Shown here piece by piece: positions 1 to 64,000 of a stretch of 64,000 nucleotides of DNA. The notes beneath the pieces were generated by a model. It had not been told where the DNA came from. It saw only the letters and a list, made by a program, of their open reading frames with translations, and did no database searches. The stretch is from Terrabacter sp. Root85 (GTDB lineage Bacteria; Actinomycetota; Actinomycetes; Actinomycetales; Dermatophilaceae): positions 248,001 through 312,000 of the forward strand of contig NZ_LMIW01000011.1 in the NCBI RefSeq assembly GCF_001429185.1, read 5' to 3'. How positions within the stretch are numbered: the stretch's first letter is position 1; every line of letters begins with the position of its first letter. A program made the translations under genes and the position numbers.

Positions 1-867
1 CTGGATGTCGCTGCTGTGCGGGCGCTCGGGCAGGTCGAGCCCGGCGTCCTTGATCGCGCCCCACACACCGTCGGCGTCGAGCGCGTCCTGCATCACCGAG
101 TGGCCGATGCGGTAGCGGCCACCGATGCCCTTGGTGTTGCCGACGACGACGACCTGCGCCTGGTCGAGCTCCACGCCCGAGCTGCACGAGGCGACGGACG
201 AGAAGAGCGAGCGGTCGTGCATGATGTCGGCGTCGGTCGGCATCTCGATCTCACCGAGGGCGACGGCGATGCCGAGGCCGGTCGTGCCGTTGGAGAGGTC
301 CATCGACTCGTGCGTGTGCTCGGTCCAGACCTGGTGCCCGCGCGACTTCGCGTCGCGGATCGTGTGGATCGTCAGCAGCGGTGTCTTGGTCTGGACGTAG
401 TGCACGTCCGCCGGGTCGGTGATGCCGGCGCGCTCCATGGCGACCTTCACGGCGTCGGCGACCTTCTCGACCATCGCGACGTAGCCGATCTCCTCGGGCT
501 TGATCGGCTCGCTCATCGCGAAGCCGACGGTCAGCCGGGGCTCGTCGGACTGCTCGGCCCGGTCGGCCGGGACGGTGGCAAAGATCGTCGCGTGCGGGCT
601 GATGATGCCGTCCGTGCCACCGGACCAGACGATCGGGACTTGCTTGACCTGGTCGGCCGGAGCGCCCTTCTCGACGAGGACCTCGCGGAAGGCGCGGTCG
701 GCGATGATCCGCGTGTAGTCGTTGACGCCGCCGTTGCCCTCGGTCTTGCCGATGATGGCGATGACGCGGCTCGCCTCCATGACACCGTCGTCGATGAGCG
801 TGGCGAGCTCCGACGCGTCGGCGACCGAGTGGATGGGGACCTTGCGCACCTCAATGGCTTCGGGCAC
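1..867 (-). CDS. Barbiturase / cyanuric acid amidohydrolase family ring-opening hydrolase (C-terminus beyond window)
   Basis: The 289 visible residues match the AtzD/barbiturase family, which opens barbiturate to ureidomalonate or cyanuric acid to a carboxybiuret. These proteins have three homologous domains, each giving a Ser-Lys dyad. Two are visible: Lys41 in [10 protein letters not shown] with Ser82 in WSGGTDG, and Lys161 in VQTKTPLL with Ser229/230 in CSSGVEL. The third domain, roughly 75 residues, lies past the window start. The GTG start is chosen because AAAGGTGA precedes it and the protein then begins [10 protein letters not shown], as barbiturases do. It lies 5 nt after the carbamate kinase stop, so the two are probably cotranscribed. 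The neighbouring uracil-type permease and Mo hydroxylase favour barbiturate over cyanurate as substrate; that is inference. Confidence 0.88.
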
Positions 868-872
868 GTGAA

Positions 873-1820
873 TCACCTTTCTCTTTCAGGGTTTTCGATG
901 ACGGTGCCGACGTGGCCGTCGACGGCGGCGGCGAGCTGGTCGAGGGCCGTGATGATCGATCGCGACCCGCCCGACCGGACGAAGCGCAGGGCGGCCTCGA
1001 CCTTGGGGCCCATCGAGCCGGACGCGAAGTGGCCGGCGGCGGCATACGCCTCCATCTGCTCGAGCGTGACGTGCTCGATGTCGTGGGCCTCGGGGGTGCC
1101 CCAGCCGGCGACGGCGTGCGCGACGTCGGTGGCGATGACGAGGACGTCGGCGTCGACGGCGCGCGCGAGCAGCGCCGCCGTGAGGTCCTTGTCGATGACG
1201 GCCTCGACGCCGTGGACGCTGCCGTCGTCGGCGCGGACGACGGGGATGCCACCGCCGCCGGCCGTGACGACGACGTAACCGGCGGCGAGGAGCGTGTGCA
1301 GCGTGTGCGTCTCGAGGACCTCGACGGGCTGGGGCGAGGCGACGACGCGGCGCCAGCCCTTCTCGCCGCGGTCCTCCCAGCGCTCGCCGTGGTCGATGAG
1401 CGTCTGCGCCTGCTCGCGCGGGAGGAAACGTCCGATCGGCTTCGTCGGGTGCGTGAAGCCGGGGTCGTCGGCGTCGACGAGCGTGCGGGTGATGATCGCA
1501 GCGACGCGACGCTCGAGGCCACGGGCGGCGAAGGCGGCCTCGAGGGTGTCGAGCAGCGTGAAGCCGATGGTCCCCTGCGTCTGCGCGCCGCACCAGTCGA
1601 GCGGCACCGGCGGCACGACGCTCGCGGCGAGCTCGTTCTTGACGAGGAGGTTGCCCACCTGTGGCCCGTTGCCGTGGGTGATGACGACCTCGTGCCCGGC
1701 GGCGACGAGCTCGGCGAGGTGGTGGCTCGCGGTGGCGATGGCCTCGCGCTGGGCCTGGGGAGCCGCGCTGCCGTCGGGCCCGGTCATGGCGTTGCCGCCC
1801 AGCGCCACGAGCACCCTCAC
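873..1820 (-). CDS. arcC: Carbamate kinase
   Basis: Carbamate kinase (315 aa, usual length about 310) transfers phosphate between carbamoyl phosphate and ADP, giving ATP, ammonia and CO2 in the catabolic direction. Family motifs are VALGGNAM at the N-terminus, [20 protein letters not shown] and [12 protein letters not shown]. The GTG start at 1820 is the only one that begins directly at MRVLVALGG, and GAGGA lies about 8 nt upstream. There is no arginine deiminase or catabolic ornithine carbamoyltransferase in the window. The likely source of carbamoyl phosphate is therefore the FdrA-DUF1116/DUF2877 carbamoyltransferase at 20.3-24.3 kb, as in E. coli allantoin fermentation (inference). It is followed directly by barbiturase. 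Confidence 0.93.
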
Positions 1821-1840
1821 GGCGCGTCCTCGGTCGTCAT
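1817..1840 (-). CDS. Possible leaderless 7-codon leader peptide (MTTEDAP) before carbamate kinase
   Basis: An ATG lies 6 nt after a TAGGCT -10 box, the spacing of leaderless actinobacterial genes. It opens a reading frame of seven codons whose TGA overlaps the GTG start of carbamate kinase as GTGA. Translational coupling is possible. It may equally be only a short 5' UTR carrying the kinase's ribosome binding site. Confidence 0.35.
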   Translation of the reverse strand: MTTEDAP

Positions 1841-1846
1841 GGCGTG

Positions 1847-1852
1847 AGCCTA
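1847..1852 (-). promoter_or_regulatory. -10 box (TAGGCT) of the carbamate kinase-barbiturase operon
   Basis: TAGGCT fits the actinobacterial TANNNT -10 consensus and would place the transcript start at or next to the A of the ATG at 1840. No convincing -35 was seen. Confidence 0.5.
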
Positions 1853-1907
1853 GGGAGCGCGGCCGAGCGGGCGCGTTGTCACCTCCTGCCCAACGCGACC
1901 CCCGACA

Positions 1908-1923
1908 TTGGCAGATGTATGCC
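1908..1923. promoter_or_regulatory. TTGGCA-N6-TGCC element upstream of carbamate kinase
   Basis: An imperfect inverted repeat nested in CCCGAC...GTCGGG. It resembles the TTGGCA-N5-TGCC elements at 7395 and 16651 and overlaps a GTATGCCG word. It may be an operator of the cluster regulator, but the N6 spacing weakens the match. Confidence 0.25.
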
Positions 1924-2071
1924 GTCGGGTGCAGCGCGCGAAAGTGCCGAGCCGGCGGGTGGGCGCCGTCACGAACCACGCCCGGCATACCGGTCGGGCG
2001 GGTACGAGGAACATAATGTCCGAGGGGGCGCCGTCCGGGGCGCCGCCGACCGAACCGAGAGGTGGGGGACC

Positions 2072-2317
2072 GTGGGAGTCGGAGTCCTGCTCGCCGTCGT
2101 GGGGGCCATCCTGACCTTCGCGGTGCGGGCCAACACGTCCGTCATCAGCCTGCCCATCGTCGGCGTCATCCTCATGATCGCGGGCGCGGCGCTCATCTGG
2201 CACGGGAGCAAGGGCACCCGCCGCAAGCGCATCATCACCCGCGAGGAGCGCCCCAGCGGCGCGACGACCCCGACCAACACCGTCCGACAGACCATCGAGG
2301 AACGCGACATCGACTGA
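2072..2317 (+). CDS. Small two-helix membrane protein, DUF6458-like
   Basis: An 81-residue protein with two hydrophobic segments (about residues 2-20 and 28-46) followed by a basic KGTRRKR stretch and a polar tail. This is the layout of the small actinobacterial DUF6458 membrane proteins, whose function is unknown. The GTG start gives GVGVLLAVVGAIL at the N-terminus and is preceded by AGAGGTGGGG. A longer reading frame extends upstream, but nothing in it looks conserved. It stands alone on the plus strand, converging on the NmrA-like gene. Confidence 0.6.
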   Translation: MGVGVLLAVVGAILTFAVRANTSVISLPIVGVILMIAGAALIWHGSKGTRRKRIITREERPSGATTPTNTVRQTIEERDID

Positions 2318-2339
2318 GCGGCGGACGGTCCGGCGACGG

Positions 2340-3176
2340 TCAGGTGTGCGTGAGGACGTCGGCCCACGAGCGCGGCTCGCGGCCGAGCAACCGGCGCAGG
2401 GGAGCGGCCTCGCCCACGAGACCGCCGCGGTCGTAGGAGGCGAACATCGCCAGCAGGTCGTCGCACGCCTGGGGCGTGAGCGAGGCGCCGGGCCCGGCCA
2501 CCCACTCCGCGAGCTCCACGCGGACGGCCTCGACGGGGTGCCCGAGCACGTCGGCGGCGACGTGCGCCTGCTCGCGCACCGAGAGCACCTCGGGCCCGGC
2601 GAGGTCGTAGGTGACGCCCTCGTGCCCGGGGCGGGCCAGCACCGTCGCAGCGACCTCGGCCACGTCGTCGAGGTCGACGTTCGTGAACGGGGTGTCGAGC
2701 GAGTAGGGGACCGCGATCCGGCCGGCGTGGGCCGCATCGACGAGGTTCTGGTGGTATGCCGCCGGGCGGAGCACCGTGGCCCCCGGCAGGTGGGTGCGCA
2801 CGACCTTCTCGGCCTCCGCCTTGCGCAGATGGTGCGGCATCGACGGGTCGTGCGGGTGCAGCACCGAGTGGAACACGAATCGGGCCACGCCGGCCCGAAC
2901 TGCAGCACCGGCGACGCGGTCGGCGATGGCGACCTCGTCGGGGTGGACGTTGGGCGCCAAGTGATAGACGCCGTCGACCCCGTCGACGGCGTCGTCGAGA
3001 CCGAGCCCGGAGCCGAGGTCAACGACCGAGATCGACCGGGCCCCAGCGGCATACGCTGTCTCGGCCCGCTCCGGCGATCGCACGGCAGCGCGCACGGTGA
3101 CGCCGTGTGACGTGAGGGAGCGCGTGACGGCGCGGCCGGTCTTGCCGGCCGCGCCGATCACGAGGACCGTCGTCAC
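2340..3176 (-). CDS. NmrA-like NAD(P)-binding epimerase/reductase-family protein
   Basis: A 278-residue short-chain dehydrogenase-type protein of the NmrA/atypical SDR group. The dinucleotide-binding motif GAAGKTGRAV lies at about residues 8-17. The classic Tyr-x-x-x-Lys pair is not evident where expected, typical of NmrA-like proteins that sense or bind NAD(P) or act on quinones. The start lies 2 nt past the HyuB stop, so it is probably the last gene of the hyuA-hyuB transcript. A role in pyrimidine catabolism cannot be read from the sequence. Confidence 0.75.
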   Translation of the reverse strand: MTTVLVIGAAGKTGRAVTRSLTSHGVTVRAAVRSPERAETAYAAGARSISVVDLGSGLGLDDAVDGVDGVYHLAPNVHPDEVAIADRVAGAAVRAGVARFVFHSVLHPHDPSMPHHLRKAEAEKVVRTHLPGATVLRPAAYHQNLVDAAHAGRIAVPYSLDTPFTNVDLDDVAEVAATVLARPGHEGVTYDLAGPEVLSVREQAHVAADVLGHPVEAVRVELAEWVAGPGASLTPQACDDLLAMFASYDRGGLVGEAAPLRRLLGREPRSWADVLTHT

Positions 3177-3178
3177 GG

Positions 3179-5209
3179 TCAGACCCAGTCGACATCTGCC
3201 GCAGTCTGTCCGGCGGCGAGCGTCGCGTAGCCGGGGCCGCGGTCGAAGAAGGGCTGCTCGGCCGCGCGGTCGCCGCGCAGCTGCTCGCGCAAGGCATCCG
3301 AGGCGGCGGCGTCGATGACGGGCTCGTCGAGGTCTCCGGTGGCGACGACGCCGAAGTCGCGGCGCGCGCCCTCGAAGGAGACCTTGCCCCAGCGCAGGTC
3401 GCGCTCCACCTCGGCGTAGGGCCGGTCGAGCGGGTCGCCCCAGCCGCCGCCACCCGTGGTCCGGATGCGGATGACCTGGCCGGCCTTGACGACCTCGGCG
3501 TCGGCGAGGGCGTCGACGGTGCGCTCCTCCGGACCGCCCACGTCGACGGTGACCTCGAAGGGACGACCGGCCTTGCCGCCCTTGACGCCCCAGCAGGCGA
3601 GGATCGACCGGTCGGCGATCGACATGAAGTGGGCGTCCTTGAGCATCCGGATGTGCTTCTCGTAGCCGAGGCCACCGCGGTGCCGCCCGGCGCCGCCGGA
3701 GTCGACGGCGAGGCCGAGCCGCTCGACGATGAACGGGAACCGGCTCTCGGTGAACTCGGTCGGCAGGTTGCGGCTGTCGGGCACGACGTGGATCGTGTCC
3801 TCGCCGTCGGCGTAGTAGCGCCCACCGGAGCCGCCACCGAGCACCTCACGCATGAGGTAGTCGTTGCCGTCGCGGTCCTTGCCGTAGACGCCGGTGTAGC
3901 GGATCGTCTCCTGGTCGGCCGGCATCTTGCCGTCGACGGCCTTGGCGACGACGCCGGCGAGGACGCCGAGCAGGCGCAGGATGACGAAGGTGCGGGCGTT
4001 CGTCGGCGCGGGGTAGATCGGCGTGAGGAGCGTGCCCTTCTCGGGGAACTTCATCTCGATGAGCGGCACGATGCCCTCGTTGACGTCGAGCTCGGCCATC
4101 CGCTCGGGGGTGTCGGCGAGGTTGCGCAGGATGGGCGCGAGCCACTTCTTGAGGAAGTTGCCGCCGACGTAGTCGCCGCAGTGGTTGATCGGGCCCTTGG
4201 CCTGCGGCGCCGTGCCGGTGAAGTCGATGATCAGCTTGGGGCCGCCGTCACCGGGGCCGGGGCCGCCGGTCGACTGCTTGGTCAGGGTGATCCGCTGCGT
4301 GTGCAGCTTCGGCTCGTCGACCCCGTCGTGCTCGGCGTAGTCCTCCCAGACGTACGTGCCGTCGGGGATCTTGCTGAGGATCTCGCGGCGGTAGGTCTCG
4401 GTCGTCTTGTCGAGGATCGCGTCGAAGGCGGCCTCGATCGTGTCCCGGCCGTAACGCTCGAAGAGCTCGCCGAGGCGACGGGCTCCCATGAGGCAGGCCG
4501 AGCACTCGGCGTCGAGGTCCGCAGCGAGGCTGTCGGGCATGCGGCTGTTGCGCGTCATGATGCGCAGCGCCGCCTGGTTCGGAACTCCCTTGTCCCACAG
4601 CTTGATCGGCGGGACCGAGAGGCCCTCCTCGAAGACCGTCTGGGCGTTGCTCGGCATCGAGCCGGGGACGGCGCCACCGATGTCGTCGTGGTGGCCGAAC
4701 GCCTGGACGAAGGCGACGACCTCTCCGCCGGAGAAGACCGGCACGGTGACGCAGAGGTCCGGGAGGTGGCCGATGCCGCCCTCCGACTCGTAGACGTCGT
4801 TGTGGAAGAAGACGTCGCCCTCGCTCATCTCGTCGAGCGGGAAGTCGCGCGCGATCGGGTGCACGAGCGCGCTGTACGAGCGACCCGTCAGCTTGCGCAG
4901 CTGGCGGTCGTGGATGCCGGCGCGGAAGTCGTGGGCGTCGCGGATCATGGGGGAGCGTGACGTGCGGGCAATGGCCGTCTCGACCTCCATCTCGACGCTC
5001 GCGAGCGTGCCCTCGACGATCTCGACGAGGATCGGGTCGACGGTCGTGCCCTCGGGGGTCAGGCGGTTGCCGTGCTCGTATGCCGTGGGGAGCCCCGCAG
5101 GGTTCACCGCCGCGCCGTCGTGGGCGGCCGAGACCTCAGGGTGCTGCGAGCCGGTGGCGGCGTCGACGGGGGCGAGCCGGGTGGCCGCGGTCTGGCAGGA
5201 GAAGCACAT
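3179..5209 (-). CDS. hyuB: Hydantoinase B / oxoprolinase-family subunit
   Basis: A 676-residue HyuB-family subunit. With HyuA it forms ATP-dependent amidohydrolases or carboxylases (N-methylhydantoinase, 5-oxoprolinase, caprolactamase, acetone-type carboxylases). Family motifs include RDAHDFRAGI, HNDVYESEGGIGHLPD, DFTGTAPQAKGPIN, PAPTNARTF, DSGGAGRHRGGLG and the C-terminal TTGGGGWGDP. The ATG is 1 nt after the HyuA TGA, so the pair is translationally coupled. Unusually, about 55 residues precede the normal start of the domain (VDPILVEIVEGTL), beginning MCFSCQ with a CxxC pair. The substrate is unknown; a cyclic ureide is suggested by context only. Confidence 0.85.
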   Translation of the reverse strand: MCFSCQTAATRLAPVDAATGSQHPEVSAAHDGAAVNPAGLPTAYEHGNRLTPEGTTVDPILVEIVEGTLASVEMEVETAIARTSRSPMIRDAHDFRAGIHDRQLRKLTGRSYSALVHPIARDFPLDEMSEGDVFFHNDVYESEGGIGHLPDLCVTVPVFSGGEVVAFVQAFGHHDDIGGAVPGSMPSNAQTVFEEGLSVPPIKLWDKGVPNQAALRIMTRNSRMPDSLAADLDAECSACLMGARRLGELFERYGRDTIEAAFDAILDKTTETYRREILSKIPDGTYVWEDYAEHDGVDEPKLHTQRITLTKQSTGGPGPGDGGPKLIIDFTGTAPQAKGPINHCGDYVGGNFLKKWLAPILRNLADTPERMAELDVNEGIVPLIEMKFPEKGTLLTPIYPAPTNARTFVILRLLGVLAGVVAKAVDGKMPADQETIRYTGVYGKDRDGNDYLMREVLGGGSGGRYYADGEDTIHVVPDSRNLPTEFTESRFPFIVERLGLAVDSGGAGRHRGGLGYEKHIRMLKDAHFMSIADRSILACWGVKGGKAGRPFEVTVDVGGPEERTVDALADAEVVKAGQVIRIRTTGGGGWGDPLDRPYAEVERDLRWGKVSFEGARRDFGVVATGDLDEPVIDAAASDALREQLRGDRAAEQPFFDRGPGYATLAAGQTAADVDWV

Positions 5210-5210
5210 G

Positions 5211-7358
5211 TCAGGCCTCCGGGGTGGTCGTCGAGGTGGTCGTCGGCGCGGCGGTGGACCGGGTGATGACGAGGTTGCCGAGCGTGTCGACACGGACGAC
5301 GAAGCCGGGGTGCACCGGGACCGTCGATCCGAACTCCTCGATGACCGCTGGGCCCTCGACCGTGTCGCCGGCGAGCAGGTCGGGTCGCCACCAGACGTCC
5401 GTGTCGACGTAGCCGGCGTCGGCGTCGAAGCAGACCGGGCGCACGCTGCGGTGGGCCCGCTCGCGGACGTCGGCCGCGCCCTCCGACGGCGCGAGGTCAC
5501 GCAGCTCCGGGCGCGTGATCGGGCCGACACCCGTGACGCGGAGGTTGACCCACTCGACCTGCTGCGTCGGGTCGTTCCGGAAGTCGTAGCCGTAGAGCGC
5601 CCGGTGCTCGTCGTGGAAGCGCGAGGCGACGCCCGCGGCATACGCCTCGTCGACCTCTCCCTCGGGCGCGGCGACACGGACCTCGTAGGCCTGGCCGAAG
5701 TAGCGCAGGTCGACGGTGCGCGTGTAGCGGTGGCTCTCGCGCGCGAAGCCCTCGCCGTCGAGGGCGCTCGCGGCCTTCGCGGTGAGGTCGTCGAAGGTCT
5801 TCTGCACGGCGGCGTGGTCGAGCGCGTGGTGGCGCGCGACGGACGTCTGGACGTAGTCGTTCTTGACGTCGACGGTGAGCAGGCCGAAGGCGGAGACGTT
5901 GCCGGGGTTCTGCGGGACGACGACGCCGGCGAGGCCGAGGATGTCGACGAGGCGGCACGCGAGCAGCGATCCCGAGCCACCGAACGTCGCGAGCATGAAG
6001 TCGCGCACGTCGAGACCGCGCTTGACCGAAACCTGGCGCAGCGCGTTGGCCTGGTTCCACGCGGAGATCTCGAGGATGCCGGTCGCGCAGCGCTCGAAGT
6101 CGAGGCCCAGGCGGTCCGCGAGTGCGGCGACGCCGGTGCGGGCCGCCTCGACGTCGAGGGGGATCTCGCCGCCGAGCAGGTGCGGGGGGATGCGTCCGAG
6201 CGTCACGTGGGCGTCGGTGATCGTCGGCTCGGTGCCGCCCTTGGCGTAGCAGAGGGGACCGGGGTCGGCGCCCGCGGACTGCGGGCCGACCTTGAGCGAG
6301 CCCTCGGGGGAGATCCACGCGATGGAGCCGCCGCCCGCCCCGACAGTGACGACGTCGATCATCGGGATCTTGCTCGGGTAGGCGCCGACCGTGCCCTCGG
6401 TCGTCAGGGTCGGCTCGCCCGCGAGGACGACGGACACGTCGGTCGAGGTGCCACCGCCGTCGCACGTGAGGACCTTGTCGAAGCCGGCCCGACCGGCGAT
6501 GAGGCCGGCGCCGAGCGCCCCGGCGGCCGGACCCGAGAGGACCGTCGTGATCGGCTGGTGCACGACCTCGTCGGCGGAGAGCACGCCGCCGTTGGACTTC
6601 ATGATGTAGAAGGGCAGCTTCTCGGTGCTGCCGACGAACTCGTCGAGCCGGTGGTGGATGTTCGCGACGTAGCGAGACACGTTGGGCTTGACCGCGGCGT
6701 CGACGAGGGTCGTCATCGACCGCTCGTACTCGCGGTACTCGCGCAGCACCTCCGAGCTGATCGACACGACGGCGTCCGGGTGCTCGCGACGGAGCACCTC
6801 ACGCATCGCGAGCTCGTGGCTGTCGTCGGCGTAGGAGTGCAGGAAGCACACGCCGATCGTCGTGATGCCGCGCTCCTTGAACCAGCGGGCGACCGTGACG
6901 GCGCGCTCCTCGTCGAACGGGCGGATCTCGTTGCCCTCGAAGTCGAAGCGGCCCCCGACCGTCTTGACGTAGTCGGCCGGCACGATGCGGGCGGGCTTGA
7001 CCCAGAAGTAGGAGTTGCCGTAGCCGTCGGGGACCGCCTGGCGGGCGATCTCGAGGATGAACTCGTAACCCTCCGTCGTGATGAAGCCGAGCGCCTCGAC
7101 CTTGCCCTCGAGGAGCTTGTTCGTCGCGACGGTCGTGCCGTGCGAGACGGCGCTGATGTCGTCACCGCTCGCCTCCATGAGGTCGAGGACCTTGCGGACG
7201 CCGGCGAGGAAGCCGTCGGCAGGGTTGCTCGGCGTCGAGGGCGTCTTCGTCGTGACGAGCTCGCCCGAGTCCTCGTCGAGCGCGACGACGTCGGTGAACG
7301 TGCCACCGGTGTCGATGCCGATGCGGATCCGGCGGCGTGCGGCGGTGCCTGCTGTCAT
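5211..7358 (-). CDS. hyuA: Hydantoinase A / oxoprolinase-family ATP-binding subunit
   Basis: A 715-residue HyuA-family subunit with the actin-like ATPase fold. IGIDTGGTFTDVV lies at about residues 13-25, followed by SGPAAGALGAG, CDGGGTSTDVSV, VGAGGGSIAW and QNPGNVSAFGLL. In this family the A subunit activates the substrate with ATP for the B subunit. Its length resembles acetone carboxylase and caprolactamase A subunits as well as hydantoinases, so the exact reaction is open. The ATG has no clear Shine-Dalgarno. A TTGGCA-N5-TGCCAA palindrome lies 37 nt upstream. It heads the hyuA-hyuB-nmrA transcript. Confidence 0.87.
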   Translation of the reverse strand: MTAGTAARRRIRIGIDTGGTFTDVVALDEDSGELVTTKTPSTPSNPADGFLAGVRKVLDLMEASGDDISAVSHGTTVATNKLLEGKVEALGFITTEGYEFILEIARQAVPDGYGNSYFWVKPARIVPADYVKTVGGRFDFEGNEIRPFDEERAVTVARWFKERGITTIGVCFLHSYADDSHELAMREVLRREHPDAVVSISSEVLREYREYERSMTTLVDAAVKPNVSRYVANIHHRLDEFVGSTEKLPFYIMKSNGGVLSADEVVHQPITTVLSGPAAGALGAGLIAGRAGFDKVLTCDGGGTSTDVSVVLAGEPTLTTEGTVGAYPSKIPMIDVVTVGAGGGSIAWISPEGSLKVGPQSAGADPGPLCYAKGGTEPTITDAHVTLGRIPPHLLGGEIPLDVEAARTGVAALADRLGLDFERCATGILEISAWNQANALRQVSVKRGLDVRDFMLATFGGSGSLLACRLVDILGLAGVVVPQNPGNVSAFGLLTVDVKNDYVQTSVARHHALDHAAVQKTFDDLTAKAASALDGEGFARESHRYTRTVDLRYFGQAYEVRVAAPEGEVDEAYAAGVASRFHDEHRALYGYDFRNDPTQQVEWVNLRVTGVGPITRPELRDLAPSEGAADVRERAHRSVRPVCFDADAGYVDTDVWWRPDLLAGDTVEGPAVIEEFGSTVPVHPGFVVRVDTLGNLVITRSTAAPTTTSTTTPEA

Positions 7359-7394
7359 GGTGAGGATTCAACCGGCGCGACGCCTCCCGGGGCG

Positions 7395-7411
7395 TTGGCA
7401 CATGCTGCCAA
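7395..7411. promoter_or_regulatory. Palindromic operator candidate TTGGCA-N5-TGCCAA upstream of hyuA
   Basis: A perfect 6-5-6 inverted repeat. Its left half and spacing recur at 16651 before the Mo-hydroxylase operon, and the left half recurs at 20186 in the pucR start. This fits one local regulator, with PucR the obvious candidate (inference). Just upstream, 7428-7466 holds an imperfect direct repeat of CCAACCCTCGCC units of unknown meaning. Confidence 0.45.
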
Positions 7412-7489
7412 CACCTGCCCGGTTCCGCGCCAACCCTCGCCCAACCCTTCGCCCAACCCTCGCCAGAACCGACCTGACGGCCGCGTCGA

Positions 7490-7516
7490 TGTCGAGGGCG
7501 AGCCCTCCGCTCCGTC
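7490..7516 (+). promoter_or_regulatory. Candidate ECF42-type promoter (TGTCGA - 17 nt - CGTC)
   Basis: TGTCGA at 7490-7495 and CGTC at 7513-7516 are 17 nt apart. From memory, ECF42 target promoters carry TGTCGA at -35 and CG(A/T)C at -10, and ECF42 sigma factors activate their own DGPF gene. The site lies about 50 nt before the DGPF gene. A 15-bp palindrome, GTGCCACGCTGGCAC, follows at 7529-7543. Confidence 0.5.
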
Positions 7517-7568
7517 CTCCGGGTGAGCGTGCCACGCTGGCACGACACGACGAAGGAGCGAGTGAGAC

Positions 7569-8009
7569 ATGGCGAAGTACCTCATCGGCGTGGACTTCCA
7601 GGCCGGCGACGACCCGGCCCCGATGTCCGACTGGACCCCGGCGGAGGTCCAGGCCCACCTCGACTACTACGAGCGGCTCGTCGGCGAGCTCGAGGCCAAC
7701 GGCGAGCTCGTCTCGTCGACGATCCTCACGGGCCCCGACCTCGCCAAGATCGTCCGGTCCGACGGCGCGGCGCCGGTCGTCACCGACGGACCGTTCCAGG
7801 AGTTCAAGGAGTGGCTCGCCGGCTTCCAGGTCGTCGAGGTCGACTCGGAGGAGCGCGCCCTCGAGATCGCGTCGCTCATGTCGGCGGTGCCGGGGCGCGG
7901 TGGCGTGCCCACCCGGCAGCCGATCCACGTGCGCCAGGTCATGGAGGAGGCGCCCGCGAACACCGACGAGATGGACGCCTTCCTGCGCACCGCGGGCGGC
8001 ACCCGCTGA
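7569..8009 (+). CDS. DGPF/YCII-related protein, partner of the ECF42 sigma factor
   Basis: A 146-residue YCII-related protein carrying the DGPF signature (residues 73-76, in VTDGPFQEFKEWLAGF). Such small proteins are encoded next to ECF42 sigma factors; their biochemical role is not settled. The ATG follows AAGGAG with a 10-nt spacer. The TGA overlaps the apparent CTG start of the sigma factor gene, so the two are cotranscribed and probably coupled. Confidence 0.85.
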   Translation: MAKYLIGVDFQAGDDPAPMSDWTPAEVQAHLDYYERLVGELEANGELVSSTILTGPDLAKIVRSDGAAPVVTDGPFQEFKEWLAGFQVVEVDSEERALEIASLMSAVPGRGGVPTRQPIHVRQVMEEAPANTDEMDAFLRTAGGTR

Positions 8010-9226
8010 CCTCTGCACCCGCCGTCGACGACCTGCTGCGCACGCTCGCGCCGCAGGTCGTCGGCATCGTCAGCCGCCGGTTCGGCGACTTCGACTCCGC
8101 CGAGGACGCCGTCCAGGAGGCACTGCTCGTCGCAGCCCGGCGCTGGCCCGTCGACGGGCTTCCGGACGAGCCGCGTGCCTGGCTCGTCACGACCGCCTCG
8201 CGGCGGCTCGTGGACCTGTGGCGCAGTGACGCGGCCCGGCGCGAGCGCGAGGCGCGCGTCATCGCCTGGGAGGTCCCGGCACACGACGCCGTCGACCACG
8301 ACGACAGCCTCACGGTCCTCTTCCTCTGCTGCCACCCGTCGCTGACCCCGGCCTCGGCGATCGCGCTGACGCTGCGCGCCGTCGGCGGTCTGACGACCGC
8401 CGAGATCGCCCAGGCCTTCCTCGTGCCGGAGGCGACGATGGCACAGCGGATCAGCCGCGCCAAGGCCACGATCCGCGCCTCCGGCGCAGGCTTTCGTATG
8501 CCGTCCGGTGCTGACCGCGAGGAGCGTGCCCGCTCCGTGCTCCACGTCCTCTACCTCGTCTTCAACGAGGGCTACGCGAGCACCCACGGCGACACGCTGC
8601 AGCGGACCTCACTGTCCCGCGAAGCGATCCGGCTGACGCGGATGCTCGTCGACGGGTCTCCCGACCACCCCGAGGCCCTGGGCCTGCTGTCGCTCATGCT
8701 GCTGCTCGAGGCGCGCACCCCGGCGCGCAGCGACGCCTCGGGAGCGCTCGTGCCGTTGCCCGACCAGGACCGCTCGAGGTGGGACGTCTCGCTCGTGGCC
8801 GAGGGGCTCGACCTGCTCGGCCGGGCCATGGCGCTCGGGGCCGTCGGGGAGTACCAGCTGCAGGCCGCCATCGCCGCGGTCCACGACCGGGCGCCGACCG
8901 CCGCGGACACCGACTGGGACGAGATCCTCTCGCTCTACGTGCTGCTCGAGCAGGTCACCGGCAACCCGGTGGTCACGCTCAACCGGGCCGTGGCGGTGGC
9001 CATGGCGCAGGGCCCGGAGGCTGCCCTCGCTGTCGTCGACGAGGTCGAGGACCGGCTGGGCACGACGCACCGCTGGCTCGCGGTGCGCGGGCAGCTGCTC
9101 GAGATGGCGGGCGACGCGGGCCCGGCTGCCGACCTGCTCGACCGCGCGGCGGCGACCGCGACGAACGAGGCGGAGCGTCGGCACCTCGCCGCCCGAGCCG
9201 CTCGACTGCGCTCGCCCCAGCCGTGA
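8006..9226 (+). CDS. RNA polymerase sigma factor, ECF42 type with C-terminal TPR-like extension
   Basis: A 406-residue ECF sigma factor. Region 2 spans about residues 10-78 (FDSAEDAVQEALLVAARRW) and region 4 about 100-165 (GLTTAEIAQAFLVPEATMAQRISRAKA). A DUF6596-type segment follows (VLYLVFNEGYASTHGD), then a TPR-like C-terminus (EQVTGNPVVTLNRAVAVA). The long extension and the DGPF neighbour identify ECF42, which has no classical anti-sigma factor. No in-frame ATG, GTG or TTG lies just before region 2, so the best start is CTG at 8006, overlapping the preceding stop as CTGA. The start is therefore uncertain, the product is not. A hairpin overlaps the stop codon. Confidence 0.88.
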   Translation: MTSAPAVDDLLRTLAPQVVGIVSRRFGDFDSAEDAVQEALLVAARRWPVDGLPDEPRAWLVTTASRRLVDLWRSDAARREREARVIAWEVPAHDAVDHDDSLTVLFLCCHPSLTPASAIALTLRAVGGLTTAEIAQAFLVPEATMAQRISRAKATIRASGAGFRMPSGADREERARSVLHVLYLVFNEGYASTHGDTLQRTSLSREAIRLTRMLVDGSPDHPEALGLLSLMLLLEARTPARSDASGALVPLPDQDRSRWDVSLVAEGLDLLGRAMALGAVGEYQLQAAIAAVHDRAPTAADTDWDEILSLYVLLEQVTGNPVVTLNRAVAVAMAQGPEAALAVVDEVEDRLGTTHRWLAVRGQLLEMAGDAGPAADLLDRAAATATNEAERRHLAARAARLRSPQP

Positions 9227-9242
9227 GCCACCGCGGCTGGGG
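9215..9242 (+). terminator. Hairpin terminator after the ECF42 operon
   Basis: A 9-bp perfect stem, CCCCAGCCG/CGGCTGGGG, with a 10-nt loop spans the sigma factor stop codon. There is no U-tract, as is usual in this group. Confidence 0.5.
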
Positions 9243-9371
9243 ACCGGGGCGGCGGCCCTTCACTCGTCGGGGGTGATGCCGGTGGCGGGCAGTCGGACGC
9301 ATGCTGGACACGGAACGAGTCAACGGCGCCGGCCGCGCGGGTCACGGCGCACCGAGGCGTGAGGACGAGGC

Positions 9372-10391
9372 ATGGACGAGACCACGGCAGGCGGGACGGA
9401 CGAGACCGTCGTGCGCTATGAGCCGCTCACGGCCTCGGACCTCGCCGAGCTGGTGCTCGGTCTGGCCGCGGTCGGGGTCGAGACCGTCGGCCGCGTCGTC
9501 GAGGCGATCCGGCCACCGACGCTGGTCACGGCCGTCGTCAAGGCTCCGCTGACCGCGGCCCTGACCGACCTGGGCTCCAAGCTTCGGCGCGCGGACTGGT
9601 CGCAGGAGCTGCTCCGTCGTGGGCACTCGCGACGGGGCGAGCTGGGTCGACGCGTCGAGGTGACGGCCCAACGGGTGGCCGCGGCCGTCGTCGAGGCAGT
9701 GCTCGACGTCGTGGACCTCACCGACATCGTCGTCGACCACGTCGACCTCGACGCGGTCGTGAGCACCGTGGACCTCGACCGTGCCGTCTCTCGGGTCGAC
9801 ATCGACGCCATCGTCTCTCGGGTCGACATCGACGCGATCGTCTCCCGGGTCGACGTCGACGCCATCGTCGAGCGGCTCGACATCGACGGGATCGTCGCCC
9901 GGGTGGACCTCGACCGGGCGGTGTCCAGGGTCGACATCGGGGCGGTCATCGAGCGGCTCGACATCGACGGGATCGTCGCCCGGGTGGACCTCGACCGTGC
10001 CGTCTCGGGTGTGGACATCGACGCGATCGTCGGCCGGGTCGACATCGACGCCATCGCCGCCCGCATCGACCTCGACGCGATCCTGGACCGGGTCGACGTC
10101 AACGCCGTCGCACAGCGGCTGGACCTCGACGCCGTCGTGGGCAGACTCGATCTCATCGGCCTCGCCGAGTACGTCGTCGAGGAGATCGACCTCCCCGGCA
10201 TCATCCAGAGCTCGTCCGGGGCCATGGCCTCAGAGGGCATGCGCGAGGTGCGCTGGCAGGGCGTCGGGGCCGACGAGCGCGTCGCGCACGTCGTCGACCG
10301 GATGCTCCGGCGCAGGCCGAGGGCGCCGGGTCCGGGCGTTCCTGCCACCGAGATCGCCACCCGACCCGTGATCCCCGGGTCAGCCGGATGA
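9372..10391 (+). CDS. Protein with sixteen tandem 9-residue repeats (RVDIDAIVS type), unknown function
   Basis: A 339-residue protein. Residues 1-122 are a helical, Ala/Val-rich region. Residues 123-266 are sixteen uninterrupted nonapeptide repeats with consensus R-(V/L)-D-(I/L)-D-(A/R)-(I/A)-V-(S/A), that is RVDIDAIVS, RVDLDRAVS or RLDIDGIVA. Residues 267-339 are a basic, Pro-containing tail. There is no signal peptide or clear transmembrane helix. The pattern of alternating hydrophobic and Asp residues could give a solenoid or a membrane-surface amphipathic array (inference). The RDD membrane protein gene begins 14 nt downstream, so the two probably act together. No known activity can be assigned. 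Confidence 0.8.
   Translation: MDETTAGGTDETVVRYEPLTASDLAELVLGLAAVGVETVGRVVEAIRPPTLVTAVVKAPLTAALTDLGSKLRRADWSQELLRRGHSRRGELGRRVEVTAQRVAAAVVEAVLDVVDLTDIVVDHVDLDAVVSTVDLDRAVSRVDIDAIVSRVDIDAIVSRVDVDAIVERLDIDGIVARVDLDRAVSRVDIGAVIERLDIDGIVARVDLDRAVSGVDIDAIVGRVDIDAIAARIDLDAILDRVDVNAVAQRLDLDAVVGRLDLIGLAEYVVEEIDLPGIIQSSSGAMASEGMREVRWQGVGADERVAHVVDRMLRRRPRAPGPGVPATEIATRPVIPGSAG
9738..10169 (+). repeat. 27-bp coding tandem repeat array (16 units)
   Basis: The DNA counterpart of the nonapeptide array. Units are diverged at third positions but stay in register, so expansion is old or under protein-level selection. Two 54-bp blocks (units 6-7 and 9-10, both RLDIDGIVA then RVDLDRAVS) are nearly identical and suggest block duplication. 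Confidence 0.85.
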
Positions 10392-10404
10392 ACGGCGCGG
10401 CGCC

Positions 10405-10962
10405 ATGACGTCACCGTCGCGCCCCGGCCGGGACCCGGTGTCCCGGATCGTCCTGCCCGGCCCGGCCCGTTCGGTCCAGGGGCACCGCGCCGGCATCGTC
10501 ACGCGGGTGGCCGCCGGAGCCGTCGACCTCGTCGTCGCCCTCCTCGGCGTCGCCCTCATGTATGCCGCGTGGGCGGGCACGATCTTCCTGCTCGGTCCGC
10601 AGTCCTTCCACTTCCCCGACCCCGGCGGCCTGCGACTGCTCCTGCTCGTGCTCGGGCTGCTCACGGCATACCTCACCGTCGCGTGGGCCACGACGGGCCG
10701 CACCTTCGGCAACCGCCTGCTCGGCCTTCGGGTCGTCGACGACGGCGGGCGCACGATCGGTCTCGCACGGGCCTTCTTGCGTGCCGCGGCGTGCGTCATG
10801 TTCCCGATCGTCCTCTTCTGGGTCGTCGTCAGCCGCGAGAACCGGTCGCTACCGGACATCCTGCTGCGCACGTCCGTCGTCTACGACTGGACGTCCAACG
10901 CAGGCCGGGGTCACGAGCCCACGTCGACCCCACGGGCGATCGTGCTGCCCCCGGAGGACTGA
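10405..10962 (+). CDS. RDD family membrane protein
   Basis: A 185-residue integral membrane protein with the RDD layout: about 30 cytosolic residues, a first helix (VAAGAVDLVVALLGVALMYA), a second helix around residues 75-93 (LLLLVLGLLTAYL) and a third near 130-147 (VMFPIVLFWVVV). The conserved TFGNRLLGLRVV motif lies between helices two and three. RDD proteins have been linked to ion transport or to holding partners at the membrane, with no fixed function. It follows the nonapeptide-repeat gene closely, which suggests a two-gene operon. The 80 nt after it carry short GGATCGGCGCC direct repeats. Confidence 0.88.
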   Translation: MTSPSRPGRDPVSRIVLPGPARSVQGHRAGIVTRVAAGAVDLVVALLGVALMYAAWAGTIFLLGPQSFHFPDPGGLRLLLLVLGLLTAYLTVAWATTGRTFGNRLLGLRVVDDGGRTIGLARAFLRAAACVMFPIVLFWVVVSRENRSLPDILLRTSVVYDWTSNAGRGHEPTSTPRAIVLPPED

Positions 10963-11042
10963 GCCCCGACGGCGCGTACCAACGGTCGTCGGTTCCTCGC
11001 CGCCGGATCGGCGCCGGATCGGCGCCGGGTCGCCGCCGGAGG

Positions 11043-11966
11043 TCAGCCGGCGTCGCCGCGGTGGATCGGGGCGTGCGGGAACGACGTCTCGGCGACGCCC
11101 TCGAGCTCGGCCCGGTGGTTGCGGATGAGGTCGAGGTTGCGGTCGCGCAGGTGGTCGAACGCCTGCCCGACGTTGGACCCCGGGGTCAGCGACGAGAGCG
11201 CGTCGGCCGGGTCGAGCCGGGCCGAGACCCAACCCGGGTGCGTCGCAGCCTTGGCCACGATGTGGCCGATCGGCGTCACGATGTGCGAGTTGCCGAAGTA
11301 GAGCACACCCGCGGGGTCGGCACCGACGGCGTTGGCCCCGATGACGTAGACGTGGTTGTCGTAGGCACGCGCGCGCGACGTGAGGTCCCAGATGTCGGCG
11401 GAGCGCAGCAGCGCCGACGGCCGACAGATCACCTCGGCCCCCTGGACCGCCTGGATGCGCGAGAGCTCGGGGTAGTCGCCGTCGAAGCAGATGATCATGC
11501 CGATGCGGCCGAGCTCGGTGTCGCACACCGTCACGGTGTCGCCCGGCGTGACCCAGCCGCCGCCGCTGACGATCTCGGAGCAGAACGGGTGCGTCTTGCG
11601 ATAGATCCCCAGGACCTCACCCGAGGGGCCGACGAGCACCGAGGAGTTGTAGACGACGCCACGCTCGGGCCCGCGCTCGTAGGTGCCGACGCAGACGTGC
11701 ACGCCGAGCTCACGGGCCACGGCCTGGATCGGCTCGACCATCGGTCCGGGCAGCTCGGTGACGAGGTCCCAGAGCTCCTCCTTGGAGCAGCCCGGGGTGA
11801 AGCCCGTCGTCGCGGTCTCCGGGAGCACGACGAGCTCGGCCCCGGTGGCTGCGACACACTGCCGCGTCATGTCGACGCACGCGTCGAGGTTGGCCCGGAT
11901 GGTCTCGGCGCTGAGGGGGGCCGGGACGGGGGCGACCTGGACGGCCGCGGCGGTGAAGGCACGCAT
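11043..11966 (-). CDS. Nitrilase-superfamily carbon-nitrogen hydrolase
   Basis: A 307-residue nitrilase-superfamily amidase. The catalytic Glu-Lys-Cys triad is visible as Glu50 in VVLPETATTG, Lys124 in GIYRKTHPF and Cys160 in GMIICFDGDYPE. Family members hydrolyse amides, N-carbamoyl compounds or nitriles; beta-ureidopropionase and omega-amidases are relatives. It starts 2 nt after the CoxG-like stop and ends the Mo-hydroxylase operon. In an oxidative pyrimidine pathway a suitable job would be hydrolysis of ureidomalonate, or of malonamate to malonate and ammonia. That assignment is inference from context. Confidence 0.85.
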   Translation of the reverse strand: MRAFTAAAVQVAPVPAPLSAETIRANLDACVDMTRQCVAATGAELVVLPETATTGFTPGCSKEELWDLVTELPGPMVEPIQAVARELGVHVCVGTYERGPERGVVYNSSVLVGPSGEVLGIYRKTHPFCSEIVSGGGWVTPGDTVTVCDTELGRIGMIICFDGDYPELSRIQAVQGAEVICRPSALLRSADIWDLTSRARAYDNHVYVIGANAVGADPAGVLYFGNSHIVTPIGHIVAKAATHPGWVSARLDPADALSSLTPGSNVGQAFDHLRDRNLDLIRNHRAELEGVAETSFPHAPIHRGDAG

Positions 11967-11968
11967 CG

Positions 11969-12628
11969 TCAGTTCCTCCGACCCATCGCCCAGCCGAGGA
12001 GGACACCGACGAGAGCGACGGCCCCGCCGGTGACGACGCCGAGGGCGTACTCGCGCCCGGCGAACGACCCCGTGGGAGCCGGCCGACCGGCATACGACAC
12101 CGGGGTGCCGGGCGCCGCAGCGCCAGCAGGTATGCCGGGTGCCGCGGTCGGCGTGAGGGCCGCGGGGGCGCTCGGGGTGGCGGGGCGGACGCCCGAGATG
12201 TCGGCGTCGACGGCCGAGAAGAACTGGCCCGCCATCTTCTTCGTGACGCCGGCGAGCATGCGCTGGCCGACGCCGCCGATGACGCCTCCCACGGACGCGT
12301 CCGCGTCGTAGGTCAGGTCGGTGCCACCGGCGCTCGACGGTGCGAGCCGCACCACGACGTCGGCGTCGACGGTGCCGGGCGCGCCCGCACCCGAGGCCTT
12401 CATGGTGAAGGAGCCGGGGTGCTGCGGGTCGCGCAGGGACACCTCGCCGTCGTAGGTGCCCTTGATGGCGGCGACACCCGCCGTCACGGTCATGGCGTAG
12501 TGGTCGGGGGCGAGCTCGGTGAGGCGCTCGCAGCCCGGCAGGCAGCGCGCGAGCACGGCCGGGTCGTGGAAGGCGTCCCACACCTGCTGCGGGTCGGCCG
12601 CGAGGGTGGCGGATCCGGTGATCTTCAT
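11969..12628 (-). CDS. coxG: CoxG-like SRPBCC protein with C-terminal membrane anchor
   Basis: A 219-residue protein. Residues 1-145 match the CoxG/SRPBCC fold (ITGSATLAADPQQVWDAFHDPAVLARCLPGCERL, broken here only for length reasons: key parts are QQVWDAF and CLPGCE). A Pro/Ala-rich linker follows, then one transmembrane helix near residues 195-213 ending MGRRN. In CO oxidisers CoxG anchors the Mo hydroxylase to the membrane and helps electrons reach quinone. The same role is likely for the three-subunit enzyme encoded just upstream. ATGA overlaps the large-subunit stop. Confidence 0.85.
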   Translation of the reverse strand: MKITGSATLAADPQQVWDAFHDPAVLARCLPGCERLTELAPDHYAMTVTAGVAAIKGTYDGEVSLRDPQHPGSFTMKASGAGAPGTVDADVVVRLAPSSAGGTDLTYDADASVGGVIGGVGQRMLAGVTKKMAGQFFSAVDADISGVRPATPSAPAALTPTAAPGIPAGAAAPGTPVSYAGRPAPTGSFAGREYALGVVTGGAVALVGVLLGWAMGRRN

Positions 12629-15066
12629 GCGGTCGGCTCCTTCGATGACGGGTGCGTCGTGCGGGTCGTGCGGTGCAGGGACGGGATCTCGCCGTCCGCG
12701 TGGCGGCGGCGCAGCTCCCAGAGGTCGTAGGGCGAGATCGGCATCCGGGTGATCGGGAAGCCCTCGGCGTCCTCGATGGCCGACGCGATGACGGCGGACA
12801 CGGGGATGCAGCCCGCCTCGCCGGCGCCCTTGATGCCCAAGGGGTTCAGCGGCGACGGGGTCTCGAGGTGGTCGGCCTCTATGGTCGGCACCTCGGACGC
12901 GTAGGGCATGAGGAAGTCCATGAAGCTCGCGTTGAGCAGCTGCCCCGACTCGTCGTAGGCCATCCGCTCGTAGAGCGCGCCGCCGACACCCTGGGCGACG
13001 CCACCGTGGACCTGGCCCTCGACGATCATCGGGTTGATCATCGTGCCGCAGTCGTGGATGACGCAGTAGCGCAGGATCTTGATCTCGGCCGTGACCGGGT
13101 CGGTCTCGACGATGGCTGCGTGCATGCCGTTGGCGAAGGTCGCCTGGGTGGGGGAGTAGAAGTCCTTGCCCTCGAGGCCCGGCTCCTCGTCGTCGGCCAC
13201 GGGGGGCTTGTCGGGGTCGAAGGTGCCGGCGAACTGCGTCGCGGCCTTGGCCGCCTCGTCGAACGCGTAGCGGAGCGGGTTGGAGAGCACCGACACCGTG
13301 CCGAGGCTCATCGACGTCGCCGGAGCACCCTTGACCCGCACCGTGCCCTCGACGATCTCGAGGTCCTCGGGCGACACCTCGAGGGCGTCGGCGGCGATGC
13401 GCAGCGCCTTGGCCCGCACGTTGCGGGCGGCGAGGGCGATGGCGCTGCCGCTCATGACCGCGGCGCGCGACGCGAAGGTGCCCACGGCATACGCCATCTT
13501 GCGGGTGTCGCCGGTGGTGACGTAGACGTCCTCCATGCGCACGCCGAGCTCCTGGGCGACGATCTGGGCGAAGACGGTCTCGTGCCCCTGGCCCTGCGAC
13601 GTCAGGCCCGTCGAGACGTTGACCCGGCCGCTCGTCTCGATCTGGATGTGGCCGCCCTCGTAGGGACCGACGCCGGTGCCCTCGACGTAGCAGCCGATGC
13701 CGAGCCCGACCTTGCGGCCTTCGGCCTCGGCCTCGCGGCGGTAGTCGGCGAAGTCGTCCCAGCCGACGAGGTCCTTGAGCTTTGCGAGGCTGGCCGGGAA
13801 GTCACCCGAGTCGTACTTGAGCGGGCGGCCGTCCTGGAAGAGCAGGCCGTGGTCCCACGGCATCTCGGTCGGGAGGATGAAGTTGCGCGAGCGCACCTCG
13901 GCGCGGTCGAGGCCGAGCTCGTCGGCGATGGCGTCCATCGTGCGCTCCATGGCGAAGCACCCCTGCGGGCGGCCGGCGCCCCGGTAGGGCGTCACGAGAA
14001 CGGTGTTCGTGTAGAGCGACCAGAACTCGCAGCGGTAGGTCCCCGGCTTGTACGGGCCGAGCAGCTGGGTCGAGGTGATGATCGGGACGATGATCCCGTA
14101 GGGGGTGTAGGCGCCGTTGTCGTGCCAGAGCTTGACGTCGAGGGCGAGCAGGTGGCCCTCGTCGTCGAAGCCGACGGTGACCCGCTGGAGCTGGCCGCGC
14201 TCGTGCGCCGCGCTGATGAAGTGCTCGCGCCGGTCCTCGGCCCACTTGACCGGGCGGCCGAGGAGGATCGCGGCCCACGGGACGAGGACCTCCTCGGGCC
14301 ACGGGTGGACGATCTTGACGCCGAAGCCGCCGCCGACGTCGGGGGCGATGCACTCGACCTTCGCGAGCGGCAGGTCGAGCTTGGCGGCGACAGCGGCGCG
14401 CACGCCGGTCGAGGTCTGGGTCGAGGAGTACATCCGCAGCTCGCCGCGGTCGCGGTCCCAGCGGGCGTAGACGCCCTTGCCCTCCATGGGCATGCACGCG
14501 CTGCGCTCGATGTCGAGGTCGAGCGTCAGGGTGTGCGGGGCGGCGGCCATCGCGGCGTCGACGTCGCCGACCTCCTGGAGCATGTGGGCCGCGACGTTGT
14601 CGGGCACGTCGTCGTGCACGAGCAGCTCGCCGGAGCGGGCGGCCTCGATGCCGACGACGACGGGCAGCTGGTCGTAGGTGACGCGGATGCGCTGGCAGGC
14701 ATCCTCGGCGACGTAGCGGTCGGTGGCGACCACCATGACGATCGGCTCGCCGACGTGGTTGACCTCGTCCTTGGCCAGGGCGTAGCCGGTGCGGCCGTGG
14801 GTCAGCGTCGGGTGCGGGATGAGCAGGGGCAGCGGCTCGCCGACCCGGCCCGGGAGGTCCTCGTGGACGTAGATGCCGACGACGCCCTCGACCTCGATCG
14901 CCTCGGAGGCGTCGATGTCGACGATGCGGGCGTGGGCGTGCGGGCTGCGGACGAAGGCGGCGGCGAGGGCGTCGTGGCCGAGGTCGTCGAGGTAGCGGCC
15001 GCCGCCGGTGACGAGGCGAGGGTCCTCCTTGCGCCTGATCGGCGCGCCGAACATCTGGGTCGTCAC
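12625..15066 (-). CDS. Molybdenum hydroxylase large subunit (form II CoxL / xanthine dehydrogenase family)
   Basis: An 813-residue molybdopterin-cytosine-dinucleotide-type catalytic subunit. It starts GAPIRRKEDPRLVTGGGRYLDD and carries DVGGGFGVK, the active-site loop PYRGAGRPQG at about 357-366, TSQGQGHETVFAQI and the catalytic Glu in GIKGAGEAG near 746-754. True CO dehydrogenases have AYxCSFR at the loop; this YRGAGR is the form II type, whose substrates vary. With uracil permease and barbiturase in the same cluster, uracil/thymine to barbiturate hydroxylation is the best guess. The GTG start overlaps the 2Fe-2S subunit stop as GTGA. Confidence 0.9.
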   Translation of the reverse strand: MTTQMFGAPIRRKEDPRLVTGGGRYLDDLGHDALAAAFVRSPHAHARIVDIDASEAIEVEGVVGIYVHEDLPGRVGEPLPLLIPHPTLTHGRTGYALAKDEVNHVGEPIVMVVATDRYVAEDACQRIRVTYDQLPVVVGIEAARSGELLVHDDVPDNVAAHMLQEVGDVDAAMAAAPHTLTLDLDIERSACMPMEGKGVYARWDRDRGELRMYSSTQTSTGVRAAVAAKLDLPLAKVECIAPDVGGGFGVKIVHPWPEEVLVPWAAILLGRPVKWAEDRREHFISAAHERGQLQRVTVGFDDEGHLLALDVKLWHDNGAYTPYGIIVPIITSTQLLGPYKPGTYRCEFWSLYTNTVLVTPYRGAGRPQGCFAMERTMDAIADELGLDRAEVRSRNFILPTEMPWDHGLLFQDGRPLKYDSGDFPASLAKLKDLVGWDDFADYRREAEAEGRKVGLGIGCYVEGTGVGPYEGGHIQIETSGRVNVSTGLTSQGQGHETVFAQIVAQELGVRMEDVYVTTGDTRKMAYAVGTFASRAAVMSGSAIALAARNVRAKALRIAADALEVSPEDLEIVEGTVRVKGAPATSMSLGTVSVLSNPLRYAFDEAAKAATQFAGTFDPDKPPVADDEEPGLEGKDFYSPTQATFANGMHAAIVETDPVTAEIKILRYCVIHDCGTMINPMIVEGQVHGGVAQGVGGALYERMAYDESGQLLNASFMDFLMPYASEVPTIEADHLETPSPLNPLGIKGAGEAGCIPVSAVIASAIEDAEGFPITRMPISPYDLWELRRRHADGEIPSLHRTTRTTHPSSKEPTA

Positions 15067-15617
15067 GCCTGCTCCTCCGCCCGCTCGACCTTGATCTCGG
15101 CGGCGCGCAGGACGCTCTTGACGATGTTCTGGTAGCCGGTGCAGCGGCAGAGGTTGCCCGAGATCGCCTCTCGTGCTTGCTCGCTCGTCGGTGAGGGGTT
15201 CTCCTCGAGGTAGGCCGTGACGGTCGTGAGGAAGCCCGGGGTGCAGAAGCCGCACTGGAGCCCGTGACACTCGGCGAAGGCCTGCTGGACCGGGTTCATC
15301 GACTCGCCGGTCGGGGCGACGCGCGCGTCGGGCGCCGAGCAGAGGCCCTCGACGGTCGTGATCGCGTGGTCCTGCGCCGTGACGGCGAACATGAGGCACG
15401 AGCGCATCGGCTGGCCGTCGACGAGGACGGTGCAGGCGCCGCAGACGCCGTGCTCGCAGCCGACGTGGGTGCCGGTCAGCTCGAGGTCGTGGCGCAGGAA
15501 GTCCGAGAGCAGCCGGCGGGCGGGCACGGCGGCGGAGCGACGTACGCCGTTCACGGAGACCGTGACGTCGTGGAGCCGCTCCGTGATGCCGGCAACATCA
15601 GATCCGAGGTCGGTCAT
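15063..15617 (-). CDS. Molybdenum hydroxylase 2Fe-2S subunit
   Basis: A 184-residue two-cluster iron-sulfur subunit of the xanthine dehydrogenase/CoxS family. The plant-ferredoxin-type cluster is bound by Cys54, Cys59, Cys62 and Cys74 (CEHGVCGACTV...RSC). The second cluster is bound by Cys122, Cys125, Cys157 and Cys159 (QCGFCTPG and LCRCTGYQNI). It passes electrons from the Mo site to FAD. The ATG overlaps the FAD-subunit stop as ATGA and the gene overlaps the large subunit by 4 nt, giving the order FAD, Fe-S, Mo subunit, CoxG, nitrilase. Confidence 0.95.
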   Translation of the reverse strand: MTDLGSDVAGITERLHDVTVSVNGVRRSAAVPARRLLSDFLRHDLELTGTHVGCEHGVCGACTVLVDGQPMRSCLMFAVTAQDHAITTVEGLCSAPDARVAPTGESMNPVQQAFAECHGLQCGFCTPGFLTTVTAYLEENPSPTSEQAREAISGNLCRCTGYQNIVKSVLRAAEIKVERAEEQA

Positions 15618-16582
15618 CGTCCTCCCCTTTCCTCACCGAACGCAGCGTTCGGTCGCGAACTCAGTGGTCTAACAGCGCTTTCGCTACCGAACGCAGCGTT
15701 CGGTGGGGGGCGTCGGGCGCGGTCGGCGGCCTGGGGGAGGACCCGACGGGTCAGCTCGGTGACGAGCATGCGGCGGTAGTCGGCGCTCGCGTGGATGTCG
15801 CCCTCCGGGTCGACGTGCCCGCGCACCGCCTCGGCGGCGGTGTCGAGCGCCGCGTCCCACGCGCCCGAGCCCGGCTCGACCCCGTCGAGGGCCGGTCCGA
15901 GGTCGAGGACCGAGGGCACGTCGGTGACGGAGACGAACGAGGCGCGGGCGCCGGAGACGACGCCGTCGGCGACCGTCAAGGCCACCCCGACGCCGGCCAT
16001 GGCGTAGTCGCCGTGACGCCGGGCCGCCTCGGTGAACGCGGTGCCGGTGCCGGCCGGGAAGCGGCCGAAGCGCACCGCGACGGCGAGCTCCTCGGCCGCG
16101 AGCGACGTCTCGAGGGCGCCGAGGAAGAAGTCCGACCACGCGATCTCGCGCGACCCGGACGGGCCCGCCACCTCGACCACCCCGTCGGTCAGGGCGAGGA
16201 TCGCGGGCATCTCACCGGCCGCGTCGGCGTGGGCGATGGAGCCGACCGTCGTGCCGCGGTTGCGGATGGCCGGGTGGGCGACGTTGACGAGCGCCTGGCG
16301 CAGGAGGGGGAGGGCGGCATACGCCTCCGCGGAGCGCTCGAGCCCGGCGTGGCGCACGAGGGCGCCGACGCGTACGGCCTCGGGTGTCACCTCGACGGTG
16401 TCGAGGCCGGCGACGCGGTTGATGTCGACGAGGTGCGCCGGGGAGGCCAGGCGCATGTTGAGGATGGGGATGAGACTCTGGCCGCCCGCGAGGACCTTGC
16501 CGTCGTGCCCGACCTCGGTGAGGACGGAGACGGCCTGCTCGACGGTGAGCGGTGCGTGGTGCTCGAAGGGGGCGGGCTTCAC
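15614..16582 (-). CDS. Molybdenum hydroxylase FAD-binding subunit
   Basis: A 322-residue CoxM-type FAD subunit. Family motifs are the N-terminal KPAPFEHHAPLTVEQAV, LAGGQSLIPILNMRLA (FAD pyrophosphate binding) and RNRGTTVGSIAHADAAGEMPA. GTG at 16582 is chosen over an upstream ATG-less extension because it gives the usual VKPAPFEY-type start and has AGGCAGGA upstream. The last 30 residues are odd: they contain PNAAFG twice, produced by two copies of a 19-bp palindrome in the DNA, and look like an addition to the normal C-terminus. First gene of the Mo-hydroxylase operon. Confidence 0.92.
   Translation of the reverse strand: MKPAPFEHHAPLTVEQAVSVLTEVGHDGKVLAGGQSLIPILNMRLASPAHLVDINRVAGLDTVEVTPEAVRVGALVRHAGLERSAEAYAALPLLRQALVNVAHPAIRNRGTTVGSIAHADAAGEMPAILALTDGVVEVAGPSGSREIAWSDFFLGALETSLAAEELAVAVRFGRFPAGTGTAFTEAARRHGDYAMAGVGVALTVADGVVSGARASFVSVTDVPSVLDLGPALDGVEPGSGAWDAALDTAAEAVRGHVDPEGDIHASADYRRMLVTELTRRVLPQAADRARRPPPNAAFGSESAVRPLSSRPNAAFGEERGGR
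15635..15653. repeat. 19-bp perfect palindrome, copy 1 (ACCGAACGCAGCGTTCGGT)
   Basis: The centre A is flanked by 9-bp arms. It lies 18 nt before the start of the 2Fe-2S subunit gene and inside the 3' end of the FAD subunit gene. The form resembles TetR-family operators; a REP-like insertion is the alternative. Confidence 0.7.
15686..15704. repeat. 19-bp perfect palindrome, copy 2
   Basis: Identical to copy 1, with centres 51 nt apart (about five helical turns). I saw no third copy in the window. Confidence 0.7.
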
Positions 16583-16650
16583 CGAACTGATCCTGCCTTC
16601 CGACCCCCGCTGGGGACTAGTGATGGTTGTGCATCGCTGCTCGTGGGCTT

Positions 16651-16667
16651 TTGGCAACTTCTGCCCT
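16651..16667. promoter_or_regulatory. TTGGCA-N5-TGCC element upstream of the Mo-hydroxylase operon
   Basis: TTGGCA-ACTTC-TGCCCT shares ten arm positions and the spacing with the hyuA palindrome at 7395. It sits 69-85 nt before the FAD-subunit start, a suitable place for an activator or repressor site. Confidence 0.4.
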
Positions 16668-16676
16668 GAACGGGCC

Positions 16677-16707
16677 GTGGGCCCCCGATCCGAGATCGGG
16701 AGCCCAC
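16677..16707 (-). terminator. Hairpin terminator after the permease gene
   Basis: Stem GTGGGC plus CCCGATC pairing with GATCGGG plus GCCCAC, one mismatch, 3-nt loop. It lies 22 nt past the permease stop and before the Mo-hydroxylase promoter. Confidence 0.65.
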
Positions 16708-16728
16708 AGGCCGGTGGTGCGTGATGCG

Positions 16729-18222
16729 TCAGTGGCGCCGCAGGTCCGGTCCGCCCGGGCGGTCCTGGTAGAGGTCGTCGATGCCGTCGCCGTCGCCGTA
16801 GTCCCCTTCCCGTTCGCCGAGCGAGATCATCGTGCCGCTCGCGGCGTCGGCTCGCTCACGCAGGTCTGTCGGGGCGAGGGCGCGGGCCGCGTGGTAGGCC
16901 ACGATGGTCACGATCGTGCCGAGCGCGATGCCACCGAGCGTGAAGTCCGACGTGAAGACGAGCGAGACGCCGCCGATGCCGATGATGATGCCGGCCGCGA
17001 TGGGCACGAGGTTGATCGGGTTGCCGAAGTCGACCCCGTTCTCCTTCCAGATCTTCGCGCCGAGCAGGCCGATCATGCCGTAGAGCACGACGGTGATGCC
17101 GCCGAGCACGCCGCCCGGCACAGAGGCCACGAGCGCGCCGAACTTCGGCGAGAGGCCGAAGATGATCGCGACGACCGCGGCAACGTAGTAGGCCGCCGTC
17201 GAGTAGACGCGGGTGGCCGCCATGACGCCGATGTTCTCGGCATACGTCGTCGTCGGCGAGCCGCCGACCGAGCTGGCGATGACGGTGCCGATGCCGTCGG
17301 CCGCGATGGCGCGCCCCATGTAGGGGTCGAGGTTCGACTTCGTCATCTCGGCGACTGCCTTGACGTGGCCGGTGTTCTCCGCGATGAGTGCGATGACGGC
17401 CGGGAGGACGAGCAGGATCGCGGCGACCGAGAACGACGGTGCGTGGATGCCGACGATCTCCTTGCCGTCGGCTCCGGTCGTCGACGTCGGCGGGAGGCCG
17501 AACCAGGGCTGGCTCGCGAGGTTGTCGAAGTTCGTGCGGAAGTGCGTCGTGACCTTGCCGGCGCCGGCGTCGAAGGACGTGATCTGGCCGAACACCTTGT
17601 CGAAGATCCACGAGATGATGTAGCCGAAGATCAGGGCGAGGAAGACCGCGATGCGCGACGCGAAGCCCTTGAAGGCGACCGCGCAGATGATCGTGAACGC
17701 CATGACGAGCAGCGCGACCCACTGGTCCTGGGGCCAGTAGATGCTGGCGACGACCGGCGCGAGGTTGAAGCCGATGAGCATGACGACGGCGCCCGTCACG
17801 ACCGGCGGCAGCACCTTGTGCAGCACCGCGGACCCGGCGAAGTGGATCGCCACACCGACGAGTGCGAGCACGACGCCGGCGACGAGGATCGCGCCCGTCA
17901 CGTCGGCGGAGGTGCCGCCCTGGGCGCGGATGGCCGCCACCGCACCGACGAAGCTCGCCGACGTGCCGAGGTAGCTCGGGACCTTCCCCTTGACGATGAG
18001 CAGGAAGCAGATCGTCGCGATGCCGCTCATCATGATCGCGAGCTGGGCGTTGAGACCCATGACCAGCGGGAAGACGAAGGTCGCCCCGAACATCGCTACG
18101 ACGTGCTGCGCACCCAGACCGACCGTCCTGCCCCACGCCAGTCGTTCGTCAGGGGCCACGACGTCGTCGGGGCCCATCGTCTTGCCGTCCCCGTGCAGTT
18201 TCCAGCCCAAGCCCAAAGCCAT
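16729..18222 (-). CDS. NCS2-family uracil/xanthine permease, uracil-type signature
   Basis: A 497-residue nucleobase:cation symporter of the NCS2 family with about 14 hydrophobic segments. Substrate-site motifs resemble E. coli UraA: SYLGTSASF in helix 3, IALIAENTGHV in helix 8 (Glu binding the base) and GGSPTTTYAENIGVMAATRVYS in helix 10. The AENIGVMAxTRVYS form is typical of uracil rather than purine transporters. The start has AGGAG 5 nt upstream. The last 50 residues are a polar, acidic cytosolic tail. It supplies the substrate for the catabolic cluster. Confidence 0.9.
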   Translation of the reverse strand: MALGLGWKLHGDGKTMGPDDVVAPDERLAWGRTVGLGAQHVVAMFGATFVFPLVMGLNAQLAIMMSGIATICFLLIVKGKVPSYLGTSASFVGAVAAIRAQGGTSADVTGAILVAGVVLALVGVAIHFAGSAVLHKVLPPVVTGAVVMLIGFNLAPVVASIYWPQDQWVALLVMAFTIICAVAFKGFASRIAVFLALIFGYIISWIFDKVFGQITSFDAGAGKVTTHFRTNFDNLASQPWFGLPPTSTTGADGKEIVGIHAPSFSVAAILLVLPAVIALIAENTGHVKAVAEMTKSNLDPYMGRAIAADGIGTVIASSVGGSPTTTYAENIGVMAATRVYSTAAYYVAAVVAIIFGLSPKFGALVASVPGGVLGGITVVLYGMIGLLGAKIWKENGVDFGNPINLVPIAAGIIIGIGGVSLVFTSDFTLGGIALGTIVTIVAYHAARALAPTDLRERADAASGTMISLGEREGDYGDGDGIDDLYQDRPGGPDLRRH

Positions 18223-18402
18223 TCCGACTCCTATGGTTGCCCCATGAGGTGATGGGGGTCACGTCCCACTCCGGGATGGCCGAAAACTACTCCCACGACA
18301 GGGGACTGCGTTCGTCAAACGTTGATACACGCCGACGGAGCCCCTCTGGCAGGAGATGACGTATGCCGTCACCCCCGTTCCCGGCGGTCCGCCGGCTCCC
18401 GC

Positions 18403-18440
18403 CGTGGAAGCTCACACCCCGCGGGGTGCCGTGTTCCACG
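18403..18440. terminator. Large interrupted palindrome between pucR and the permease
   Basis: Outer arms CGTGGAA/TTCCACG and an inner CACCCC-GC-GGGGTG core are exactly symmetric about 18421.5, separated by a 5-nt mismatch. It could be a pucR terminator or an operator of the permease promoter. A GTATGCCG word and its inverted partner flank it at 18361 and 18453. Confidence 0.45.
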
Positions 18441-18477
18441 AACCGCGCGACACGGCATACGCAAGGGGGTGTGACGG

Positions 18478-20202
18478 TCAGATGCCGCGCATCTGGTGGA
18501 TCTTGAGCGCAAGGGCGAGGGTGAGGCGCAGGTCGGCGTCGGTCGTGAACGGGCCGAGGATCTTCTCGAGCTTGCCGATGCGGTAACGCAGCGTGTTGTA
18601 GTGGAAGAAGAGCAGGCGCGCGGTCTCGGCGACGTTCATGTTCGTGTCGATGAGGATGCTCAGGGTCTGGCGGAGGCCGGCGTACTCCGGTGAGTCGTCG
18701 GTGGCCAGCTCGCGCAGCGATTCGGTGACGAAGCGGCGCAGGTCGGCGCCGTCGGGGATGAGGGCGAGCAGGCGGTAGATGCCGAGGCCGTCGACGTGGG
18801 TCGTGGCGCCGTCGCCGTGCATCTGGCGTCCGACGGTGACGGCCGAGAGCGCCTCGTCGTATGCCTGGGGCAGGCCGGCGACCGAGGTGATGGGTCGCGA
18901 GACTCCGGCCGAGAAGCTGCGTCGACCGCCACCGCCGTCGCCCCGCACGACCCGGACGTACTCGCCGACGATCCGCATGACCTGCTCGGTCTCGGCGCCG
19001 GAGGGGACGCCGATGAGGGCGACCACCTCGCGGCTGAATCCCATGACGGGAGAACGGGAGTCGCGCACCGCCACGGCGTGCGTCCAGGCGCGGGCGAAGC
19101 GCTGCTGGAGGAAGCGCACCTCGTCGGCGTCGCGGGTCGAACGGTCGTCGTCCTCGTCGGTCTCGGCCACGACGACGACCATGGGCCGGTCGATGTCCCA
19201 GCCGAGCGAGCTGGCGTGGGCGACGGCGTCGACGGGGGAGCCGGCACGTCCGGCGAGAGCGTCGCGGAGGAACTCGGCGCGGTACTTGCTCTCGACCGCC
19301 GAGACGGCCTGGTCCTTGGTGATGGCGAGGGCGGCGACCGTCGCGGCTCGCTCGAGCAGCCGCACGTCGTCGACCGTCAGGTGCCGGTGGCTGCAGAACG
19401 CCATGAGGACGCCGTGGTCGAGGTGGCCGGCGACGATGCGTACGGCAGAGCGGTTGGCGGTCGGGCCGTCGGGGCGCGGGCCCATCGGCTCGGCCTCGGT
19501 GAGCAGACGCCCCGTGCGGTCGAAGCACTCGAGGGACAGCGCGTTGTCGAGCTCGCGCTGCGAACCGGCGCGGGCGATGACGCGGCCGTCGGTCGTCGTG
19601 ACCATCACGGCGCCGTCGAGGAAGCCGACCACCTGCTCGCAGAGGTCGTCGAGCGAGCCGCCGGCGAGGACGATCTGCACGAGGGCCCGGTCGGCGTCCT
19701 CGAGCCGGCGCAGGATCGCGGTCTGGTGCTCGAGCATGGCGCTCAGCACGTCGGTCGTGAAGGTCGCGATGTGGTCGAGCGGGACGTCGATGAGCGGCAG
19801 GCCCGTCGACTCGGCGGCCTTGACGAGGGCGGCGAGTCGCTTGCCCGACAGCCCGGAGACGACGAGCCCTGCGGCTCCGGCGGTGTCGAGGGCGGCGACC
19901 GTGGCGGCGAGCGACGCTGCGTCACCGTCCTGCTCCGCGAGGGCCGCCGCGTCGGCGAGCACGAGCCGGTGGGTCAGCCGGGCCGGGGCGTCGTCGCCCA
20001 GGGCGGACCGGAGCGGCGTCGTGCTGTCGACGCTGACGTCGAGGCGTGCGGCCTCGGCCCGGACGACGCCGTGCGCCGCCGCGGCGAGACCGGCGATGAG
20101 CCGGAGCGAGATGCCGGACACCTCGGGCTCGGGCTCGCCGGAGCGCCCCGCGGCTGGCAAGTCACCCTCGGGCAGGGGCGGATCGTTGGCAACTTTCACC
20201 AT
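18478..20202 (-). CDS. pucR: PucR-family transcriptional regulator
   Basis: A 574-residue regulator with the PucR/CdaR plan: an N-terminal sensor region, a central GGDEF-like segment (around 290-430) and a C-terminal PucR helix-turn-helix near residues 510-570 (MNVAETARLLFFHYNTLRYRIGKLEKILG). Family members control purine, ureide and other nitrogen catabolism, often as activators responding to a pathway intermediate. It lies between the uracil permease and the divergent DUF2877/FdrA operon. The start ATG is 6 nt after a TAGGGT -10 box, so the mRNA is probably leaderless. A TTGGCA half-site lies within its first codons, compatible with autoregulation. Confidence 0.88.
   Translation of the reverse strand: MVKVANDPPLPEGDLPAAGRSGEPEPEVSGISLRLIAGLAAAAHGVVRAEAARLDVSVDSTTPLRSALGDDAPARLTHRLVLADAAALAEQDGDAASLAATVAALDTAGAAGLVVSGLSGKRLAALVKAAESTGLPLIDVPLDHIATFTTDVLSAMLEHQTAILRRLEDADRALVQIVLAGGSLDDLCEQVVGFLDGAVMVTTTDGRVIARAGSQRELDNALSLECFDRTGRLLTEAEPMGPRPDGPTANRSAVRIVAGHLDHGVLMAFCSHRHLTVDDVRLLERAATVAALAITKDQAVSAVESKYRAEFLRDALAGRAGSPVDAVAHASSLGWDIDRPMVVVVAETDEDDDRSTRDADEVRFLQQRFARAWTHAVAVRDSRSPVMGFSREVVALIGVPSGAETEQVMRIVGEYVRVVRGDGGGGRRSFSAGVSRPITSVAGLPQAYDEALSAVTVGRQMHGDGATTHVDGLGIYRLLALIPDGADLRRFVTESLRELATDDSPEYAGLRQTLSILIDTNMNVAETARLLFFHYNTLRYRIGKLEKILGPFTTDADLRLTLALALKIHQMRGI
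20186..20200. promoter_or_regulatory. TTGGCA half-site at the pucR start
   Basis: TTGGCAACTTTCACC matches the left half of the elements at 7395 and 16651 but lacks the TGCC half. It overlaps the first codons of pucR, just downstream of the -10 box. Confidence 0.3.
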
Positions 20203-20208
20203 GAGCGC

Positions 20209-20214
20209 ACCCTA
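20209..20214 (-). promoter_or_regulatory. -10 box (TAGGGT) of pucR
   Basis: The 6-nt gap to the ATG implies transcription starting at the first codon. Confidence 0.55.
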
Positions 20215-20327
20215 CCCACCGTCGATAGCGTCACGTCAGCGGTCCGCGGCAGGCGGAGCGCCACGGAGCCGGTCCGGGCCTGGACGGCACGGACGGCAGC
20301 GGTCTCACGACGGAGGTGCGCGCGGGG

Positions 20328-21278
20328 ATGGACGACCTCGACCTGACGCTGCTGCCGGCTGCGGTGTCGCCTCTCGTGGCGGGCGAGGTGGCCGGAACCC
20401 CGCGGCGCTGCCGCGTGCTCAGCGCCTTCCCGACGTGCCTCTACCTCGATCTCGGCGCCCACGAGCGGGTCCTCGCCGTGCTCGCCTCCGACGCCGTCGC
20501 ACTGCCCATCGGCGTCCGCCTCGCGTTGCCGTCGTCCGAGATCCGCTGGGGTGTCGAGCCCGGCGCCCACGTCGTCGTCGGGGAGGGGCGGGTGCGCCTG
20601 CCCCGCGCCGACGTCGTCGCGGCCCGGCTGCTCCGGCCGGCGCGAGTGCGTCCCGCGCCGCGCGGATCCGCTGGTGACGGCTGGCTCCCCGAGCCCGGAG
20701 TCCTCGGCGACCTGGCCCACGACCTCGCCGCGGCGGCCCTCGCCGGCCGCTCGGCGGACCCTGGGGTCCGCGGACTCGTGGGCGTCGGGCGCGGCCTGAC
20801 CCCGAGCGGCGACGACGCGCTCTGCGGCGTCCTGCTCACCCTGGCCGCGGTCGATGCTCCGCCGGCCCGGCGCGCCCTGTCGGCGGTGCGCACCGCCGTC
20901 CGCTCGGTGCTGCCGTGGACGACGAGCCTGTCGGCCGCGCTCCTCGTTGCCGCGGGGGCGGGGTATGCCGTCCCGGACGTCGCGCGCCTCGTGACCCGTC
21001 TGGTCTCCGGACCCGGGTCAACCAACAGGTCGGCCGGCGCCACACCGGGCCTGAGCCGGGCAGGCGCACCGTCGAACCTGTTGGTTGACCCAGCGGAGGG
21101 AAGCGACGTCGGCGGCCTCGTCGACCGGGTGCTCGCCATCGGGCACACCTCCGGCCGCGACCTCCTGTCGGGAGTCAGCGGTGCGCTGCGCGCCGTCGAC
21201 GCACTCGATTCCGTCCCCCGCCCCGAACCCCGACCTGCCCCAAGACCCGAATCCCAGGAAGGACTCCACCGTGGCTGA
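20328..21278 (+). CDS. DUF2877 protein, AllH/YlbF-like subunit of a carbamoyltransferase
   Basis: A 316-residue DUF2877 protein. Conserved features are GRGLTPSGDDALCG, TTSLSAALLVAAGAG and AIGHTSGRDLLSG near the C-terminus. In E. coli the homologue YlbF (AllH) works with FdrA and YlbE as oxamate carbamoyltransferase. ATG at 20328 has GGAGG 11 nt upstream. The gene overlaps the FdrA fusion start by 8 nt. Oddly, residues around 230-255 are encoded by a segment bounded by a perfect 16-bp inverted repeat and look like an insertion between the two conserved C-terminal motifs. Confidence 0.8.
   Translation: MDDLDLTLLPAAVSPLVAGEVAGTPRRCRVLSAFPTCLYLDLGAHERVLAVLASDAVALPIGVRLALPSSEIRWGVEPGAHVVVGEGRVRLPRADVVAARLLRPARVRPAPRGSAGDGWLPEPGVLGDLAHDLAAAALAGRSADPGVRGLVGVGRGLTPSGDDALCGVLLTLAAVDAPPARRALSAVRTAVRSVLPWTTSLSAALLVAAGAGYAVPDVARLVTRLVSGPGSTNRSAGATPGLSRAGAPSNLLVDPAEGSDVGGLVDRVLAIGHTSGRDLLSGVSGALRAVDALDSVPRPEPRPAPRPESQEGLHRG
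21015..21091. repeat. Insertion-like segment bounded by a perfect 16-bp inverted repeat inside the DUF2877 gene
   Basis: Arms GGGTCAACCAACAGGT (21015-21030) and its exact complement (21076-21091) enclose 45 nt. The total of 77 bp keeps the reading frame open. The AT-rich core CAACCAACA stands out from the surrounding GC. It may be a small palindromic mobile unit. Confidence 0.7.
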
Positions 21279-24252
21279 CCACGTCGAGCTGAGAACCGGC
21301 GCCTACTTCGACTCCGTGACCCTCATGCAGGTCTCACGCACGGTCGCCGCCGCTCCCGGCGTCGAGGCCGCGCAGGTCGCGATGGCGACCGAGCTCAACC
21401 TCGAGGTCATCCGCGGCATGGGCTTCGACGTGCCCGGCTCGGCGCCCAACGACCTCGTCGTCGCCATCCGCGGTGACGAGGCCGGCATCGCTGCCGGGCA
21501 GGCTGCGCTGGAGTCCGCACTCACCCAGAGCCGTTCTGCCGCAGGCGCGTCCGCCGGCTTCGGCGAGGCGCCGACGGCCCGCACGCTCGGCGGTGCGATC
21601 CGCCTCTCGGGCGCCGACCTCGCGCTCGTCTCGGTGCCGGGGGAGCACGCCGTCACCGAGGCGCTCGACGCCGTCCGCGCCGGGGTGTCGGTCATGGTCT
21701 TCTCCGACAACGTCCCGGTCGAGGACGAGGTGCGGCTCAAGGACGCGGCCGCCGCTGCCGACGTGCTCGTCATGGGGCCTGACTGCGGCACGGCCGTCGT
21801 CGGTGGCGTCGCCCTCGGCTTCGCCAACGTCGTGCGACCCGGCTCCGTCGGCCTCGTCGCGGCATCCGGCACGGGCGCCCAGCAGGTCATGTGCCTCCTG
21901 GACGCCGCAGGTGTCGGCATCAGCCACTGCCTCGGCGTCGGTGGCCGCGACCTGTCGTCCGCCGTCGCCGCCCGCTCGACGAAGCAGGCGCTCGCAGCGC
22001 TCGCCGCCGACCCGGAGACGACGTCGCTCGTCGTCGTCTCCAAGCCTCCCGCTCCCGAGGTGCTCGCCGACCTGGAGGCGTATGCCGCCGGGCTGGGCAA
22101 GCCGGTCCACTGGGCCACGCTCGGGGCCGGGCGGCCGGACCTCACGGCGGCCGTCGAGTCGGTGCTGACCGCCGTCGGCGCGGACGTGCCGGTCTGGCCG
22201 ACGTGGGAAGCCGCGGGCGCCCGATCGGCCACGACGTCCTCCGGGTCGCTGCGCGGTCTCTTCTGCGGCGGCACCCTCGCCGACGAGGCGATGCTCGTCG
22301 CGGGTCCGGTGCTCGGCGACATCCGCTCCAACATCCCGCTGCGGCCCGAGCTCGCCCTGGGCGTCGACCTGCGCGACCCCGGCCATGTCGTCATCGACTT
22401 CGGCGACGACACGATGACCCGCGGGCGCGCCCACCCCATGATCGACCCGTCACTGCGCCTCGACCGCATCGCCGTCGAGGCCGCCGACCCGACGTGCGGT
22501 GTGCTCCTCCTCGATCTCGTGCTCGGCCACGGCGCGCACGCGGACCCCGCTCCGGAGCTCGCTGCCGCCGTCCGTGCTGCCCGCGAGACCGCCGCCGCGA
22601 GCGGTCGTGAGCTGCCCGTCGTCGTCTCGGTCACCGGCACCACCTCCGACCCGCAGGGGCTCGACCGGTCGGCGCAGGCTCTCGCGGACGCCGGCGCCGA
22701 CGTCCTCCTCTCCAACGCCGCAGCCACGCGCCGCGCCCTGCAGCTTCTCGGCCACGACGTGACGGCACCGGAGAGCGCGACGGGCGACACGGCATACGCC
22801 CCCGTTGCCGGGACGGCCACCGACGTCGGTGCCGAGCCGCTCCACGGACTGCTAGCAGCGGACGTCACGGTCGCAGCGGCCGGGGTCTCGCTCTTCTCGG
22901 ATGCCCTTCGGGCGCAGGCGGTCTCGGTGACCGAGGCCTCGTGGCAGCCGCCGATGGCGGGAACGGCGGCCGAGCTCGGTCGGGTCCTGGCCGACCCCCG
23001 CCGCGACGCCGCCAACGCCGAGGCACTGCGCCGGATGACCGCGGCAGGTGCCGACCTCGTCGACGTCCGTCCGGCCCACGAGGTGCTCGGGCTCGAGCGG
23101 GGCACCTTCCTTCACGCGGGGCCACCCATCGAGTTCGCCCGCGCCTCAGGGCCGCTCAAGGGTGCGCTCATCGGCGCGATGCTCTTCGAGGGGCTCGCCG
23201 ACACAGCCGAGGAGGCCGAGGCGAAGCTCGAGAAGGGCGACGGCATCACGCTGGAGCCGTGCCACCACCGCGACGCGGTCGGCCCGATGGCCGGCGTCAT
23301 CAGCCCGTCGATGTGGGTCTACGAGCTGCGCGACGAGGTGCACGACAACACGTCGTGGTGCTCGCTCAACGAGGGGCTCGGCAAGGTCCTGCGCTACGGC
23401 GCCTACGGTCCCGAGGTCATCGACCGGCTGCGGTGGATGAACTCCGTGCTCGGCCCGATCCTCCAGCAGGCCGTGCGCACCCGCGTCGAGCAGCAGGGCC
23501 CGATCGACGTCAAGGCGATCATCGCCCAGATGCTCCAGATGGGCGACGAGGGCCACAACCGCAACCGCGCCGGATCGCTCATGCTCCTGCGCGAGCTGCT
23601 CCCGACGATGATCACGGCCGACGCGTCGTCGACCGACATCGCGGAGGCCGTGCGTTTCTCCGGTGCCAACGAGCACTTCTTCCTCAACCTCGGTATGCCG
23701 GCCTGCAAGCTGAGCACCCTGGCCGCCCATGGCATCCCGGGATCCTCGGTGGTGACGACGATGGCGCGCAACGGCACCGACTTCGGCATCCGCGTGTCGG
23801 GCACCGGCGACGCGTGGTTCACGGGTCCGGCCAACACGCCCGAGGGCCTCTTCCTCGGGTCCTACGGCCCGGACGACGCGAACCCCGACATCGGCGACTC
23901 GGCGATCACCGAGACGGCCGGCATCGGCGGCTTCGCGATGGCCGCCGCGCCGGCGATCGTGAAGTTCGTCGGGGGCGACGTGCCCTTCGCGCTGCGGGCC
24001 ACGCAGACGATGTACGAGATCACCGTCGGCGAGCACACGGCCTACCAGGTGCCGATCCTCGAGTTCCGTGGCACGCCGACCGGCATCGACGTGGCCGCCG
24101 TCGCGCGGACCGGCATCCTGCCGCAGATCAACACCGGCATGGCCGGTCGCGTCGCGGGCACGGGCCAGGTCGGCGCCGGTCTCGTGACCCCGCCCGAACA
24201 GTGCTTCACCCAGGCCCTCACTGCTCTCGCGGCGGCCGCGGGCGAGGGCTGA
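21271..24252 (+). CDS. fdrA: FdrA-DUF1116 fusion, putative carbamoyltransferase (AllF + AllG)
   Basis: A 993-residue fusion. Residues 1 to about 540 are FdrA-like, a succinyl-CoA-synthetase-type fold with MGPDCGTAVVGG (168-179), ASGTGAQQV and GTTSDPQGLDRS. Residues from about 560 to the end are DUF1116 (YlbE), with FLHAGPPIEF, EPCHHRDAVGPMAGVISPSMW and GDEGHNRNRAGS. In E. coli these are separate (FdrA 555 aa, YlbE 419 aa) and with YlbF convert oxalurate and phosphate to oxamate and carbamoyl phosphate. GTG at 21271 follows AGGAAGGA. In the barbiturase context ureidomalonate is an attractive alternative substrate (inference). Confidence 0.85.
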   Translation: MADHVELRTGAYFDSVTLMQVSRTVAAAPGVEAAQVAMATELNLEVIRGMGFDVPGSAPNDLVVAIRGDEAGIAAGQAALESALTQSRSAAGASAGFGEAPTARTLGGAIRLSGADLALVSVPGEHAVTEALDAVRAGVSVMVFSDNVPVEDEVRLKDAAAAADVLVMGPDCGTAVVGGVALGFANVVRPGSVGLVAASGTGAQQVMCLLDAAGVGISHCLGVGGRDLSSAVAARSTKQALAALAADPETTSLVVVSKPPAPEVLADLEAYAAGLGKPVHWATLGAGRPDLTAAVESVLTAVGADVPVWPTWEAAGARSATTSSGSLRGLFCGGTLADEAMLVAGPVLGDIRSNIPLRPELALGVDLRDPGHVVIDFGDDTMTRGRAHPMIDPSLRLDRIAVEAADPTCGVLLLDLVLGHGAHADPAPELAAAVRAARETAAASGRELPVVVSVTGTTSDPQGLDRSAQALADAGADVLLSNAAATRRALQLLGHDVTAPESATGDTAYAPVAGTATDVGAEPLHGLLAADVTVAAAGVSLFSDALRAQAVSVTEASWQPPMAGTAAELGRVLADPRRDAANAEALRRMTAAGADLVDVRPAHEVLGLERGTFLHAGPPIEFARASGPLKGALIGAMLFEGLADTAEEAEAKLEKGDGITLEPCHHRDAVGPMAGVISPSMWVYELRDEVHDNTSWCSLNEGLGKVLRYGAYGPEVIDRLRWMNSVLGPILQQAVRTRVEQQGPIDVKAIIAQMLQMGDEGHNRNRAGSLMLLRELLPTMITADASSTDIAEAVRFSGANEHFFLNLGMPACKLSTLAAHGIPGSSVVTTMARNGTDFGIRVSGTGDAWFTGPANTPEGLFLGSYGPDDANPDIGDSAITETAGIGGFAMAAAPAIVKFVGGDVPFALRATQTMYEITVGEHTAYQVPILEFRGTPTGIDVAAVARTGILPQINTGMAGRVAGTGQVGAGLVTPPEQCFTQALTALAAAAGEG

Positions 24253-24272
24253 CGGAGCGGCCCCCTCAGCTC

Positions 24273-24308
24273 GGGTCGCGCGGTCGTCGTCGGCCGCGCG
24301 GCCCGACC
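24273..24308 (+). terminator. Possible terminator after the FdrA operon
   Basis: GGGTCG-CGCGG pairs imperfectly with CCGCG-CGACCC across a 9-nt loop. Moderate support only. Confidence 0.35.
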
Positions 24309-24375
24309 CTCCCTCCGGACCCGACACGCATCTGCCGTGGGAGAAAAGAAGTGGGGCGCTGTCGGCGGCGCGACC

Positions 24376-24381
24376 TAGGGT
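24376..24381 (+). promoter_or_regulatory. -10 box (TAGGGT) of the ABC exporter operon
   Basis: It lies 9 nt before the ATG, so any 5' UTR would be only a few bases. Confidence 0.45.
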
Positions 24382-24390
24382 GGACAGGCC

Positions 24391-26289
24391 ATGCGAGACT
24401 TTCCGCCCCCGATCCGGGCCTACACCGACCGAGGCGCCGAGGCGCCCGACACCCGCTCGCCGCGGGCCTTCCTCTGGTGGATGGTGCGGCAGAACGGCGG
24501 CCTGTTCTGGGCCGGGCTGCTCGTCGCCCTCATCTGGATGGTGCCGCAGACGGTCGGGCCGTGGATCGTGGGCCGCGCCATCGACACCGGCATCGTCGCG
24601 GGCGACCCGTCGGCGACGATGCAGTGGGTCCTGGTGCTGGGTGCCGTCACCCTCGTCGGCGCGTGCAGCGGCATCCTCTTCCACACGGTCATCGTCCGCG
24701 AGTGGCTCATCGCCCTCTACGGCACGACGAAGCTCGTCACGCGCAAGGCGCTCCAGCTCGGCCACGTGCTGACCCGGCGCACGCCGACCGGCGAGGTGCT
24801 GTCGGTCTCGGGCAGCGACGGTGACCAGTTCGGTGCCCTCATGGAGATCAGCACGCGGGCCATCTCGCAGCTCGCCGCCTATCTCGTCGTGGCCGCCATC
24901 GTGCTCAGCACGTCGGTGCGCATGGGCGTCCTCGTGCTCGTCTCGGCGCCGCTGCTCGTCGTCCTCGGCACGCCGCTGCTGCGGCCGATGCAGCGCTGGC
25001 AGGGCGTCGAGCGCTCCCGCAACTCCGAGCTGACGTCGATGGCGACCGACATCGTCGGCGGCCTGCGGATCCTGCGCGGCATCGGCGGTGAGGAGACCTT
25101 CGGCGGCAACTACGCCGGGCAGTCCCAGCGCGTGCGCCGGTCCGGCGTCTCGGCCGGTCGCTGGCTCGCCGCCGTCGAGTCCGTCGGCGTCCTCCTCTCC
25201 GGTGGCTTCGTCGTCGCCCTGATGTGGCTCGGCACGCGCGAGGTCGCGCAGGGCCGGCTCACGGTGGGGCAGCTCGTCAGCTTCCTCGGCTACGGCCTCT
25301 TCCTCGTCCAGCCGATGCGCACCTTCGTCGAGTTCGCCCAGAAGTGGACCCGCTCGGTGGTCTCCGCGCGCAAGGCCGTCGCCGTCCTGTCGCAGCGCCC
25401 GCCGTGGGTGCACCCCGACGAGCCGGCCGGCCTCGACACGGGCGCCGAGATCGTCGACGGGACGTCCGGGGCGACCATCCGACCGGGCATCCTCACGATG
25501 GTCGTCTCGGCCGTGCCCGACGACTCCGCGGCCCTCGCCGACCGCCTCGGCCGCTACCTGCCCAGCGACGAGGGCGCTCTCGTCAGCGACGAGATCCCCG
25601 AGGAGCTCAAGGGCCGCGCCGCCAAGCGGGAGCGCTCGGCGCGCGCCAGGGCCCGGGAGGAGCAGGCCCGCCGCGACGAGGAGCGGGCTCGTCAGCCGTG
25701 GGGCGTCACCGTCGGCGGCGTCGACCTCTCCCGCGTGGAGCTCGACGAGGTACGCCGTCGCGTCCTCGTCAGCGACACCTCGCCCCAGGTGTTCGCGGGT
25801 ACCCTGCGCTCGGCCGTCGACCCGCTCGGCCGGCTGACGCGGGAGCAGGCCGAGCGGGCGCTGCACACCGCCGCCGCCGACGACGTCTTCGACGCCCTCC
25901 CGGGTGGGTGGCAGGGCGAGCTCGAGGAGCGCGGACGGGGGCTGTCCGGTGGTCAGCGCCAGCGGCTCGTGCTGATGCGCGCCCTCGCCGCCGATCCCGA
26001 CGTCCTCGTGCTCGTCGAGCCCACCTCGGCCGTCGACGCCCACACCGAGGTCCGCATCGCGTCCCGTCTCGGGGAGCACCGGGCGGGGCGCACCACGGTC
26101 GTCATGACCGCCTCGCCGCTGCTGCTCCACCACGCCGACGAGGTCATCCTCCTCGAGGGTGGGGTCGCGACCGCCCACGGTCGGCACGCCGACCTGCTCG
26201 CCGACTCGCCGGCCTACCGCTCGGTCGTCGTCCGCGGCGGCGACGCCGACCCGTCCGTCCTCTCCCACCTCGCCGAGGAGTCCCGATGA
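24391..26289 (+). CDS. ABC exporter half-transporter with degenerate nucleotide-binding site
   Basis: A 632-residue ABC-B type half-transporter: six membrane segments in residues 25-310, then a nucleotide-binding domain. The Walker A P-loop is absent; where GxxGxGKS should be the protein reads VVSAVPDDSAALADRL. The signature LSGGQRQRL (near 516) is intact, while Walker B ends VLVEPTSAVD with Val instead of the second Asp. A charged insert (KRERSARARAREEQARRDEERARQ) of Lys/Arg/Glu sits before the helical subdomain. The gene overlaps its partner by ATGA. Together they should form a heterodimer with one working ATP site. Confidence 0.88.
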   Translation: MRDFPPPIRAYTDRGAEAPDTRSPRAFLWWMVRQNGGLFWAGLLVALIWMVPQTVGPWIVGRAIDTGIVAGDPSATMQWVLVLGAVTLVGACSGILFHTVIVREWLIALYGTTKLVTRKALQLGHVLTRRTPTGEVLSVSGSDGDQFGALMEISTRAISQLAAYLVVAAIVLSTSVRMGVLVLVSAPLLVVLGTPLLRPMQRWQGVERSRNSELTSMATDIVGGLRILRGIGGEETFGGNYAGQSQRVRRSGVSAGRWLAAVESVGVLLSGGFVVALMWLGTREVAQGRLTVGQLVSFLGYGLFLVQPMRTFVEFAQKWTRSVVSARKAVAVLSQRPPWVHPDEPAGLDTGAEIVDGTSGATIRPGILTMVVSAVPDDSAALADRLGRYLPSDEGALVSDEIPEELKGRAAKRERSARARAREEQARRDEERARQPWGVTVGGVDLSRVELDEVRRRVLVSDTSPQVFAGTLRSAVDPLGRLTREQAERALHTAAADDVFDALPGGWQGELEERGRGLSGGQRQRLVLMRALAADPDVLVLVEPTSAVDAHTEVRIASRLGEHRAGRTTVVMTASPLLLHHADEVILLEGGVATAHGRHADLLADSPAYRSVVVRGGDADPSVLSHLAEESR

Positions 26290-28325
26290 GCCGCGCCGAC
26301 AGCACGGTCGCGACGACCGGCGCCCCGGACGCCGCCGGCATCGCTGACACCACGGACGTCGCGGACGCCACGTGGGTCTCGCTGCTGCCCGAGGTGCTCG
26401 CAGCCGAGTCCGCCCGCACCTGGGACTCCGCCATCCACGCACCCGCCGTGCCCGACGAGCTGCGGCCGCCGCAGTCCGCCTCGGTCGGGGAGCGGCTCAG
26501 CGCGCTGCACCGGCGCCACCTGCTGCGCGAGCGGCGGGCCCAGGAGTTCGTCGCCGACACGATGAACGCCCGCACCGGCCTGCCCATCGCCGACAACGCA
26601 CGCGTCGTGCGCTTCATCGGCGGGCTCCTCTCGCAGGAGCGGCTCCTCGTCGTCGCCGTCGTCCTCGCCAACGCGCTCGCCGCCACGGCGGGCCTGCTCG
26701 TGCCGCGTCTGCTCGGTGAGCTCGTCGACTCGACGGTCGCCGACGTCGAGGCGGGCCGGGTCGACGCCGCCATGGCCGGGGCCAACTCCGCGGCGCTCGT
26801 CGTCGCCGGGCTCGTCGTCGTGCAGAGCGCGTTCACCTTCGCGGCCAAGATCTCCTCGACGGTGCTCGGCCAGAGTGTCCTCGCGACGGCCCGCGAGTAC
26901 ATCGTGCACGCGATCCTGCGGCTGCCGCTCTCACGCGTCGAGAGTGCGAGCTCCGGCGACCTCGTCACGCGAGTCACCCGCGACGTCGGCACGATGAGCG
27001 AGAGCGTGCGCTGGGCGCTGCCCGAGGCCATCATCGCGAGCATCACCGTCGTGCTGACCCTCGTCGCCATGGTGAGCAACGCGCCGCTGCTGTCGTTGCC
27101 GTCGATCGTCCTCATGTCGCTCGCGCTCTTCCAGGTGCGCCGCTACCTCGGGCGCGCGCCGAAGGGCTACCTCACCGAGGGCGGCACCTACTCGCGCATC
27201 AACACCACGCTCACCGAGACCGTGGAGGGCGCCCGCACCGTCGAGGCCCTGGGCCTGACGCGTCACCGCCTGCGTCGCGGCGACGAGGACATCGAGGTGT
27301 CCGGCCAGGCCGAGCGCTACACGATGACGCTGCGCAACCTGCTCTTCGCCGTCATGGACATCGCCTTCAGCCTGCCGCGGGTGCTCGTGCTGCTCCTCGG
27401 CGCCATCGGCTACGCCCAGGGCTGGGCCACCCTCGGTCAGATCACCACGGCGATCCTCTACACCGAGGCGCTGTGGGGGCCGTTCGACATGCTCGTGCAC
27501 ACCGTCGACCGGGTCCAGGTCGGCATCGCGTCGACGACCCGACTGCTCGGCATCGCGACCGTCCCGCCCGACCGTGAGGCGGGCGCCGACCGACCCACCG
27601 GGCCCGAGCTCGTCGGCACCGACCTGCGCTACGCCTACCGCGCCGGTCACGACGTGCTGCACGGCATCGACCTCGACCTCGGCACGGGGGAGCGCCTCGC
27701 GATCGTCGGTCCGAGCGGCTCCGGCAAGTCGACGCTGGGTCGCCTGCTGTCGGGCATCCACGGCCCCCGCACCGGGTCGGTGACGGTCGGCGGCGTCGAG
27801 CTGACGTCGCTCCCGCTCGACCAGCTGCGCACCGAGGTCGCCCTCGTCACCCAGGAGCACCACGTCTTCATCGGGTCGGTGCGCGACAACGTCGTGCTGG
27901 CGCGCGAGGGCTCGACCGACGAGGAGGTCCGCGAGGCCCTGCGCGCCGTCGACGCCCTCGAGTGGGTCGAGCGGCTCCCGGAGGGCCTGGACACCAAGCT
28001 CGGCTCGGGCCACCAGGTGCTGTCCCCGGGCCGCGCCCAGCAGATCGCCCTGGCCCGACTCATCCTCGCCGACCCGCACACCATCGTCCTCGACGAGGCG
28101 ACATCGCTCATCGACCCGCGCACCGCCCGACACCTCGAGGGTTCGATGAACGCGCTGCTCACCGGGCGCACCGTCGTCGCGATCGCGCACCGCCTCCACA
28201 CGGCGCACGACGCCGACCGCATCGCGGTCGTCATCGACGGGCGGGTCGCCGAGCTCGGCAGCCACGACGAGCTCGTCGAGCAGGACGGGGAGTACGCCGC
28301 CCTCTGGCGGGCCTGGACGTCCTGA
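26286..28325 (+). CDS. ABC exporter half-transporter, catalytic partner
   Basis: A 679-residue half-transporter with about 110 extra N-terminal residues, six membrane segments and a nucleotide-binding domain. Walker A is intact (GPSGSGKS, about 475-482), as are Walker B (TIVLDEATS, near 600) and the switch His (AIAHRLHTA). Its own signature is degenerate, LSPGR in place of LSGGQ. Paired with the upstream subunit, the consensus composite site uses this Walker A/B and the partner's LSGGQ. The substrate (drug, lipid or peptide) cannot be inferred. A hairpin overlaps the stop codon. Confidence 0.9.
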   Translation: MSRADSTVATTGAPDAAGIADTTDVADATWVSLLPEVLAAESARTWDSAIHAPAVPDELRPPQSASVGERLSALHRRHLLRERRAQEFVADTMNARTGLPIADNARVVRFIGGLLSQERLLVVAVVLANALAATAGLLVPRLLGELVDSTVADVEAGRVDAAMAGANSAALVVAGLVVVQSAFTFAAKISSTVLGQSVLATAREYIVHAILRLPLSRVESASSGDLVTRVTRDVGTMSESVRWALPEAIIASITVVLTLVAMVSNAPLLSLPSIVLMSLALFQVRRYLGRAPKGYLTEGGTYSRINTTLTETVEGARTVEALGLTRHRLRRGDEDIEVSGQAERYTMTLRNLLFAVMDIAFSLPRVLVLLLGAIGYAQGWATLGQITTAILYTEALWGPFDMLVHTVDRVQVGIASTTRLLGIATVPPDREAGADRPTGPELVGTDLRYAYRAGHDVLHGIDLDLGTGERLAIVGPSGSGKSTLGRLLSGIHGPRTGSVTVGGVELTSLPLDQLRTEVALVTQEHHVFIGSVRDNVVLAREGSTDEEVREALRAVDALEWVERLPEGLDTKLGSGHQVLSPGRAQQIALARLILADPHTIVLDEATSLIDPRTARHLEGSMNALLTGRTVVAIAHRLHTAHDADRIAVVIDGRVAELGSHDELVEQDGEYAALWRAWTS

Positions 28326-28346
28326 CTGCGGGAGGTCAGGCGTCCA
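28314..28346. terminator. Bidirectional hairpin terminator
   Basis: TGGACG-t-CCTGAC pairs with GTCAGG-CGTCCA around an 8-nt loop with one bulge. It covers the ends of the convergent ABC exporter and phosphotransferase genes. Confidence 0.55.
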
Positions 28347-29478
28347 CGCGGGCCAGGCGGCGGCGTACGACCGGAGCCGTGAGGTCGAGCATGGCCCGGG
28401 TCAGGACCACCCGCTCACGCGCCGTCCGACGCAGCGAGTCCGAGTCCGGGCCGCGCAGCTCGACGGTCGGCAGGGCCGTGAAGAGCGAGCGCGCGAAGAG
28501 GGACCCGAGGTAGCCGAAGCGCACGTCCTCCGGGTCGGCGGCGTAGCCCTCGTCAGCGAGGCCACCCAGGTAGGCGTCGAAGATCGCGGCGTCGATGCGC
28601 GCGATGTCGGACGCCGGGGTCAGCCCCGCATGCATGGGTCCGACGAGCAGCTGGCCGAGGTCGAAGCCGACGGCGAGCGGCGAGCCGAAGCCCCAGTCGA
28701 TGACCACGAGGTCGTCCTCGCCGTTGCAGATGAGGATGTTCTGGATGCTCGCGTCACCGTGGGCATAGGTCTGGGGGAGGGCCTCGAGCTCGGCGAGGAC
28801 GTCCAGGACCAGCGGGAGGAGCTCCCGCAGCTCGTCACGCAGACCTGGGTCCCCCGGGTCACGGAGGGCCTCGGCGAGAGCGGGCCGCGACCAGAGGTCG
28901 TCGTCGGCGAGGTCGGTGCCGGCCCCGATCAGCACCCGGCCCTCGACGAGGTAGCGCAGCGCCGCACCGTCGGGGAGCCAGCACGTCTCCGGGAGACGGT
29001 CGTTGACGGGTGCGCCCGACCGGCGACGGGCGGCTAGCCGCCCGAGCAGCCTTGCCGCACGGGCGAGCTCGTCGATCGTCCACGGGCCGCGGCGCTCGTC
29101 GACGAACTCCCACCAGAGCCCGATGTGGTCATCGTCGAAGACCTCGTGATGGTGCAGTGCGGGCATCCGCATGCCGGGTGGCAGCACCTCGTCGATCCCC
29201 GACAGCGTCATGTCGAGCTCGAAGCGCCACGGGAAGAAGTCGACGAACGAGTCGCGGAGGGGTCCTTCGGGCACGTGGACGAGACCGGGCCAGAGGCGCG
29301 GGTGGCGCAGCAGCTTGACGAACCACACGGCCTCGCCGCCGTCCGGGCCCGCGGCCGAGGCGTGCCACAGCCCCGCCGTCGCGGGCGAGCCCCAGTCGTA
29401 GTCGATCGGCGACAGCGTGACGGCGTCGACGGGGACACGGGCCAGCCGTGCCGTGACACCGGTGATGTCGACTGACAT
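28336..29478 (-). CDS. Aminoglycoside-phosphotransferase-like kinase (APH/choline kinase fold)
   Basis: A 380-residue protein with the APH-family catalytic loop THGD-type motif (YAHGDASIQNILI, HGDxxxxN) near residue 240 and the metal-binding DWGFG about 18 residues later. Proteins of this fold phosphorylate small hydroxyl compounds or antibiotics, so resistance is possible but cannot be claimed. It is divergent from a marR gene with only 54 nt between them, the usual arrangement when the MarR protein controls the neighbour. GAGGGGGA lies upstream of the ATG, with a TACTTT -10 candidate before it. Confidence 0.75.
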   Translation of the reverse strand: MSVDITGVTARLARVPVDAVTLSPIDYDWGSPATAGLWHASAAGPDGGEAVWFVKLLRHPRLWPGLVHVPEGPLRDSFVDFFPWRFELDMTLSGIDEVLPPGMRMPALHHHEVFDDDHIGLWWEFVDERRGPWTIDELARAARLLGRLAARRRSGAPVNDRLPETCWLPDGAALRYLVEGRVLIGAGTDLADDDLWSRPALAEALRDPGDPGLRDELRELLPLVLDVLAELEALPQTYAHGDASIQNILICNGEDDLVVIDWGFGSPLAVGFDLGQLLVGPMHAGLTPASDIARIDAAIFDAYLGGLADEGYAADPEDVRFGYLGSLFARSLFTALPTVELRGPDSDSLRRTARERVVLTRAMLDLTAPVVRRRLARVDA

Positions 29479-29520
29479 GAGTCCCCCTCAGAAAGTAAAG
29501 CGTCTTGACCATTTCGAGGA

Positions 29521-29526
29521 TAGGGT
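29521..29526 (+). promoter_or_regulatory. -10 box (TAGGGT) of the marR gene
   Basis: Six nt before the ATG, a leaderless arrangement. The AT-rich segment just upstream (AAAGTAAAGCGTCTTGACC) is the likely shared operator region. Confidence 0.5.
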
Positions 29527-29532
29527 CGGAGC

Positions 29533-30009
29533 ATGGCGCGAGGCAAGAGCGTAGGTATGCCGTCCGCACCCGCGGGTGCGGACGACGACCTCCCCGACCA
29601 CCTCTTCCGCTGGTCGGATGCCTTGGGGCGCAGGCTGTCCCGGGAGATGCGGGCCATCGCGCCCCCGGACCTCGAGGCGATCGGTGGTCGCCGGGCGCGG
29701 CTGCTCCAGATCATCCCGGCCGACGGCCTGCGGGTCACCGACCTCGCGTCCCGCGCCGGCGTCACGAAGCAGGCCATCGGTCAGCTCGTCGACACCCTCG
29801 AGGAGCTGGGCCTCGTGCAGAGCAGCCCGAGCGAGAAGGACCGCCGCGTGCGCTGGGTGGCACGGACCCCCGCCGGCGATGCCGTCGTCGACCAGACCCT
29901 CGCGCTCATCGCGGAGGCCGAGGACCGGCTCAGCGCCGAGGTCGGTCGGGCCCGCTACGACGCGATGCTCGTGACGATGCGGGAGCTCGGCCGCGACGTC
30001 ACGTGGTGA
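29533..30009 (+). CDS. MarR-family transcriptional regulator
   Basis: A 158-residue winged-helix MarR protein. The DNA-binding region spans residues 55-115: LRVTDLASRAGVTKQAIGQLVDTLEELGLV is helix-turn-helix and SEKDRRVRWVARTPAG is the wing with the conserved DxRxR pattern. N- and C-terminal helices would form the dimer interface. It is divergent from the phosphotransferase gene and probably represses both (inference). A GTATGCCG word lies in its N-terminal codons (GMPS). Confidence 0.85.
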   Translation: MARGKSVGMPSAPAGADDDLPDHLFRWSDALGRRLSREMRAIAPPDLEAIGGRRARLLQIIPADGLRVTDLASRAGVTKQAIGQLVDTLEELGLVQSSPSEKDRRVRWVARTPAGDAVVDQTLALIAEAEDRLSAEVGRARYDAMLVTMRELGRDVTW

Positions 30010-30069
30010 ACCGAGCGAACCGACGGCGTGGGTCTCGACGGGCACGGGCGCGCGTGTGAAGGTGTGGAC

Positions 30070-31329
30070 ATGACCACTGACACGACCGGACAGCAGGGGC
30101 GCACGGCATACCTCATCGTCGGCGGAGGGCTCGCCGCGGCGAAGGCCATCGAGGGGATCCGCGAGAGCGACACGGACGGTGCCATCGTCCTCGTGACGGA
30201 GGAGGACCGGCTGCCCTACGAGCGGCCGCCGCTGTCCAAGGCCGTGCTCAAGGGCGAGGACGAGATGGAGTCGGCCTTCACCCACGACCGCGACTGGTAC
30301 GCCGAGCAGGGGGTCGAGCTGCGACTCGGCAGACCCGCCACGTCTCTCGACGCCGAGCAGCACGTGCTGACGCTCGCCGACGGCGACGCGCTTTCCTACG
30401 AGCGGCTGCTCATCGCGACGGGATCGTCGGCACGCGCGCTCGACGTGCCCGGCGCGGACCTCGACGGCGTGCTCTACCTCCGTGAGATGCAGGAGTCCGA
30501 GGCGCTCAAGGCGCGCTTGACCGACGGGGCCCGCATCATCATCGTGGGCGCCGGGTGGATCGGCCTCGAGGTCGCCGCGGCGGCCCGCGACGCCAGCTGC
30601 AGCGTCACCGTCATCGAGCCCCAGGCCGCACCCCTCCTCGGCGTCATGGGCGAGCAGGTCGGGGGCTGGTTCGCGCAGCTACACCGGGGGCACGGGGTCG
30701 AGTTCCGGTTCGGCGACGGCGTCGAGCGCATCGAGGGCGAGACCGCGGTGACGGGCGTCGTCACGACGTCCGGCGACACCCTCCCGGCCGATGCCGTCGT
30801 CGTCGGGGTCGGCATCACGCCCAACACCGGGCTTGCCGAGGGCGCCGGCATCGACACCGCCAACGGCATCACGACGGACGAGGCGCTGCGCACGTCGGCC
30901 GAGGGCGTGTGGGCGGCCGGTGACGTCGCGAGCTGGCGTTCCACGGCGCTCGACACGAACGTCCGCGTCGAGCACTGGGCCAACGCCCACGACGGCGGGC
31001 TCGCGGCGGGTCGCTCGATGGCGGGCCAGGACGTCACCTACGACCCGATCCCGTTCTTCTTCTCCGACCAGTACGACATCGGCCTCGAGTACGCCGGCTA
31101 CGTCCCGCGCGGGTCCGACGCCGAGGTGCTGCTGCGCGGCGAGCCGTCGAGCAACGAGTTCATGGCGTTCTGGGTCGTGCCCGAGGGGGACGGCGTGCGC
31201 GTGCTCGCGGGCATGCATGTCAACGTCTGGGACACGATCGACGACGTCCAGCGGCTCGTGCGCGACCGCACCGTCGTCGACCGGGACCGGCTCACCGATG
31301 CCGACGTCCCCCTCGCCGACCTGACCTGA
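30070..31329 (+). CDS. FAD-dependent ferredoxin/rubredoxin reductase-like oxidoreductase
   Basis: A 419-residue pyridine-nucleotide-disulfide-type flavoprotein without redox cysteines, like rhodocoxin, putidaredoxin or BphA4-type reductases. The FAD motif is IVGGGLAAAKAIEGI near the N-terminus. YERPPLSKAVL is the reductase signature and the NAD(P) motif is IIVGAGWIGLEVAAAA at about 155-170. The second FAD segment is GVWAAGDVA. The ATG has GAAGGTG upstream and is preferred to a longer GTG start. No ferredoxin or P450 gene is adjacent, so the partner is unknown. A strong terminator follows. Confidence 0.88.
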   Translation: MTTDTTGQQGRTAYLIVGGGLAAAKAIEGIRESDTDGAIVLVTEEDRLPYERPPLSKAVLKGEDEMESAFTHDRDWYAEQGVELRLGRPATSLDAEQHVLTLADGDALSYERLLIATGSSARALDVPGADLDGVLYLREMQESEALKARLTDGARIIIVGAGWIGLEVAAAARDASCSVTVIEPQAAPLLGVMGEQVGGWFAQLHRGHGVEFRFGDGVERIEGETAVTGVVTTSGDTLPADAVVVGVGITPNTGLAEGAGIDTANGITTDEALRTSAEGVWAAGDVASWRSTALDTNVRVEHWANAHDGGLAAGRSMAGQDVTYDPIPFFFSDQYDIGLEYAGYVPRGSDAEVLLRGEPSSNEFMAFWVVPEGDGVRVLAGMHVNVWDTIDDVQRLVRDRTVVDRDRLTDADVPLADLT

Positions 31330-31362
31330 CCTGACCTGGTCTCACCCAGCTGAGCCGCCGTC

Positions 31363-31393
31363 CCGGCCCCGACGTCGCCGACGTCGGGGCCGG
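31363..31393 (+). terminator. Strong hairpin terminator
   Basis: A perfect 14-bp stem, CCGGCCCCGACGTC, with a 3-nt loop, followed by a T-rich TCCTGTTGTG tract. It ends the flavoprotein transcript. Confidence 0.8.
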
Positions 31394-31500
31394 TCCTGTT
31401 GTGTCCGTTGTGCTCACGTGCGGCTCGTGCGTCTCGTACGCTCTGACCGTGGCGGCGTGCCACGCGTTCTCGGGGCCCGCGCGATGCAGGAGTGAGGACG

Positions 31501-32703
31501 ATGGACCCCTCGAGGCAGCACGAGCACGCGTCCTCAGCGACGGTGCCGCTCGTCAGCCCGGTGGCCCAGCTCGCCTATGTCTTCTCGGAGTACTCGACGG
31601 CGACGGGCAACGCCATGTCGACGAAGATCAACGCGCAGGCGCGCGCCCACGAGTCGCTCGGTGGCCGCACCTACGTCGTCGTCAGCGACCGTCGCCGGCA
31701 CGACTACGACGACGGCACGCTCGTGCGCTACGCGTCGGCGCGCTCGACCCGGCGCGAGTGGTTCACCGACCTCGAGCGACGCGTCGATGCCGTATGCGGT
31801 GTCACCGTCGGGCGCCGACCGCTCGTCGCGCGGTTCCACCGGGAGGCGCTCGACGCCGTCCCCGCCGACGCGGAGGCTCTCGTCGTCTACAACTACGCCG
31901 GCGCCGTGACCGACCGGCTCGTCCGCCGGTTCGGCGGCAAGGTGGTGCTCCACCTCGGCAACGACGTCTTCCGCTCGTGGCGCCCCTCGGAGATCCGACG
32001 GGTCATCGCACGCACCCACGTCACCGTGGCCGTCAGCGACCACCTCGTCGCGACCATCGTCGACCGGATCGGCCACCGACCCGAGAACCTGCACGTCCTG
32101 CGCAACGGCGTCGACTCCGAGACCTTCCGGCCCGTCCCGCGCGTCCCCGGTGCGCCGGTGACGATCCTGTCCGTCGGCAACGTCATGCCGCACAAGGGGG
32201 TCCACCACCTCGTCGCCGCCGCGGAGGTGCTGGCCAGGCGCACCCGAGACTTCCGGGTCCACGTCGTCGGCTCGGCCGGGCTCCGTCCTGCCGACGGACT
32301 CTCGGCCTACGAGCTCGCGCTGCGGCGCGCTGCCGCGCCGCTCGGGGATCTCGTGCGGTTCACCCCGTTCGTCGACCGGCGCGCGCTGCCCGCCGTCTAC
32401 GGTGCGGCCGACGTCTTCGCGATGCCCGTCGAGTGGCAGGAGCCGGCCGGTCAGGTGGTCACCGAGGCGATGGCCTCGGGGCTGCCGGTGGTCTCGGCCC
32501 GCAGCGGCGGCATACCGGAGTACCTCGGGCCCGACGGCGTCTACGTCGACCCGCGCGACACCGTGCACTTCGCCGACGCGCTCCACGCGCTCGTCACGTG
32601 CCCGACCGAGCGGGTCAGCCGCGGGCAGGCCCTGCGCACGCGGGCCGAGTCCATGACGTGGGAGCGCAACGTCGCCGAGCTGATGCGCCTGCTGGCCGAC
32701 TGA
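31501..32703 (+). CDS. Glycosyltransferase family 4 protein
   Basis: A 400-residue GT-B glycosyltransferase. The acceptor half begins [18 protein letters not shown]. The donor half contains [26 protein letters not shown], the nucleotide-sugar signature [25 protein letters not shown] (E-x7-E pattern) and GIPEYL. It closely resembles the gene at 61.9 kb, with shared VVGSAGxxPxxxLSxYE, so the two are paralogues. ATG at 31501 has AGGAG and GAGG upstream. TACGCT at about 31437 is a -10 candidate. It probably adds a sugar to a cell-surface glycan although it lies outside the main locus. Confidence 0.82.
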
Positions 32704-32737
32704 GCCGCGAGCACGCCGCGCGGGCAGGGGTGGCAGG

Positions 32738-33601
32738 ATGTCCACCGTGACGGCACAGATCCTCGACGGCAAGGCCACCCTCAAGGCGATCAAGGTCGAG
32801 CTGACCCAGCGGGTCGCTCGCCTCCGCGAGCAGGGGGTCGTGCCCGGCCTCGGCACGGTGCTCGTCGGCGACGACCCGGGCAGCCACTGGTACGTCAACG
32901 CCAAGCACAAGGACTGCGCCGAGATCGGCATCACGAGCCTGCGCCGTGACCTTCCGGCCACCGCCAGCCAGGCCGAGGTCGAGGCCGTCATCGACGAGCT
33001 CAACGCCGATCCGACATGCACCGGCTTTCTCGTCCAGCAGCCGACCGGCCTCGACGAGATGGCGCTGCTCTCGCGCGTCGACCCGAGCAAGGACGTCGAC
33101 GGCCTGCACCCGATGAACCTCGGCTGGCTCGCGCTCGGCAAGCCGGCCCCGCTCCCGTGCACGCCGATGGGCTGCATCGAGCTGCTCCGCCGTCACGACG
33201 TGCCGATCGCGGGCGCCAAGGTCGTCGTCATCGGGCGCGGCCTCACCGTGGGCCGCCCGCTCGGCCTCATCCTCACCCGCAAGAGCGAGAACGCCACCGT
33301 GACGCTCTGCCACACGGGCACCAAGGACCTCGCCGCCGAGGTGCGGCAGGCTGACATCGTCATCGCCGCGGCCGGCGTGCCCGGCATCATCACCAAGGCC
33401 ATGGTCAAGCCCGGAGCCGCGGTGCTCGACGTCGGCGTGAGTCGCGTCGACGGCAAGATCGCCGGCGACGTCGCCCTCGACGTCGCCGAGGTCGCCGGGT
33501 GGGTCAGCCCCAACCCGGGCGGCGTCGGCCCGATGACCCGGGCACTGCTGCTCACCAACATCGTCGAGGCGGCCGAGTCCTCGGTCGCGTCCGGCGCCTG
33601 A
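32738..33601 (+). CDS. folD: Bifunctional methylenetetrahydrofolate dehydrogenase/cyclohydrolase
   Basis: FolD (287 aa) interconverts 5,10-methylene- and 10-formyl-tetrahydrofolate with NADP. Signature parts are [18 protein letters not shown] (catalytic Lys region), [41 protein letters not shown] and the C-terminal [14 protein letters not shown]. Usual FolD length is about 285. ATG at 32738 follows AGGGGTGGCAGG; GTG four codons later is an alternative. The DUF3017 gene follows after 9 nt, a pairing common in actinobacteria. Confidence 0.96.
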
Positions 33602-33610
33602 GCGGCCCCG

Positions 33611-33931
33611 ATGCAGTGGCGGGGTAGTGGCTTCGTCGTCCTCGGCTGGTGGTACCTCGTCGCCGGCCTGGCCGCCGTCGGTGTCCTCGTCATCGCCTTC
33701 CTCGACGTCCGGTGGGGCGGACGCATCATGGCCGGGGCGTTCTTCCTCGGCGCGCTGATCCGGCTCGTGGCCCGACCCTCGCGCAAGGCGGGTGGGCTCA
33801 ACGTCCGCTCCCGCACCCTCGACGTCGTCATCCTGCTGACGCTGGGCATCGGGGTGATCATCGCGTCGGCCACCGTCAACGTCCGCGCCGACGTGCCCGA
33901 CCGCACCTCCGTCGGCCGCACCGCGCGCTGA
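33611..33931 (+). CDS. DUF3017 membrane protein
   Basis: A 106-residue protein with three membrane segments (about residues 9-28, 36-52 and 68-88), the DUF3017 layout. It regularly follows folD in actinobacteria and its function is unknown. It is probably cotranscribed with folD. The only start candidate with conserved context is ATG at 33611. Confidence 0.8.
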   Translation: MQWRGSGFVVLGWWYLVAGLAAVGVLVIAFLDVRWGGRIMAGAFFLGALIRLVARPSRKAGGLNVRSRTLDVVILLTLGIGVIIASATVNVRADVPDRTSVGRTAR

Positions 33932-33941
33932 CCGGGCGACC

Positions 33942-34874
33942 GTGCCGAGCCCTGCGCCCCCGGCGTTCGAGCACTACCTCCTGACCCGCTTCAGCGCGGT
34001 CTTCTCGGCCGACGTCCCGGCGCAGGAGGAGTGGCTGCGCTACCGCCTCGGCTTCTTCGTCGACGCCTGCTGGTCCTCGGTGCGCAGCCAGCAGGGCGCG
34101 GACTTCACCTGGCTCGTCCTCTTCGACGACCGCTGCAGCGACGACTTCCGCGCTGACGTCGAGGCTCTCGCCGAGGGCACGTTCACCCCGGTCTGGAGCC
34201 ACGAGCGGTGGACGCCGTCGATCTTCGGGCGCGCGATCGCCGAGCGCAGCCCGGCGGACAACGCTTCGCCCTGGCTCCTGACGACCCGCCTCGACAGCGA
34301 CGACGCCATCGCGCGCGACTTCATGGCGGCCGCGCAGGGCGAGTTCGCACCGATGGACGGCCTCTTCGTCGACTTCCCGCGCGGCATCCAGATCGACCGG
34401 AGCGGCGCCACCTACCTCTACGACCAGCTCTCGAGCCCGTTCCTCACGCTCGTCGAGCGCCGCCGCGCCGAGACGACGCCGCGCACCGTGTATGCCGCCC
34501 GGCACGCCCGCGCACGCGAGTGGGGTCCTCTCCGGGAGGTGAGTGCGCCGCCGATGTGGGTGCAGGTCATCCACGGCACCAACCTGCTCAACATGACGGT
34601 GGGCGCCCGGATCTCACCCCGCGTCGTCAACGAGCGATTCGACCTCGAGCTCGTCTACGAACGGGACGTGCCGACGTGGGACCTGTTGCGCCAGAAGGCA
34701 GTCCACCGGGTCCGGCTCGTTCGCCTGTGGGTGCGCCACCCCGGCGAGCTGACGAAGCTCGTCGAGGCGAAGTACTGGCGGCTGCGCGGCACGCACGTGC
34801 GGCCGCAGGGCATGTCGCCCTCGCTGACCGAGGCCGTCAAGGCGAGAGCCGCCCGGCTGGGCTGGCGTCGCTGA
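33942..34874 (+). CDS. Putative rhamnosyltransferase (Rhamno_transf-like family)
   Basis: A 310-residue protein of the family annotated as putative rhamnosyl transferase. Typical features are HYLLTRFSAVF at the N-terminus, WLRYRLGFFVDACWSSVRSQ, WLVLFDDRC, LTTRLDSDDAI (the DSDD metal/donor motif) and QVIHGTNLLNM. The GTG start lies 10 nt after the DUF3017 stop. Actual sugar specificity is unproven. With the rgpF-like gene and rml genes elsewhere in the window, a rhamnose-containing wall polymer is plausible. A strong bidirectional terminator follows. Confidence 0.7.
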   Translation: MPSPAPPAFEHYLLTRFSAVFSADVPAQEEWLRYRLGFFVDACWSSVRSQQGADFTWLVLFDDRCSDDFRADVEALAEGTFTPVWSHERWTPSIFGRAIAERSPADNASPWLLTTRLDSDDAIARDFMAAAQGEFAPMDGLFVDFPRGIQIDRSGATYLYDQLSSPFLTLVERRRAETTPRTVYAARHARAREWGPLREVSAPPMWVQVIHGTNLLNMTVGARISPRVVNERFDLELVYERDVPTWDLLRQKAVHRVRLVRLWVRHPGELTKLVEAKYWRLRGTHVRPQGMSPSLTEAVKARAARLGWRR

Positions 34875-34893
34875 CCCGGACACACGGCATACG

Positions 34894-34933
34894 CGAAGGG
34901 CGCCGCCCACCTCGTGGTGGACGGCGCCCTTCG
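34894..34933. terminator. Strong bidirectional terminator
   Basis: An 18-bp stem with one mismatch (CGAAGGGCGCCG core) and TCGT tetraloop, between the convergent glycosyltransferase and mdh genes. A CGGCATAC word abuts its left edge. Confidence 0.85.
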
Positions 34934-34948
34934 GCGTGAGCGGTCGGC

Positions 34949-35938
34949 TCAGATGAGGCCGAGACCCTTGACGGCGTCGCGCTCCTCGGCGAGCTCGGCG
35001 ACCGAGGCGTCGATCTTGCCGCGCGAGAAGTCGTCGATGTCCAGGCCCTGGACGATGCTCCACGCGCCGTCCTTGACGGTGACGGGGAAGGAGGAGATGA
35101 GCCCCTCCTGCACGCCGTAGGAGCCGTCGGAGTGCACGGCCATCGAGACCCAGTCGCCGTCGGGCGTGCCCTGCACCCACGTGCGGGCGTGGTCGATGGT
35201 CGCGGAGGCGGCCGATGCGGCCGAGCTGGCGCCGCGCGCCTCGATGATCGCCGCGCCGCGCTTGGCGACGGTCGGGATGAACGTGCCGGCCAGCCAGTCC
35301 TGGTCGCCGACGGCCTCGGCGGCGTTGCGGCCACCGACCTCGGCGTGGAAGAGGTCGGGGTACTGGGTCGCGGAGTGGTTGCCCCAGATCGTCATCTTCT
35401 TGATCTCGGTGACCGGCACGCCGAGCTTGGCGGCGAGCTGGCTGATCGCGCGGTTGTGGTCGAGGCGCGTCAGGGCCGAGAAGCGCTCGGTCGGGATGTC
35501 GGGGGCGTTGCTCATGGCGATGAGCGCGTTGGTGTTGGCCGGGTTGCCGGTCACCGTGATGCGGATGTCGTCGGCTGCGACCTCGTTCAGGGCCTTGCCC
35601 TGCGGGGCGAAGATGCCGCCGTTGGCCTCGAGGAGGTCACCGCGCTCCATGCCCGGGCCGCGGGGGCGCGCGCCGACGAGGAGGGCGTGGTTGACGCCGT
35701 CGAAGACCTTCGTCGCGTCGTCGCCGATCTGGACGCCGGCGAGGGTCGGGAAGGCGCAGTCGTCGAGCTCCATGACGACACCCTCGAGCGCCTTGAGCGC
35801 GGGGGTGATCTCGAGCAGGCGCAGCTCCACCGGGGCGTCGGGCCCGAGCAGGGCACCGCTCGCGATGCGGAACAGGAGGCTGTAGCCGATCTGGCCGGCG
35901 GCGCCGGTGACGGCGACCTTGACGGGGGTAGTGCTCAC
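34949..35938 (-). CDS. mdh: Malate dehydrogenase
   Basis: NAD-dependent malate dehydrogenase of the TCA cycle, 329 aa, the standard actinobacterial length. It has [19 protein letters not shown] (NAD fold), [18 protein letters not shown] (substrate Arg loop), [22 protein letters not shown] and the catalytic His in [15 protein letters not shown] at 35938 is preferred because AAGGG lies 8 nt upstream; a GTG five codons earlier also fits the frame. It is monocistronic, with a terminator downstream. Confidence 0.95.
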
Positions 35939-36116
35939 AGGTAGGCCCTTCACATCGGTGTGGCGCTGGACGTTCCGACGCTATCAGTGGCCACCTGCTC
36001 GTCCGGACGGGCGCCCGTGCTCAGCGCGGGCCCGCCGCATGCGTACGCAACGGGCGTGACGACGATCACGCGGGCCCGGTGAGCGCTGCCCACGGCTCAC
36101 CCGAGGGCGTATGCCG

Positions 36117-37150
36117 TCACGCCGGGTCGGTGCCCGGGGCGCGGTCGCGGTTGTGGCGGGCCTTCGCTGCCTTGTCGGCTTCCTCTGCCTTGGCCGCCAG
36201 GGTCGCGTCGCGGTACCACTGGGGCAGCGGATCGGCGCGGACCGCTCGGGGCGCCATCACGGTGCCGTCGCAGTCGTACTGTCGGCGACCCAGCAGCTCG
36301 GGCAGCACGGTCATCGCGCGCTCGAGGGCGTGGGCGAGCGTGCCGTCCTTCGGGGTGGGCTCGCGGACGAAGCCGAGGGTGTCCTGGCGCAGCAGCGGAC
36401 GGATCGCGTCGAGGCGGGTCCAGAACATCGTCCCGGCGAAGAAGCCGAGCTCCCTCGGGTCGTCGAGCCGGGACAACGCCTCGGGCGTCACAGCCGGCTC
36501 GACGAGGCGGCGGACGGTGTCGGCGTTGCCGGCCCAGTAGGTGGAGAGGGCGAAGTAGCTGCCTCGGGGGCCGATGACCCCGGTGTGGAGCAGTGCAGCA
36601 CCTCGACGAGCTCCGCCAGGGCCGCCGGGTCGGTGGGGACGAGCTGCTCGACCATCTGGTCGCGCCAGACGTCGCCGGCGCCGAAGTGGAGCGACTTCTT
36701 GGCGTGGATCTTGAGGGCTGCGACGTAGCCGCGGTCGGCGAGGTGCTCGGCCACCACGAGGAAGGGCAGGACGTCGCGGCCCCGGTTGGGCACGGTGACG
36801 CACCGTGTGCCGGGCAGGGCTGCCTCGATCTCGGGCGCGAGGTGGGAGTGCTGTCGGGGGAGCGTGACGTAGAGGTCGACTCCCGCGTGGGCGAGGCGCT
36901 CGAGTGACGGCACGAGGGCGGGCCACACATCGGCGTAGTAGAGGTGCAGGACGGCAGCCGTGTCGCCGGTCCGGGGTCGGCCGCGAGGGCCGCGACGGTC
37001 GAGGCGGTCGAGGCGGTCGAGGCGGTCGAGGTGACGACGGGCGGCGCGCACCGCCAGCACGTCCCGCAGGTCGGTGCGCTGTTCGCGGAGGCGAGCGCGC
37101 ACCGGACGCAGGCGTCGACGGATCCGACGGCCGAGAGTGGGGCGGGGCAT
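36117..37150 (-). pseudogene. RgpF-like rhamnan synthesis protein gene with a frameshift
   Basis: The first part of the protein (VLHLYYADVWPALVPSLERL, VTVPNRGRDVLPFLVV, ALKIHAKKSLHFG) matches the RgpF/rhamnan-synthesis-F family. Homology then continues in a different frame (TGVIGPRGSYFALSTYW, LGFFAGTMFWTR). The switch falls within 36591-36600, where reading CTG-CA-CTG needs one extra base. Either the gene is broken or the sequence has a one-base error. ATG at 37150 has AGGAG upstream. It is the third gene of the satD transcript, 40 nt after the DUF3307-like gene. A 9-nt minisatellite encodes LDRLDRLDRLDR near its N-terminus. Confidence 0.75.
36997..37032 (-). repeat. 9-nt tandem repeat in the rgpF-like gene
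   Basis: About four copies of GAGGCGGTC, coding Leu-Asp-Arg triplets. Copy-number change would keep the frame. Confidence 0.7.
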
Positions 37151-37190
37151 GTCTCTCCTGCGCAGGCGTGTGGGAGGGCGGGGGGACGGC

Positions 37191-38033
37191 TCAGACGGTG
37201 AGGGCGAGCGACCCGAGGGCGATGAGCCAGCTGACGAAACTGCCGACGAGGAAGTACTCGGTGACGTCGTCGATGCCGGCGGGGCCGCCCGGGTAGGAGC
37301 CCGTCCCGGTGGGGTCGCCGCTCGCCGAGCGGGCGGCGGCCTGTATCTCGGGGAAACGGAGCAGTCCCTTGGCGGCGATGACGAGGCCGGCAGCGCCGAA
37401 CTCGCCGGCCACGCCGAGGCCGAGGATGACGAGGCGCTCCATGGGCCCGAGCAGGCGCCCGCCCTTGAGGCGGTCGGCGGGCTGGCCGCTGGTCGGCGGA
37501 GCAGCACGCCCCGTGAGGGAGGCGGCGGCCGCGGCGGCTGCGTTGGCGTTGGTGACGTCGGACGGGCGCAGGGCCCCGATGGTGAGCAGGACGAGGCGCA
37601 CGATGACGTTGGCCGTCGCGACGTTGAAGAGGACGAGCCCGGTGAGGAGCAGGACCCGCCCGACAGGGAGCGGACCGGTGCCCGGGAGGTCGGCCCAGCC
37701 GAGCCACGTCGCGAGCGCGCCGCCCGCCGGCGACGCTGCCCCGGAGAAGGCGAGGAGACCGACGACGAGGGCCGCGAAGACGGCCAGCGGCGCGAGAGCG
37801 CCCCGACCCGTCATCTGGGTGCGACGCGACAGCTCGGCCCATCCGGCCCCGGCGACGGCGGCGAGGGCGAGAGCGAGCAGGTCAGCCCAACCGTGCATCC
37901 CGGCCACGAGCGCGAGGCCGAGGATGACGACCGGGGCGGCCACGTGCCCGACGGCCCGGCCGGGTCGCCACGACGTCGACCGGACGATGTCGCCGACGCC
38001 GATGCCGGCGAGGACGATCGACAGCCACGTCAC
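37191..38033 (-). CDS. DUF3307-like membrane protein paired with SatD
   Basis: A 280-residue membrane protein with about seven hydrophobic segments. The C-terminal part (PMERLVILGLGVAGEFGAAG, LVIAAKGLLRFPEIQ and EYFLVGSFVSWLIAL) matches DUF3307 proteins, which regularly sit next to satD genes. Their function is unknown. The start overlaps the satD stop as ATGA, so the two are translationally coupled. Confidence 0.7.
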   Translation of the reverse strand: MTWLSIVLAGIGVGDIVRSTSWRPGRAVGHVAAPVVILGLALVAGMHGWADLLALALAAVAGAGWAELSRRTQMTGRGALAPLAVFAALVVGLLAFSGAASPAGGALATWLGWADLPGTGPLPVGRVLLLTGLVLFNVATANVIVRLVLLTIGALRPSDVTNANAAAAAAASLTGRAAPPTSGQPADRLKGGRLLGPMERLVILGLGVAGEFGAAGLVIAAKGLLRFPEIQAAARSASGDPTGTGSYPGGPAGIDDVTEYFLVGSFVSWLIALGSLALTV

Positions 38034-38680
38034 GGCAGGTCGCCGAGCGTCATCATCGCCTCGAGCGCGACCCCGATGCCGTCACGGCGCACGCGCTGCG
38101 AGACCGCGGACGGGCTGATGCCGACCCGGTCGGCGACGTCGTGCTGCGCGTGGCCGTGCATGAGTCCTCCGAGGATCTCGCGTGAGGTGGTCGACATGGA
38201 GCCAACCATGAAGTCCAGACAGTCGAGCGCAGCCCGCACCGCTGCGACGGTGGCCGGAGCCTCGTCGGGGGCGACGTAGGCCGTCCGGGAGGTGCGCGTC
38301 TGCGCGCGCTGCGCCCGGTCCTCCGCCACGGTGATGGCCTCGCGGGCGGCCCAGTAGGCGGGCCCGTCGTGGATGCCGCGCACCGGGTCGAGGGTCGTGA
38401 CGGCGCCGCGGCCGAGGCCGAAGCGGACGTCCGCCCGGGGGAAGAGCTCGGTGCGGACGACGAAGCTGGCCCGCAGCGCCGCTCCCAGGGTGGGGTAGAC
38501 GCCTTGGAACTCGTCACCGACGGTGATGACGGCCGGGTCGTCGATCGGCACCTCGGCGTTGGCCCGGGCGACGGCGGCCTCGAAGGCGTTGTGGAGGGCC
38601 TGGCGCTCGCGGTGGGTGCGGGACTCGACGATGTCGCCGATGAGCGCCACCGGTGAAGGTTCGACCTTCAGATTTGACAT
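38030..38680 (-). CDS. satD: SatD family protein with C-terminal helix-turn-helix
   Basis: A 216-residue SatD-family protein. The N-terminus VALIGDIVESRTHRERQALH and TVGDEFQGVYPTL, VRFGLGRG and DGPAYWAAREAI are family features. Residues about 165-210 form a sigma-4-like helix-turn-helix (AQHDVADRVGISPSAVSQRVRRDG), which suggests DNA binding. The ATG is 6 nt after TATGAT, a leaderless promoter embedded in a perfect 17-bp palindrome, and a second similar palindrome lies inside the first codons. Autoregulation is the simplest reading. Its biochemical role is not established. Confidence 0.82.
   Translation of the reverse strand: MSNLKVEPSPVALIGDIVESRTHRERQALHNAFEAAVARANAEVPIDDPAVITVGDEFQGVYPTLGAALRASFVVRTELFPRADVRFGLGRGAVTTLDPVRGIHDGPAYWAAREAITVAEDRAQRAQTRTSRTAYVAPDEAPATVAAVRAALDCLDFMVGSMSTTSREILGGLMHGHAQHDVADRVGISPSAVSQRVRRDGIGVALEAMMTLGDLP
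38654..38670. promoter_or_regulatory. satD operator 1 (TGAAGGT-TCG-ACCTTCA)
   Basis: A perfect 7-3-7 palindrome inside codons 4-9 of satD. It differs from operator 2 by one base per arm, with centres 28 nt apart. Confidence 0.7.
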
Positions 38681-38681
38681 G

Positions 38682-38698
38682 TGAAGATCATATCTTCA
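38682..38698. promoter_or_regulatory. satD operator 2 (TGAAGAT-CAT-ATCTTCA) over the -10 box
   Basis: A perfect 7-3-7 palindrome that contains the minus-strand -10 TATGAT (38692-38687). Binding here would block the promoter. It lies between the aquaporin stop and the satD start. Confidence 0.72.
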
Positions 38699-38701
38699 TA
38701 T

Positions 38702-39544
38702 TCAGGAGATAGAGCGCTGACCTTCATCCGAGTCGACGTCGAGGACGGGTCGGCCCTCGTCGTCGACCGCGGCGTTCTCGACCATGTCGGTCGAGCCGCT
38801 GATGTCCATGTCGTCGCGGCGCTCGCCGGTGATCCAGGCGAAGGTGCTGCCGGCGATGAGGCCACCGACGATCGGCGCCACCCAGAACGCCCACAGCTGC
38901 CCCGGGGCGCCGTTGCCGTTGAAGAAGGCGACGGCGGTCGAGCGGGCCGGGTTGATCGAGGCGTTGCTGATCGGGATGGCGACGAGGTGCGCGAGGAGCA
39001 GACCGAAGCCGATGGCGAGCGGGGCGAAGCCCCTGGGGGCGTCGTCCTTCGTCGCGCCGAGGACGATGTAGACGAAGAAGGCGGTGACGAGGGCCTCGAC
39101 GATGAGCACCCCACCGAGCGCGAACCCGCCGGGGGAGTGGATGCCGAAGCCGTTGGCCGCGAGGTTGCCGGTGACGGGACGTCCCGTCGAGGAGAGCAGC
39201 CCGGCAAGGGCGCCGCCGGCGAGCAGGCCGCCGACGAGCTGGGCGCCGACGTAGGCCGGCACCTCGCGCCACTCGAAACGCTTCGCGACGGCGATGCCGA
39301 TCGTGACCGCGGGGTTGAAGTGCGCCCCGGAGACGTGCCCCACGGCATACGCCATGGTCGTCACGGCGAGCCCGAAGGCGATGGCGACGCCGAGGTGGCC
39401 GATGCCGTAGTCGATGACCTGCCCGTCGAGGGTCCGGGCGACGAACTTCGCGTCGAAGATGGCCGAGCCGCAGCCGATGAAGACGAGCCAGAAGGTCCCG
39501 AGCGCCTCGACGGCGAGGCGTGAACTCATCTTGGGGGTGTACAT
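38702..39544 (-). CDS. aqpZ: Aquaporin (MIP family)
   Basis: A 280-residue major intrinsic protein with six membrane helices and both pore motifs, SGAHFNPAVT and NASINPARS. The Arg after the second NPA and the overall length suit an AqpZ-type water channel, though glycerol permeability cannot be excluded. The C-terminal 45 residues are acidic and cytosolic. ATG at 39544 has GGAGGAG upstream. satD starts 22 nt after its stop but has its own promoter. Confidence 0.9.
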   Translation of the reverse strand: MYTPKMSSRLAVEALGTFWLVFIGCGSAIFDAKFVARTLDGQVIDYGIGHLGVAIAFGLAVTTMAYAVGHVSGAHFNPAVTIGIAVAKRFEWREVPAYVGAQLVGGLLAGGALAGLLSSTGRPVTGNLAANGFGIHSPGGFALGGVLIVEALVTAFFVYIVLGATKDDAPRGFAPLAIGFGLLLAHLVAIPISNASINPARSTAVAFFNGNGAPGQLWAFWVAPIVGGLIAGSTFAWITGERRDDMDISGSTDMVENAAVDDEGRPVLDVDSDEGQRSIS

Positions 39545-39857
39545 CGGGCTCCTCCAGCACTGACGTCGGGGCCGAACCGCCCGGGAGGCTCCCGGTGCTC
39601 GCAGCGTAGTGGACCGTCAGCGCCCGAACGGGGGATGACGTATGCCGTCCGCGGGCCGTGGGCCGACGTGTCCACGATGCTGACATGTCAGGTGATACAC
39701 CGATTGACGGCTATCATTCGGCTAACGCGTGGTTTGACCGAATTGGTGCAAAAAAGTCGCCATTCACACGTCGGGTTCTGGGACGAGGTCGTCACTGCCA
39801 CAGCACCCGGGACGCGTACGTGAATCAGGGCACGTCAGGGATTGTGGTGAGTACAGG
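39545..39857. other. 313-nt intergenic region between aqpZ and the capsule locus
   Basis: Divergent promoters are expected here. The part near 39680-39790 is AT-rich for this genome and contains the 12-bp palindrome CTGACATGTCAG (39680-39691), a TTGACG hexamer (39704) and an A-tract. No -10 with proper spacing could be settled. A GTATGCCG word is at 39640. No gene is supported: two short plus-strand reading frames of about 60 codons lack family features. Confidence 0.5.
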
Positions 39858-41699
39858 GTGACAGCGCAGGTACGCAGGGCTCGATGGGTCCGCCTCGGCT
39901 GGGCCGCCGTCGACGCCTTGATCTGGGTCGTCATGCTGTTTGCTGCCCTCTGGATCCGGCTCGACTTCGAGCTCGACGACAGCTACCTCAAGGGCACGGC
40001 GTACTTCGCGCTCGCGGCGATGGCCGGGCAGATCCTCGTCGGCTACCTCGTCGGCCCCTACTCGATCAGCCACGTCATGGGCTCGTTCGAGGAGATTGTC
40101 GAGCTCATGACGACGACGGCGATCGTCGGTGCCGTGCTCTTCCTCTGGGCGCTCATGGTGGAGCCGGTCGTCGTCCCGCGCGGCTTGCCCCTCACAGCTG
40201 GGGCCCTGGCCATCGGACTGATGTTCGCCCTCCGCTTCGTCGTGCGCACCGTGCGGTCCCATCGGGCGATGCAGACCCCAGCCGAGCGACGGGCCGTCGT
40301 GCTCGGCGCCGGCGAGGCTGGACGCCGGCTGCTGCGCAGCATGAAGTACGACGGCGCCGGGCCCTTCGTGCCGGTCGCCTTGCTCGACGACGACCCGTCG
40401 AAGCACCGGCTGCGGCTCGAGGGGCTTCGCGTGCGCGGTACGCGTGCTGACCTCGCCGCGGTCGCGGAGCGCTACGAGGCCGACACCTTGGTGCTCGCCC
40501 TGCCGAACGCCGAGGCCGCCACGCTTCGTGACTTGGCCGCCCGTGCCGCCGACGCCGGTCTCGACGTCGTCAGCCTGCCGCCGCTCAAGGACATCATCGG
40601 CGGGCGTCCCACCCCGAACGACCTGCGTGACCTCGACGTCGCCGACCTCCTCGGCCGTCGCCCGGTGCAGCTCGACACGACGGCGATCGCCGAGCAGATC
40701 TCGGGGCGACGTGTCCTCGTCACGGGCGCCGGCGGCTCCATCGGCTCCGAGCTGTGCCGCCAGATCGCGCGGTTCGGGCCGTCCCGCCTCTACATGCTCG
40801 ACCGCGACGAGTCCGGCCTGCAGGCGACCGAAATGAGCCTCTCGGGTCACGGGCTGCTCGACTCCGACGACCTCATCCTCGCCGACATCCGCGACCCGAA
40901 AGCGCTCGCGGACGCCTTCGAGAGTGCCCGCCCCGAGGTCGTCTTCCACGCCGCCGCCCTCAAGCACCTGCCCCTGCTCGAGTCGCACCCCCTCGAGGCC
41001 TGGAAGAGCAACGTCATCGGGACGCTCAACGTCCTCACGGCCGCCGAGGCTGCCGGCGTCTCGACCTTCGTCAACATCTCGACGGACAAGGCCGCCAACC
41101 CGACGTGTGTCCTCGGCTACAGCAAGCGGCTGGCCGAGCGACTGACCGCAGACTTCGCCCGTCGCGCCGAGGGGCGTTACGTGTCCGTGCGCTTCGGAAA
41201 CGTCCTCGGCTCACGCGGCTCCGTGGTGCACGCCTTCACGGCCCAGATCGAGATGGGTGGCCCGATCACCGTCACCCACCCGGATGTGCGGCGGTACTTC
41301 ATGCTGATCCCCGAGGCATGTCAGCTCGTGCTTGAGGCGGCGTCTATCGGCGTCGACGGCGAGGTCATGGTGCTCGAGATGGGCGAGCAAGTGAAGATCC
41401 TCGAGGTAGCCCAGACCCTTATCCGGATGAGCGGGCGCCGCAACGTTGACATCGTCTTCACCGGCTTGCGCCCGGGCGAGAAGATCGCGGAGGAGCTCTT
41501 CACCAGGCACGAGGGTAGGCGACAGACCTCCCACCCGCTCGTGGACAGCGTTGACGTCCCACACTTTGACTCAGATGCGCTGAGAGTGACCCACTTCGCC
41601 GGCCCGGGTCTAGCTGTCGAGTGGATGCGCGAAGAAGCGCTGAGCACAGGTAGCGCCACTATGCCGGAGTATGTCAATACAGGGGCGACTCGAGAATGA
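39858..41699 (+). CDS. capD: CapD/WbpM-like nucleotide-sugar 4,6-dehydratase
   Basis: A 613-residue FlaA1/WbpM/PglF-type membrane dehydratase. Four helices lie in residues 1-140, then a CoA-binding-like domain (VLGAGEAGRRLLRSM) and the catalytic SDR domain (VTGAGGSIGSELCRQI near 287, HAAALKHLPLLE, NISTDKAANPT). The usual Met-x-x-x-Lys pair reads LGYSK, with Leu in the Met position. It probably forms a 4-keto-6-deoxy sugar from UDP-GlcNAc for the aminotransferase that follows. Codon usage is typical of the genome up to about 41.3 kb, then changes within the gene, a likely recombination joint. Confidence 0.88.
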   Translation: MTAQVRRARWVRLGWAAVDALIWVVMLFAALWIRLDFELDDSYLKGTAYFALAAMAGQILVGYLVGPYSISHVMGSFEEIVELMTTTAIVGAVLFLWALMVEPVVVPRGLPLTAGALAIGLMFALRFVVRTVRSHRAMQTPAERRAVVLGAGEAGRRLLRSMKYDGAGPFVPVALLDDDPSKHRLRLEGLRVRGTRADLAAVAERYEADTLVLALPNAEAATLRDLAARAADAGLDVVSLPPLKDIIGGRPTPNDLRDLDVADLLGRRPVQLDTTAIAEQISGRRVLVTGAGGSIGSELCRQIARFGPSRLYMLDRDESGLQATEMSLSGHGLLDSDDLILADIRDPKALADAFESARPEVVFHAAALKHLPLLESHPLEAWKSNVIGTLNVLTAAEAAGVSTFVNISTDKAANPTCVLGYSKRLAERLTADFARRAEGRYVSVRFGNVLGSRGSVVHAFTAQIEMGGPITVTHPDVRRYFMLIPEACQLVLEAASIGVDGEVMVLEMGEQVKILEVAQTLIRMSGRRNVDIVFTGLRPGEKIAEELFTRHEGRRQTSHPLVDSVDVPHFDSDALRVTHFAGPGLAVEWMREEALSTGSATMPEYVNTGATRE

Positions 41700-42877
41700 G
41701 CATCAACAAGGAAGACTACAAAGTGTCGCTTGAAGGAGACTTCATTCCTTTTGCACTCCCAGACATAGCCGAGGCCGAGATTGAAGCGGTGGTAGAGGCG
41801 CTGCGCAGCGGCTGGTTGTCCAGTGGGCCGGCGGTCAAGAATTTTGAACTTGCCTTCGGCCAGGGTCTGGGGGCTGATGTGGAGGCGGTTTCGTTGAACT
41901 CGGCCACCGCTGGCCTGCATTTGTCCCTCGAGGCTTTGGGGGTAGGACCGGGCGACGAAGTTCTCGTTCCCACGTGGACCTTTACTGCCACGGCCGAGGT
42001 GGTTACGTATTTGGGAGCAGTCCCCGTCCTCGTCGACGTGGACCCCCGCACGCTTAACATTGACTTCGAAGACGCGCGCGTCCGGATGACGGACAAGACG
42101 CGTGCCATCATGCCGGTGCACTTTGCTGGATTGCCCATTGATCGCCTGCAGTTAAGAGAATTTGCTCGGTCGCATGATCTTCTAGTTGTCGAGGATGCAG
42201 CCCACGCGTTCCCGGCGAAATCTCGGGGAGAACTGGTGGGGGCCGGTCAAAGCGAAGCCACGGTCTTCAGTTTCTATGCCACGAAGACTATGACCACGGG
42301 CGAGGGTGGAATGGTCGCCACCCGAGACAGCGCGCTCGCCGATCGCATAAGAACCATGCGGCTCCATGGCATCAACCGCGATGCCTTCGATAGGTATCGT
42401 GCGAAGGGCCCAGCATGGCGGTATGAGGTCGTGGCCCCGGGCTACAAGTACAACTTGACGGACCCAGCCGCAGCCATGGGCACTGTTCAACTCGCGCGTG
42501 CCCAATCGATGCGAGATCGTCGGAGCAACATCGCCTCCGTCTACCGCGATGCATTCATGGGAACCGATCTCGTCCTTCCAGCAGAGTCGGTCGTCCAGGG
42601 CGACATGCACAGCTGGCACCTGTACGTGGTGAAGCTTCCCGACGCTGGACGGAGAGACAGTTTCATCTCCGAGATGTCCGCGCGAGGCATTGGGACGAGC
42701 GTCCACTTTATTCCCCTGCACCTGCAGCCCTACTGGCGCGATCTTTGCGCGCTGAGGCCTGACGATCTGCCAGTGGCCTCGGCAGCCTTCGAGCGCGTTG
42801 TCAGCTTGCCGATCTATTCGTCCATGTCGGACGAACAAGTGACCAGAGTCGTGGATGCGGTTAAGGCAATTTCATGA
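41696..42877 (+). CDS. DegT/DnrJ/EryC1-family sugar aminotransferase
   Basis: A 393-residue PLP enzyme. The cofactor lysine is about Lys197 in FYATKTMTTGEGGM, with VEDAAHAF (Asp holding the pyridine N) before it and TDPAAAMGTVQL after. It would aminate the 4-keto-6-deoxy sugar made by the CapD homologue, as PglE does in bacillosamine synthesis. ATGA overlaps the capD stop. Base composition is lower in GC than the flanking genome (TTG, GTA and AGA codons), marking the start of the foreign-looking segment. Confidence 0.88.
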   Translation: MSINKEDYKVSLEGDFIPFALPDIAEAEIEAVVEALRSGWLSSGPAVKNFELAFGQGLGADVEAVSLNSATAGLHLSLEALGVGPGDEVLVPTWTFTATAEVVTYLGAVPVLVDVDPRTLNIDFEDARVRMTDKTRAIMPVHFAGLPIDRLQLREFARSHDLLVVEDAAHAFPAKSRGELVGAGQSEATVFSFYATKTMTTGEGGMVATRDSALADRIRTMRLHGINRDAFDRYRAKGPAWRYEVVAPGYKYNLTDPAAAMGTVQLARAQSMRDRRSNIASVYRDAFMGTDLVLPAESVVQGDMHSWHLYVVKLPDAGRRDSFISEMSARGIGTSVHFIPLHLQPYWRDLCALRPDDLPVASAAFERVVSLPIYSSMSDEQVTRVVDAVKAIS

Positions 42878-43494
42878 GCAAGAGACTCTTTGACGTCGTG
42901 TTGGCCGGACTGGGCCTCGCCATCATCAGCCCAATCTGCGTCCTCCTGTCCTTGGCCATCAGTCTTGATTCGATTGGGCCCGTCGTCTACCGCCAGGTGC
43001 GCATAGGCCGGTACGGGGTCCCCTTTACAATGTTCAAGTTTCGTTCCATGTCCGAGTCCGTCGGGGGCTCTGGAATCACAGTGGGCTCCGATGCGCGAAT
43101 TACGCGCGTGGGTGCGGTCATTCGGAAAACGAAGCTCGACGAATTGCCGCAACTAATAAACGTGTTGAGAGGGGACATGAGTCTCGTGGGTCCGAGGCCC
43201 GAGTTGCCACAATACGTGGCCCACTGGCCGACGAAGAGCCGTTCACTAATCCTGTCCGTACGTCCGGGAATTACGGATCCGGCCGCAATCCGGTTTCGTC
43301 ATGAGGCATCGCTGTTAGGTGGGAAGCCAGATCCCGAGGACTATTACATTCGCGAGATCATGCCTGCCAAAGTCGAAGAATACGTTGCCTATGCACGAAA
43401 TCGTTCCATGTGGAGAGACCTATCCGTCCTTGCGCGAACGGTGGGCGCACTCTTCAAGCGGGATCAGATCAGTGCCGGACGTGAAAGTTCATGA
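42874..43494 (+). CDS. Bacterial sugar transferase (PglC/WcaJ type), initiating phosphoglycosyltransferase
   Basis: A 206-residue monotopic phosphoglycosyltransferase. The N-terminal helix KRLFDVVLAGLGLAIISP is followed by YRQVRIGRYG, FTMFKFRSM, RKTKLDELPQLINVLRGDMSLVGPRPE (catalytic Asp-Glu) and RPGITDPA. Its small size is like PglC rather than the longer WbaP/WcaJ enzymes. It should move the amino-sugar phosphate onto undecaprenyl phosphate and start the repeat unit. It overlaps the aminotransferase stop and the next gene by 4 nt each. Confidence 0.9.
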   Translation: MSKRLFDVVLAGLGLAIISPICVLLSLAISLDSIGPVVYRQVRIGRYGVPFTMFKFRSMSESVGGSGITVGSDARITRVGAVIRKTKLDELPQLINVLRGDMSLVGPRPELPQYVAHWPTKSRSLILSVRPGITDPAAIRFRHEASLLGGKPDPEDYYIREIMPAKVEEYVAYARNRSMWRDLSVLARTVGALFKRDQISAGRESS

Positions 43495-44108
43495 CCGGTA
43501 CATTCAAGGTTCGTGAGCTGCGCGTGGATGATGTTCGTGCGGCCGCGGACCTTCACCGCGATGCCTTCCCGGGGTTCTTCCTCACGAGCATGGGATCGCC
43601 CATGCTGCGTGCCCTGTACCTGGGGTACTCGCGCGATCCAGACTGTGTAGCTATTTGCGCCACGAGCGCCTCTGGCAGATTGCTCGCCGTCGTGGCCGGG
43701 CCGGTTGAGCCCAAGGGTCATTTCCTGCGCAACCTTCTGAAAGACATGCCGCGCTTTGCTTGGGCGGCGTCTTACGCCCTGCTGAGGCGACCAAGCATCG
43801 TAGGTAGGGTAGCCCGAGGACTCTTTTACCGAGGCGACACGCCGATACAGAGTGAAGGCGCGCTGCTGAGCACCATTTGCGTCTCTCCCGAGGCTCAGAG
43901 TGCCGGCTTGGGGGCTCACATGGTGGACGAATGGCTGACACGGGTGGCCCAGATGGGACCCAAGAGCGCCTATCTGACGACCGACGCTGAGGACAACGAC
44001 CGGGTCAACCGCTTCTATCAAAGAGTCGGTTGGACGTTGGCGGGTAGCTATCGGACGCCACAGGATCGCGTTATGAATGTGTACGAGATTGCGGTGCGAC
44101 GTGAGTGA
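43491..44108 (+). CDS. GNAT-family N-acetyltransferase
   Basis: A 205-residue GNAT protein. The acetyl-CoA binding part is ICVSPEAQSAGLGAHMVDEWL (motif A, Q/R-x-x-G-x-G/A) near residues 130-150, followed by LTTDAEDNDRVNRFYQRVGW. By position it would acetylate the 4-amino sugar made by the two preceding enzymes, a job done by a left-handed-helix enzyme (PglD) in Campylobacter but by GNAT enzymes in other amino-sugar pathways. Start ATGA overlaps the sugar transferase stop. Confidence 0.82.
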   Translation: MTGTFKVRELRVDDVRAAADLHRDAFPGFFLTSMGSPMLRALYLGYSRDPDCVAICATSASGRLLAVVAGPVEPKGHFLRNLLKDMPRFAWAASYALLRRPSIVGRVARGLFYRGDTPIQSEGALLSTICVSPEAQSAGLGAHMVDEWLTRVAQMGPKSAYLTTDAEDNDRVNRFYQRVGWTLAGSYRTPQDRVMNVYEIAVRRE

Positions 44109-45297
44109 CGAGAAGTTCCCCACGCAACAAGTCACTGGGCCGCCCCCAAGAAGGCCTGTCTATGTAGCCTTCGCCAACGCCACACTTCCTGATACGGATT
44201 ACCGAATCGCATTCATCAACCAGTCTAAGACCGTTGAGGGACTATTAGTGCTCCCGGAAGGATCCTCGGCGAGCGACCGTGTCATTCGGCTGGATGTCCG
44301 CGCCGGATTATCTTTCGCTACCTTTTTGAAACTCTTCCAAGTACCGAGCGTGCTCAAGCGAACGAACGCGCAGTGGGCGCACTTCTTCGCGACGCAGTAT
44401 TCATTATTCGGTCCGACATTGAGTCTGCTCACACCGGCGAGAGTCCTAGTTACCGTGACTGGACTGGGGCGGTCGTTTAGCAGTTCACGAAGACTTAAAA
44501 GTCGCATCCTACGCTGGGCGTACCTCCGGGCCTTTCATCTTAATGCGCATATAGCAGACGTGATTCTGTTCCAGAACCCGGCAGACATGCAAACGCTTGT
44601 GGACGCTTTGCCTCGTCATCTGCACCCCAAATGTCAGCTAATTGGTAGCGGCGTTGATACGAACTTCTTCCCGGAGAGCCGCCCAGCGCGCCGACGGCAG
44701 TCGACCAAGGTTGATCTGCTGATGGTGGCCCGACTTCTTCCGGACAAAGGTGTTGACGACTTCCTACGTCTGGCAAGAGGGCTGAGTGAAGAAGCTGTCT
44801 TCACTTTGGTAGGACCCGCTAGCCGCAGTCACGAAGATCTCCTGCAAAAGGTGCTTCGCGCGGATCGTGACGGGCACATCAGATACCTCGGTGAGAAAAC
44901 GTCCTCTGAGGTGAGGACCTTGTACCGAGATAGTGACGTCGTTCTATTCCCTTCGCGCTCGGAGGGCCTTCCGCGAGTGCTGCTAGAAGCAGCGTTGTCG
45001 TTCAAGCCCATCGTGGCGTATGACATTCCAGGATGTGCGGCGGTTTTGCCGACCGGACACCTCGTCCCCCGTTTCGACGCAGAAGCGTTTGAAGAGCGCG
45101 TTGTACAATTGGTACGCAGTAGGGGGCTACGCGAACGCGTGGGCGATGAGGCCCGGCACAAGGTGCGTCTGGAGTTCGCTGCTGATGCCTACGTTAAGCG
45201 GCTGGACGCCATCTTGGCTAGCTCCGTAAATGCAAGCCGCAGCGGTCAGCCGATGCGCTCTAAGTTTCATTCGCTGATGAAGGGAAAGCAAGAATGA
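44101..45297 (+). CDS. Glycosyltransferase family 4 protein
   Basis: A 398-residue GT-B glycosyltransferase. Donor-half features are LIGSGVDTNFF, LLMVARLLPDKGVDDFLRLA, LGEKTSSEVRTLYRDSDVVLFPS and the E-x7-E signature SEGLPRVLLEAALSFKP. GTG at 44101 overlaps the acetyltransferase stop by 8 nt; an in-frame upstream ATG lies well inside that gene. Low GC and codons such as TTA and ATA show that it belongs to the island. It probably adds the second or a later sugar of the repeat unit. Confidence 0.85.
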   Translation: MSDEKFPTQQVTGPPPRRPVYVAFANATLPDTDYRIAFINQSKTVEGLLVLPEGSSASDRVIRLDVRAGLSFATFLKLFQVPSVLKRTNAQWAHFFATQYSLFGPTLSLLTPARVLVTVTGLGRSFSSSRRLKSRILRWAYLRAFHLNAHIADVILFQNPADMQTLVDALPRHLHPKCQLIGSGVDTNFFPESRPARRRQSTKVDLLMVARLLPDKGVDDFLRLARGLSEEAVFTLVGPASRSHEDLLQKVLRADRDGHIRYLGEKTSSEVRTLYRDSDVVLFPSRSEGLPRVLLEAALSFKPIVAYDIPGCAAVLPTGHLVPRFDAEAFEERVVQLVRSRGLRERVGDEARHKVRLEFAADAYVKRLDAILASSVNASRSGQPMRSKFHSLMKGKQE

Positions 45298-46232
45298 AGG
45301 TCCTCGTGACCGGTGGAGCCGGTTTTATTGGTTCGAACCTGTGTCGTCGATTGGTGTCGGAGTCGCAAGTCGACGACGTCCGGGTTCTTGATGATTTCTC
45401 CACGGGATATCGAGACAACCTCAAGGGTGTTGAGGTGGAAGTCGTTGAGGGAAGCATCTTGAATGATCGAGCGCTCCTGAGGGCTGCGAAAGATCGTGAT
45501 GCAATCGTTCATCTGGCCGCACTCGGCTCGGTGCCCCGGAGTGTCGCTGATCCGCTCGGCTCGCATGATGCGAACGCGACAGGGACGTTGAAGGTTCTCC
45601 ACACCGCGCGGAATCGCGGAGCGCATGTGGTGCTTGCCTCGTCGTCCTCAGTGTATGGCGCGAACCCTTCGCTGCCGAAGTCCGAGGACATGCTGTGCAT
45701 GCCTATGAGCCCCTATGCGGTATCCAAGCTCGCCGCGGAACAGTATGCAATGGCTTTCGCGAACTGTTACGACTTGCCAGTTCTCCCCTTCCGCTTCTTC
45801 AATGTGTACGGCCCCCGTCAGATGGCAGGTCACGCCTACGCTGCTGTCGTCCCAGCCTTCGTTTCCGCGGCCCTGACTGGGCTGCCGTTGCCCGTGAATG
45901 GCGATGGTGAGCAGAGCCGCGACTTCACCTTCGTCGATACCGTGACGGAGGTTTTGTCGAACGCAATCTTGAATCGTGTCACGGCCGGGCCAACCAACTT
46001 GGCATTCGGTACGAGAACGTCGCTGAACACCATGATTGCGCTCCTGGAGGACATCCTCGGACACCCATTGGCTGTCGAGCGCCGCGCAGCCAGGGAGGGG
46101 GATGTCAAGCATTCTCAAGCGGCAAACGACCTGCTGCGCGCAAATTTTCCGAGCGTAGAGGCTTACCCTCTGAGGGAAGGCTTAGAGCGTTCCGTTCAGT
46201 GGATGAGCGAGCATCGCGCGGTAGCGAAATGA
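45294..46232 (+). CDS. NAD-dependent sugar-nucleotide 4-epimerase (GalE/WbpP/TviC-like)
   Basis: A 312-residue extended SDR. GGAGFIGSN (7-15) binds NAD, SSSVYG holds the catalytic Ser/Thr region and Tyr141-Lys145 (YAVSK) is the catalytic pair. RFFNVYGPRQ and a DFTFVDT motif follow. It is probably a UDP-GlcNAc or UDP-GlcNAcA 4-epimerase; with the TviB-like dehydrogenase at 51.4 kb it could make UDP-GalNAcA, as in Vi antigen (inference). ATGA overlaps the previous stop. Confidence 0.85.
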   Translation: MKVLVTGGAGFIGSNLCRRLVSESQVDDVRVLDDFSTGYRDNLKGVEVEVVEGSILNDRALLRAAKDRDAIVHLAALGSVPRSVADPLGSHDANATGTLKVLHTARNRGAHVVLASSSSVYGANPSLPKSEDMLCMPMSPYAVSKLAAEQYAMAFANCYDLPVLPFRFFNVYGPRQMAGHAYAAVVPAFVSAALTGLPLPVNGDGEQSRDFTFVDTVTEVLSNAILNRVTAGPTNLAFGTRTSLNTMIALLEDILGHPLAVERRAAREGDVKHSQAANDLLRANFPSVEAYPLREGLERSVQWMSEHRAVAK

Positions 46233-46236
46233 GCAC

Positions 46237-47298
46237 GTGGTGAGTAAGTCCGAATTGGTCCTCTTCGTCTGGGGCGCAGGTAGCGGCGTTGGCGGGTCCG
46301 AGACGCGAATGGCCGAAGTGGCGCGGCACCTAACTGAGTCGGGATCCACGTGCCTGTGTTACATGCTCTCTGAGGACAGCGGCACGCAGTTGGCCGCGCT
46401 CATGCGTGAGAATGGCGCAGAAGTTGTTGCCAGCGGCTCGCTGTCGGACTTCCGTAGATATGTACTAGCAGCACGGCCCAGCTTGATCGTGACATTCGGT
46501 TTCAAGGCGTCGGTGTTGACGAGAGCAGTTCGCGCCGTGTCGCGATTTCAGCTGCGGACATGGCCAGTGCTGGTCGACGCCCGTAATGGGCTGGAGGCCG
46601 GTCGGGCCCGGTGGGTTTGGATGGCCGACAAGGTCACTAGCAGTTTCGTCGATGTATATTTGGCCAACTCTGATGCCGTTCGCGCACATCTCCTCGATCG
46701 CGGGCTGCCACCACGAAAGATCAGAGTCCTATACAGCGCTTTAGCCGACCAATGGTCCATGGGGAGATCTGGTGGAGCCAGGGAACCGCTAAGCGTTGCC
46801 ATGATTGGAAATTGTCGTCCGGAGAAGCGCCAGGAACTCGGTTTAGCTGCCTTCTCGCGGTTGACGGTTGATGCGCGACTGACGGTGTACACCAATGATG
46901 CCCGTAGACTGAAGAGCCTGTGGAACGCTAGCGAAGCACACGATAAGAGAGTGGAATTCGTCGAAGGTCGAACGGTAAAACCAGCTGACTTGGATAAGGT
47001 CGCCATCGTCCTTCATCCATCGAGTCATGAGAGTGCGCCCCGCGCGCTAATGGAGGCACGCGCGCGGGGCTGCTATGTGGTGGCATTTGATGTGGGCGAC
47101 ACGGCTCGGATCGTGGGTAACGGCGGAGTGGTTTTGGCACAGGATGACACGGTGGCTCTTCAGGAGGCGCTCTCCGAGAGTCTGGCACTTTCCTCTAGTG
47201 GTCTTCTTGATCACTCGCCGAGCACTTTCGACACAGTGGACGAATACGCGTCCGCCTTGCTCGCCTATGCTCGCTGGTCTCGGACGGGCAAGCGCTGA
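46237..47298 (+). CDS. Glycosyltransferase (GT4-like)
   Basis: A 353-residue GT-B-type protein. The N-terminus has FVWGAGSGVGGSETRMAEVARHL, the Gly-rich acceptor loop of GT4 enzymes. The donor half has VAMIGNCRPEKRQELGLAAF and the signature SSHESAPRALMEARARGCYVVAF, though the usual second Glu context is weak. GTG at 46237 or the adjacent GTG is the start; no clear Shine-Dalgarno. It overlaps the next gene by one base. Confidence 0.75.
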   Translation: MVSKSELVLFVWGAGSGVGGSETRMAEVARHLTESGSTCLCYMLSEDSGTQLAALMRENGAEVVASGSLSDFRRYVLAARPSLIVTFGFKASVLTRAVRAVSRFQLRTWPVLVDARNGLEAGRARWVWMADKVTSSFVDVYLANSDAVRAHLLDRGLPPRKIRVLYSALADQWSMGRSGGAREPLSVAMIGNCRPEKRQELGLAAFSRLTVDARLTVYTNDARRLKSLWNASEAHDKRVEFVEGRTVKPADLDKVAIVLHPSSHESAPRALMEARARGCYVVAFDVGDTARIVGNGGVVLAQDDTVALQEALSESLALSSSGLLDHSPSTFDTVDEYASALLAYARWSRTGKR

Positions 47299-48572
47299 TG
47301 ATCCAATCTATGGGCCCCAGGACCATCAGGGCGCACCCATCTCCGGATGCTGGCCCCTACGCCCGGCGGATGACCTATACCGGTCTGGCTCTGGCCGTTT
47401 TCGGCGTCTGCGCGGCGCTGGCACGGGTCGCTGTAGCAGCGCCGGCATATGGGGCCCTCCTCATCGGCGCGATCGCTCTGGTGCTCATCGCGATCATTTC
47501 ACCGACGGGGTGTCTAGCGCTCGGCGTTACGACGAGCCTCGCCGGCGGAAGCTTCGCGTCGTTGGGCCGTGTGGGTCTGGCCGCCGTGGTCGCGGGTGGC
47601 TCAGTGCTCATAGTGAGGGGTTTACGCCAAGAGGCCGCGCAAATGCCGACGAAGCCTCTGTTGCTGACAACGGTCTTGGCGACTTGGCTTGGATTCAGGC
47701 TCTTCTTCGACTCTGGATTAACGGCTTTAAGGCTTGTGGGGCTGTGCTATCTGGTCGTGATGGCATTGCTGTTCTCCGATGCGACATCTCGAGACAAGCT
47801 TGTGCGGTGGATGGCCTGGCTCGGCGTGGTCTTCGTGCTTGTATCTGTATCGTTCGGGGTCACCAGTGGGCTGGACAATAGATTCGTTGGCATCTCCGGG
47901 AATCCAAACCGAATGGTTTTCGGCGTGCTCATCTTCGGATCCTTCGCCCTTCATGGGTTGATCTACTCCAAATCATGGTTTGAACGAGTGGCATTCGCAG
48001 CTGGCCTGGGCGGTGGGGGATGGTTGATCCTTGCAAGCGGATCGAGCCAGGGTATCGCGGGGGCGGCAGTCCTCGCCCTTATCGTTGTCGTTTACATTTC
48101 AAGAAACCTTGATTACCGAATAGCCGTCTTTTGGACCGTGCTCGCTATCGCCCTATGCATCTGGATTACGGTCGGCAGTGAACTTCTCAGTTCCATGAGT
48201 GACGATCTCCGGACGCTATCTGGCCGGACGTCCCTGTATGACCTCGGCTGGGAATCGTTCATGGCCGAACCGATTTTCGGGTCGGGGGAGTTGCATGTAA
48301 CTGACGACCTGGGCCAGTCCTTTTCCACTCACAACTCGATCCTTGGGGTGGCCGCCAGTGCTGGCCTGCCCGCGGTCGCTGCATGGCTTCTCATGACCGC
48401 CTGGTGCGTCACTTCGTCCTTGCGAGGCGTCCGAAACGGACGTCTATACCTTGGCTGTGGGGTACTGGTGGGCGTACTCCAAACCGTCCAGTCAGTCGAG
48501 TACTTCCCTCTTGCGTGGGCGGCCCTTCTACTTCCGATCGCAGTTGCACAAGGAGAACCGAGCAATGACTGA
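47298..48572 (+). CDS. O-antigen ligase/Wzy-like polysaccharide polymerase
   Basis: A 424-residue protein with about ten to twelve membrane segments. A larger external loop around residues 295-345 contains SGRTSLYDLGWESF, the acidic GSGE and THNSILGVAASAGL, which is the pattern of Wzy_C/O-antigen-ligase proteins. It most likely polymerises lipid-linked repeat units outside the membrane. Sequence is weakly conserved in this family, so the call rests on topology and these short motifs. It overlaps the following glycosyltransferase by 8 nt. Confidence 0.8.
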   Translation: MIQSMGPRTIRAHPSPDAGPYARRMTYTGLALAVFGVCAALARVAVAAPAYGALLIGAIALVLIAIISPTGCLALGVTTSLAGGSFASLGRVGLAAVVAGGSVLIVRGLRQEAAQMPTKPLLLTTVLATWLGFRLFFDSGLTALRLVGLCYLVVMALLFSDATSRDKLVRWMAWLGVVFVLVSVSFGVTSGLDNRFVGISGNPNRMVFGVLIFGSFALHGLIYSKSWFERVAFAAGLGGGGWLILASGSSQGIAGAAVLALIVVVYISRNLDYRIAVFWTVLAIALCIWITVGSELLSSMSDDLRTLSGRTSLYDLGWESFMAEPIFGSGELHVTDDLGQSFSTHNSILGVAASAGLPAVAAWLLMTAWCVTSSLRGVRNGRLYLGCGVLVGVLQTVQSVEYFPLAWAALLLPIAVAQGEPSND

Positions 48573-49605
48573 CATCCTCTTGGCGTCTGGCAGTTTTAGC
48601 CCGCGCGAAGGTGGCGCTGAGAAGCAGATGAGAAACGTACTGAGCCTCGCTGCACGTAGCGGGGCATCGGTTTCTGTTGTCACCCAGGTCATTGACGGTC
48701 AGCCTCGAAGATCGTCCATTGACGGTGTGAATGTCACGAGAGTTGGTTCAGTTTCACTCTTCAGAGGCCTTCCGCGGATTGGACAGCTCCTGTTCACGGT
48801 TCTGGTCTTTGTTCACGTCTTGGTCCGGCGGCCGTCCGCAGTTATCTCAATCCAGCTTGGAACCGCGTCGGTAGGGGTGGCTTTGGCGCGGCGCTTTTGC
48901 AGTTTCAACCATGTGGTCCGGCTCACCGGCGGTGGGACGGCAACACATCGCAGTGAACCATTTGCCCGCGGGTCGTCTAGAGTCGGCCGATGGGCCGTTC
49001 GCATGATCACTAGCAAAAAGGTCACCATTGCAGCCCCAGCTGAGCACCTGCTAGAGGATTTCAGGACCGTGTTTGGTCCATGTGCGGCGCTGAGAATTGT
49101 GCCCAACGGCGTGCCTGAACTGAAGTCACCGATCCCCTGTGTCGACGCAGAGCGCACAGGTGTTGTCTGGTATGCGAGACGTGGGGCGATCCGGTCTTCG
49201 GAAGCGTTCGAGCAGGTAGTCGACGCCGCGCCGGATCTGGCCTTCACGATCATCGGCGCAACGGACAGAAGTAGTGACCAACGGGTGCGTGCACTAGGCT
49301 GGGTTGAAGATCCCTATCCTATCTTGGGCCGTCATCGAGTGCTATTGAATACGTCTCCCACAGAGGGCATGCCGAACATGGTTTTGCAGGCCTTGGCAAT
49401 CGGCATGCGAGTCGTCGGCCCGGCCAATGCTGGACTCATTGAGCTCGCAAGAAGATTCCCGGATCGCATAGAACTAGTTGATCTAGCGCGCCCACATGAG
49501 GTGGCGGACGCTTTGCGCCGGTGTCACTCTATGGATTTGCCGGGGGGTGTCCATCTGGAAACCACAAGTGAGTCAACGAACCGATGGCTCGGCCTGCTAC
49601 TTTAG
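48565..49605 (+). CDS. Glycosyltransferase (GT4-like)
   Basis: A 346-residue GT-B protein. It starts MTDILLASGSFSPREGGAEKQM, the acceptor loop, and has LRIVPNGVPEL at the domain joint. The donor half is LLNTSPTEGMPNMVLQALAIGMRVVGPANAG with Glu-rich signature. ATG at 48565 has AAGGAG 9 nt upstream. It is part of the island operon. Confidence 0.8.
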   Translation: MTDILLASGSFSPREGGAEKQMRNVLSLAARSGASVSVVTQVIDGQPRRSSIDGVNVTRVGSVSLFRGLPRIGQLLFTVLVFVHVLVRRPSAVISIQLGTASVGVALARRFCSFNHVVRLTGGGTATHRSEPFARGSSRVGRWAVRMITSKKVTIAAPAEHLLEDFRTVFGPCAALRIVPNGVPELKSPIPCVDAERTGVVWYARRGAIRSSEAFEQVVDAAPDLAFTIIGATDRSSDQRVRALGWVEDPYPILGRHRVLLNTSPTEGMPNMVLQALAIGMRVVGPANAGLIELARRFPDRIELVDLARPHEVADALRRCHSMDLPGGVHLETTSESTNRWLGLLL

Positions 49606-49614
49606 GAGAATGAA

Positions 49615-50145
49615 TTGACTAAAAGATCCCTGTTTCGGCAGCCGAAGAAGTTGGCGTGGTGGCTCCTGTATTCCACGTTCGCCACCCACCTACCTTCTTG
49701 GATGAAGCCTGGCAAACGTCTCCGCGTCTTGTGCGCGCGTCACTTTTGCGACAACGTCGACGCTAGCGCGAACATCAACAGGAAGGCGCGCATCAGTTGG
49801 CGTACCACGATTGGGCCACATGGTGGTGTTGGTGAACGCTGTATTCTGAGCGGAGAAGTATATATTGGCCCGCACGTCACGATGGGCCCAGAGTGCTTTT
49901 TGATTACAGGCGATCATCCGGTGCCCGCTCCTTATGGCTCCTTTCGTGACATGGCGCCCATTCACCGTCCCATCCACATCGAGGAGGATGTGTTTCTTGG
50001 GGCGCGGGTGATAGTGCTCCCAGGAGTGACTATTGGCCGGGGGGCAGCCGTCGGGGCGGGAAGCGTTGTGGCGCGCGATGTTCCACCGGGCGCTGTCGTT
50101 GTGGGCAACCCTGCGAAGTTGGTCAAGCAGCGTGCCGTCACGTAG
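49615..50145 (+). CDS. Left-handed beta-helix acyltransferase (WcaF/CysE-like)
   Basis: A 176-residue hexapeptide-repeat acyltransferase. Repeats run from about residue 50 to 165 (isoleucine-patch pattern), with the active-site His in ITGDHPVP and the C-terminal GAGSVVARDVPPGAVVVGNPAKLV typical of the family. It probably O-acetylates a sugar of the polymer. The start is TTG at 49615, chosen for the AGGAG 6 nt upstream and the absence of a better codon. Confidence 0.85.
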   Translation: MTKRSLFRQPKKLAWWLLYSTFATHLPSWMKPGKRLRVLCARHFCDNVDASANINRKARISWRTTIGPHGGVGERCILSGEVYIGPHVTMGPECFLITGDHPVPAPYGSFRDMAPIHRPIHIEEDVFLGARVIVLPGVTIGRGAAVGAGSVVARDVPPGAVVVGNPAKLVKQRAVT

Positions 50146-51235
50146 CCCCTCCCGAGCTCGGGACGGAGATGCACTGGTCTGGCCCACGAGTTCCAATGAC
50201 GGTGTGGCCCGTGCTATCCCCGATTCCCGAATTGGTGTGCTTGACGGGTTGCGCGGGGTCGCGGCCTTGGCCGTTGTGCTGTACCACTATTTCTTCAGAT
50301 CAGCAGAGTTCTACCCGGAACTCGGGGACCCGGTGCGATGGTTTTGGCCGGGCCAGTATGGCGTTCAACTGTTCTTCATCATTTCTGGCTTTGTTATATA
50401 CCTGACGCTCGAGCGTAGCACGCTGAGGTCGTTTGCTGTCTCAAGGTTCATACGTCTTTATCCCATCTACTGGGTTTGTGTGGCGCTTACAGGCGCCTGC
50501 GTGGCTCTCTTCGGACTATCAGGTCGGGAAACGACCTTTCTGGAGTGGCTCGCCAACTTGACGATGTTTCAGCGCTATTTTGGCGTTGCTCAAGTCGACG
50601 GTGCCTACTGGACACTGGCAGCTGAGCTGGGATTCTACGTGCAGGTCGCCTTTTTGTTCTACGCTGGATTGCTCAGGTGTCAGCGATCCATTGTCTACTT
50701 GTACGTATGGGTATTCGGCACTTTCGCGATCGTTTATTCGTCCAGGTTCCTACCCTTCGAGGTCTATGCGTCGGGAATCCGGGCATTAGCCCCGGGTCTT
50801 GTGTGGATGCCTCTCTTTGTCATGGGTGTAGCGTTCTTCAAGATCTGGGACGGCGACCACCGCCTGTTGACACTTTCTCTCCCCGCAGTTTCACTCATGT
50901 TGTTGGCTCCCCACGGCCCGACGGTCCTGTTGGCGACACTGACAGTCGGAGCAGTCTTTGTAGTCGTCATGTGGACACCGCTGGGCGAGCCTTTGACGAA
51001 GCGGCCGCTTGTTTTCCTTGGGGAAATATCATATGTGCTTTATCTGGTTCACCAAAACTTAGGCTACATCGTAATTCTCAAGTTGTCCGAGTTGGGAATG
51101 TCTCATTGGACTGCCGCATTAGTCGCGTTGTTAGGCATCATTCCTTTGGCGGCAATGCTGACATACGTGGTGGACGTGCCGCTCCGGCGTATTCTGAAGC
51201 GAATGTGGTTGTCGTCGCGCAAGGCAACTGTATGA
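50132..51235 (+). CDS. Acyltransferase family 3 membrane protein (OafA/YrhL type)
   Basis: A membrane O-acyltransferase of up to 367 residues with about ten helices. The domain begins at IGVLDGLRGVAALAVVLYHYFF, the conserved R-x10-H motif. FFIISGFVIYLTLERS and FIRLYPIYWVC follow, then GEISYVLYLVHQNLGY. It would acetylate or otherwise acylate the polysaccharide. The start is uncertain: GTG at 50132 overlaps the previous gene, GTG at 50204 is an alternative, and neither has a good Shine-Dalgarno. About 140 nt without a gene follow. Confidence 0.8.
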   Translation: MPSRSPSRARDGDALVWPTSSNDGVARAIPDSRIGVLDGLRGVAALAVVLYHYFFRSAEFYPELGDPVRWFWPGQYGVQLFFIISGFVIYLTLERSTLRSFAVSRFIRLYPIYWVCVALTGACVALFGLSGRETTFLEWLANLTMFQRYFGVAQVDGAYWTLAAELGFYVQVAFLFYAGLLRCQRSIVYLYVWVFGTFAIVYSSRFLPFEVYASGIRALAPGLVWMPLFVMGVAFFKIWDGDHRLLTLSLPAVSLMLLAPHGPTVLLATLTVGAVFVVVMWTPLGEPLTKRPLVFLGEISYVLYLVHQNLGYIVILKLSELGMSHWTAALVALLGIIPLAAMLTYVVDVPLRRILKRMWLSSRKATV

Positions 51236-51374
51236 GCCAGTCTTGCGTGAGAGTCCGGGGAGGTTTCAAGGCCAGATTAATGCGGGCAAGCCCGTCTGGG
51301 ATTCATATGCGAGAACAGGGTCGTAATCGCGAAGTGTCTCACAATAACCATATTCACCAAGTAAGCGTTCGAAA

Positions 51375-52673
51375 GTGAGTCAACAACTAATGGTAATGAT
51401 TGCATCGGAAGCTCGAGTTGGTGTCGTAGGGCTTGGCTACGTAGGACTGCCTTTGGCGGTTTCTTTTGCGAAGTACTTTGATGTTGTCGGCTTTGACATC
51501 AAGGCCGAGCGCGTACGGGAGTTGTCAAATGGTCACGACAGAACCCTTGAAGTCTCAAAGGCGGAACTTGAGTCGGCCTCGCGACTTGTGTTCTCTACGG
51601 ACCCAACCGCCCTGGAGCAGGCCAATGTTTACGTTGTCACCACGCCTACCCCTATTGATGAACACAACCAGCCGGATCTCCGCCCCGTCCTTTCTGCCAC
51701 GCGGACGATTGGACAGGTTCTGAGGAAAGGCGACGTTGTCATTTATGAGTCGACTGTCTATCCGGGCGCCACTGAAGAGGAGTGTGTCCCCCTGCTGGAG
51801 GAAGTCAGCGGGCTGAGATTCAACGAAGAGTTTTATGTCGGGTATTCTCCCGAAAGAATTAATCCAGGCGACAGGAGTCATCGGTTCGAGACGATCCTAA
51901 AGGTGACCTCTGGATCAACTCCTGAGGTAGCCGATTTTGTCGATTCGCTTTACCGAACGGTCGTCCGGGCCGGCACGTTCAAGGCGGCGTCTATTAAAGT
52001 TGCTGAAGCTGCTAAAGTAATCGAGAACACGCAACGGGACGTCAATATCGCACTTATTAATGAGCTCGCTCTGGTGTTCAATCGCCTCGGAATTGACACT
52101 CAGGACGTCTTGGATGCAGCGGCCACCAAATGGAACTTCTTGAAGTTCCAGCCCGGCTTGGTGGGTGGTCACTGTATCGGTGTGGATCCCTATTATCTCA
52201 CGCACAAGGCCCAGGCGATCGGCTACCACCCCGAGATCATCTTGGCCGGACGGCGACTCAATGACTCCATGGGCTCCTATGTGGCGTCTCAACTTGTCAG
52301 CACAATGATTCGCCGCGGGATCGACTTGAGGACCGCAAGAGTGCTTTTGCTCGGACTGACCTTCAAGGAGAACACACCTGACTTGCGTAATACGAAGGTT
52401 ATCGACATTCGTCGCGAACTCGAGAACTTCGGGCTTCCGGTGGATATCCACGACCCTTGGGTGGATCCCAAGGAGGCCTTTGAGGAGTATGGCATCGACG
52501 TAGTGCAAGACCTAGAGGTCGGCGCTTATGACGGGATCGTTGTTGCGGTTGCCCATGATGAGTTCGCCACCATGGGGGCGGCTGGAATTCGAGCGTTCGG
52601 TAGGCCTGAGGCAAGTGTTATCTACGACTTGAAGTGCATTCTTCCAAAGGGCGCATCCGATCTTCGTCTGTAG
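51375..52673 (+). CDS. tviB: UDP-N-acetylglucosamine 6-dehydrogenase (TviB/WbpA type)
   Basis: A 432-residue nucleotide-sugar dehydrogenase very like TviB of the Vi antigen locus. It has [81 protein letters not shown] and the catalytic Cys267 in [17 protein letters not shown]. The product would be UDP-GlcNAcA, giving the capsule an acidic amino sugar. The GTG start has no clear Shine-Dalgarno; ATGs five and seven codons later are alternatives. It is distinct from the UDP-glucose dehydrogenase at 56 kb. Confidence 0.9.
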
Positions 52674-52722
52674 GTCTCCGCACTTCTTCGCACGCCCGAT
52701 GCCACCGGAGAGAGTTGACATA

Positions 52723-53925
52723 GTGGATCTGACTAGCATTGTGCGCCACCGGGTGTTTAAGGCGAGCGCGCTAAGGGGTGTCTCGCTTCTGACCGGCCTC
52801 GTGTCGAGTGTCGCCATCGCCAACCTGGGAGGGGCGGATGTCAAGGGGATCACGAGTGCGTTCGCTGCCACAACGATTCTGGTGTTCACGCTGGGGAACA
52901 TGGATCTCGCCCAGCAGGTCATCAAAGTGGGCAGGGAACAAGGGGACTTGGACGCGACTCGTCGACGACTGTTGCGTCTATGGCCGTGGTACGGCGGGCT
53001 CTCGCTAGTCGGAGTAGCGGTGGGTTTCATCGCTCACAAGCCCTACGTCTCGTGGGTGGCTCTGGGGGCGTTTGTCTACTTGGTGACGGCTAGCATGGGA
53101 AGCGCGGCCAACGCGCTCTCAGGCCCGGCGGTAGTAGCGCTGGGGGGACTCGTCCAACAGCTCGTCTTACTCGTAGCAGCACTTGCCCTCTGGGCCTCAG
53201 GAAATCTCACGTCGTCTATGGCGCCCGTTGTTGTCATTACGTCGTTCGTCGCTCCGCTGCCGCTATATGTCCGAGCGGCCCGTCCAGTCTCAACCGGTGT
53301 GGGCGCCATTCCTGGCCCCTCGCTCGTTGCGCTGATGAAGGGCGGGATGCGCTGGCAACCGGCGCGCCTTGCGCAGAACCTGCTTATTCGATTGGACCTC
53401 CTTGTTGTTGCCGCTGTTCTCGGCGCCTCGTCCGCAGGTGTCTATTCTGTGGGGGTTGCCTTGGCTGGCCTCGCGGGCATAATTCCGGCGCAGTTCTCGT
53501 TAAATAGCTTCTTCGAAGCGGCGCAGGGGTCAGGGAAGTCGCTTCGCAAGAACATCGTCGCTGCAGTTGTTGCCGGATCGATCGGTGGGGCGCTGCTCGC
53601 TGCAGTCGGATGGCCGTTCATCAGTGTCGCCTACGGTAAAGAGTTTGAGGGATCGTACGGCGTGCTCTTGGCCGCGTTGCCGGGAGTGATTGCTTACGGG
53701 AGCGTTCAGGTTCACACCAACCAAATGCGCATTCTCGGGACCGCGAGGTCGGTTTTCATTCCCAGCATTCTCGGCCTTGGGTCGCTGGTACTAGCCCTTG
53801 CGATCCTCGTCCCTTCATTCGGTATCACTGGCGCAGCCCTGGCGTCCTCGTGTGGATGCGGGGTGGCGGCGGTCTCGACGTATCTCCAACTGCGTGGCGC
53901 GCGACTCGCCGGGAAAACCGCGTGA
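52723..53925 (+). CDS. Wzx-like polysaccharide flippase (MATE/oligosaccharide flippase family)
   Basis: A 400-residue membrane protein with about twelve helices. It resembles lipid-linked oligosaccharide flippases: an N-terminal ASALRGVSLLTGLVSSVAIANLG segment, paired six-helix halves and a basic loop between them (KGGMRWQPARLAQNLLIRLDLL). It should carry the undecaprenyl-linked unit across the membrane for the Wzy-like polymerase. GTG at 52723 follows GGAGAG by 10 nt; ATG at 52699 would add eight residues. It is the last gene of the low-GC segment. Confidence 0.8.
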   Translation: MDLTSIVRHRVFKASALRGVSLLTGLVSSVAIANLGGADVKGITSAFAATTILVFTLGNMDLAQQVIKVGREQGDLDATRRRLLRLWPWYGGLSLVGVAVGFIAHKPYVSWVALGAFVYLVTASMGSAANALSGPAVVALGGLVQQLVLLVAALALWASGNLTSSMAPVVVITSFVAPLPLYVRAARPVSTGVGAIPGPSLVALMKGGMRWQPARLAQNLLIRLDLLVVAAVLGASSAGVYSVGVALAGLAGIIPAQFSLNSFFEAAQGSGKSLRKNIVAAVVAGSIGGALLAAVGWPFISVAYGKEFEGSYGVLLAALPGVIAYGSVQVHTNQMRILGTARSVFIPSILGLGSLVLALAILVPSFGITGAALASSCGCGVAAVSTYLQLRGARLAGKTA

Positions 53926-54067
53926 CGGGAGTATTCGAGTGGCGAGCTGTGAACCCGTGCGAATGGCTTATCTGACGGGTTGTGGCACGGGTGTCGGATG
54001 CCGGAGTGGACTTAGGCTTCTCACCGCCTCATCCAGGCGCGGGAATCCCGGTGAGTTCCGGGAGTGC
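53926..54067. other. Right junction of the low-GC island
   Basis: 142 nt between the convergent flippase and rmlD genes. Composition turns from island-like to genome-like. I saw no repeat, att-like site or clear hairpin. Confidence 0.5.
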
Positions 54068-54931
54068 TCACAAGCCCTCCGGTCGGTGCCACGAACGCAG
54101 CCGCTCGTCCCACCTTCCGATTGGCGTGAGCTCATCACGGACCAAACCGGGAGAAAGGACGCTCCACGAAGGCCGAGGGGCGGGGCGGGGGAAGGCGTCC
54201 GTCGTCGTCGGGAGCACCCGCTCCGCGTCCAGGCCGTTTAGCTCGAAGATGGCGCGGGCGAAACCGAACCACGTCGTCTGCCCGCTCGCGGTGCCGTGAT
54301 GTATTCCGTAGGGGGCGTCTGCCGCGACGAGGCGGACGATGAGGTGGGCGAGGTCGACTGTCCACGTCGGCTGGCCCACCTGGTCGTCGACGACCGACAC
54401 GGTCTCCCGCTCGTCGGCGAGGCGCAGCATCGTCGAGACGAAGTTCGGGCCGCCCGCACCGTAGAGCCACGCCGTGCGCACGACCCACGACTCGGGGCAC
54501 AAGGCCTGCACGGCCCACTCGCCGGCGGCCTTGGTGCGGCCGTAGGCGGAGCGCGGGGCGACGGGGTGGTCGACGGCATACGGCTCGGTGGCCGTGCCGT
54601 CGAAGACGTAGTCCGTGGAGACGTGGACGAGTCGTGCCCCGGCGCGGGAGCATGCGCGCGCCACGTTGGCGGCCCCGACGGCGTTGACCGCGAACGCGGC
54701 CGCCTCGTCGGTCTCGGCGGCGTCGACGGACGTGTAGGCGGCGGCGTTGATGACGAGGTCGTGCCCGTCCACCGCGGCCACACACTGCGAGGCGTCGGTC
54801 ACGTCGAGGTCGCCGCGGCCGAGCCCCGTGACGACCCATCCGGCCGCGCGCAGCGCCGGCCCGAGATCGTGACCGAGCATCCCGGTCGCGCCGGTGACGA
54901 GGACGCGCCCCGCACCCGCCTGGGCGGTCAT
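54068..54931 (-). CDS. rmlD: dTDP-4-dehydrorhamnose reductase
   Basis: RmlD (287 aa) performs the last step of dTDP-L-rhamnose synthesis. It has VTGATGMLGHDLGPAL, the family segment DLDVTD, INAAAYTSVDAAE, HVSTDYVFDG and the catalytic YGRTKAAGE. Genome-typical GC returns here. The ATG overlaps the rmlB stop as ATGA. rmlA is 8 kb away; no rmlC is visible in the window. Confidence 0.93.
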   Translation of the reverse strand: MTAQAGAGRVLVTGATGMLGHDLGPALRAAGWVVTGLGRGDLDVTDASQCVAAVDGHDLVINAAAYTSVDAAETDEAAAFAVNAVGAANVARACSRAGARLVHVSTDYVFDGTATEPYAVDHPVAPRSAYGRTKAAGEWAVQALCPESWVVRTAWLYGAGGPNFVSTMLRLADERETVSVVDDQVGQPTWTVDLAHLIVRLVAADAPYGIHHGTASGQTTWFGFARAIFELNGLDAERVLPTTTDAFPRPAPRPSWSVLSPGLVRDELTPIGRWDERLRSWHRPEGL

Positions 54932-55941
54932 CGTCCGAGCCTGGCGTAGGTGCGTTCGGACTCGACCTTGGCGGCCTCCCACCACTCGTGGTGGGCGGCG
55001 TACCACTCGATCGTCGCCTCGAGGCCAGCGCGCACGTCGCCGTAGCGCGGCTTCCAGTCCGTCTCGAGGCGCAGCTTCGTCGCGTCGATGGCGTAGCGGA
55101 GGTCGTGGCCGGGGCGGTCGTCGACGTGCTCGAACCAGTCGTCCGGCCTGCCGAGCAGCTCGAGGAGCATCCCGACGATCTCGAGGTTGTTCCGCTCGCC
55201 GTCCGCGCCGATGAGGTAGGTCTCGCCGAGCCGTCCCTGCTCGAGGATCGCGATGACGGCGTCGTTGTGGTCGTCGACGTGGATCCAGTCGCGCACGTTG
55301 AGACCCGACCCGTAGACCTTGGGCCGGATGCCGTCCAGGACGTTGGTGATCTGGCGCGGGATGAACTTCTCGACGTGCTGGCGCGGGCCGTAGTTGTTCG
55401 AGCAGTTCGACACCGTCGCTCTGATGCCGAAGGACCGGATCCATGCCCGCACGAGCAGGTCGGCCCCGGCCTTGGTGGCCGAGTAGGGGGAGGAGGGGTT
55501 GACGGGCGTCTTCTCGGTGAACCGCTCGTGGTCGTCGAGCTTGAGGTCGCCGTAGACCTCGTCAGTCGAGATGTGGTGGAGGCGCTTCTCGTGCCGGCGG
55601 ATCGCCTGGAGGAGGGTGAAGGTGCCGACGACGTTGGACTCGACGAAGGGCCACGGCGAGTCGAGGCTGTTGTCGTTGTGCGACTCGGCGGCGAAGTGCA
55701 CGACGACGTCGTGGTCGTCGACGAGCCGGTCGACGAGCGGCGCGTCGGCGACCGAGCCCTCGACGAGCTCGACCGAGCCGTCTCCGCCCAGCTCGGCGAG
55801 GACCGGCGCGAGCGAACGGCGGTTGGCGGCATACGTCATCGAGTCGATGACGGTCAGGCCCCAGTCGGGTCGCACCTCGCGGGCGCGCAGGACGAAGTTC
55901 GATCCGATGAAGCCGGCTCCGCCGGTCACGAGCACGCGCAT
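54928..55941 (-). CDS. rmlB: dTDP-glucose 4,6-dehydratase
   Basis: RmlB (337 aa) makes dTDP-4-keto-6-deoxyglucose. Motifs are GGAGFIGSNFV, HFAAESHNDNSL, HISTDEVYGDL (catalytic Asp-Glu), YSATKAGAD (Tyr-Lys) and SNNYGPRQHVEKFIP. The ATG is 7 nt after a TACCCT -10 box, so the rmlBD transcript is probably leaderless. It is divergent from ugd. Confidence 0.95.
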   Translation of the reverse strand: MRVLVTGGAGFIGSNFVLRAREVRPDWGLTVIDSMTYAANRRSLAPVLAELGGDGSVELVEGSVADAPLVDRLVDDHDVVVHFAAESHNDNSLDSPWPFVESNVVGTFTLLQAIRRHEKRLHHISTDEVYGDLKLDDHERFTEKTPVNPSSPYSATKAGADLLVRAWIRSFGIRATVSNCSNNYGPRQHVEKFIPRQITNVLDGIRPKVYGSGLNVRDWIHVDDHNDAVIAILEQGRLGETYLIGADGERNNLEIVGMLLELLGRPDDWFEHVDDRPGHDLRYAIDATKLRLETDWKPRYGDVRAGLEATIEWYAAHHEWWEAAKVESERTYARLGR

Positions 55942-55948
55942 GGAGCCG

Positions 55949-55954
55949 AGGGTA
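55949..55954 (-). promoter_or_regulatory. -10 box (TACCCT) of rmlBD
   Basis: Seven nt before the rmlB ATG. It is back-to-back with the ugd promoter. Confidence 0.5.
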
Positions 55955-56002
55955 ACGAAGCGCTGGCAACTTCACGGCCACCAGCCGTTCTCCGGCGCTC
56001 GA

Positions 56003-56008
56003 TATGCT
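56003..56008 (+). promoter_or_regulatory. -10 box (TATGCT) of ugd
   Basis: Seven nt before the GTG at 56016. The ATG at 56004 lies inside this hexamer, which argues against it as a start codon. Confidence 0.5.
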
Positions 56009-56015
56009 GCCCGGC

Positions 56016-57359
56016 GTGAAGATCTCGGTCATCGGATGCGGTTATCTCGGAGCGGTGCATGCCGCGTGCATGGCCGACTTCGGCCACGACGTCGTGGGCC
56101 TCGACATCGACGAGCGCAAGGTGGCCAAGCTCGCCGCCGGTGTGCCGTCGTTCCACGAGCCCGGCCTCGAGCCGCTCCTCCGGCAGGGCGTGGCGGACGG
56201 CTCCCTGCGCTTCACGACCGACAAGACCGCCCTCGCCGACGCCCGCGTCCACTTCATCGCCGTGGGCACTCCGCAGCGCGGCGGCAGCTACGCCGCGGAC
56301 ATGAGCTACGTGTGGACCGCCGTCGAGGACATCATCGCCAACGCGAGCCCGTCGCCCGACGGCCCGATCGTCGTCGTCGGCAAGTCGACCGTCCCCGTCG
56401 GGACGGCCCAGGCCGTTGCCGACCGGCTCGCCGAAGCCGGCGTGGACGCCGTCGTCGTCTGGAACCCGGAGTTCCTCCGCGAGGGGTATGCCGTCCAGGA
56501 CACCCAGCGCCCCGACCGCGTCGTCTACGGACTGCCCGACGACCGCGACCGCGGCGAGATCGGCCGCGCCGTCGTCGACGAGGTCTACGCCCCGATCATC
56601 GAGGCCGGCATCCCGCGGCTGCTCGTCAACTACCCGACGGCCGAGCTCGTCAAGGTCGCCGCCAACTCCTTCCTCGCCACGAAGATCTCCTTCATCAACT
56701 CGATGGCCGAGCTGTGCGACGCGTCCGGGGCGGACGTCTCGCGTCTGGCCGAGGCCATCGGCCACGACGACCGCATCGGCTCGAAGTTCCTCCAGGCCGG
56801 CATCGGCTTCGGCGGCGGCTGTCTGCCCAAGGACATCCGCGCCTTCATGGCCCGGGCCGGCGAGCTCGGCGTCGACCAGTCGCTGACCTTCCTGCGCGAG
56901 GTCGACTCGATCAACATGCGCCGCCGCGACCACGCCGTCGACCTCGCCTCCGAGATGGCTGGCGGCCGCCTCGTCGGCGTCAAGGTGGCCGTGCTCGGCC
57001 TGACCTTCAAGCCCGACAGCGACGACGTGCGCGACTCGCCCGCCCTCGACATCGCCGGCCGTCTCTGGGGCCGCGGCGCCAACGTCGTGGCGACCGACCC
57101 CGCAGGCGCGGACGCCGTGCGCCTGGCGCGGCCCGACCTCCAGATCGTCGACTCGGCAGAGGAGGCCCTCACCGGCGCCGACCTCGTCATGCTGCTCACG
57201 GCGTGGAAGGACTACGTCGAGCTCGACCCCGCCCAGGCCAAATCGCTCGTCGCGACCCCGCGGATCATCGACGGGCGCAACGTGCTCGACCCGCGCGCCT
57301 GGACCGACGCCGGCTGGGACTACCGCGGTATGGGGCGCAGGTCCAGCTCGATCTGGTGA
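56016..57359 (+). CDS. ugd: UDP-glucose 6-dehydrogenase
   Basis: A 447-residue UDP-glucose/GDP-mannose dehydrogenase-family enzyme. It has ISVIGCGYLGAVHAACMADFGH (NAD), VGKSTVPVGTA, NPEFLREG, NSFLATKISFINSMAELCD and the catalytic Cys269 in GFGGGCLPKDIRA. It gives UDP-glucuronate, another acidic precursor. GTG at 56016 is chosen because the upstream in-frame ATG lies in the -10 box. The phosphatase gene follows after 122 nt. Confidence 0.92.
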   Translation: MKISVIGCGYLGAVHAACMADFGHDVVGLDIDERKVAKLAAGVPSFHEPGLEPLLRQGVADGSLRFTTDKTALADARVHFIAVGTPQRGGSYAADMSYVWTAVEDIIANASPSPDGPIVVVGKSTVPVGTAQAVADRLAEAGVDAVVVWNPEFLREGYAVQDTQRPDRVVYGLPDDRDRGEIGRAVVDEVYAPIIEAGIPRLLVNYPTAELVKVAANSFLATKISFINSMAELCDASGADVSRLAEAIGHDDRIGSKFLQAGIGFGGGCLPKDIRAFMARAGELGVDQSLTFLREVDSINMRRRDHAVDLASEMAGGRLVGVKVAVLGLTFKPDSDDVRDSPALDIAGRLWGRGANVVATDPAGADAVRLARPDLQIVDSAEEALTGADLVMLLTAWKDYVELDPAQAKSLVATPRIIDGRNVLDPRAWTDAGWDYRGMGRRSSSIW

Positions 57360-57481
57360 GGCGTGCGCCTGGTTGGGGGATTCGTGAGACAACCGCCTCA
57401 ATACCGCCATTTTGCCGATGGCGCCACCCGAGAGCCGCCTAGGATCGAACCTCCACGAACACCAGAACCACAGGGGGCAAG

Positions 57482-58087
57482 ATGCTCGGGGATTCTCCTC
57501 GCGCCCGCGGCATCCTTTTCGTCTGCACCGGCAACATCTGCCGGTCGCCCTACGCCGAGAGGCGGCTGCGGCAGCTGTTGCCTGAGGCGGGGGTGCCGAT
57601 CGAGAGTGCCGGGACCGGTGCCGTGGTCGGCTCCGGCATCGAGACCGAGACGAGCGAGGCGCTGGGTCGACTCGGCGCCGACGTCACGGGCTACGCAGCG
57701 CGAGCGGTCACGCCACGGCTCGTCGAGGGGGCCGAGCTGGTCCTGACGATGACGCGGGTCCATCGCGGTGACGTCGCGCGCGTGCGCCCGTCCGCCATGC
57801 GCCGGATCTTCGCCCTGGGCGACTTCGCCGACCTGTGCCGGTCCTCCCAGATGTGGCGGCCGATCGTGCCGACCCACCCCTGGCTGCCACAGGTCGTCGC
57901 CGAAGCTGCCACCGCGCGCGGCACGATCGCCCCGCGGGACGTGGGGGAGATCGATGTCGTGGACCCCTATGGACGGTCCGCTCGCGTCCACACCGAGGCC
58001 TTCGACCGCATCGAGGAGTTCCTCGAGGTCATCGTCGCCGCGCTGGGCAGCGTGGCCGGGTCGTCGAGGGCGCAGTCGGTCCGCTGA
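57482..58087 (+). CDS. Low-molecular-weight protein tyrosine phosphatase (Wzb-like)
   Basis: A 201-residue LMW-PTP. The P-loop CTGNICRS gives Cys15 and Arg21 (CX5R), and the general acid Asp sits in DVVDPYGRS near residue 160. It is longer than the usual 150-160 residues because of inserts in the middle. It faces a Wzc-like tyrosine kinase gene and should dephosphorylate it to control polymer export. GGGGGCAAG precedes the ATG, and TAGGAT at 57440 is a -10 candidate. Confidence 0.88.
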   Translation: MLGDSPRARGILFVCTGNICRSPYAERRLRQLLPEAGVPIESAGTGAVVGSGIETETSEALGRLGADVTGYAARAVTPRLVEGAELVLTMTRVHRGDVARVRPSAMRRIFALGDFADLCRSSQMWRPIVPTHPWLPQVVAEAATARGTIAPRDVGEIDVVDPYGRSARVHTEAFDRIEEFLEVIVAALGSVAGSSRAQSVR

Positions 58088-58094
58088 ACGCAGA

Positions 58095-58130
58095 CGAAGG
58101 ACCCCGTCACCAAGGTGACGGGGTCCTTCG
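58095..58130. terminator. Strong bidirectional hairpin terminator
   Basis: A perfect 17-bp stem, CGAAGGACCCCGTCACC, with an AA loop between the convergent phosphatase and kinase genes. Confidence 0.88.
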
Positions 58131-58166
58131 TGCGTGCGTCCGGTGCCGCGATGGTCCGGTGTCTCC

Positions 58167-59762
58167 TCAGCGGAAGATCGAGTCGTCCGTGGGGAAGGTG
58201 GGCTTCGTCCCGTTCTGCGGCTGGGGCACAGGTGTGCCTCCGGGCGTGTCGCCCGGTGCCGCACTCGACTCGTGCGCGTGGGGCCCGGGCTCGGGCGGCC
58301 TACGGTCACCGACGGCCGACGACCTGGGGTTCACCGGCCCGACCTCGTCGGACCCTGCGGCGGGGCGCCTGCGCCCCCGGCCCAGACCCTTGGCGCGCTG
58401 GCGCTCGCTCTCGGGGCGGTAGTCGTACGCGTAGGTGCCGTAGCCCGCCCCGAGCTCCTTGGTCTTGACCCGGTTGAGGATGAGGCCGAGCAGCGAGCCG
58501 TTGACCGCCTCGAGGGACTCGAGGGCGCGACGCACGTGCTCGCGCTGGGCCACCCCGGCGCCGACGACGACGAGGGCGCCGTCGACGATAGTGCTGAGCA
58601 CGGCCGCATCGGTGACGGGCAGCAGCGGCGGGGCGTCGATGAGGACGTAGTCGAAGCGCTCGGCGAGGTCGGCGACGAGCTGCTCCATGTTCGCGGAGCC
58701 GAGCAGCTCGCTCGGGTTGGGCGGGATCGGACCGGCGCCGAGCAGGCGCAGGCCAGTGCGGCCGAAGGGCTGGAGCACGTCGTCGACCTCGACCCGGCCG
58801 ACGAGCACGTCGGTGAGGCCGACGGAGCCCTCGAAGCCGAGGTAGTCGAGCAGCCGCGGCCGGCGCAGGTCGCCCTCGATGACGACGACCTTGAGGCCGG
58901 TCTCGGCGAGGCTGAGGGCGAGGTTGGCCGTCGTCGTCGACTTGCCCTCACCGGGCAGCGACGAGGTGACGACGATCGACTTCGGCGGGTTGGCCCCGTC
59001 GATGAACTGGAGGTTGGTGCGCAACGAGCGGAACGCCTCGGCGCGCTGGGAGTGGGGGTCGACCTGCACGATGAGGGGGTGTGTCGACGCGTCCGGGTCG
59101 AAGGCGATGGCGCCGAGGATCGTACGGTCGGTGACCGCCTCGAGGTCGCGCTGGGACTTCACCGACTTGTCGAGCACGTCGCGCAGCAGGGCGACGCCGA
59201 AGCCGAGGAGCAGTCCGAGCACGAGGCCGAGGGCGAGGTTGCGCGCCGGCTTCGGGCTCACCGGAGCGAGCTCGAGGGTGGCAGGTCGCGTCACCGACAG
59301 CTGAACTGGTGACTGTTTGCCGGCACGAGTCTCGATCTGGGCGATATATGGGGGGAAGACCTTGCCGATGGCGGCCGCGACCTGTTGTGCCTGCTGGGGG
59401 CTCGGAGCCGTGACCGTGACGTCGATGAGACCTGTCTCGAGCGGGATGGACGCCGTGATGCGATCGCCGAGCTTGTCCGTGGTGCTGTCGATACCGACGG
59501 CGTCGATGACCGGCTGCAGCACGGTCGGGTCCGTGAGGACCTGCGCATAGGTCTTGACGCGGGACTGGGTGAAGGTGTTGCCCTGCTGCAGCGAGGAGGT
59601 CGTGTCATCACTCGTTGTCTGCACGAAGAACCGCGTCGACGACGAGTAGCTCCGTGGCGCGAGGGTCGTGTACGCGGCCGTCAGGCCGAGGGTGACGAGA
59701 GCCACGGCGGCGATGATCATCCATCGCTTCCTGATGACGTTCAGGTAGTCCTGCAGCTCCAC
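58167..59762 (-). CDS. Wzz-domain tyrosine autokinase (Wzc/CpsCD-like)
   Basis: A 531-residue fused copolymerase-kinase. Membrane helices near residues 14-34 and 172-195 bracket the external Wzz domain. The BY-kinase domain has Walker A SSLPGEGKSTTT (about 267-278), Walker A' VVVIEGDLRRP and Walker B VLIDAPPLLPVTD. A short tyrosine cluster, YGTYAYDYR (about 439-447), is the autophosphorylation site, followed by a Pro-rich tail. It sets chain length and export of the polysaccharide. The GTG start has GAGGAAAG upstream. Confidence 0.92.
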   Translation of the reverse strand: MELQDYLNVIRKRWMIIAAVALVTLGLTAAYTTLAPRSYSSSTRFFVQTTSDDTTSSLQQGNTFTQSRVKTYAQVLTDPTVLQPVIDAVGIDSTTDKLGDRITASIPLETGLIDVTVTAPSPQQAQQVAAAIGKVFPPYIAQIETRAGKQSPVQLSVTRPATLELAPVSPKPARNLALGLVLGLLLGFGVALLRDVLDKSVKSQRDLEAVTDRTILGAIAFDPDASTHPLIVQVDPHSQRAEAFRSLRTNLQFIDGANPPKSIVVTSSLPGEGKSTTTANLALSLAETGLKVVVIEGDLRRPRLLDYLGFEGSVGLTDVLVGRVEVDDVLQPFGRTGLRLLGAGPIPPNPSELLGSANMEQLVADLAERFDYVLIDAPPLLPVTDAAVLSTIVDGALVVVGAGVAQREHVRRALESLEAVNGSLLGLILNRVKTKELGAGYGTYAYDYRPESERQRAKGLGRGRRRPAAGSDEVGPVNPRSSAVGDRRPPEPGPHAHESSAAPGDTPGGTPVPQPQNGTKPTFPTDDSIFR

Positions 59763-59885
59763 AGTGGTGTCTTTCCTCGTCGGCCGCGCCTGGTCACACG
59801 ACTCCAGTCGGGCAATTCCGACAGTTCACTCCCGCGCATTCTAGTGGGCCTGCCCGAGATGCGGCGATTCCGTCCAGATGGTCCG

Positions 59886-59891
59886 TAGAGT
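59886..59891 (+). promoter_or_regulatory. -10 box (TAGAGT) of the BNR-repeat protein gene
   Basis: Seven nt before the GTG at 59899, matching the spacing of the other leaderless starts here. Confidence 0.5.
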
Positions 59892-59898
59892 GTCGCCC

Positions 59899-60834
59899 GT
59901 GATGCGATGGATGTCGGACCGATCGATGGGGCGGGTGGCGCTCGCGGGCCTGCTGGCCCTGCTCATCGTCGACGTGCTCCTCGTCGCGCTCGCCTTCCGT
60001 CCCGACGCCGCGGGAGCCTCCACTCCGGCGTCGGCTGTCATTGCCCCCGTCCCTGCCGCGTCGCCCACGACGACCGCCGCACCTGACCTCAAGGCGACCC
60101 CCGTGACGGAGGTTGTCGCGGCTCTCGACGGCAAGCGGGCCTGGCGTGCAGTGCTCGGCACCTGCCCGGACGGCGGGGCGAGCCTTCGCGTCACCGACGA
60201 CGGTGGGCGCACGTGGACCAAGCGCGCCGTTCCCGCCCGCGCTCTCGGGCGCGTGCAGCCGGTCGCCGGCGACCGCGGCTTCGTCATCGGCGCCAAGGGG
60301 AGTGGGTGCACGGTGGGGGAGTACGCCACCGACGACGACGCCACGACGTGGCGCGGACCACGCGACGTCGAGGGCGGCTGGTCACGCGTCCCCGGTGGAG
60401 CGTCGACCACGCTGATCACCCCGAAGCGTCCCGACGCCCGCCCGTGCGGCGCCACCACCGTGGTGGACCTCGCCCGCGTCAGCGCCAAGCGCGCCGTCGT
60501 CGTCTGCGCGGACGGGCGACTCGTCCGGTCCACGGACGGCGGCTCGACGTGGACCACCCTCGCGACCGTCGACGGCGCGCTCGCCGTCGGCGCCCGCGAG
60601 GTGGACGGCACCCCGGAGGTCCACGTCGCCCGCGTTGCCGACGGCTGCGCCGGCGTCGAGGTCGCGAAGGTGTCAGACGGCAAGGCTGCCGGCGGCGCCT
60701 GTGTCGAGACCTCCCTCGACGGTGCCGAGGGCCGGGTCTCCATCAGCGTCGTCGACGACGCCGGCTGGCTGGCCGTCGCGGACGCGACCTGGCGCTCCGA
60801 CGCGAGCCTGGAGACGTGGCGAGCAGTCCCGTGA
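59899..60834 (+). CDS. Membrane-anchored or secreted beta-propeller-like protein with BNR/Asp-box repeats
   Basis: A 311-residue protein. One N-terminal hydrophobic helix (VALAGLLALLIVDVLLVALAF, signal anchor) is followed by a Pro/Thr/Ala-rich linker and then a globular domain with Asp-box repeats, VTDDGGRTWT and RSTDGGSTWTTL. Such repeats occur in sialidase-type propellers, often without known activity. Several Cys (CPDGG, GCTVG, RPCGA, VVCADG, DGCAG, GGACV) could form disulfides outside the cell. The place within the polysaccharide locus hints at a surface role only. Confidence 0.7.
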   Translation: MMRWMSDRSMGRVALAGLLALLIVDVLLVALAFRPDAAGASTPASAVIAPVPAASPTTTAAPDLKATPVTEVVAALDGKRAWRAVLGTCPDGGASLRVTDDGGRTWTKRAVPARALGRVQPVAGDRGFVIGAKGSGCTVGEYATDDDATTWRGPRDVEGGWSRVPGGASTTLITPKRPDARPCGATTVVDLARVSAKRAVVVCADGRLVRSTDGGSTWTTLATVDGALAVGAREVDGTPEVHVARVADGCAGVEVAKVSDGKAAGGACVETSLDGAEGRVSISVVDDAGWLAVADATWRSDASLETWRAVP

Positions 60835-60873
60835 CGTAGGGCTCCGGCCTCCGGCCGCTCCGGGCGCGGACTG

Positions 60874-61890
60874 CTAGGTGTGCCAGCCGTAGCCAACGCG
60901 AGGGTCCGAGGGTGCATCAACCGCGCGCCTCAGGCCCGTTCGCATCCAGAACTTGGGCGGACGCCAGAGCAGGAGGTGGCCACAGGACTCAGCCGCGAGG
61001 CGAAGTCGAGGCATTCCGAGCCGGGAGCGCGGCGAGCTCAGAGCCAGGTGCCACTTGGCCTGGGCGAGGTCGCGCTGGCGGGCGCGCCACACCTTGGAGA
61101 GGCTTCTCCTCTCAGCTCGGGTGATGTCAGGGGCGTGGTACGTCATGGACCAGTTCCGACGAGCGGCCCGGACGTACCGGACAGGATCGGAAGTGGCGTT
61201 CGACGAGTGACGACGGTAGGAGACCTGCGGCGCATCCATCACCGCTATCGGACCGAGTCGCGCCAAACGCATGAAGAAGTACCAGTCCTCGGCGCCGGCA
61301 AGGTGAGAGGCGAAGCCGCCGACAGTCCTGACGGCTTCGGTACGAATGAGGGCGCAGGCCGGTGGGTAGAGGCGGCTCTGGTCGAACAGCTCGAGGAACG
61401 TGATGTCGCGGGAGGGTTCGAGGGGGACGAAACGCCGGCCGTCCAGCACTCGGCGGGTGTTCATGTGCGTCGCGAAATCTGCGGCCTCGATGCGGTGCCC
61501 GTCCGCATCGACCAAGACGGCGGTGGTGCGAACAGCGGTCGAATCCGGCCGTGACGCGAGTTGCTCGATCGCTCTGACGAGGAACTCGGGTGGTAGAACG
61601 TCGTCACCATCGAGGAAGACAACGAAGGTGGACGCGCCGGACGCACGGGCGAAGCCGGCATTGCGCGCGGCGCCGGCGCCTGCATTCGGCTGCCTCACCA
61701 GGCTGACTCGACCGTCGGACAGGTACGGCTGAGCGGCCTCGGCGCTGTCGTCGGTCGACCCGTCGTCCACGAGGATCAGCTCCCAGTCCTGGTGCGACTG
61801 CGCCAGCACACTCGAGATCGCGTGACCCAGGAAGTCTCGACAATTGTGAAAAGGCACAATGACGGTGACGAGGTCGCGTGTCTGGGTCAT
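60874..61890 (-). CDS. Glycosyltransferase family 2 protein
   Basis: A 338-residue GT-A enzyme. It starts VTVIVPFHNCRDFLGHAISSVLAQSHQDWELILVDDGS (parts: VIVPFHN, LVDDGSTDD), with NAGAGAARNAGF and the metal-binding FLDGDDVLPP typical of GT2. The C-terminal part has GGFASHLAGAEDWYFFMRL, the ED-Y acceptor motif. ATG at 61890 lies 8 nt after the preceding GT4 stop, so they form an operon. It probably adds a side or backbone sugar of the capsule. Confidence 0.88.
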   Translation of the reverse strand: MTQTRDLVTVIVPFHNCRDFLGHAISSVLAQSHQDWELILVDDGSTDDSAEAAQPYLSDGRVSLVRQPNAGAGAARNAGFARASGASTFVVFLDGDDVLPPEFLVRAIEQLASRPDSTAVRTTAVLVDADGHRIEAADFATHMNTRRVLDGRRFVPLEPSRDITFLELFDQSRLYPPACALIRTEAVRTVGGFASHLAGAEDWYFFMRLARLGPIAVMDAPQVSYRRHSSNATSDPVRYVRAARRNWSMTYHAPDITRAERRSLSKVWRARQRDLAQAKWHLALSSPRSRLGMPRLRLAAESCGHLLLWRPPKFWMRTGLRRAVDAPSDPRVGYGWHT

Positions 61891-61898
61891 CGGACGGA

Positions 61899-63038
61899 TC
61901 ACGTCGCGAAGGCGCTGACCGTGGAGGTGAGCTTCGCCGACGCGGTCGTCCAGCTGAGCAGCTCGGCCCGTCGCCTGCCGCGCTCTCCCCACTGCTGACG
62001 TAGCGTCTGGTCGTCGAGCAGGGCCTCGATGACCTCAGCCAGGCGCGAGCTGTCGTTCTTGGGTACGACGAGAGCGCCGTCCCCGGCGCACTCAGGCATC
62101 CCCCCAGATTCGGTGACGATGGTCGCTGCACCACACGCCATGGCCTCGAGCGTGGTCAGGGGGCAAGGGTCATCCCAACGCGAGGGCAGCGCGACGATGT
62201 CAGCCCACCGGTAGTGGGCGGCGACCTCGGAGCGCTCGGTGAAGGGCACGAAGGAAACGGCCCCGGGTAGGTCCGCTGCCGTGCGGCGCAGGATCTGCTC
62301 GTAGCTGCTCAAAGCGCCTCCCGGCGAGAAGCCGGCGCTCCCGACGATCCTGACCTCCAGGTCGTGACGGGCCAGAAGCCGGCAGGCCGACAGAACGAGA
62401 TCAGGACCCTTTTCCCTCACGACACGCCCGAGGAACAACACCCGCACGCGATCCCTGTCACCGCTGCGCTCGCTGGGAGAGAAGGCGGTGGTGTCGACGC
62501 CGTTCAGCACGACCTGGACGTTCTGACGCAGACGTGCAGGCATTCGAGGTGTGAGGCGTTCTGCCAACCACGAACTCACCGCCACCACTCCCTCAAAACC
62601 GTGACAGGCCCGACTGGCGACCCAGGGGACCGCACCAGGCAGAACTTCGTTGTGCGCGTAGAGAATCGTCGGAATCTGCTTTGGCGCGTGTCTGGCCAGA
62701 AAAGGGCCGTTGTGGATCATGAGCGCGGCCGCATCATCGGGCACGTGGTCCATGGCATCGCCCATGCTGTGCTCGAGGAAGGGTTTGCCCCACCCCGCCC
62801 TTGCCGCGACGGCATCGGCGCGTGCAGCGGGCGCTGACACGTACGGTCCCGGCTCGTACTCGAGCGCCCGAGCCGACTCGTAGCGCTCACGGTAGGTGGT
62901 GCGGGCGACCAGCACCGCGTGAGACTGCGCTGCTGGTGCGGCAGCGGCCAGACCGTCAATCACGGTCATGACGGCAGAGCCGGTTCTCGGCGAGAAGTGG
63001 TCGTGTGGGGTGGGTAGATGCACGATGGGGCGCGACAC
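61899..63038 (-). CDS. Glycosyltransferase family 4 protein
   Basis: A 379-residue GT-B enzyme, paralogous to the one at 31.5 kb. It begins VSRPIVHLPTPHDHFSPRTGSAVM, with VVLNGVDTTAFS, VLFLGRVVREKGPDLVL, VGSAGFSPGGALSSYE and the signature CPLTTLEAMACGAATIVTESGG. GTG at 63038 is chosen for AGGGAG 4-5 nt upstream; ATG at 63074 gives 12 more residues. It is transcribed together with the GT2 gene. Confidence 0.86.
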   Translation of the reverse strand: MSRPIVHLPTPHDHFSPRTGSAVMTVIDGLAAAAPAAQSHAVLVARTTYRERYESARALEYEPGPYVSAPAARADAVAARAGWGKPFLEHSMGDAMDHVPDDAAALMIHNGPFLARHAPKQIPTILYAHNEVLPGAVPWVASRACHGFEGVVAVSSWLAERLTPRMPARLRQNVQVVLNGVDTTAFSPSERSGDRDRVRVLFLGRVVREKGPDLVLSACRLLARHDLEVRIVGSAGFSPGGALSSYEQILRRTAADLPGAVSFVPFTERSEVAAHYRWADIVALPSRWDDPCPLTTLEAMACGAATIVTESGGMPECAGDGALVVPKNDSSRLAEVIEALLDDQTLRQQWGERGRRRAELLSWTTASAKLTSTVSAFAT

Positions 63039-63225
63039 ATGACTCCCTGCGGGAACTCGTCGAGGTCCGCTCATGCTAGACGTCGCCTGACGGGCTGAAG
63101 TGGCTATCGGCCGATCCGCAGCCTCTTGAGATCGCGACACGAGGAGCCGTGCGGTGTCAGGACGTCTGCCGGGCTCCAACCCGCCCAGAGAGGTATCGCT
63201 GGACGACGTCTCATTCCCGAGCACC

Positions 63226-63231
63226 TAGGCT
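63226..63231 (+). promoter_or_regulatory. -10 box (TAGGCT) of rmlA
   Basis: Eight nt before the ATG, so the 5' UTR is absent or one or two bases long. Confidence 0.45.
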
Positions 63232-63239
63232 GACCGACC

Positions 63240-64000
63240 ATGAAGGGGATCATCCTGGCGGGGGGCACGGGCAGCCGGCTGCACCCGATCACGCGCGGCA
63301 TCAGCAAACAGCTGATGCCCGTCTATGACAAGCCGATGGTCTACTACCCGCTGTCGACCCTCATGATGGCGGGCATCCGCGAGGTCCTCGTCATCACGAC
63401 CCCGGTCGACGTCGAGCAGTTCCAGCGCCTCCTCGGTGACGGCTCCCAGTGGGGCATGACGATCACGTATGCCGTCCAGCCGCGTCCCGAGGGGCTCGCC
63501 CAGGCCTTCGTGCTCGGTGCCGACTTCATCGGCGACGACCGGGTGGCGCTCGTCCTCGGTGACAACATCTTCTTCGGCCCGGGGCTCGGCACCCGCCTGG
63601 CCGACCACACCGACGTCGAGGGTGGCCACGTCTTCGCCTACCGCGTCGCCGACCCCACGGCCTACGGCGTCGTCGAGTTCGACCCCGACGGCCACGTCAT
63701 CTCCATCGAGGAGAAGCCCGAGCACCCGAAGTCGAGCTACGCCGTGCCGGGCCTCTACTTCTACGACAACGACGTCGTCGCCATCGCCCGCGGCCTGAGC
63801 CCGAGTGCGCGCGGCGAGCTCGAGATCACCGCCGTCAATGACGAGTACCTCCGCCGTGGCACCCTGTCGGTCAGCGTCCTGCCGCGAGGGACCGCGTGGT
63901 TCGACACCGGCACGTTCGAGGGCCTCATCGAGGCCAGCCAGTACGTCCACGTCGTCGAGGCGCGGCAGGGCCAGAAGATCGGCTGCGTCGAGGAGATCGC
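63240..64000 (+). CDS. rmlA: Glucose-1-phosphate thymidylyltransferase (C-terminus beyond window)
   Basis: RmlA makes dTDP-glucose, the first step of dTDP-rhamnose synthesis. The 253 visible residues include [17 protein letters not shown] (nucleotide binding), [56 protein letters not shown] and [12 protein letters not shown]. About 35-40 residues lie past the edge. Together with rmlB and rmlD at 54-56 kb it supports rhamnose in the surface polymer. Confidence 0.95.

Follow-up and report, generated by a model that had tools for sequence, protein, structure and literature searches.

RDD-family membrane proteins are described in excerpts from PMC5996927 as having a conserved Arg at the start of the first transmembrane segment (TM1), a conserved Asp in the middle of TM1 and a second conserved Asp later in the chain. 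In the published literature the function of the family is unsettled. The RDD protein of Halobacillus andaensis is reported in the same excerpts to be a Na+(Li+,K+)/H+ antiporter (PMC5996927), the Bacillus subtilis protein SppI is presented in part of PMC7568657 as an RDD-family inhibitor of the protease SppA, and a passage of the lipocone paper suggests that RDD may have a binding site facing the cytoplasm (PMC12419801). Tandem nine-residue units are known from the RTX repeats, which form a parallel beta-roll with bound Ca2+. The RTX consensus is given as GGxG(N/D)Dx(L/I/F)x in an excerpt of PMC7354457.

The window (the whole stretch of 64,000 nucleotides of Terrabacter sp. Root85 that was analysed) carries on its plus strand an RDD gene preceded by a gene for a nine-residue repeat protein. 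Terrabacter is placed in the Intrasporangiaceae, Actinomycetota, and among named relatives the nearest are Terracoccus and Terrabacter genomes. The repeat ORF is at 9372–10391, starts with ATG and encodes 339 aa. The RDD gene (10405–10962) starts 13 nt past it and encodes 185 aa; its product matches PF06271 with an E value of 2.1e-14 and a score of 54.4 bits against a cut-off of 24.1. The Kyte-Doolittle profile of the protein rises above 1.6 in three places (19-residue windows with starts at residues 29–46, 74–80 and 118–127), which on hydropathy only are read as transmembrane segments. When the protein is aligned with 44 partners from related loci, R34 is kept in 45/45, D41 in 44/45 and D151 in 45/45; these positions are in the protein's own numbering, and the residues published for the antiporter are R124, R129, D154 and D158. 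The profile score, the Arg/Asp/Asp residues and the three hydrophobic stretches are the features expected of an RDD protein. A sequence match to the RDD protein was not found in the PDB.

The repeat protein can be divided into four parts. Residues 1–122 (9372–9737) form an N-terminal region that varies among relatives in alignment A1 and runs into an imperfect unit at about residues 113–122. The array itself, residues 123–266 (9738–10169), consists of exactly 16 nonamers with zero indels and the consensus R-V-D-[IVL]-D-A-[IVL]-V-x. Asp is at position 3 in all 16 units and at position 5 in 13 (units 8, 14 and 16 carry G, N and I). Lag-9 identities over the whole protein number 89, and those at lags 18 and 27 number 79 and 82, respectively; when the residues were shuffled 20,000 times, the lag-9 count reached 56 at most. 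At the DNA level, Tandem Repeats Finder reports the array with periods of 27, 54 and 81, in rows that cover 9741–10138. Units 6–7 (9873–9926) are identical in protein to units 9–10 (9954–10007); the DNA agrees at 50/54 nt and unit 6 matches unit 9 at 27/27. The same duplication is present in two relatives, Terracoccus sp. 273MFTsu3.1 (L003) and Terrabacter sp. Ter38 (L004). The first-pass annotation had described sixteen in-register nonapeptides with an Asp-hydrophobic pattern and a block copy between units 6–7 and 9–10, and all three descriptions hold. Elsewhere in the window, four perfect 9-bp copies at 36996–37031 are read as LDR tripeptides in the minus-strand ORF 36488–37507.

The array is followed by a C-terminal domain of about 45 residues with a basic end (residues 267–315; 10170–10316), and by a variable tail with the stop codon (10317–10391). 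Within the domain a small-residue S/T/G motif is followed by R and Q or comparable residues, and these by D and the basic end. S281, G283, M285, A286, S287, R294, G297, A300, D301 and E302, among others, are invariant in the family alignment (n=14). In a wider comparison the S/T/G motif was located at the expected place in 34 of 46 rows, and in 12, some of which are contig ends, the search placed it wrongly or not at all; the placement search itself used this motif as its target. In the fused ORFs that were read, the domain sits between the array and RDD.

Substitutions are distributed unevenly over these parts. Uncorrected pN/pS, with L003 and L004 as references, is 0.010/0.111 for the array against either genome, and 0.009/0.25 (L003) and 0/0.111 (L004) for the C-terminal domain. 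The N-terminal region gives 0.043/0.102 and 0.064/0.153, and the tail 0.122/0.529 and 0.143/0.259, for L003 and L004, respectively. The constrained parts of the repeat protein, as read from these sequence comparisons, are the array and the C-terminal domain.

Relatives are spread across the phylum. The initial family search matched 27 of 149 genomes, including the window's own; 15 were taken with wider flanks, three are the genomes of L003–L005, and eight were set aside. A phylum search with alignment A1 matched 29 of 396 genomes. An array-only profile (A3, built from 27 segments), of the kind the first-pass annotation had proposed, matched 19 of 149 family, 55 of 394 class and 27 of 396 phylum genomes, counting weak matches with E values of up to 1e-3, in samples that overlap. 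These array counts may be underestimates, as up to five candidates were scored per genome in the A1 phylum search, up to 16 in the array-only phylum search and up to 17 in the class search. In the window's own genome, three RDD genes score above the Pfam cut-off, but the array profile matches at a single gene, the 9372–10391 ORF. A search of IMG/VR gave 13 pattern stretches, zero of which are relatives, and the plasmid search gave no match. In each of two genomes, G042 (L047/L046) and G082 (L050/L231), two contigs stop within an array. Assemblies probably break in the array repeats, and therefore the surveys may undercount them.

Seven weak or odd matches were checked; RDD was found in none of them, and the ORFs read were other than the nine-residue repeat. 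The match in G060 (E 2.4e-12; L233) is a minus-strand ORF of 805 aa with a different, 10-residue Asp-rich repeat of the VDLDADAPS type after an N-terminal hydrophobic stretch, with no RDD nearby. G098 has another repeat and no RDD match, and G127 has neither an array nor an RDD profile match. G049 (E 6.7e-4 in the array-only family search) proved unrelated on reading and lacks an RDD match; G425 and G448, from the A1 phylum search, appear by eye to be unrelated enzymes, likewise with no RDD match, and G492, from the array-only phylum search, is a long acidic low-complexity ORF, again with no RDD match. The locus sets exclude the matches in G047, G066, G080, G093 and G145, whose E values range from 1.1e-4 to 6.5e-4.

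The association with RDD was assessed in two sets of loci. In the first (n=46; L003–L005, L035–L050 and L084–L110), RDD is directly downstream on the same strand in 33, array and RDD are encoded in one ORF in 11, and two are at contig ends (L047 and L050). RDD is thus adjacent or fused in 44/46. The gap of the split pairs, with start codons chosen as those nearest the stop, is –8 to +28 nt in the 32 of 33 cases where it could be measured, and 13 pairs overlap by 4 nt. The further set (n=53) comprises 51 class-search loci from 50 previously unseen genomes and two extra family loci. RDD is adjacent in 42 and fused in 8 (50/53); a locus counted as adjacent when an RDD domain followed the array on the same strand at a distance of up to 1,500 nt. 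These loci were found with an array profile built from 26 first-set loci and the window, and for the RDD profile the window was combined with the first set. Between the end of the repeat ORF and an adjacent RDD, the distances observed are –42 to +60 nt. Three of its loci lack RDD. Two of these, L225 and L232, are unrelated ORFs on reading; L232 (G067:C4, ORF 2496–3623, plus strand) has a 10-residue repeat of the RGSVDGLVAR type, with no RDD nearby. The third, L186, is a genuine array of about four units with a decayed C-terminal domain, and RDD is absent from the stretch fetched. In fused ORFs from both sets RDD follows the array in 19/19.

From the pairing at this single locus the first-pass annotation had suggested a membrane-associated module, and it had proposed a genome survey of the co-occurrence; the two locus sets make the pairing stronger than one locus could. 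Gene fusion and conserved adjacency are strong evidence for a functional partnership, and the array protein and the RDD protein very likely work together. The surrounding genes are otherwise different. A neighbour scan of 30 + 5 flank proteins found few families common to two or three loci: glycoside hydrolase 15 (L043, L044), MFS (L045, L049), molybdopterin oxidoreductase (L084, L105) and a DUF6596 sigma factor (the window, L036, L037). All are too rare to explain the module. In the window, a YCII-domain gene and, after it, the gene of an ECF-type sigma factor carrying DUF6596 occupy 7569–9226, and the same kind of sigma gene is upstream of the array gene at L036 and L037.

Statistics over 467 units give a picture of the single repeat. 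Position 3 is Asp in 93% of them and position 1 is Arg in 75%, with aliphatic residues at positions 2, 4, 7 and 8 in most. These frequencies are partly selected, because the unit finder rewarded Asp 3, Pro at 4, hydrophobic residues at 2, 4, 7 and 8, and polar ones at 1 and 5; moreover, tandem units are not independent. The longest uninterrupted run ranges from 1 to 26 units over 47 sequences, a few of which are cut by contig ends. The 43 Pro residues are at position 3 (3), 4 (20), 5 (10) and 6 (10), with zero at 7, 8, 9, 1 and 2; the absence from 9 and the presence at 5 and 6 are outside the finder's scoring. A helix accepts proline within its first turn but not further along. The restriction to positions 3–6 therefore fits a helix that starts after Asp 3.

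Structure prediction of the array alone, which the first-pass annotation had proposed, points the same way. An AlphaFold model of a 10-unit window segment (29 alignment rows) has one helix in each of the ten units (residues 4–10, 13–19, 22–28 and onward), and 7/10 begin at position 4 and extend to position 1 of the following unit; the mean pLDDT is 65 (35–54 in the other four models) and the pTM 0.22. The full-length model (pLDDT 42) was not used for geometry. Fifteen unit helices computed from the sequence have hydrophobic moments of 1.57–2.45 with directions within about 30 degrees, and one continuous helix through the array has a moment of 0.07. As the unit moments share a direction, the hydrophobic face belongs to the individual unit, and a continuous helix would average it out. 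These data support a two-turn predicted helix per unit, capped by the near-invariant Asp 3. Variants of the unit are also seen. L043 has 10-residue units, and the arrays of L040, L039 and L037 show an apparent two-unit (18-residue) alternation, e.g. RVDVDAVVA-RADLDRVIE. At L109 (G508, ORF 2564–3613, plus strand) units of about 14 residues occur with a similar C-terminal domain and RDD downstream; they may represent the repeat with a lengthened helix, and extended helices fit this length better than beta coils.

The first-pass annotation recognised no named repeat family, and a match to a known family of assigned structure was sought in Pfam, NCBIfam and the PDB; apart from one weak resemblance in Pfam, none was found. 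The full-length repeat protein has no matching model in Pfam or NCBIfam at E up to 10. Among PDB sequences the array has no match, the single row (E 0.4) falling outside it. The weak resemblance is to DUF3618 (PF12277), which 12 of the 27 array segments match with E values of 4.9e-5 at best; the window's own segment is not among them. A search of PMC literature, including four literal unit strings, found no recognisable description of the repeat. The array is, on sequence grounds, a recurring actinobacterial module, an uncatalogued repeat attached to the known RDD family.

Several other readings of the array have to be weighed. That the frame is GC-rich simple-sequence DNA open by chance, or that the true gene is on the other strand, where an ORF at 9416–10414 covers the same DNA, is almost certainly wrong: the plus frame shows amino-acid constraint, and homologues across the phylum have the same frame with RDD downstream, which together contradict it. 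A beta-solenoid or beta-roll of RTX-like nine-residue half-turns, perhaps binding cations through its many Asp residues, would account for the unit length of nine, for the 33 acidic among the 144 array residues and for a coherent hydrophobic moment of 1.63 at the beta-like angle of 160 degrees. It is distinctly improbable nonetheless, in view of the Pro positions (43/43 at 3–6), the AlphaFold helix in every unit, the lack of any match in Pfam up to an E value of 10, and unit lengths that are not constant (10 residues at L043, about 14 at L109). The array also has no conserved Gly (the highest frequency is 9%, at position 6), unlike the RTX consensus as excerpted from PMC7354457. As the 467-unit frequencies do not show that consensus, and Pfam gives no match, the array was not assigned to RTX.

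The units might also lie on the membrane as a carpet of short amphipathic helices, sensing or coating it, with RDD as anchor. In 15/15 computed unit helices a strong hydrophobic face points the same way, and a membrane partner is nearly always there, both of which would fit this, but the window array has a net charge of –17 (33 D/E, 16 K/R), unfavourable for anionic membranes, and the hydrophobic faces could equally pack against each other; we regard a carpet as unlikely. The array could also be a passive spacer with no binding role, its length drifting freely, as the range of run lengths would allow. Low array pN/pS and the similarity of units across the phylum speak against this, and it seems rather improbable.

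The reading we favour, with a probability of about 0.58, is that the repeat protein is a cytoplasmic helical-repeat arm which, via its C-terminal domain, takes part in assembling or regulating the RDD protein. The gene would encode a soluble partner of the RDD membrane protein. Asp 3 would cap the start of each helix, positions 4, 7 and 8 would form much of the hydrophobic face, and Arg 1 would be near the end; two residues would join successive units, and unit number would shift by unit and block duplication. The conserved C-terminal domain would sit directly before the first RDD transmembrane segment, also in split forms, where the two proteins would be in contact. The array is placed in the cytoplasm because the RDD N-terminus is basic, the repeat protein has no obvious signal peptide by eye, and the order in fused ORFs is as described. 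From there the arm may act through the C-terminal domain in RDD assembly or regulation, and the output would be RDD's own activity, published for one RDD protein as cation antiport. Counting against such an arm are L186, with no RDD, the modest model scores and the coherent beta-like moment. More tentatively, the array might be a minimal helical solenoid of a new class, in which every nine residues form one Asp-capped helix of two turns and duplication adds to the length. Across Actinomycetota it might then act as the ruler, or as the docking arm, of an RDD transporter or receptor dedicated to it. The findings give a poorly understood membrane protein family a specific partner, and natural fusions show which two parts belong together. 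In addition, they provide a tandem repeat whose length and cap pattern are quickly testable; Pfam and NCBIfam gave no match to the protein as a whole, and the PDB gave none to the array.

In alpha-solenoid proteins, helical units in tandem pack to give a regular superhelix; the AlphaFold model of the array has helical units but a pTM of 0.22, and Foldseek gave 0 matches for that model in the PDB at E up to 10. With RTX nonapeptides it shares the nine-residue length and the richness in Asp, but differs in having no Gly signature, in its Pro residues at 3–6, in its predicted helices and in that no signal peptide is evident by eye. Known RDD proteins likewise have PF06271, the R/D/D residues and three hydrophobic stretches, as does the window's RDD partner, whereas the excerpts describing the H. 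andaensis protein and SppI mention neither an array nor a C-terminal domain of the window kind. RDD joined to another module in one chain is described in excerpts on VanZ-RDD (PMC12419801) and on Mas-RDD of mce operons (PMC1810536). In those fusions, as far as the excerpts describe them, the partners are VanZ or Mas domains; here the partner is a nine-residue array with a domain of its own.
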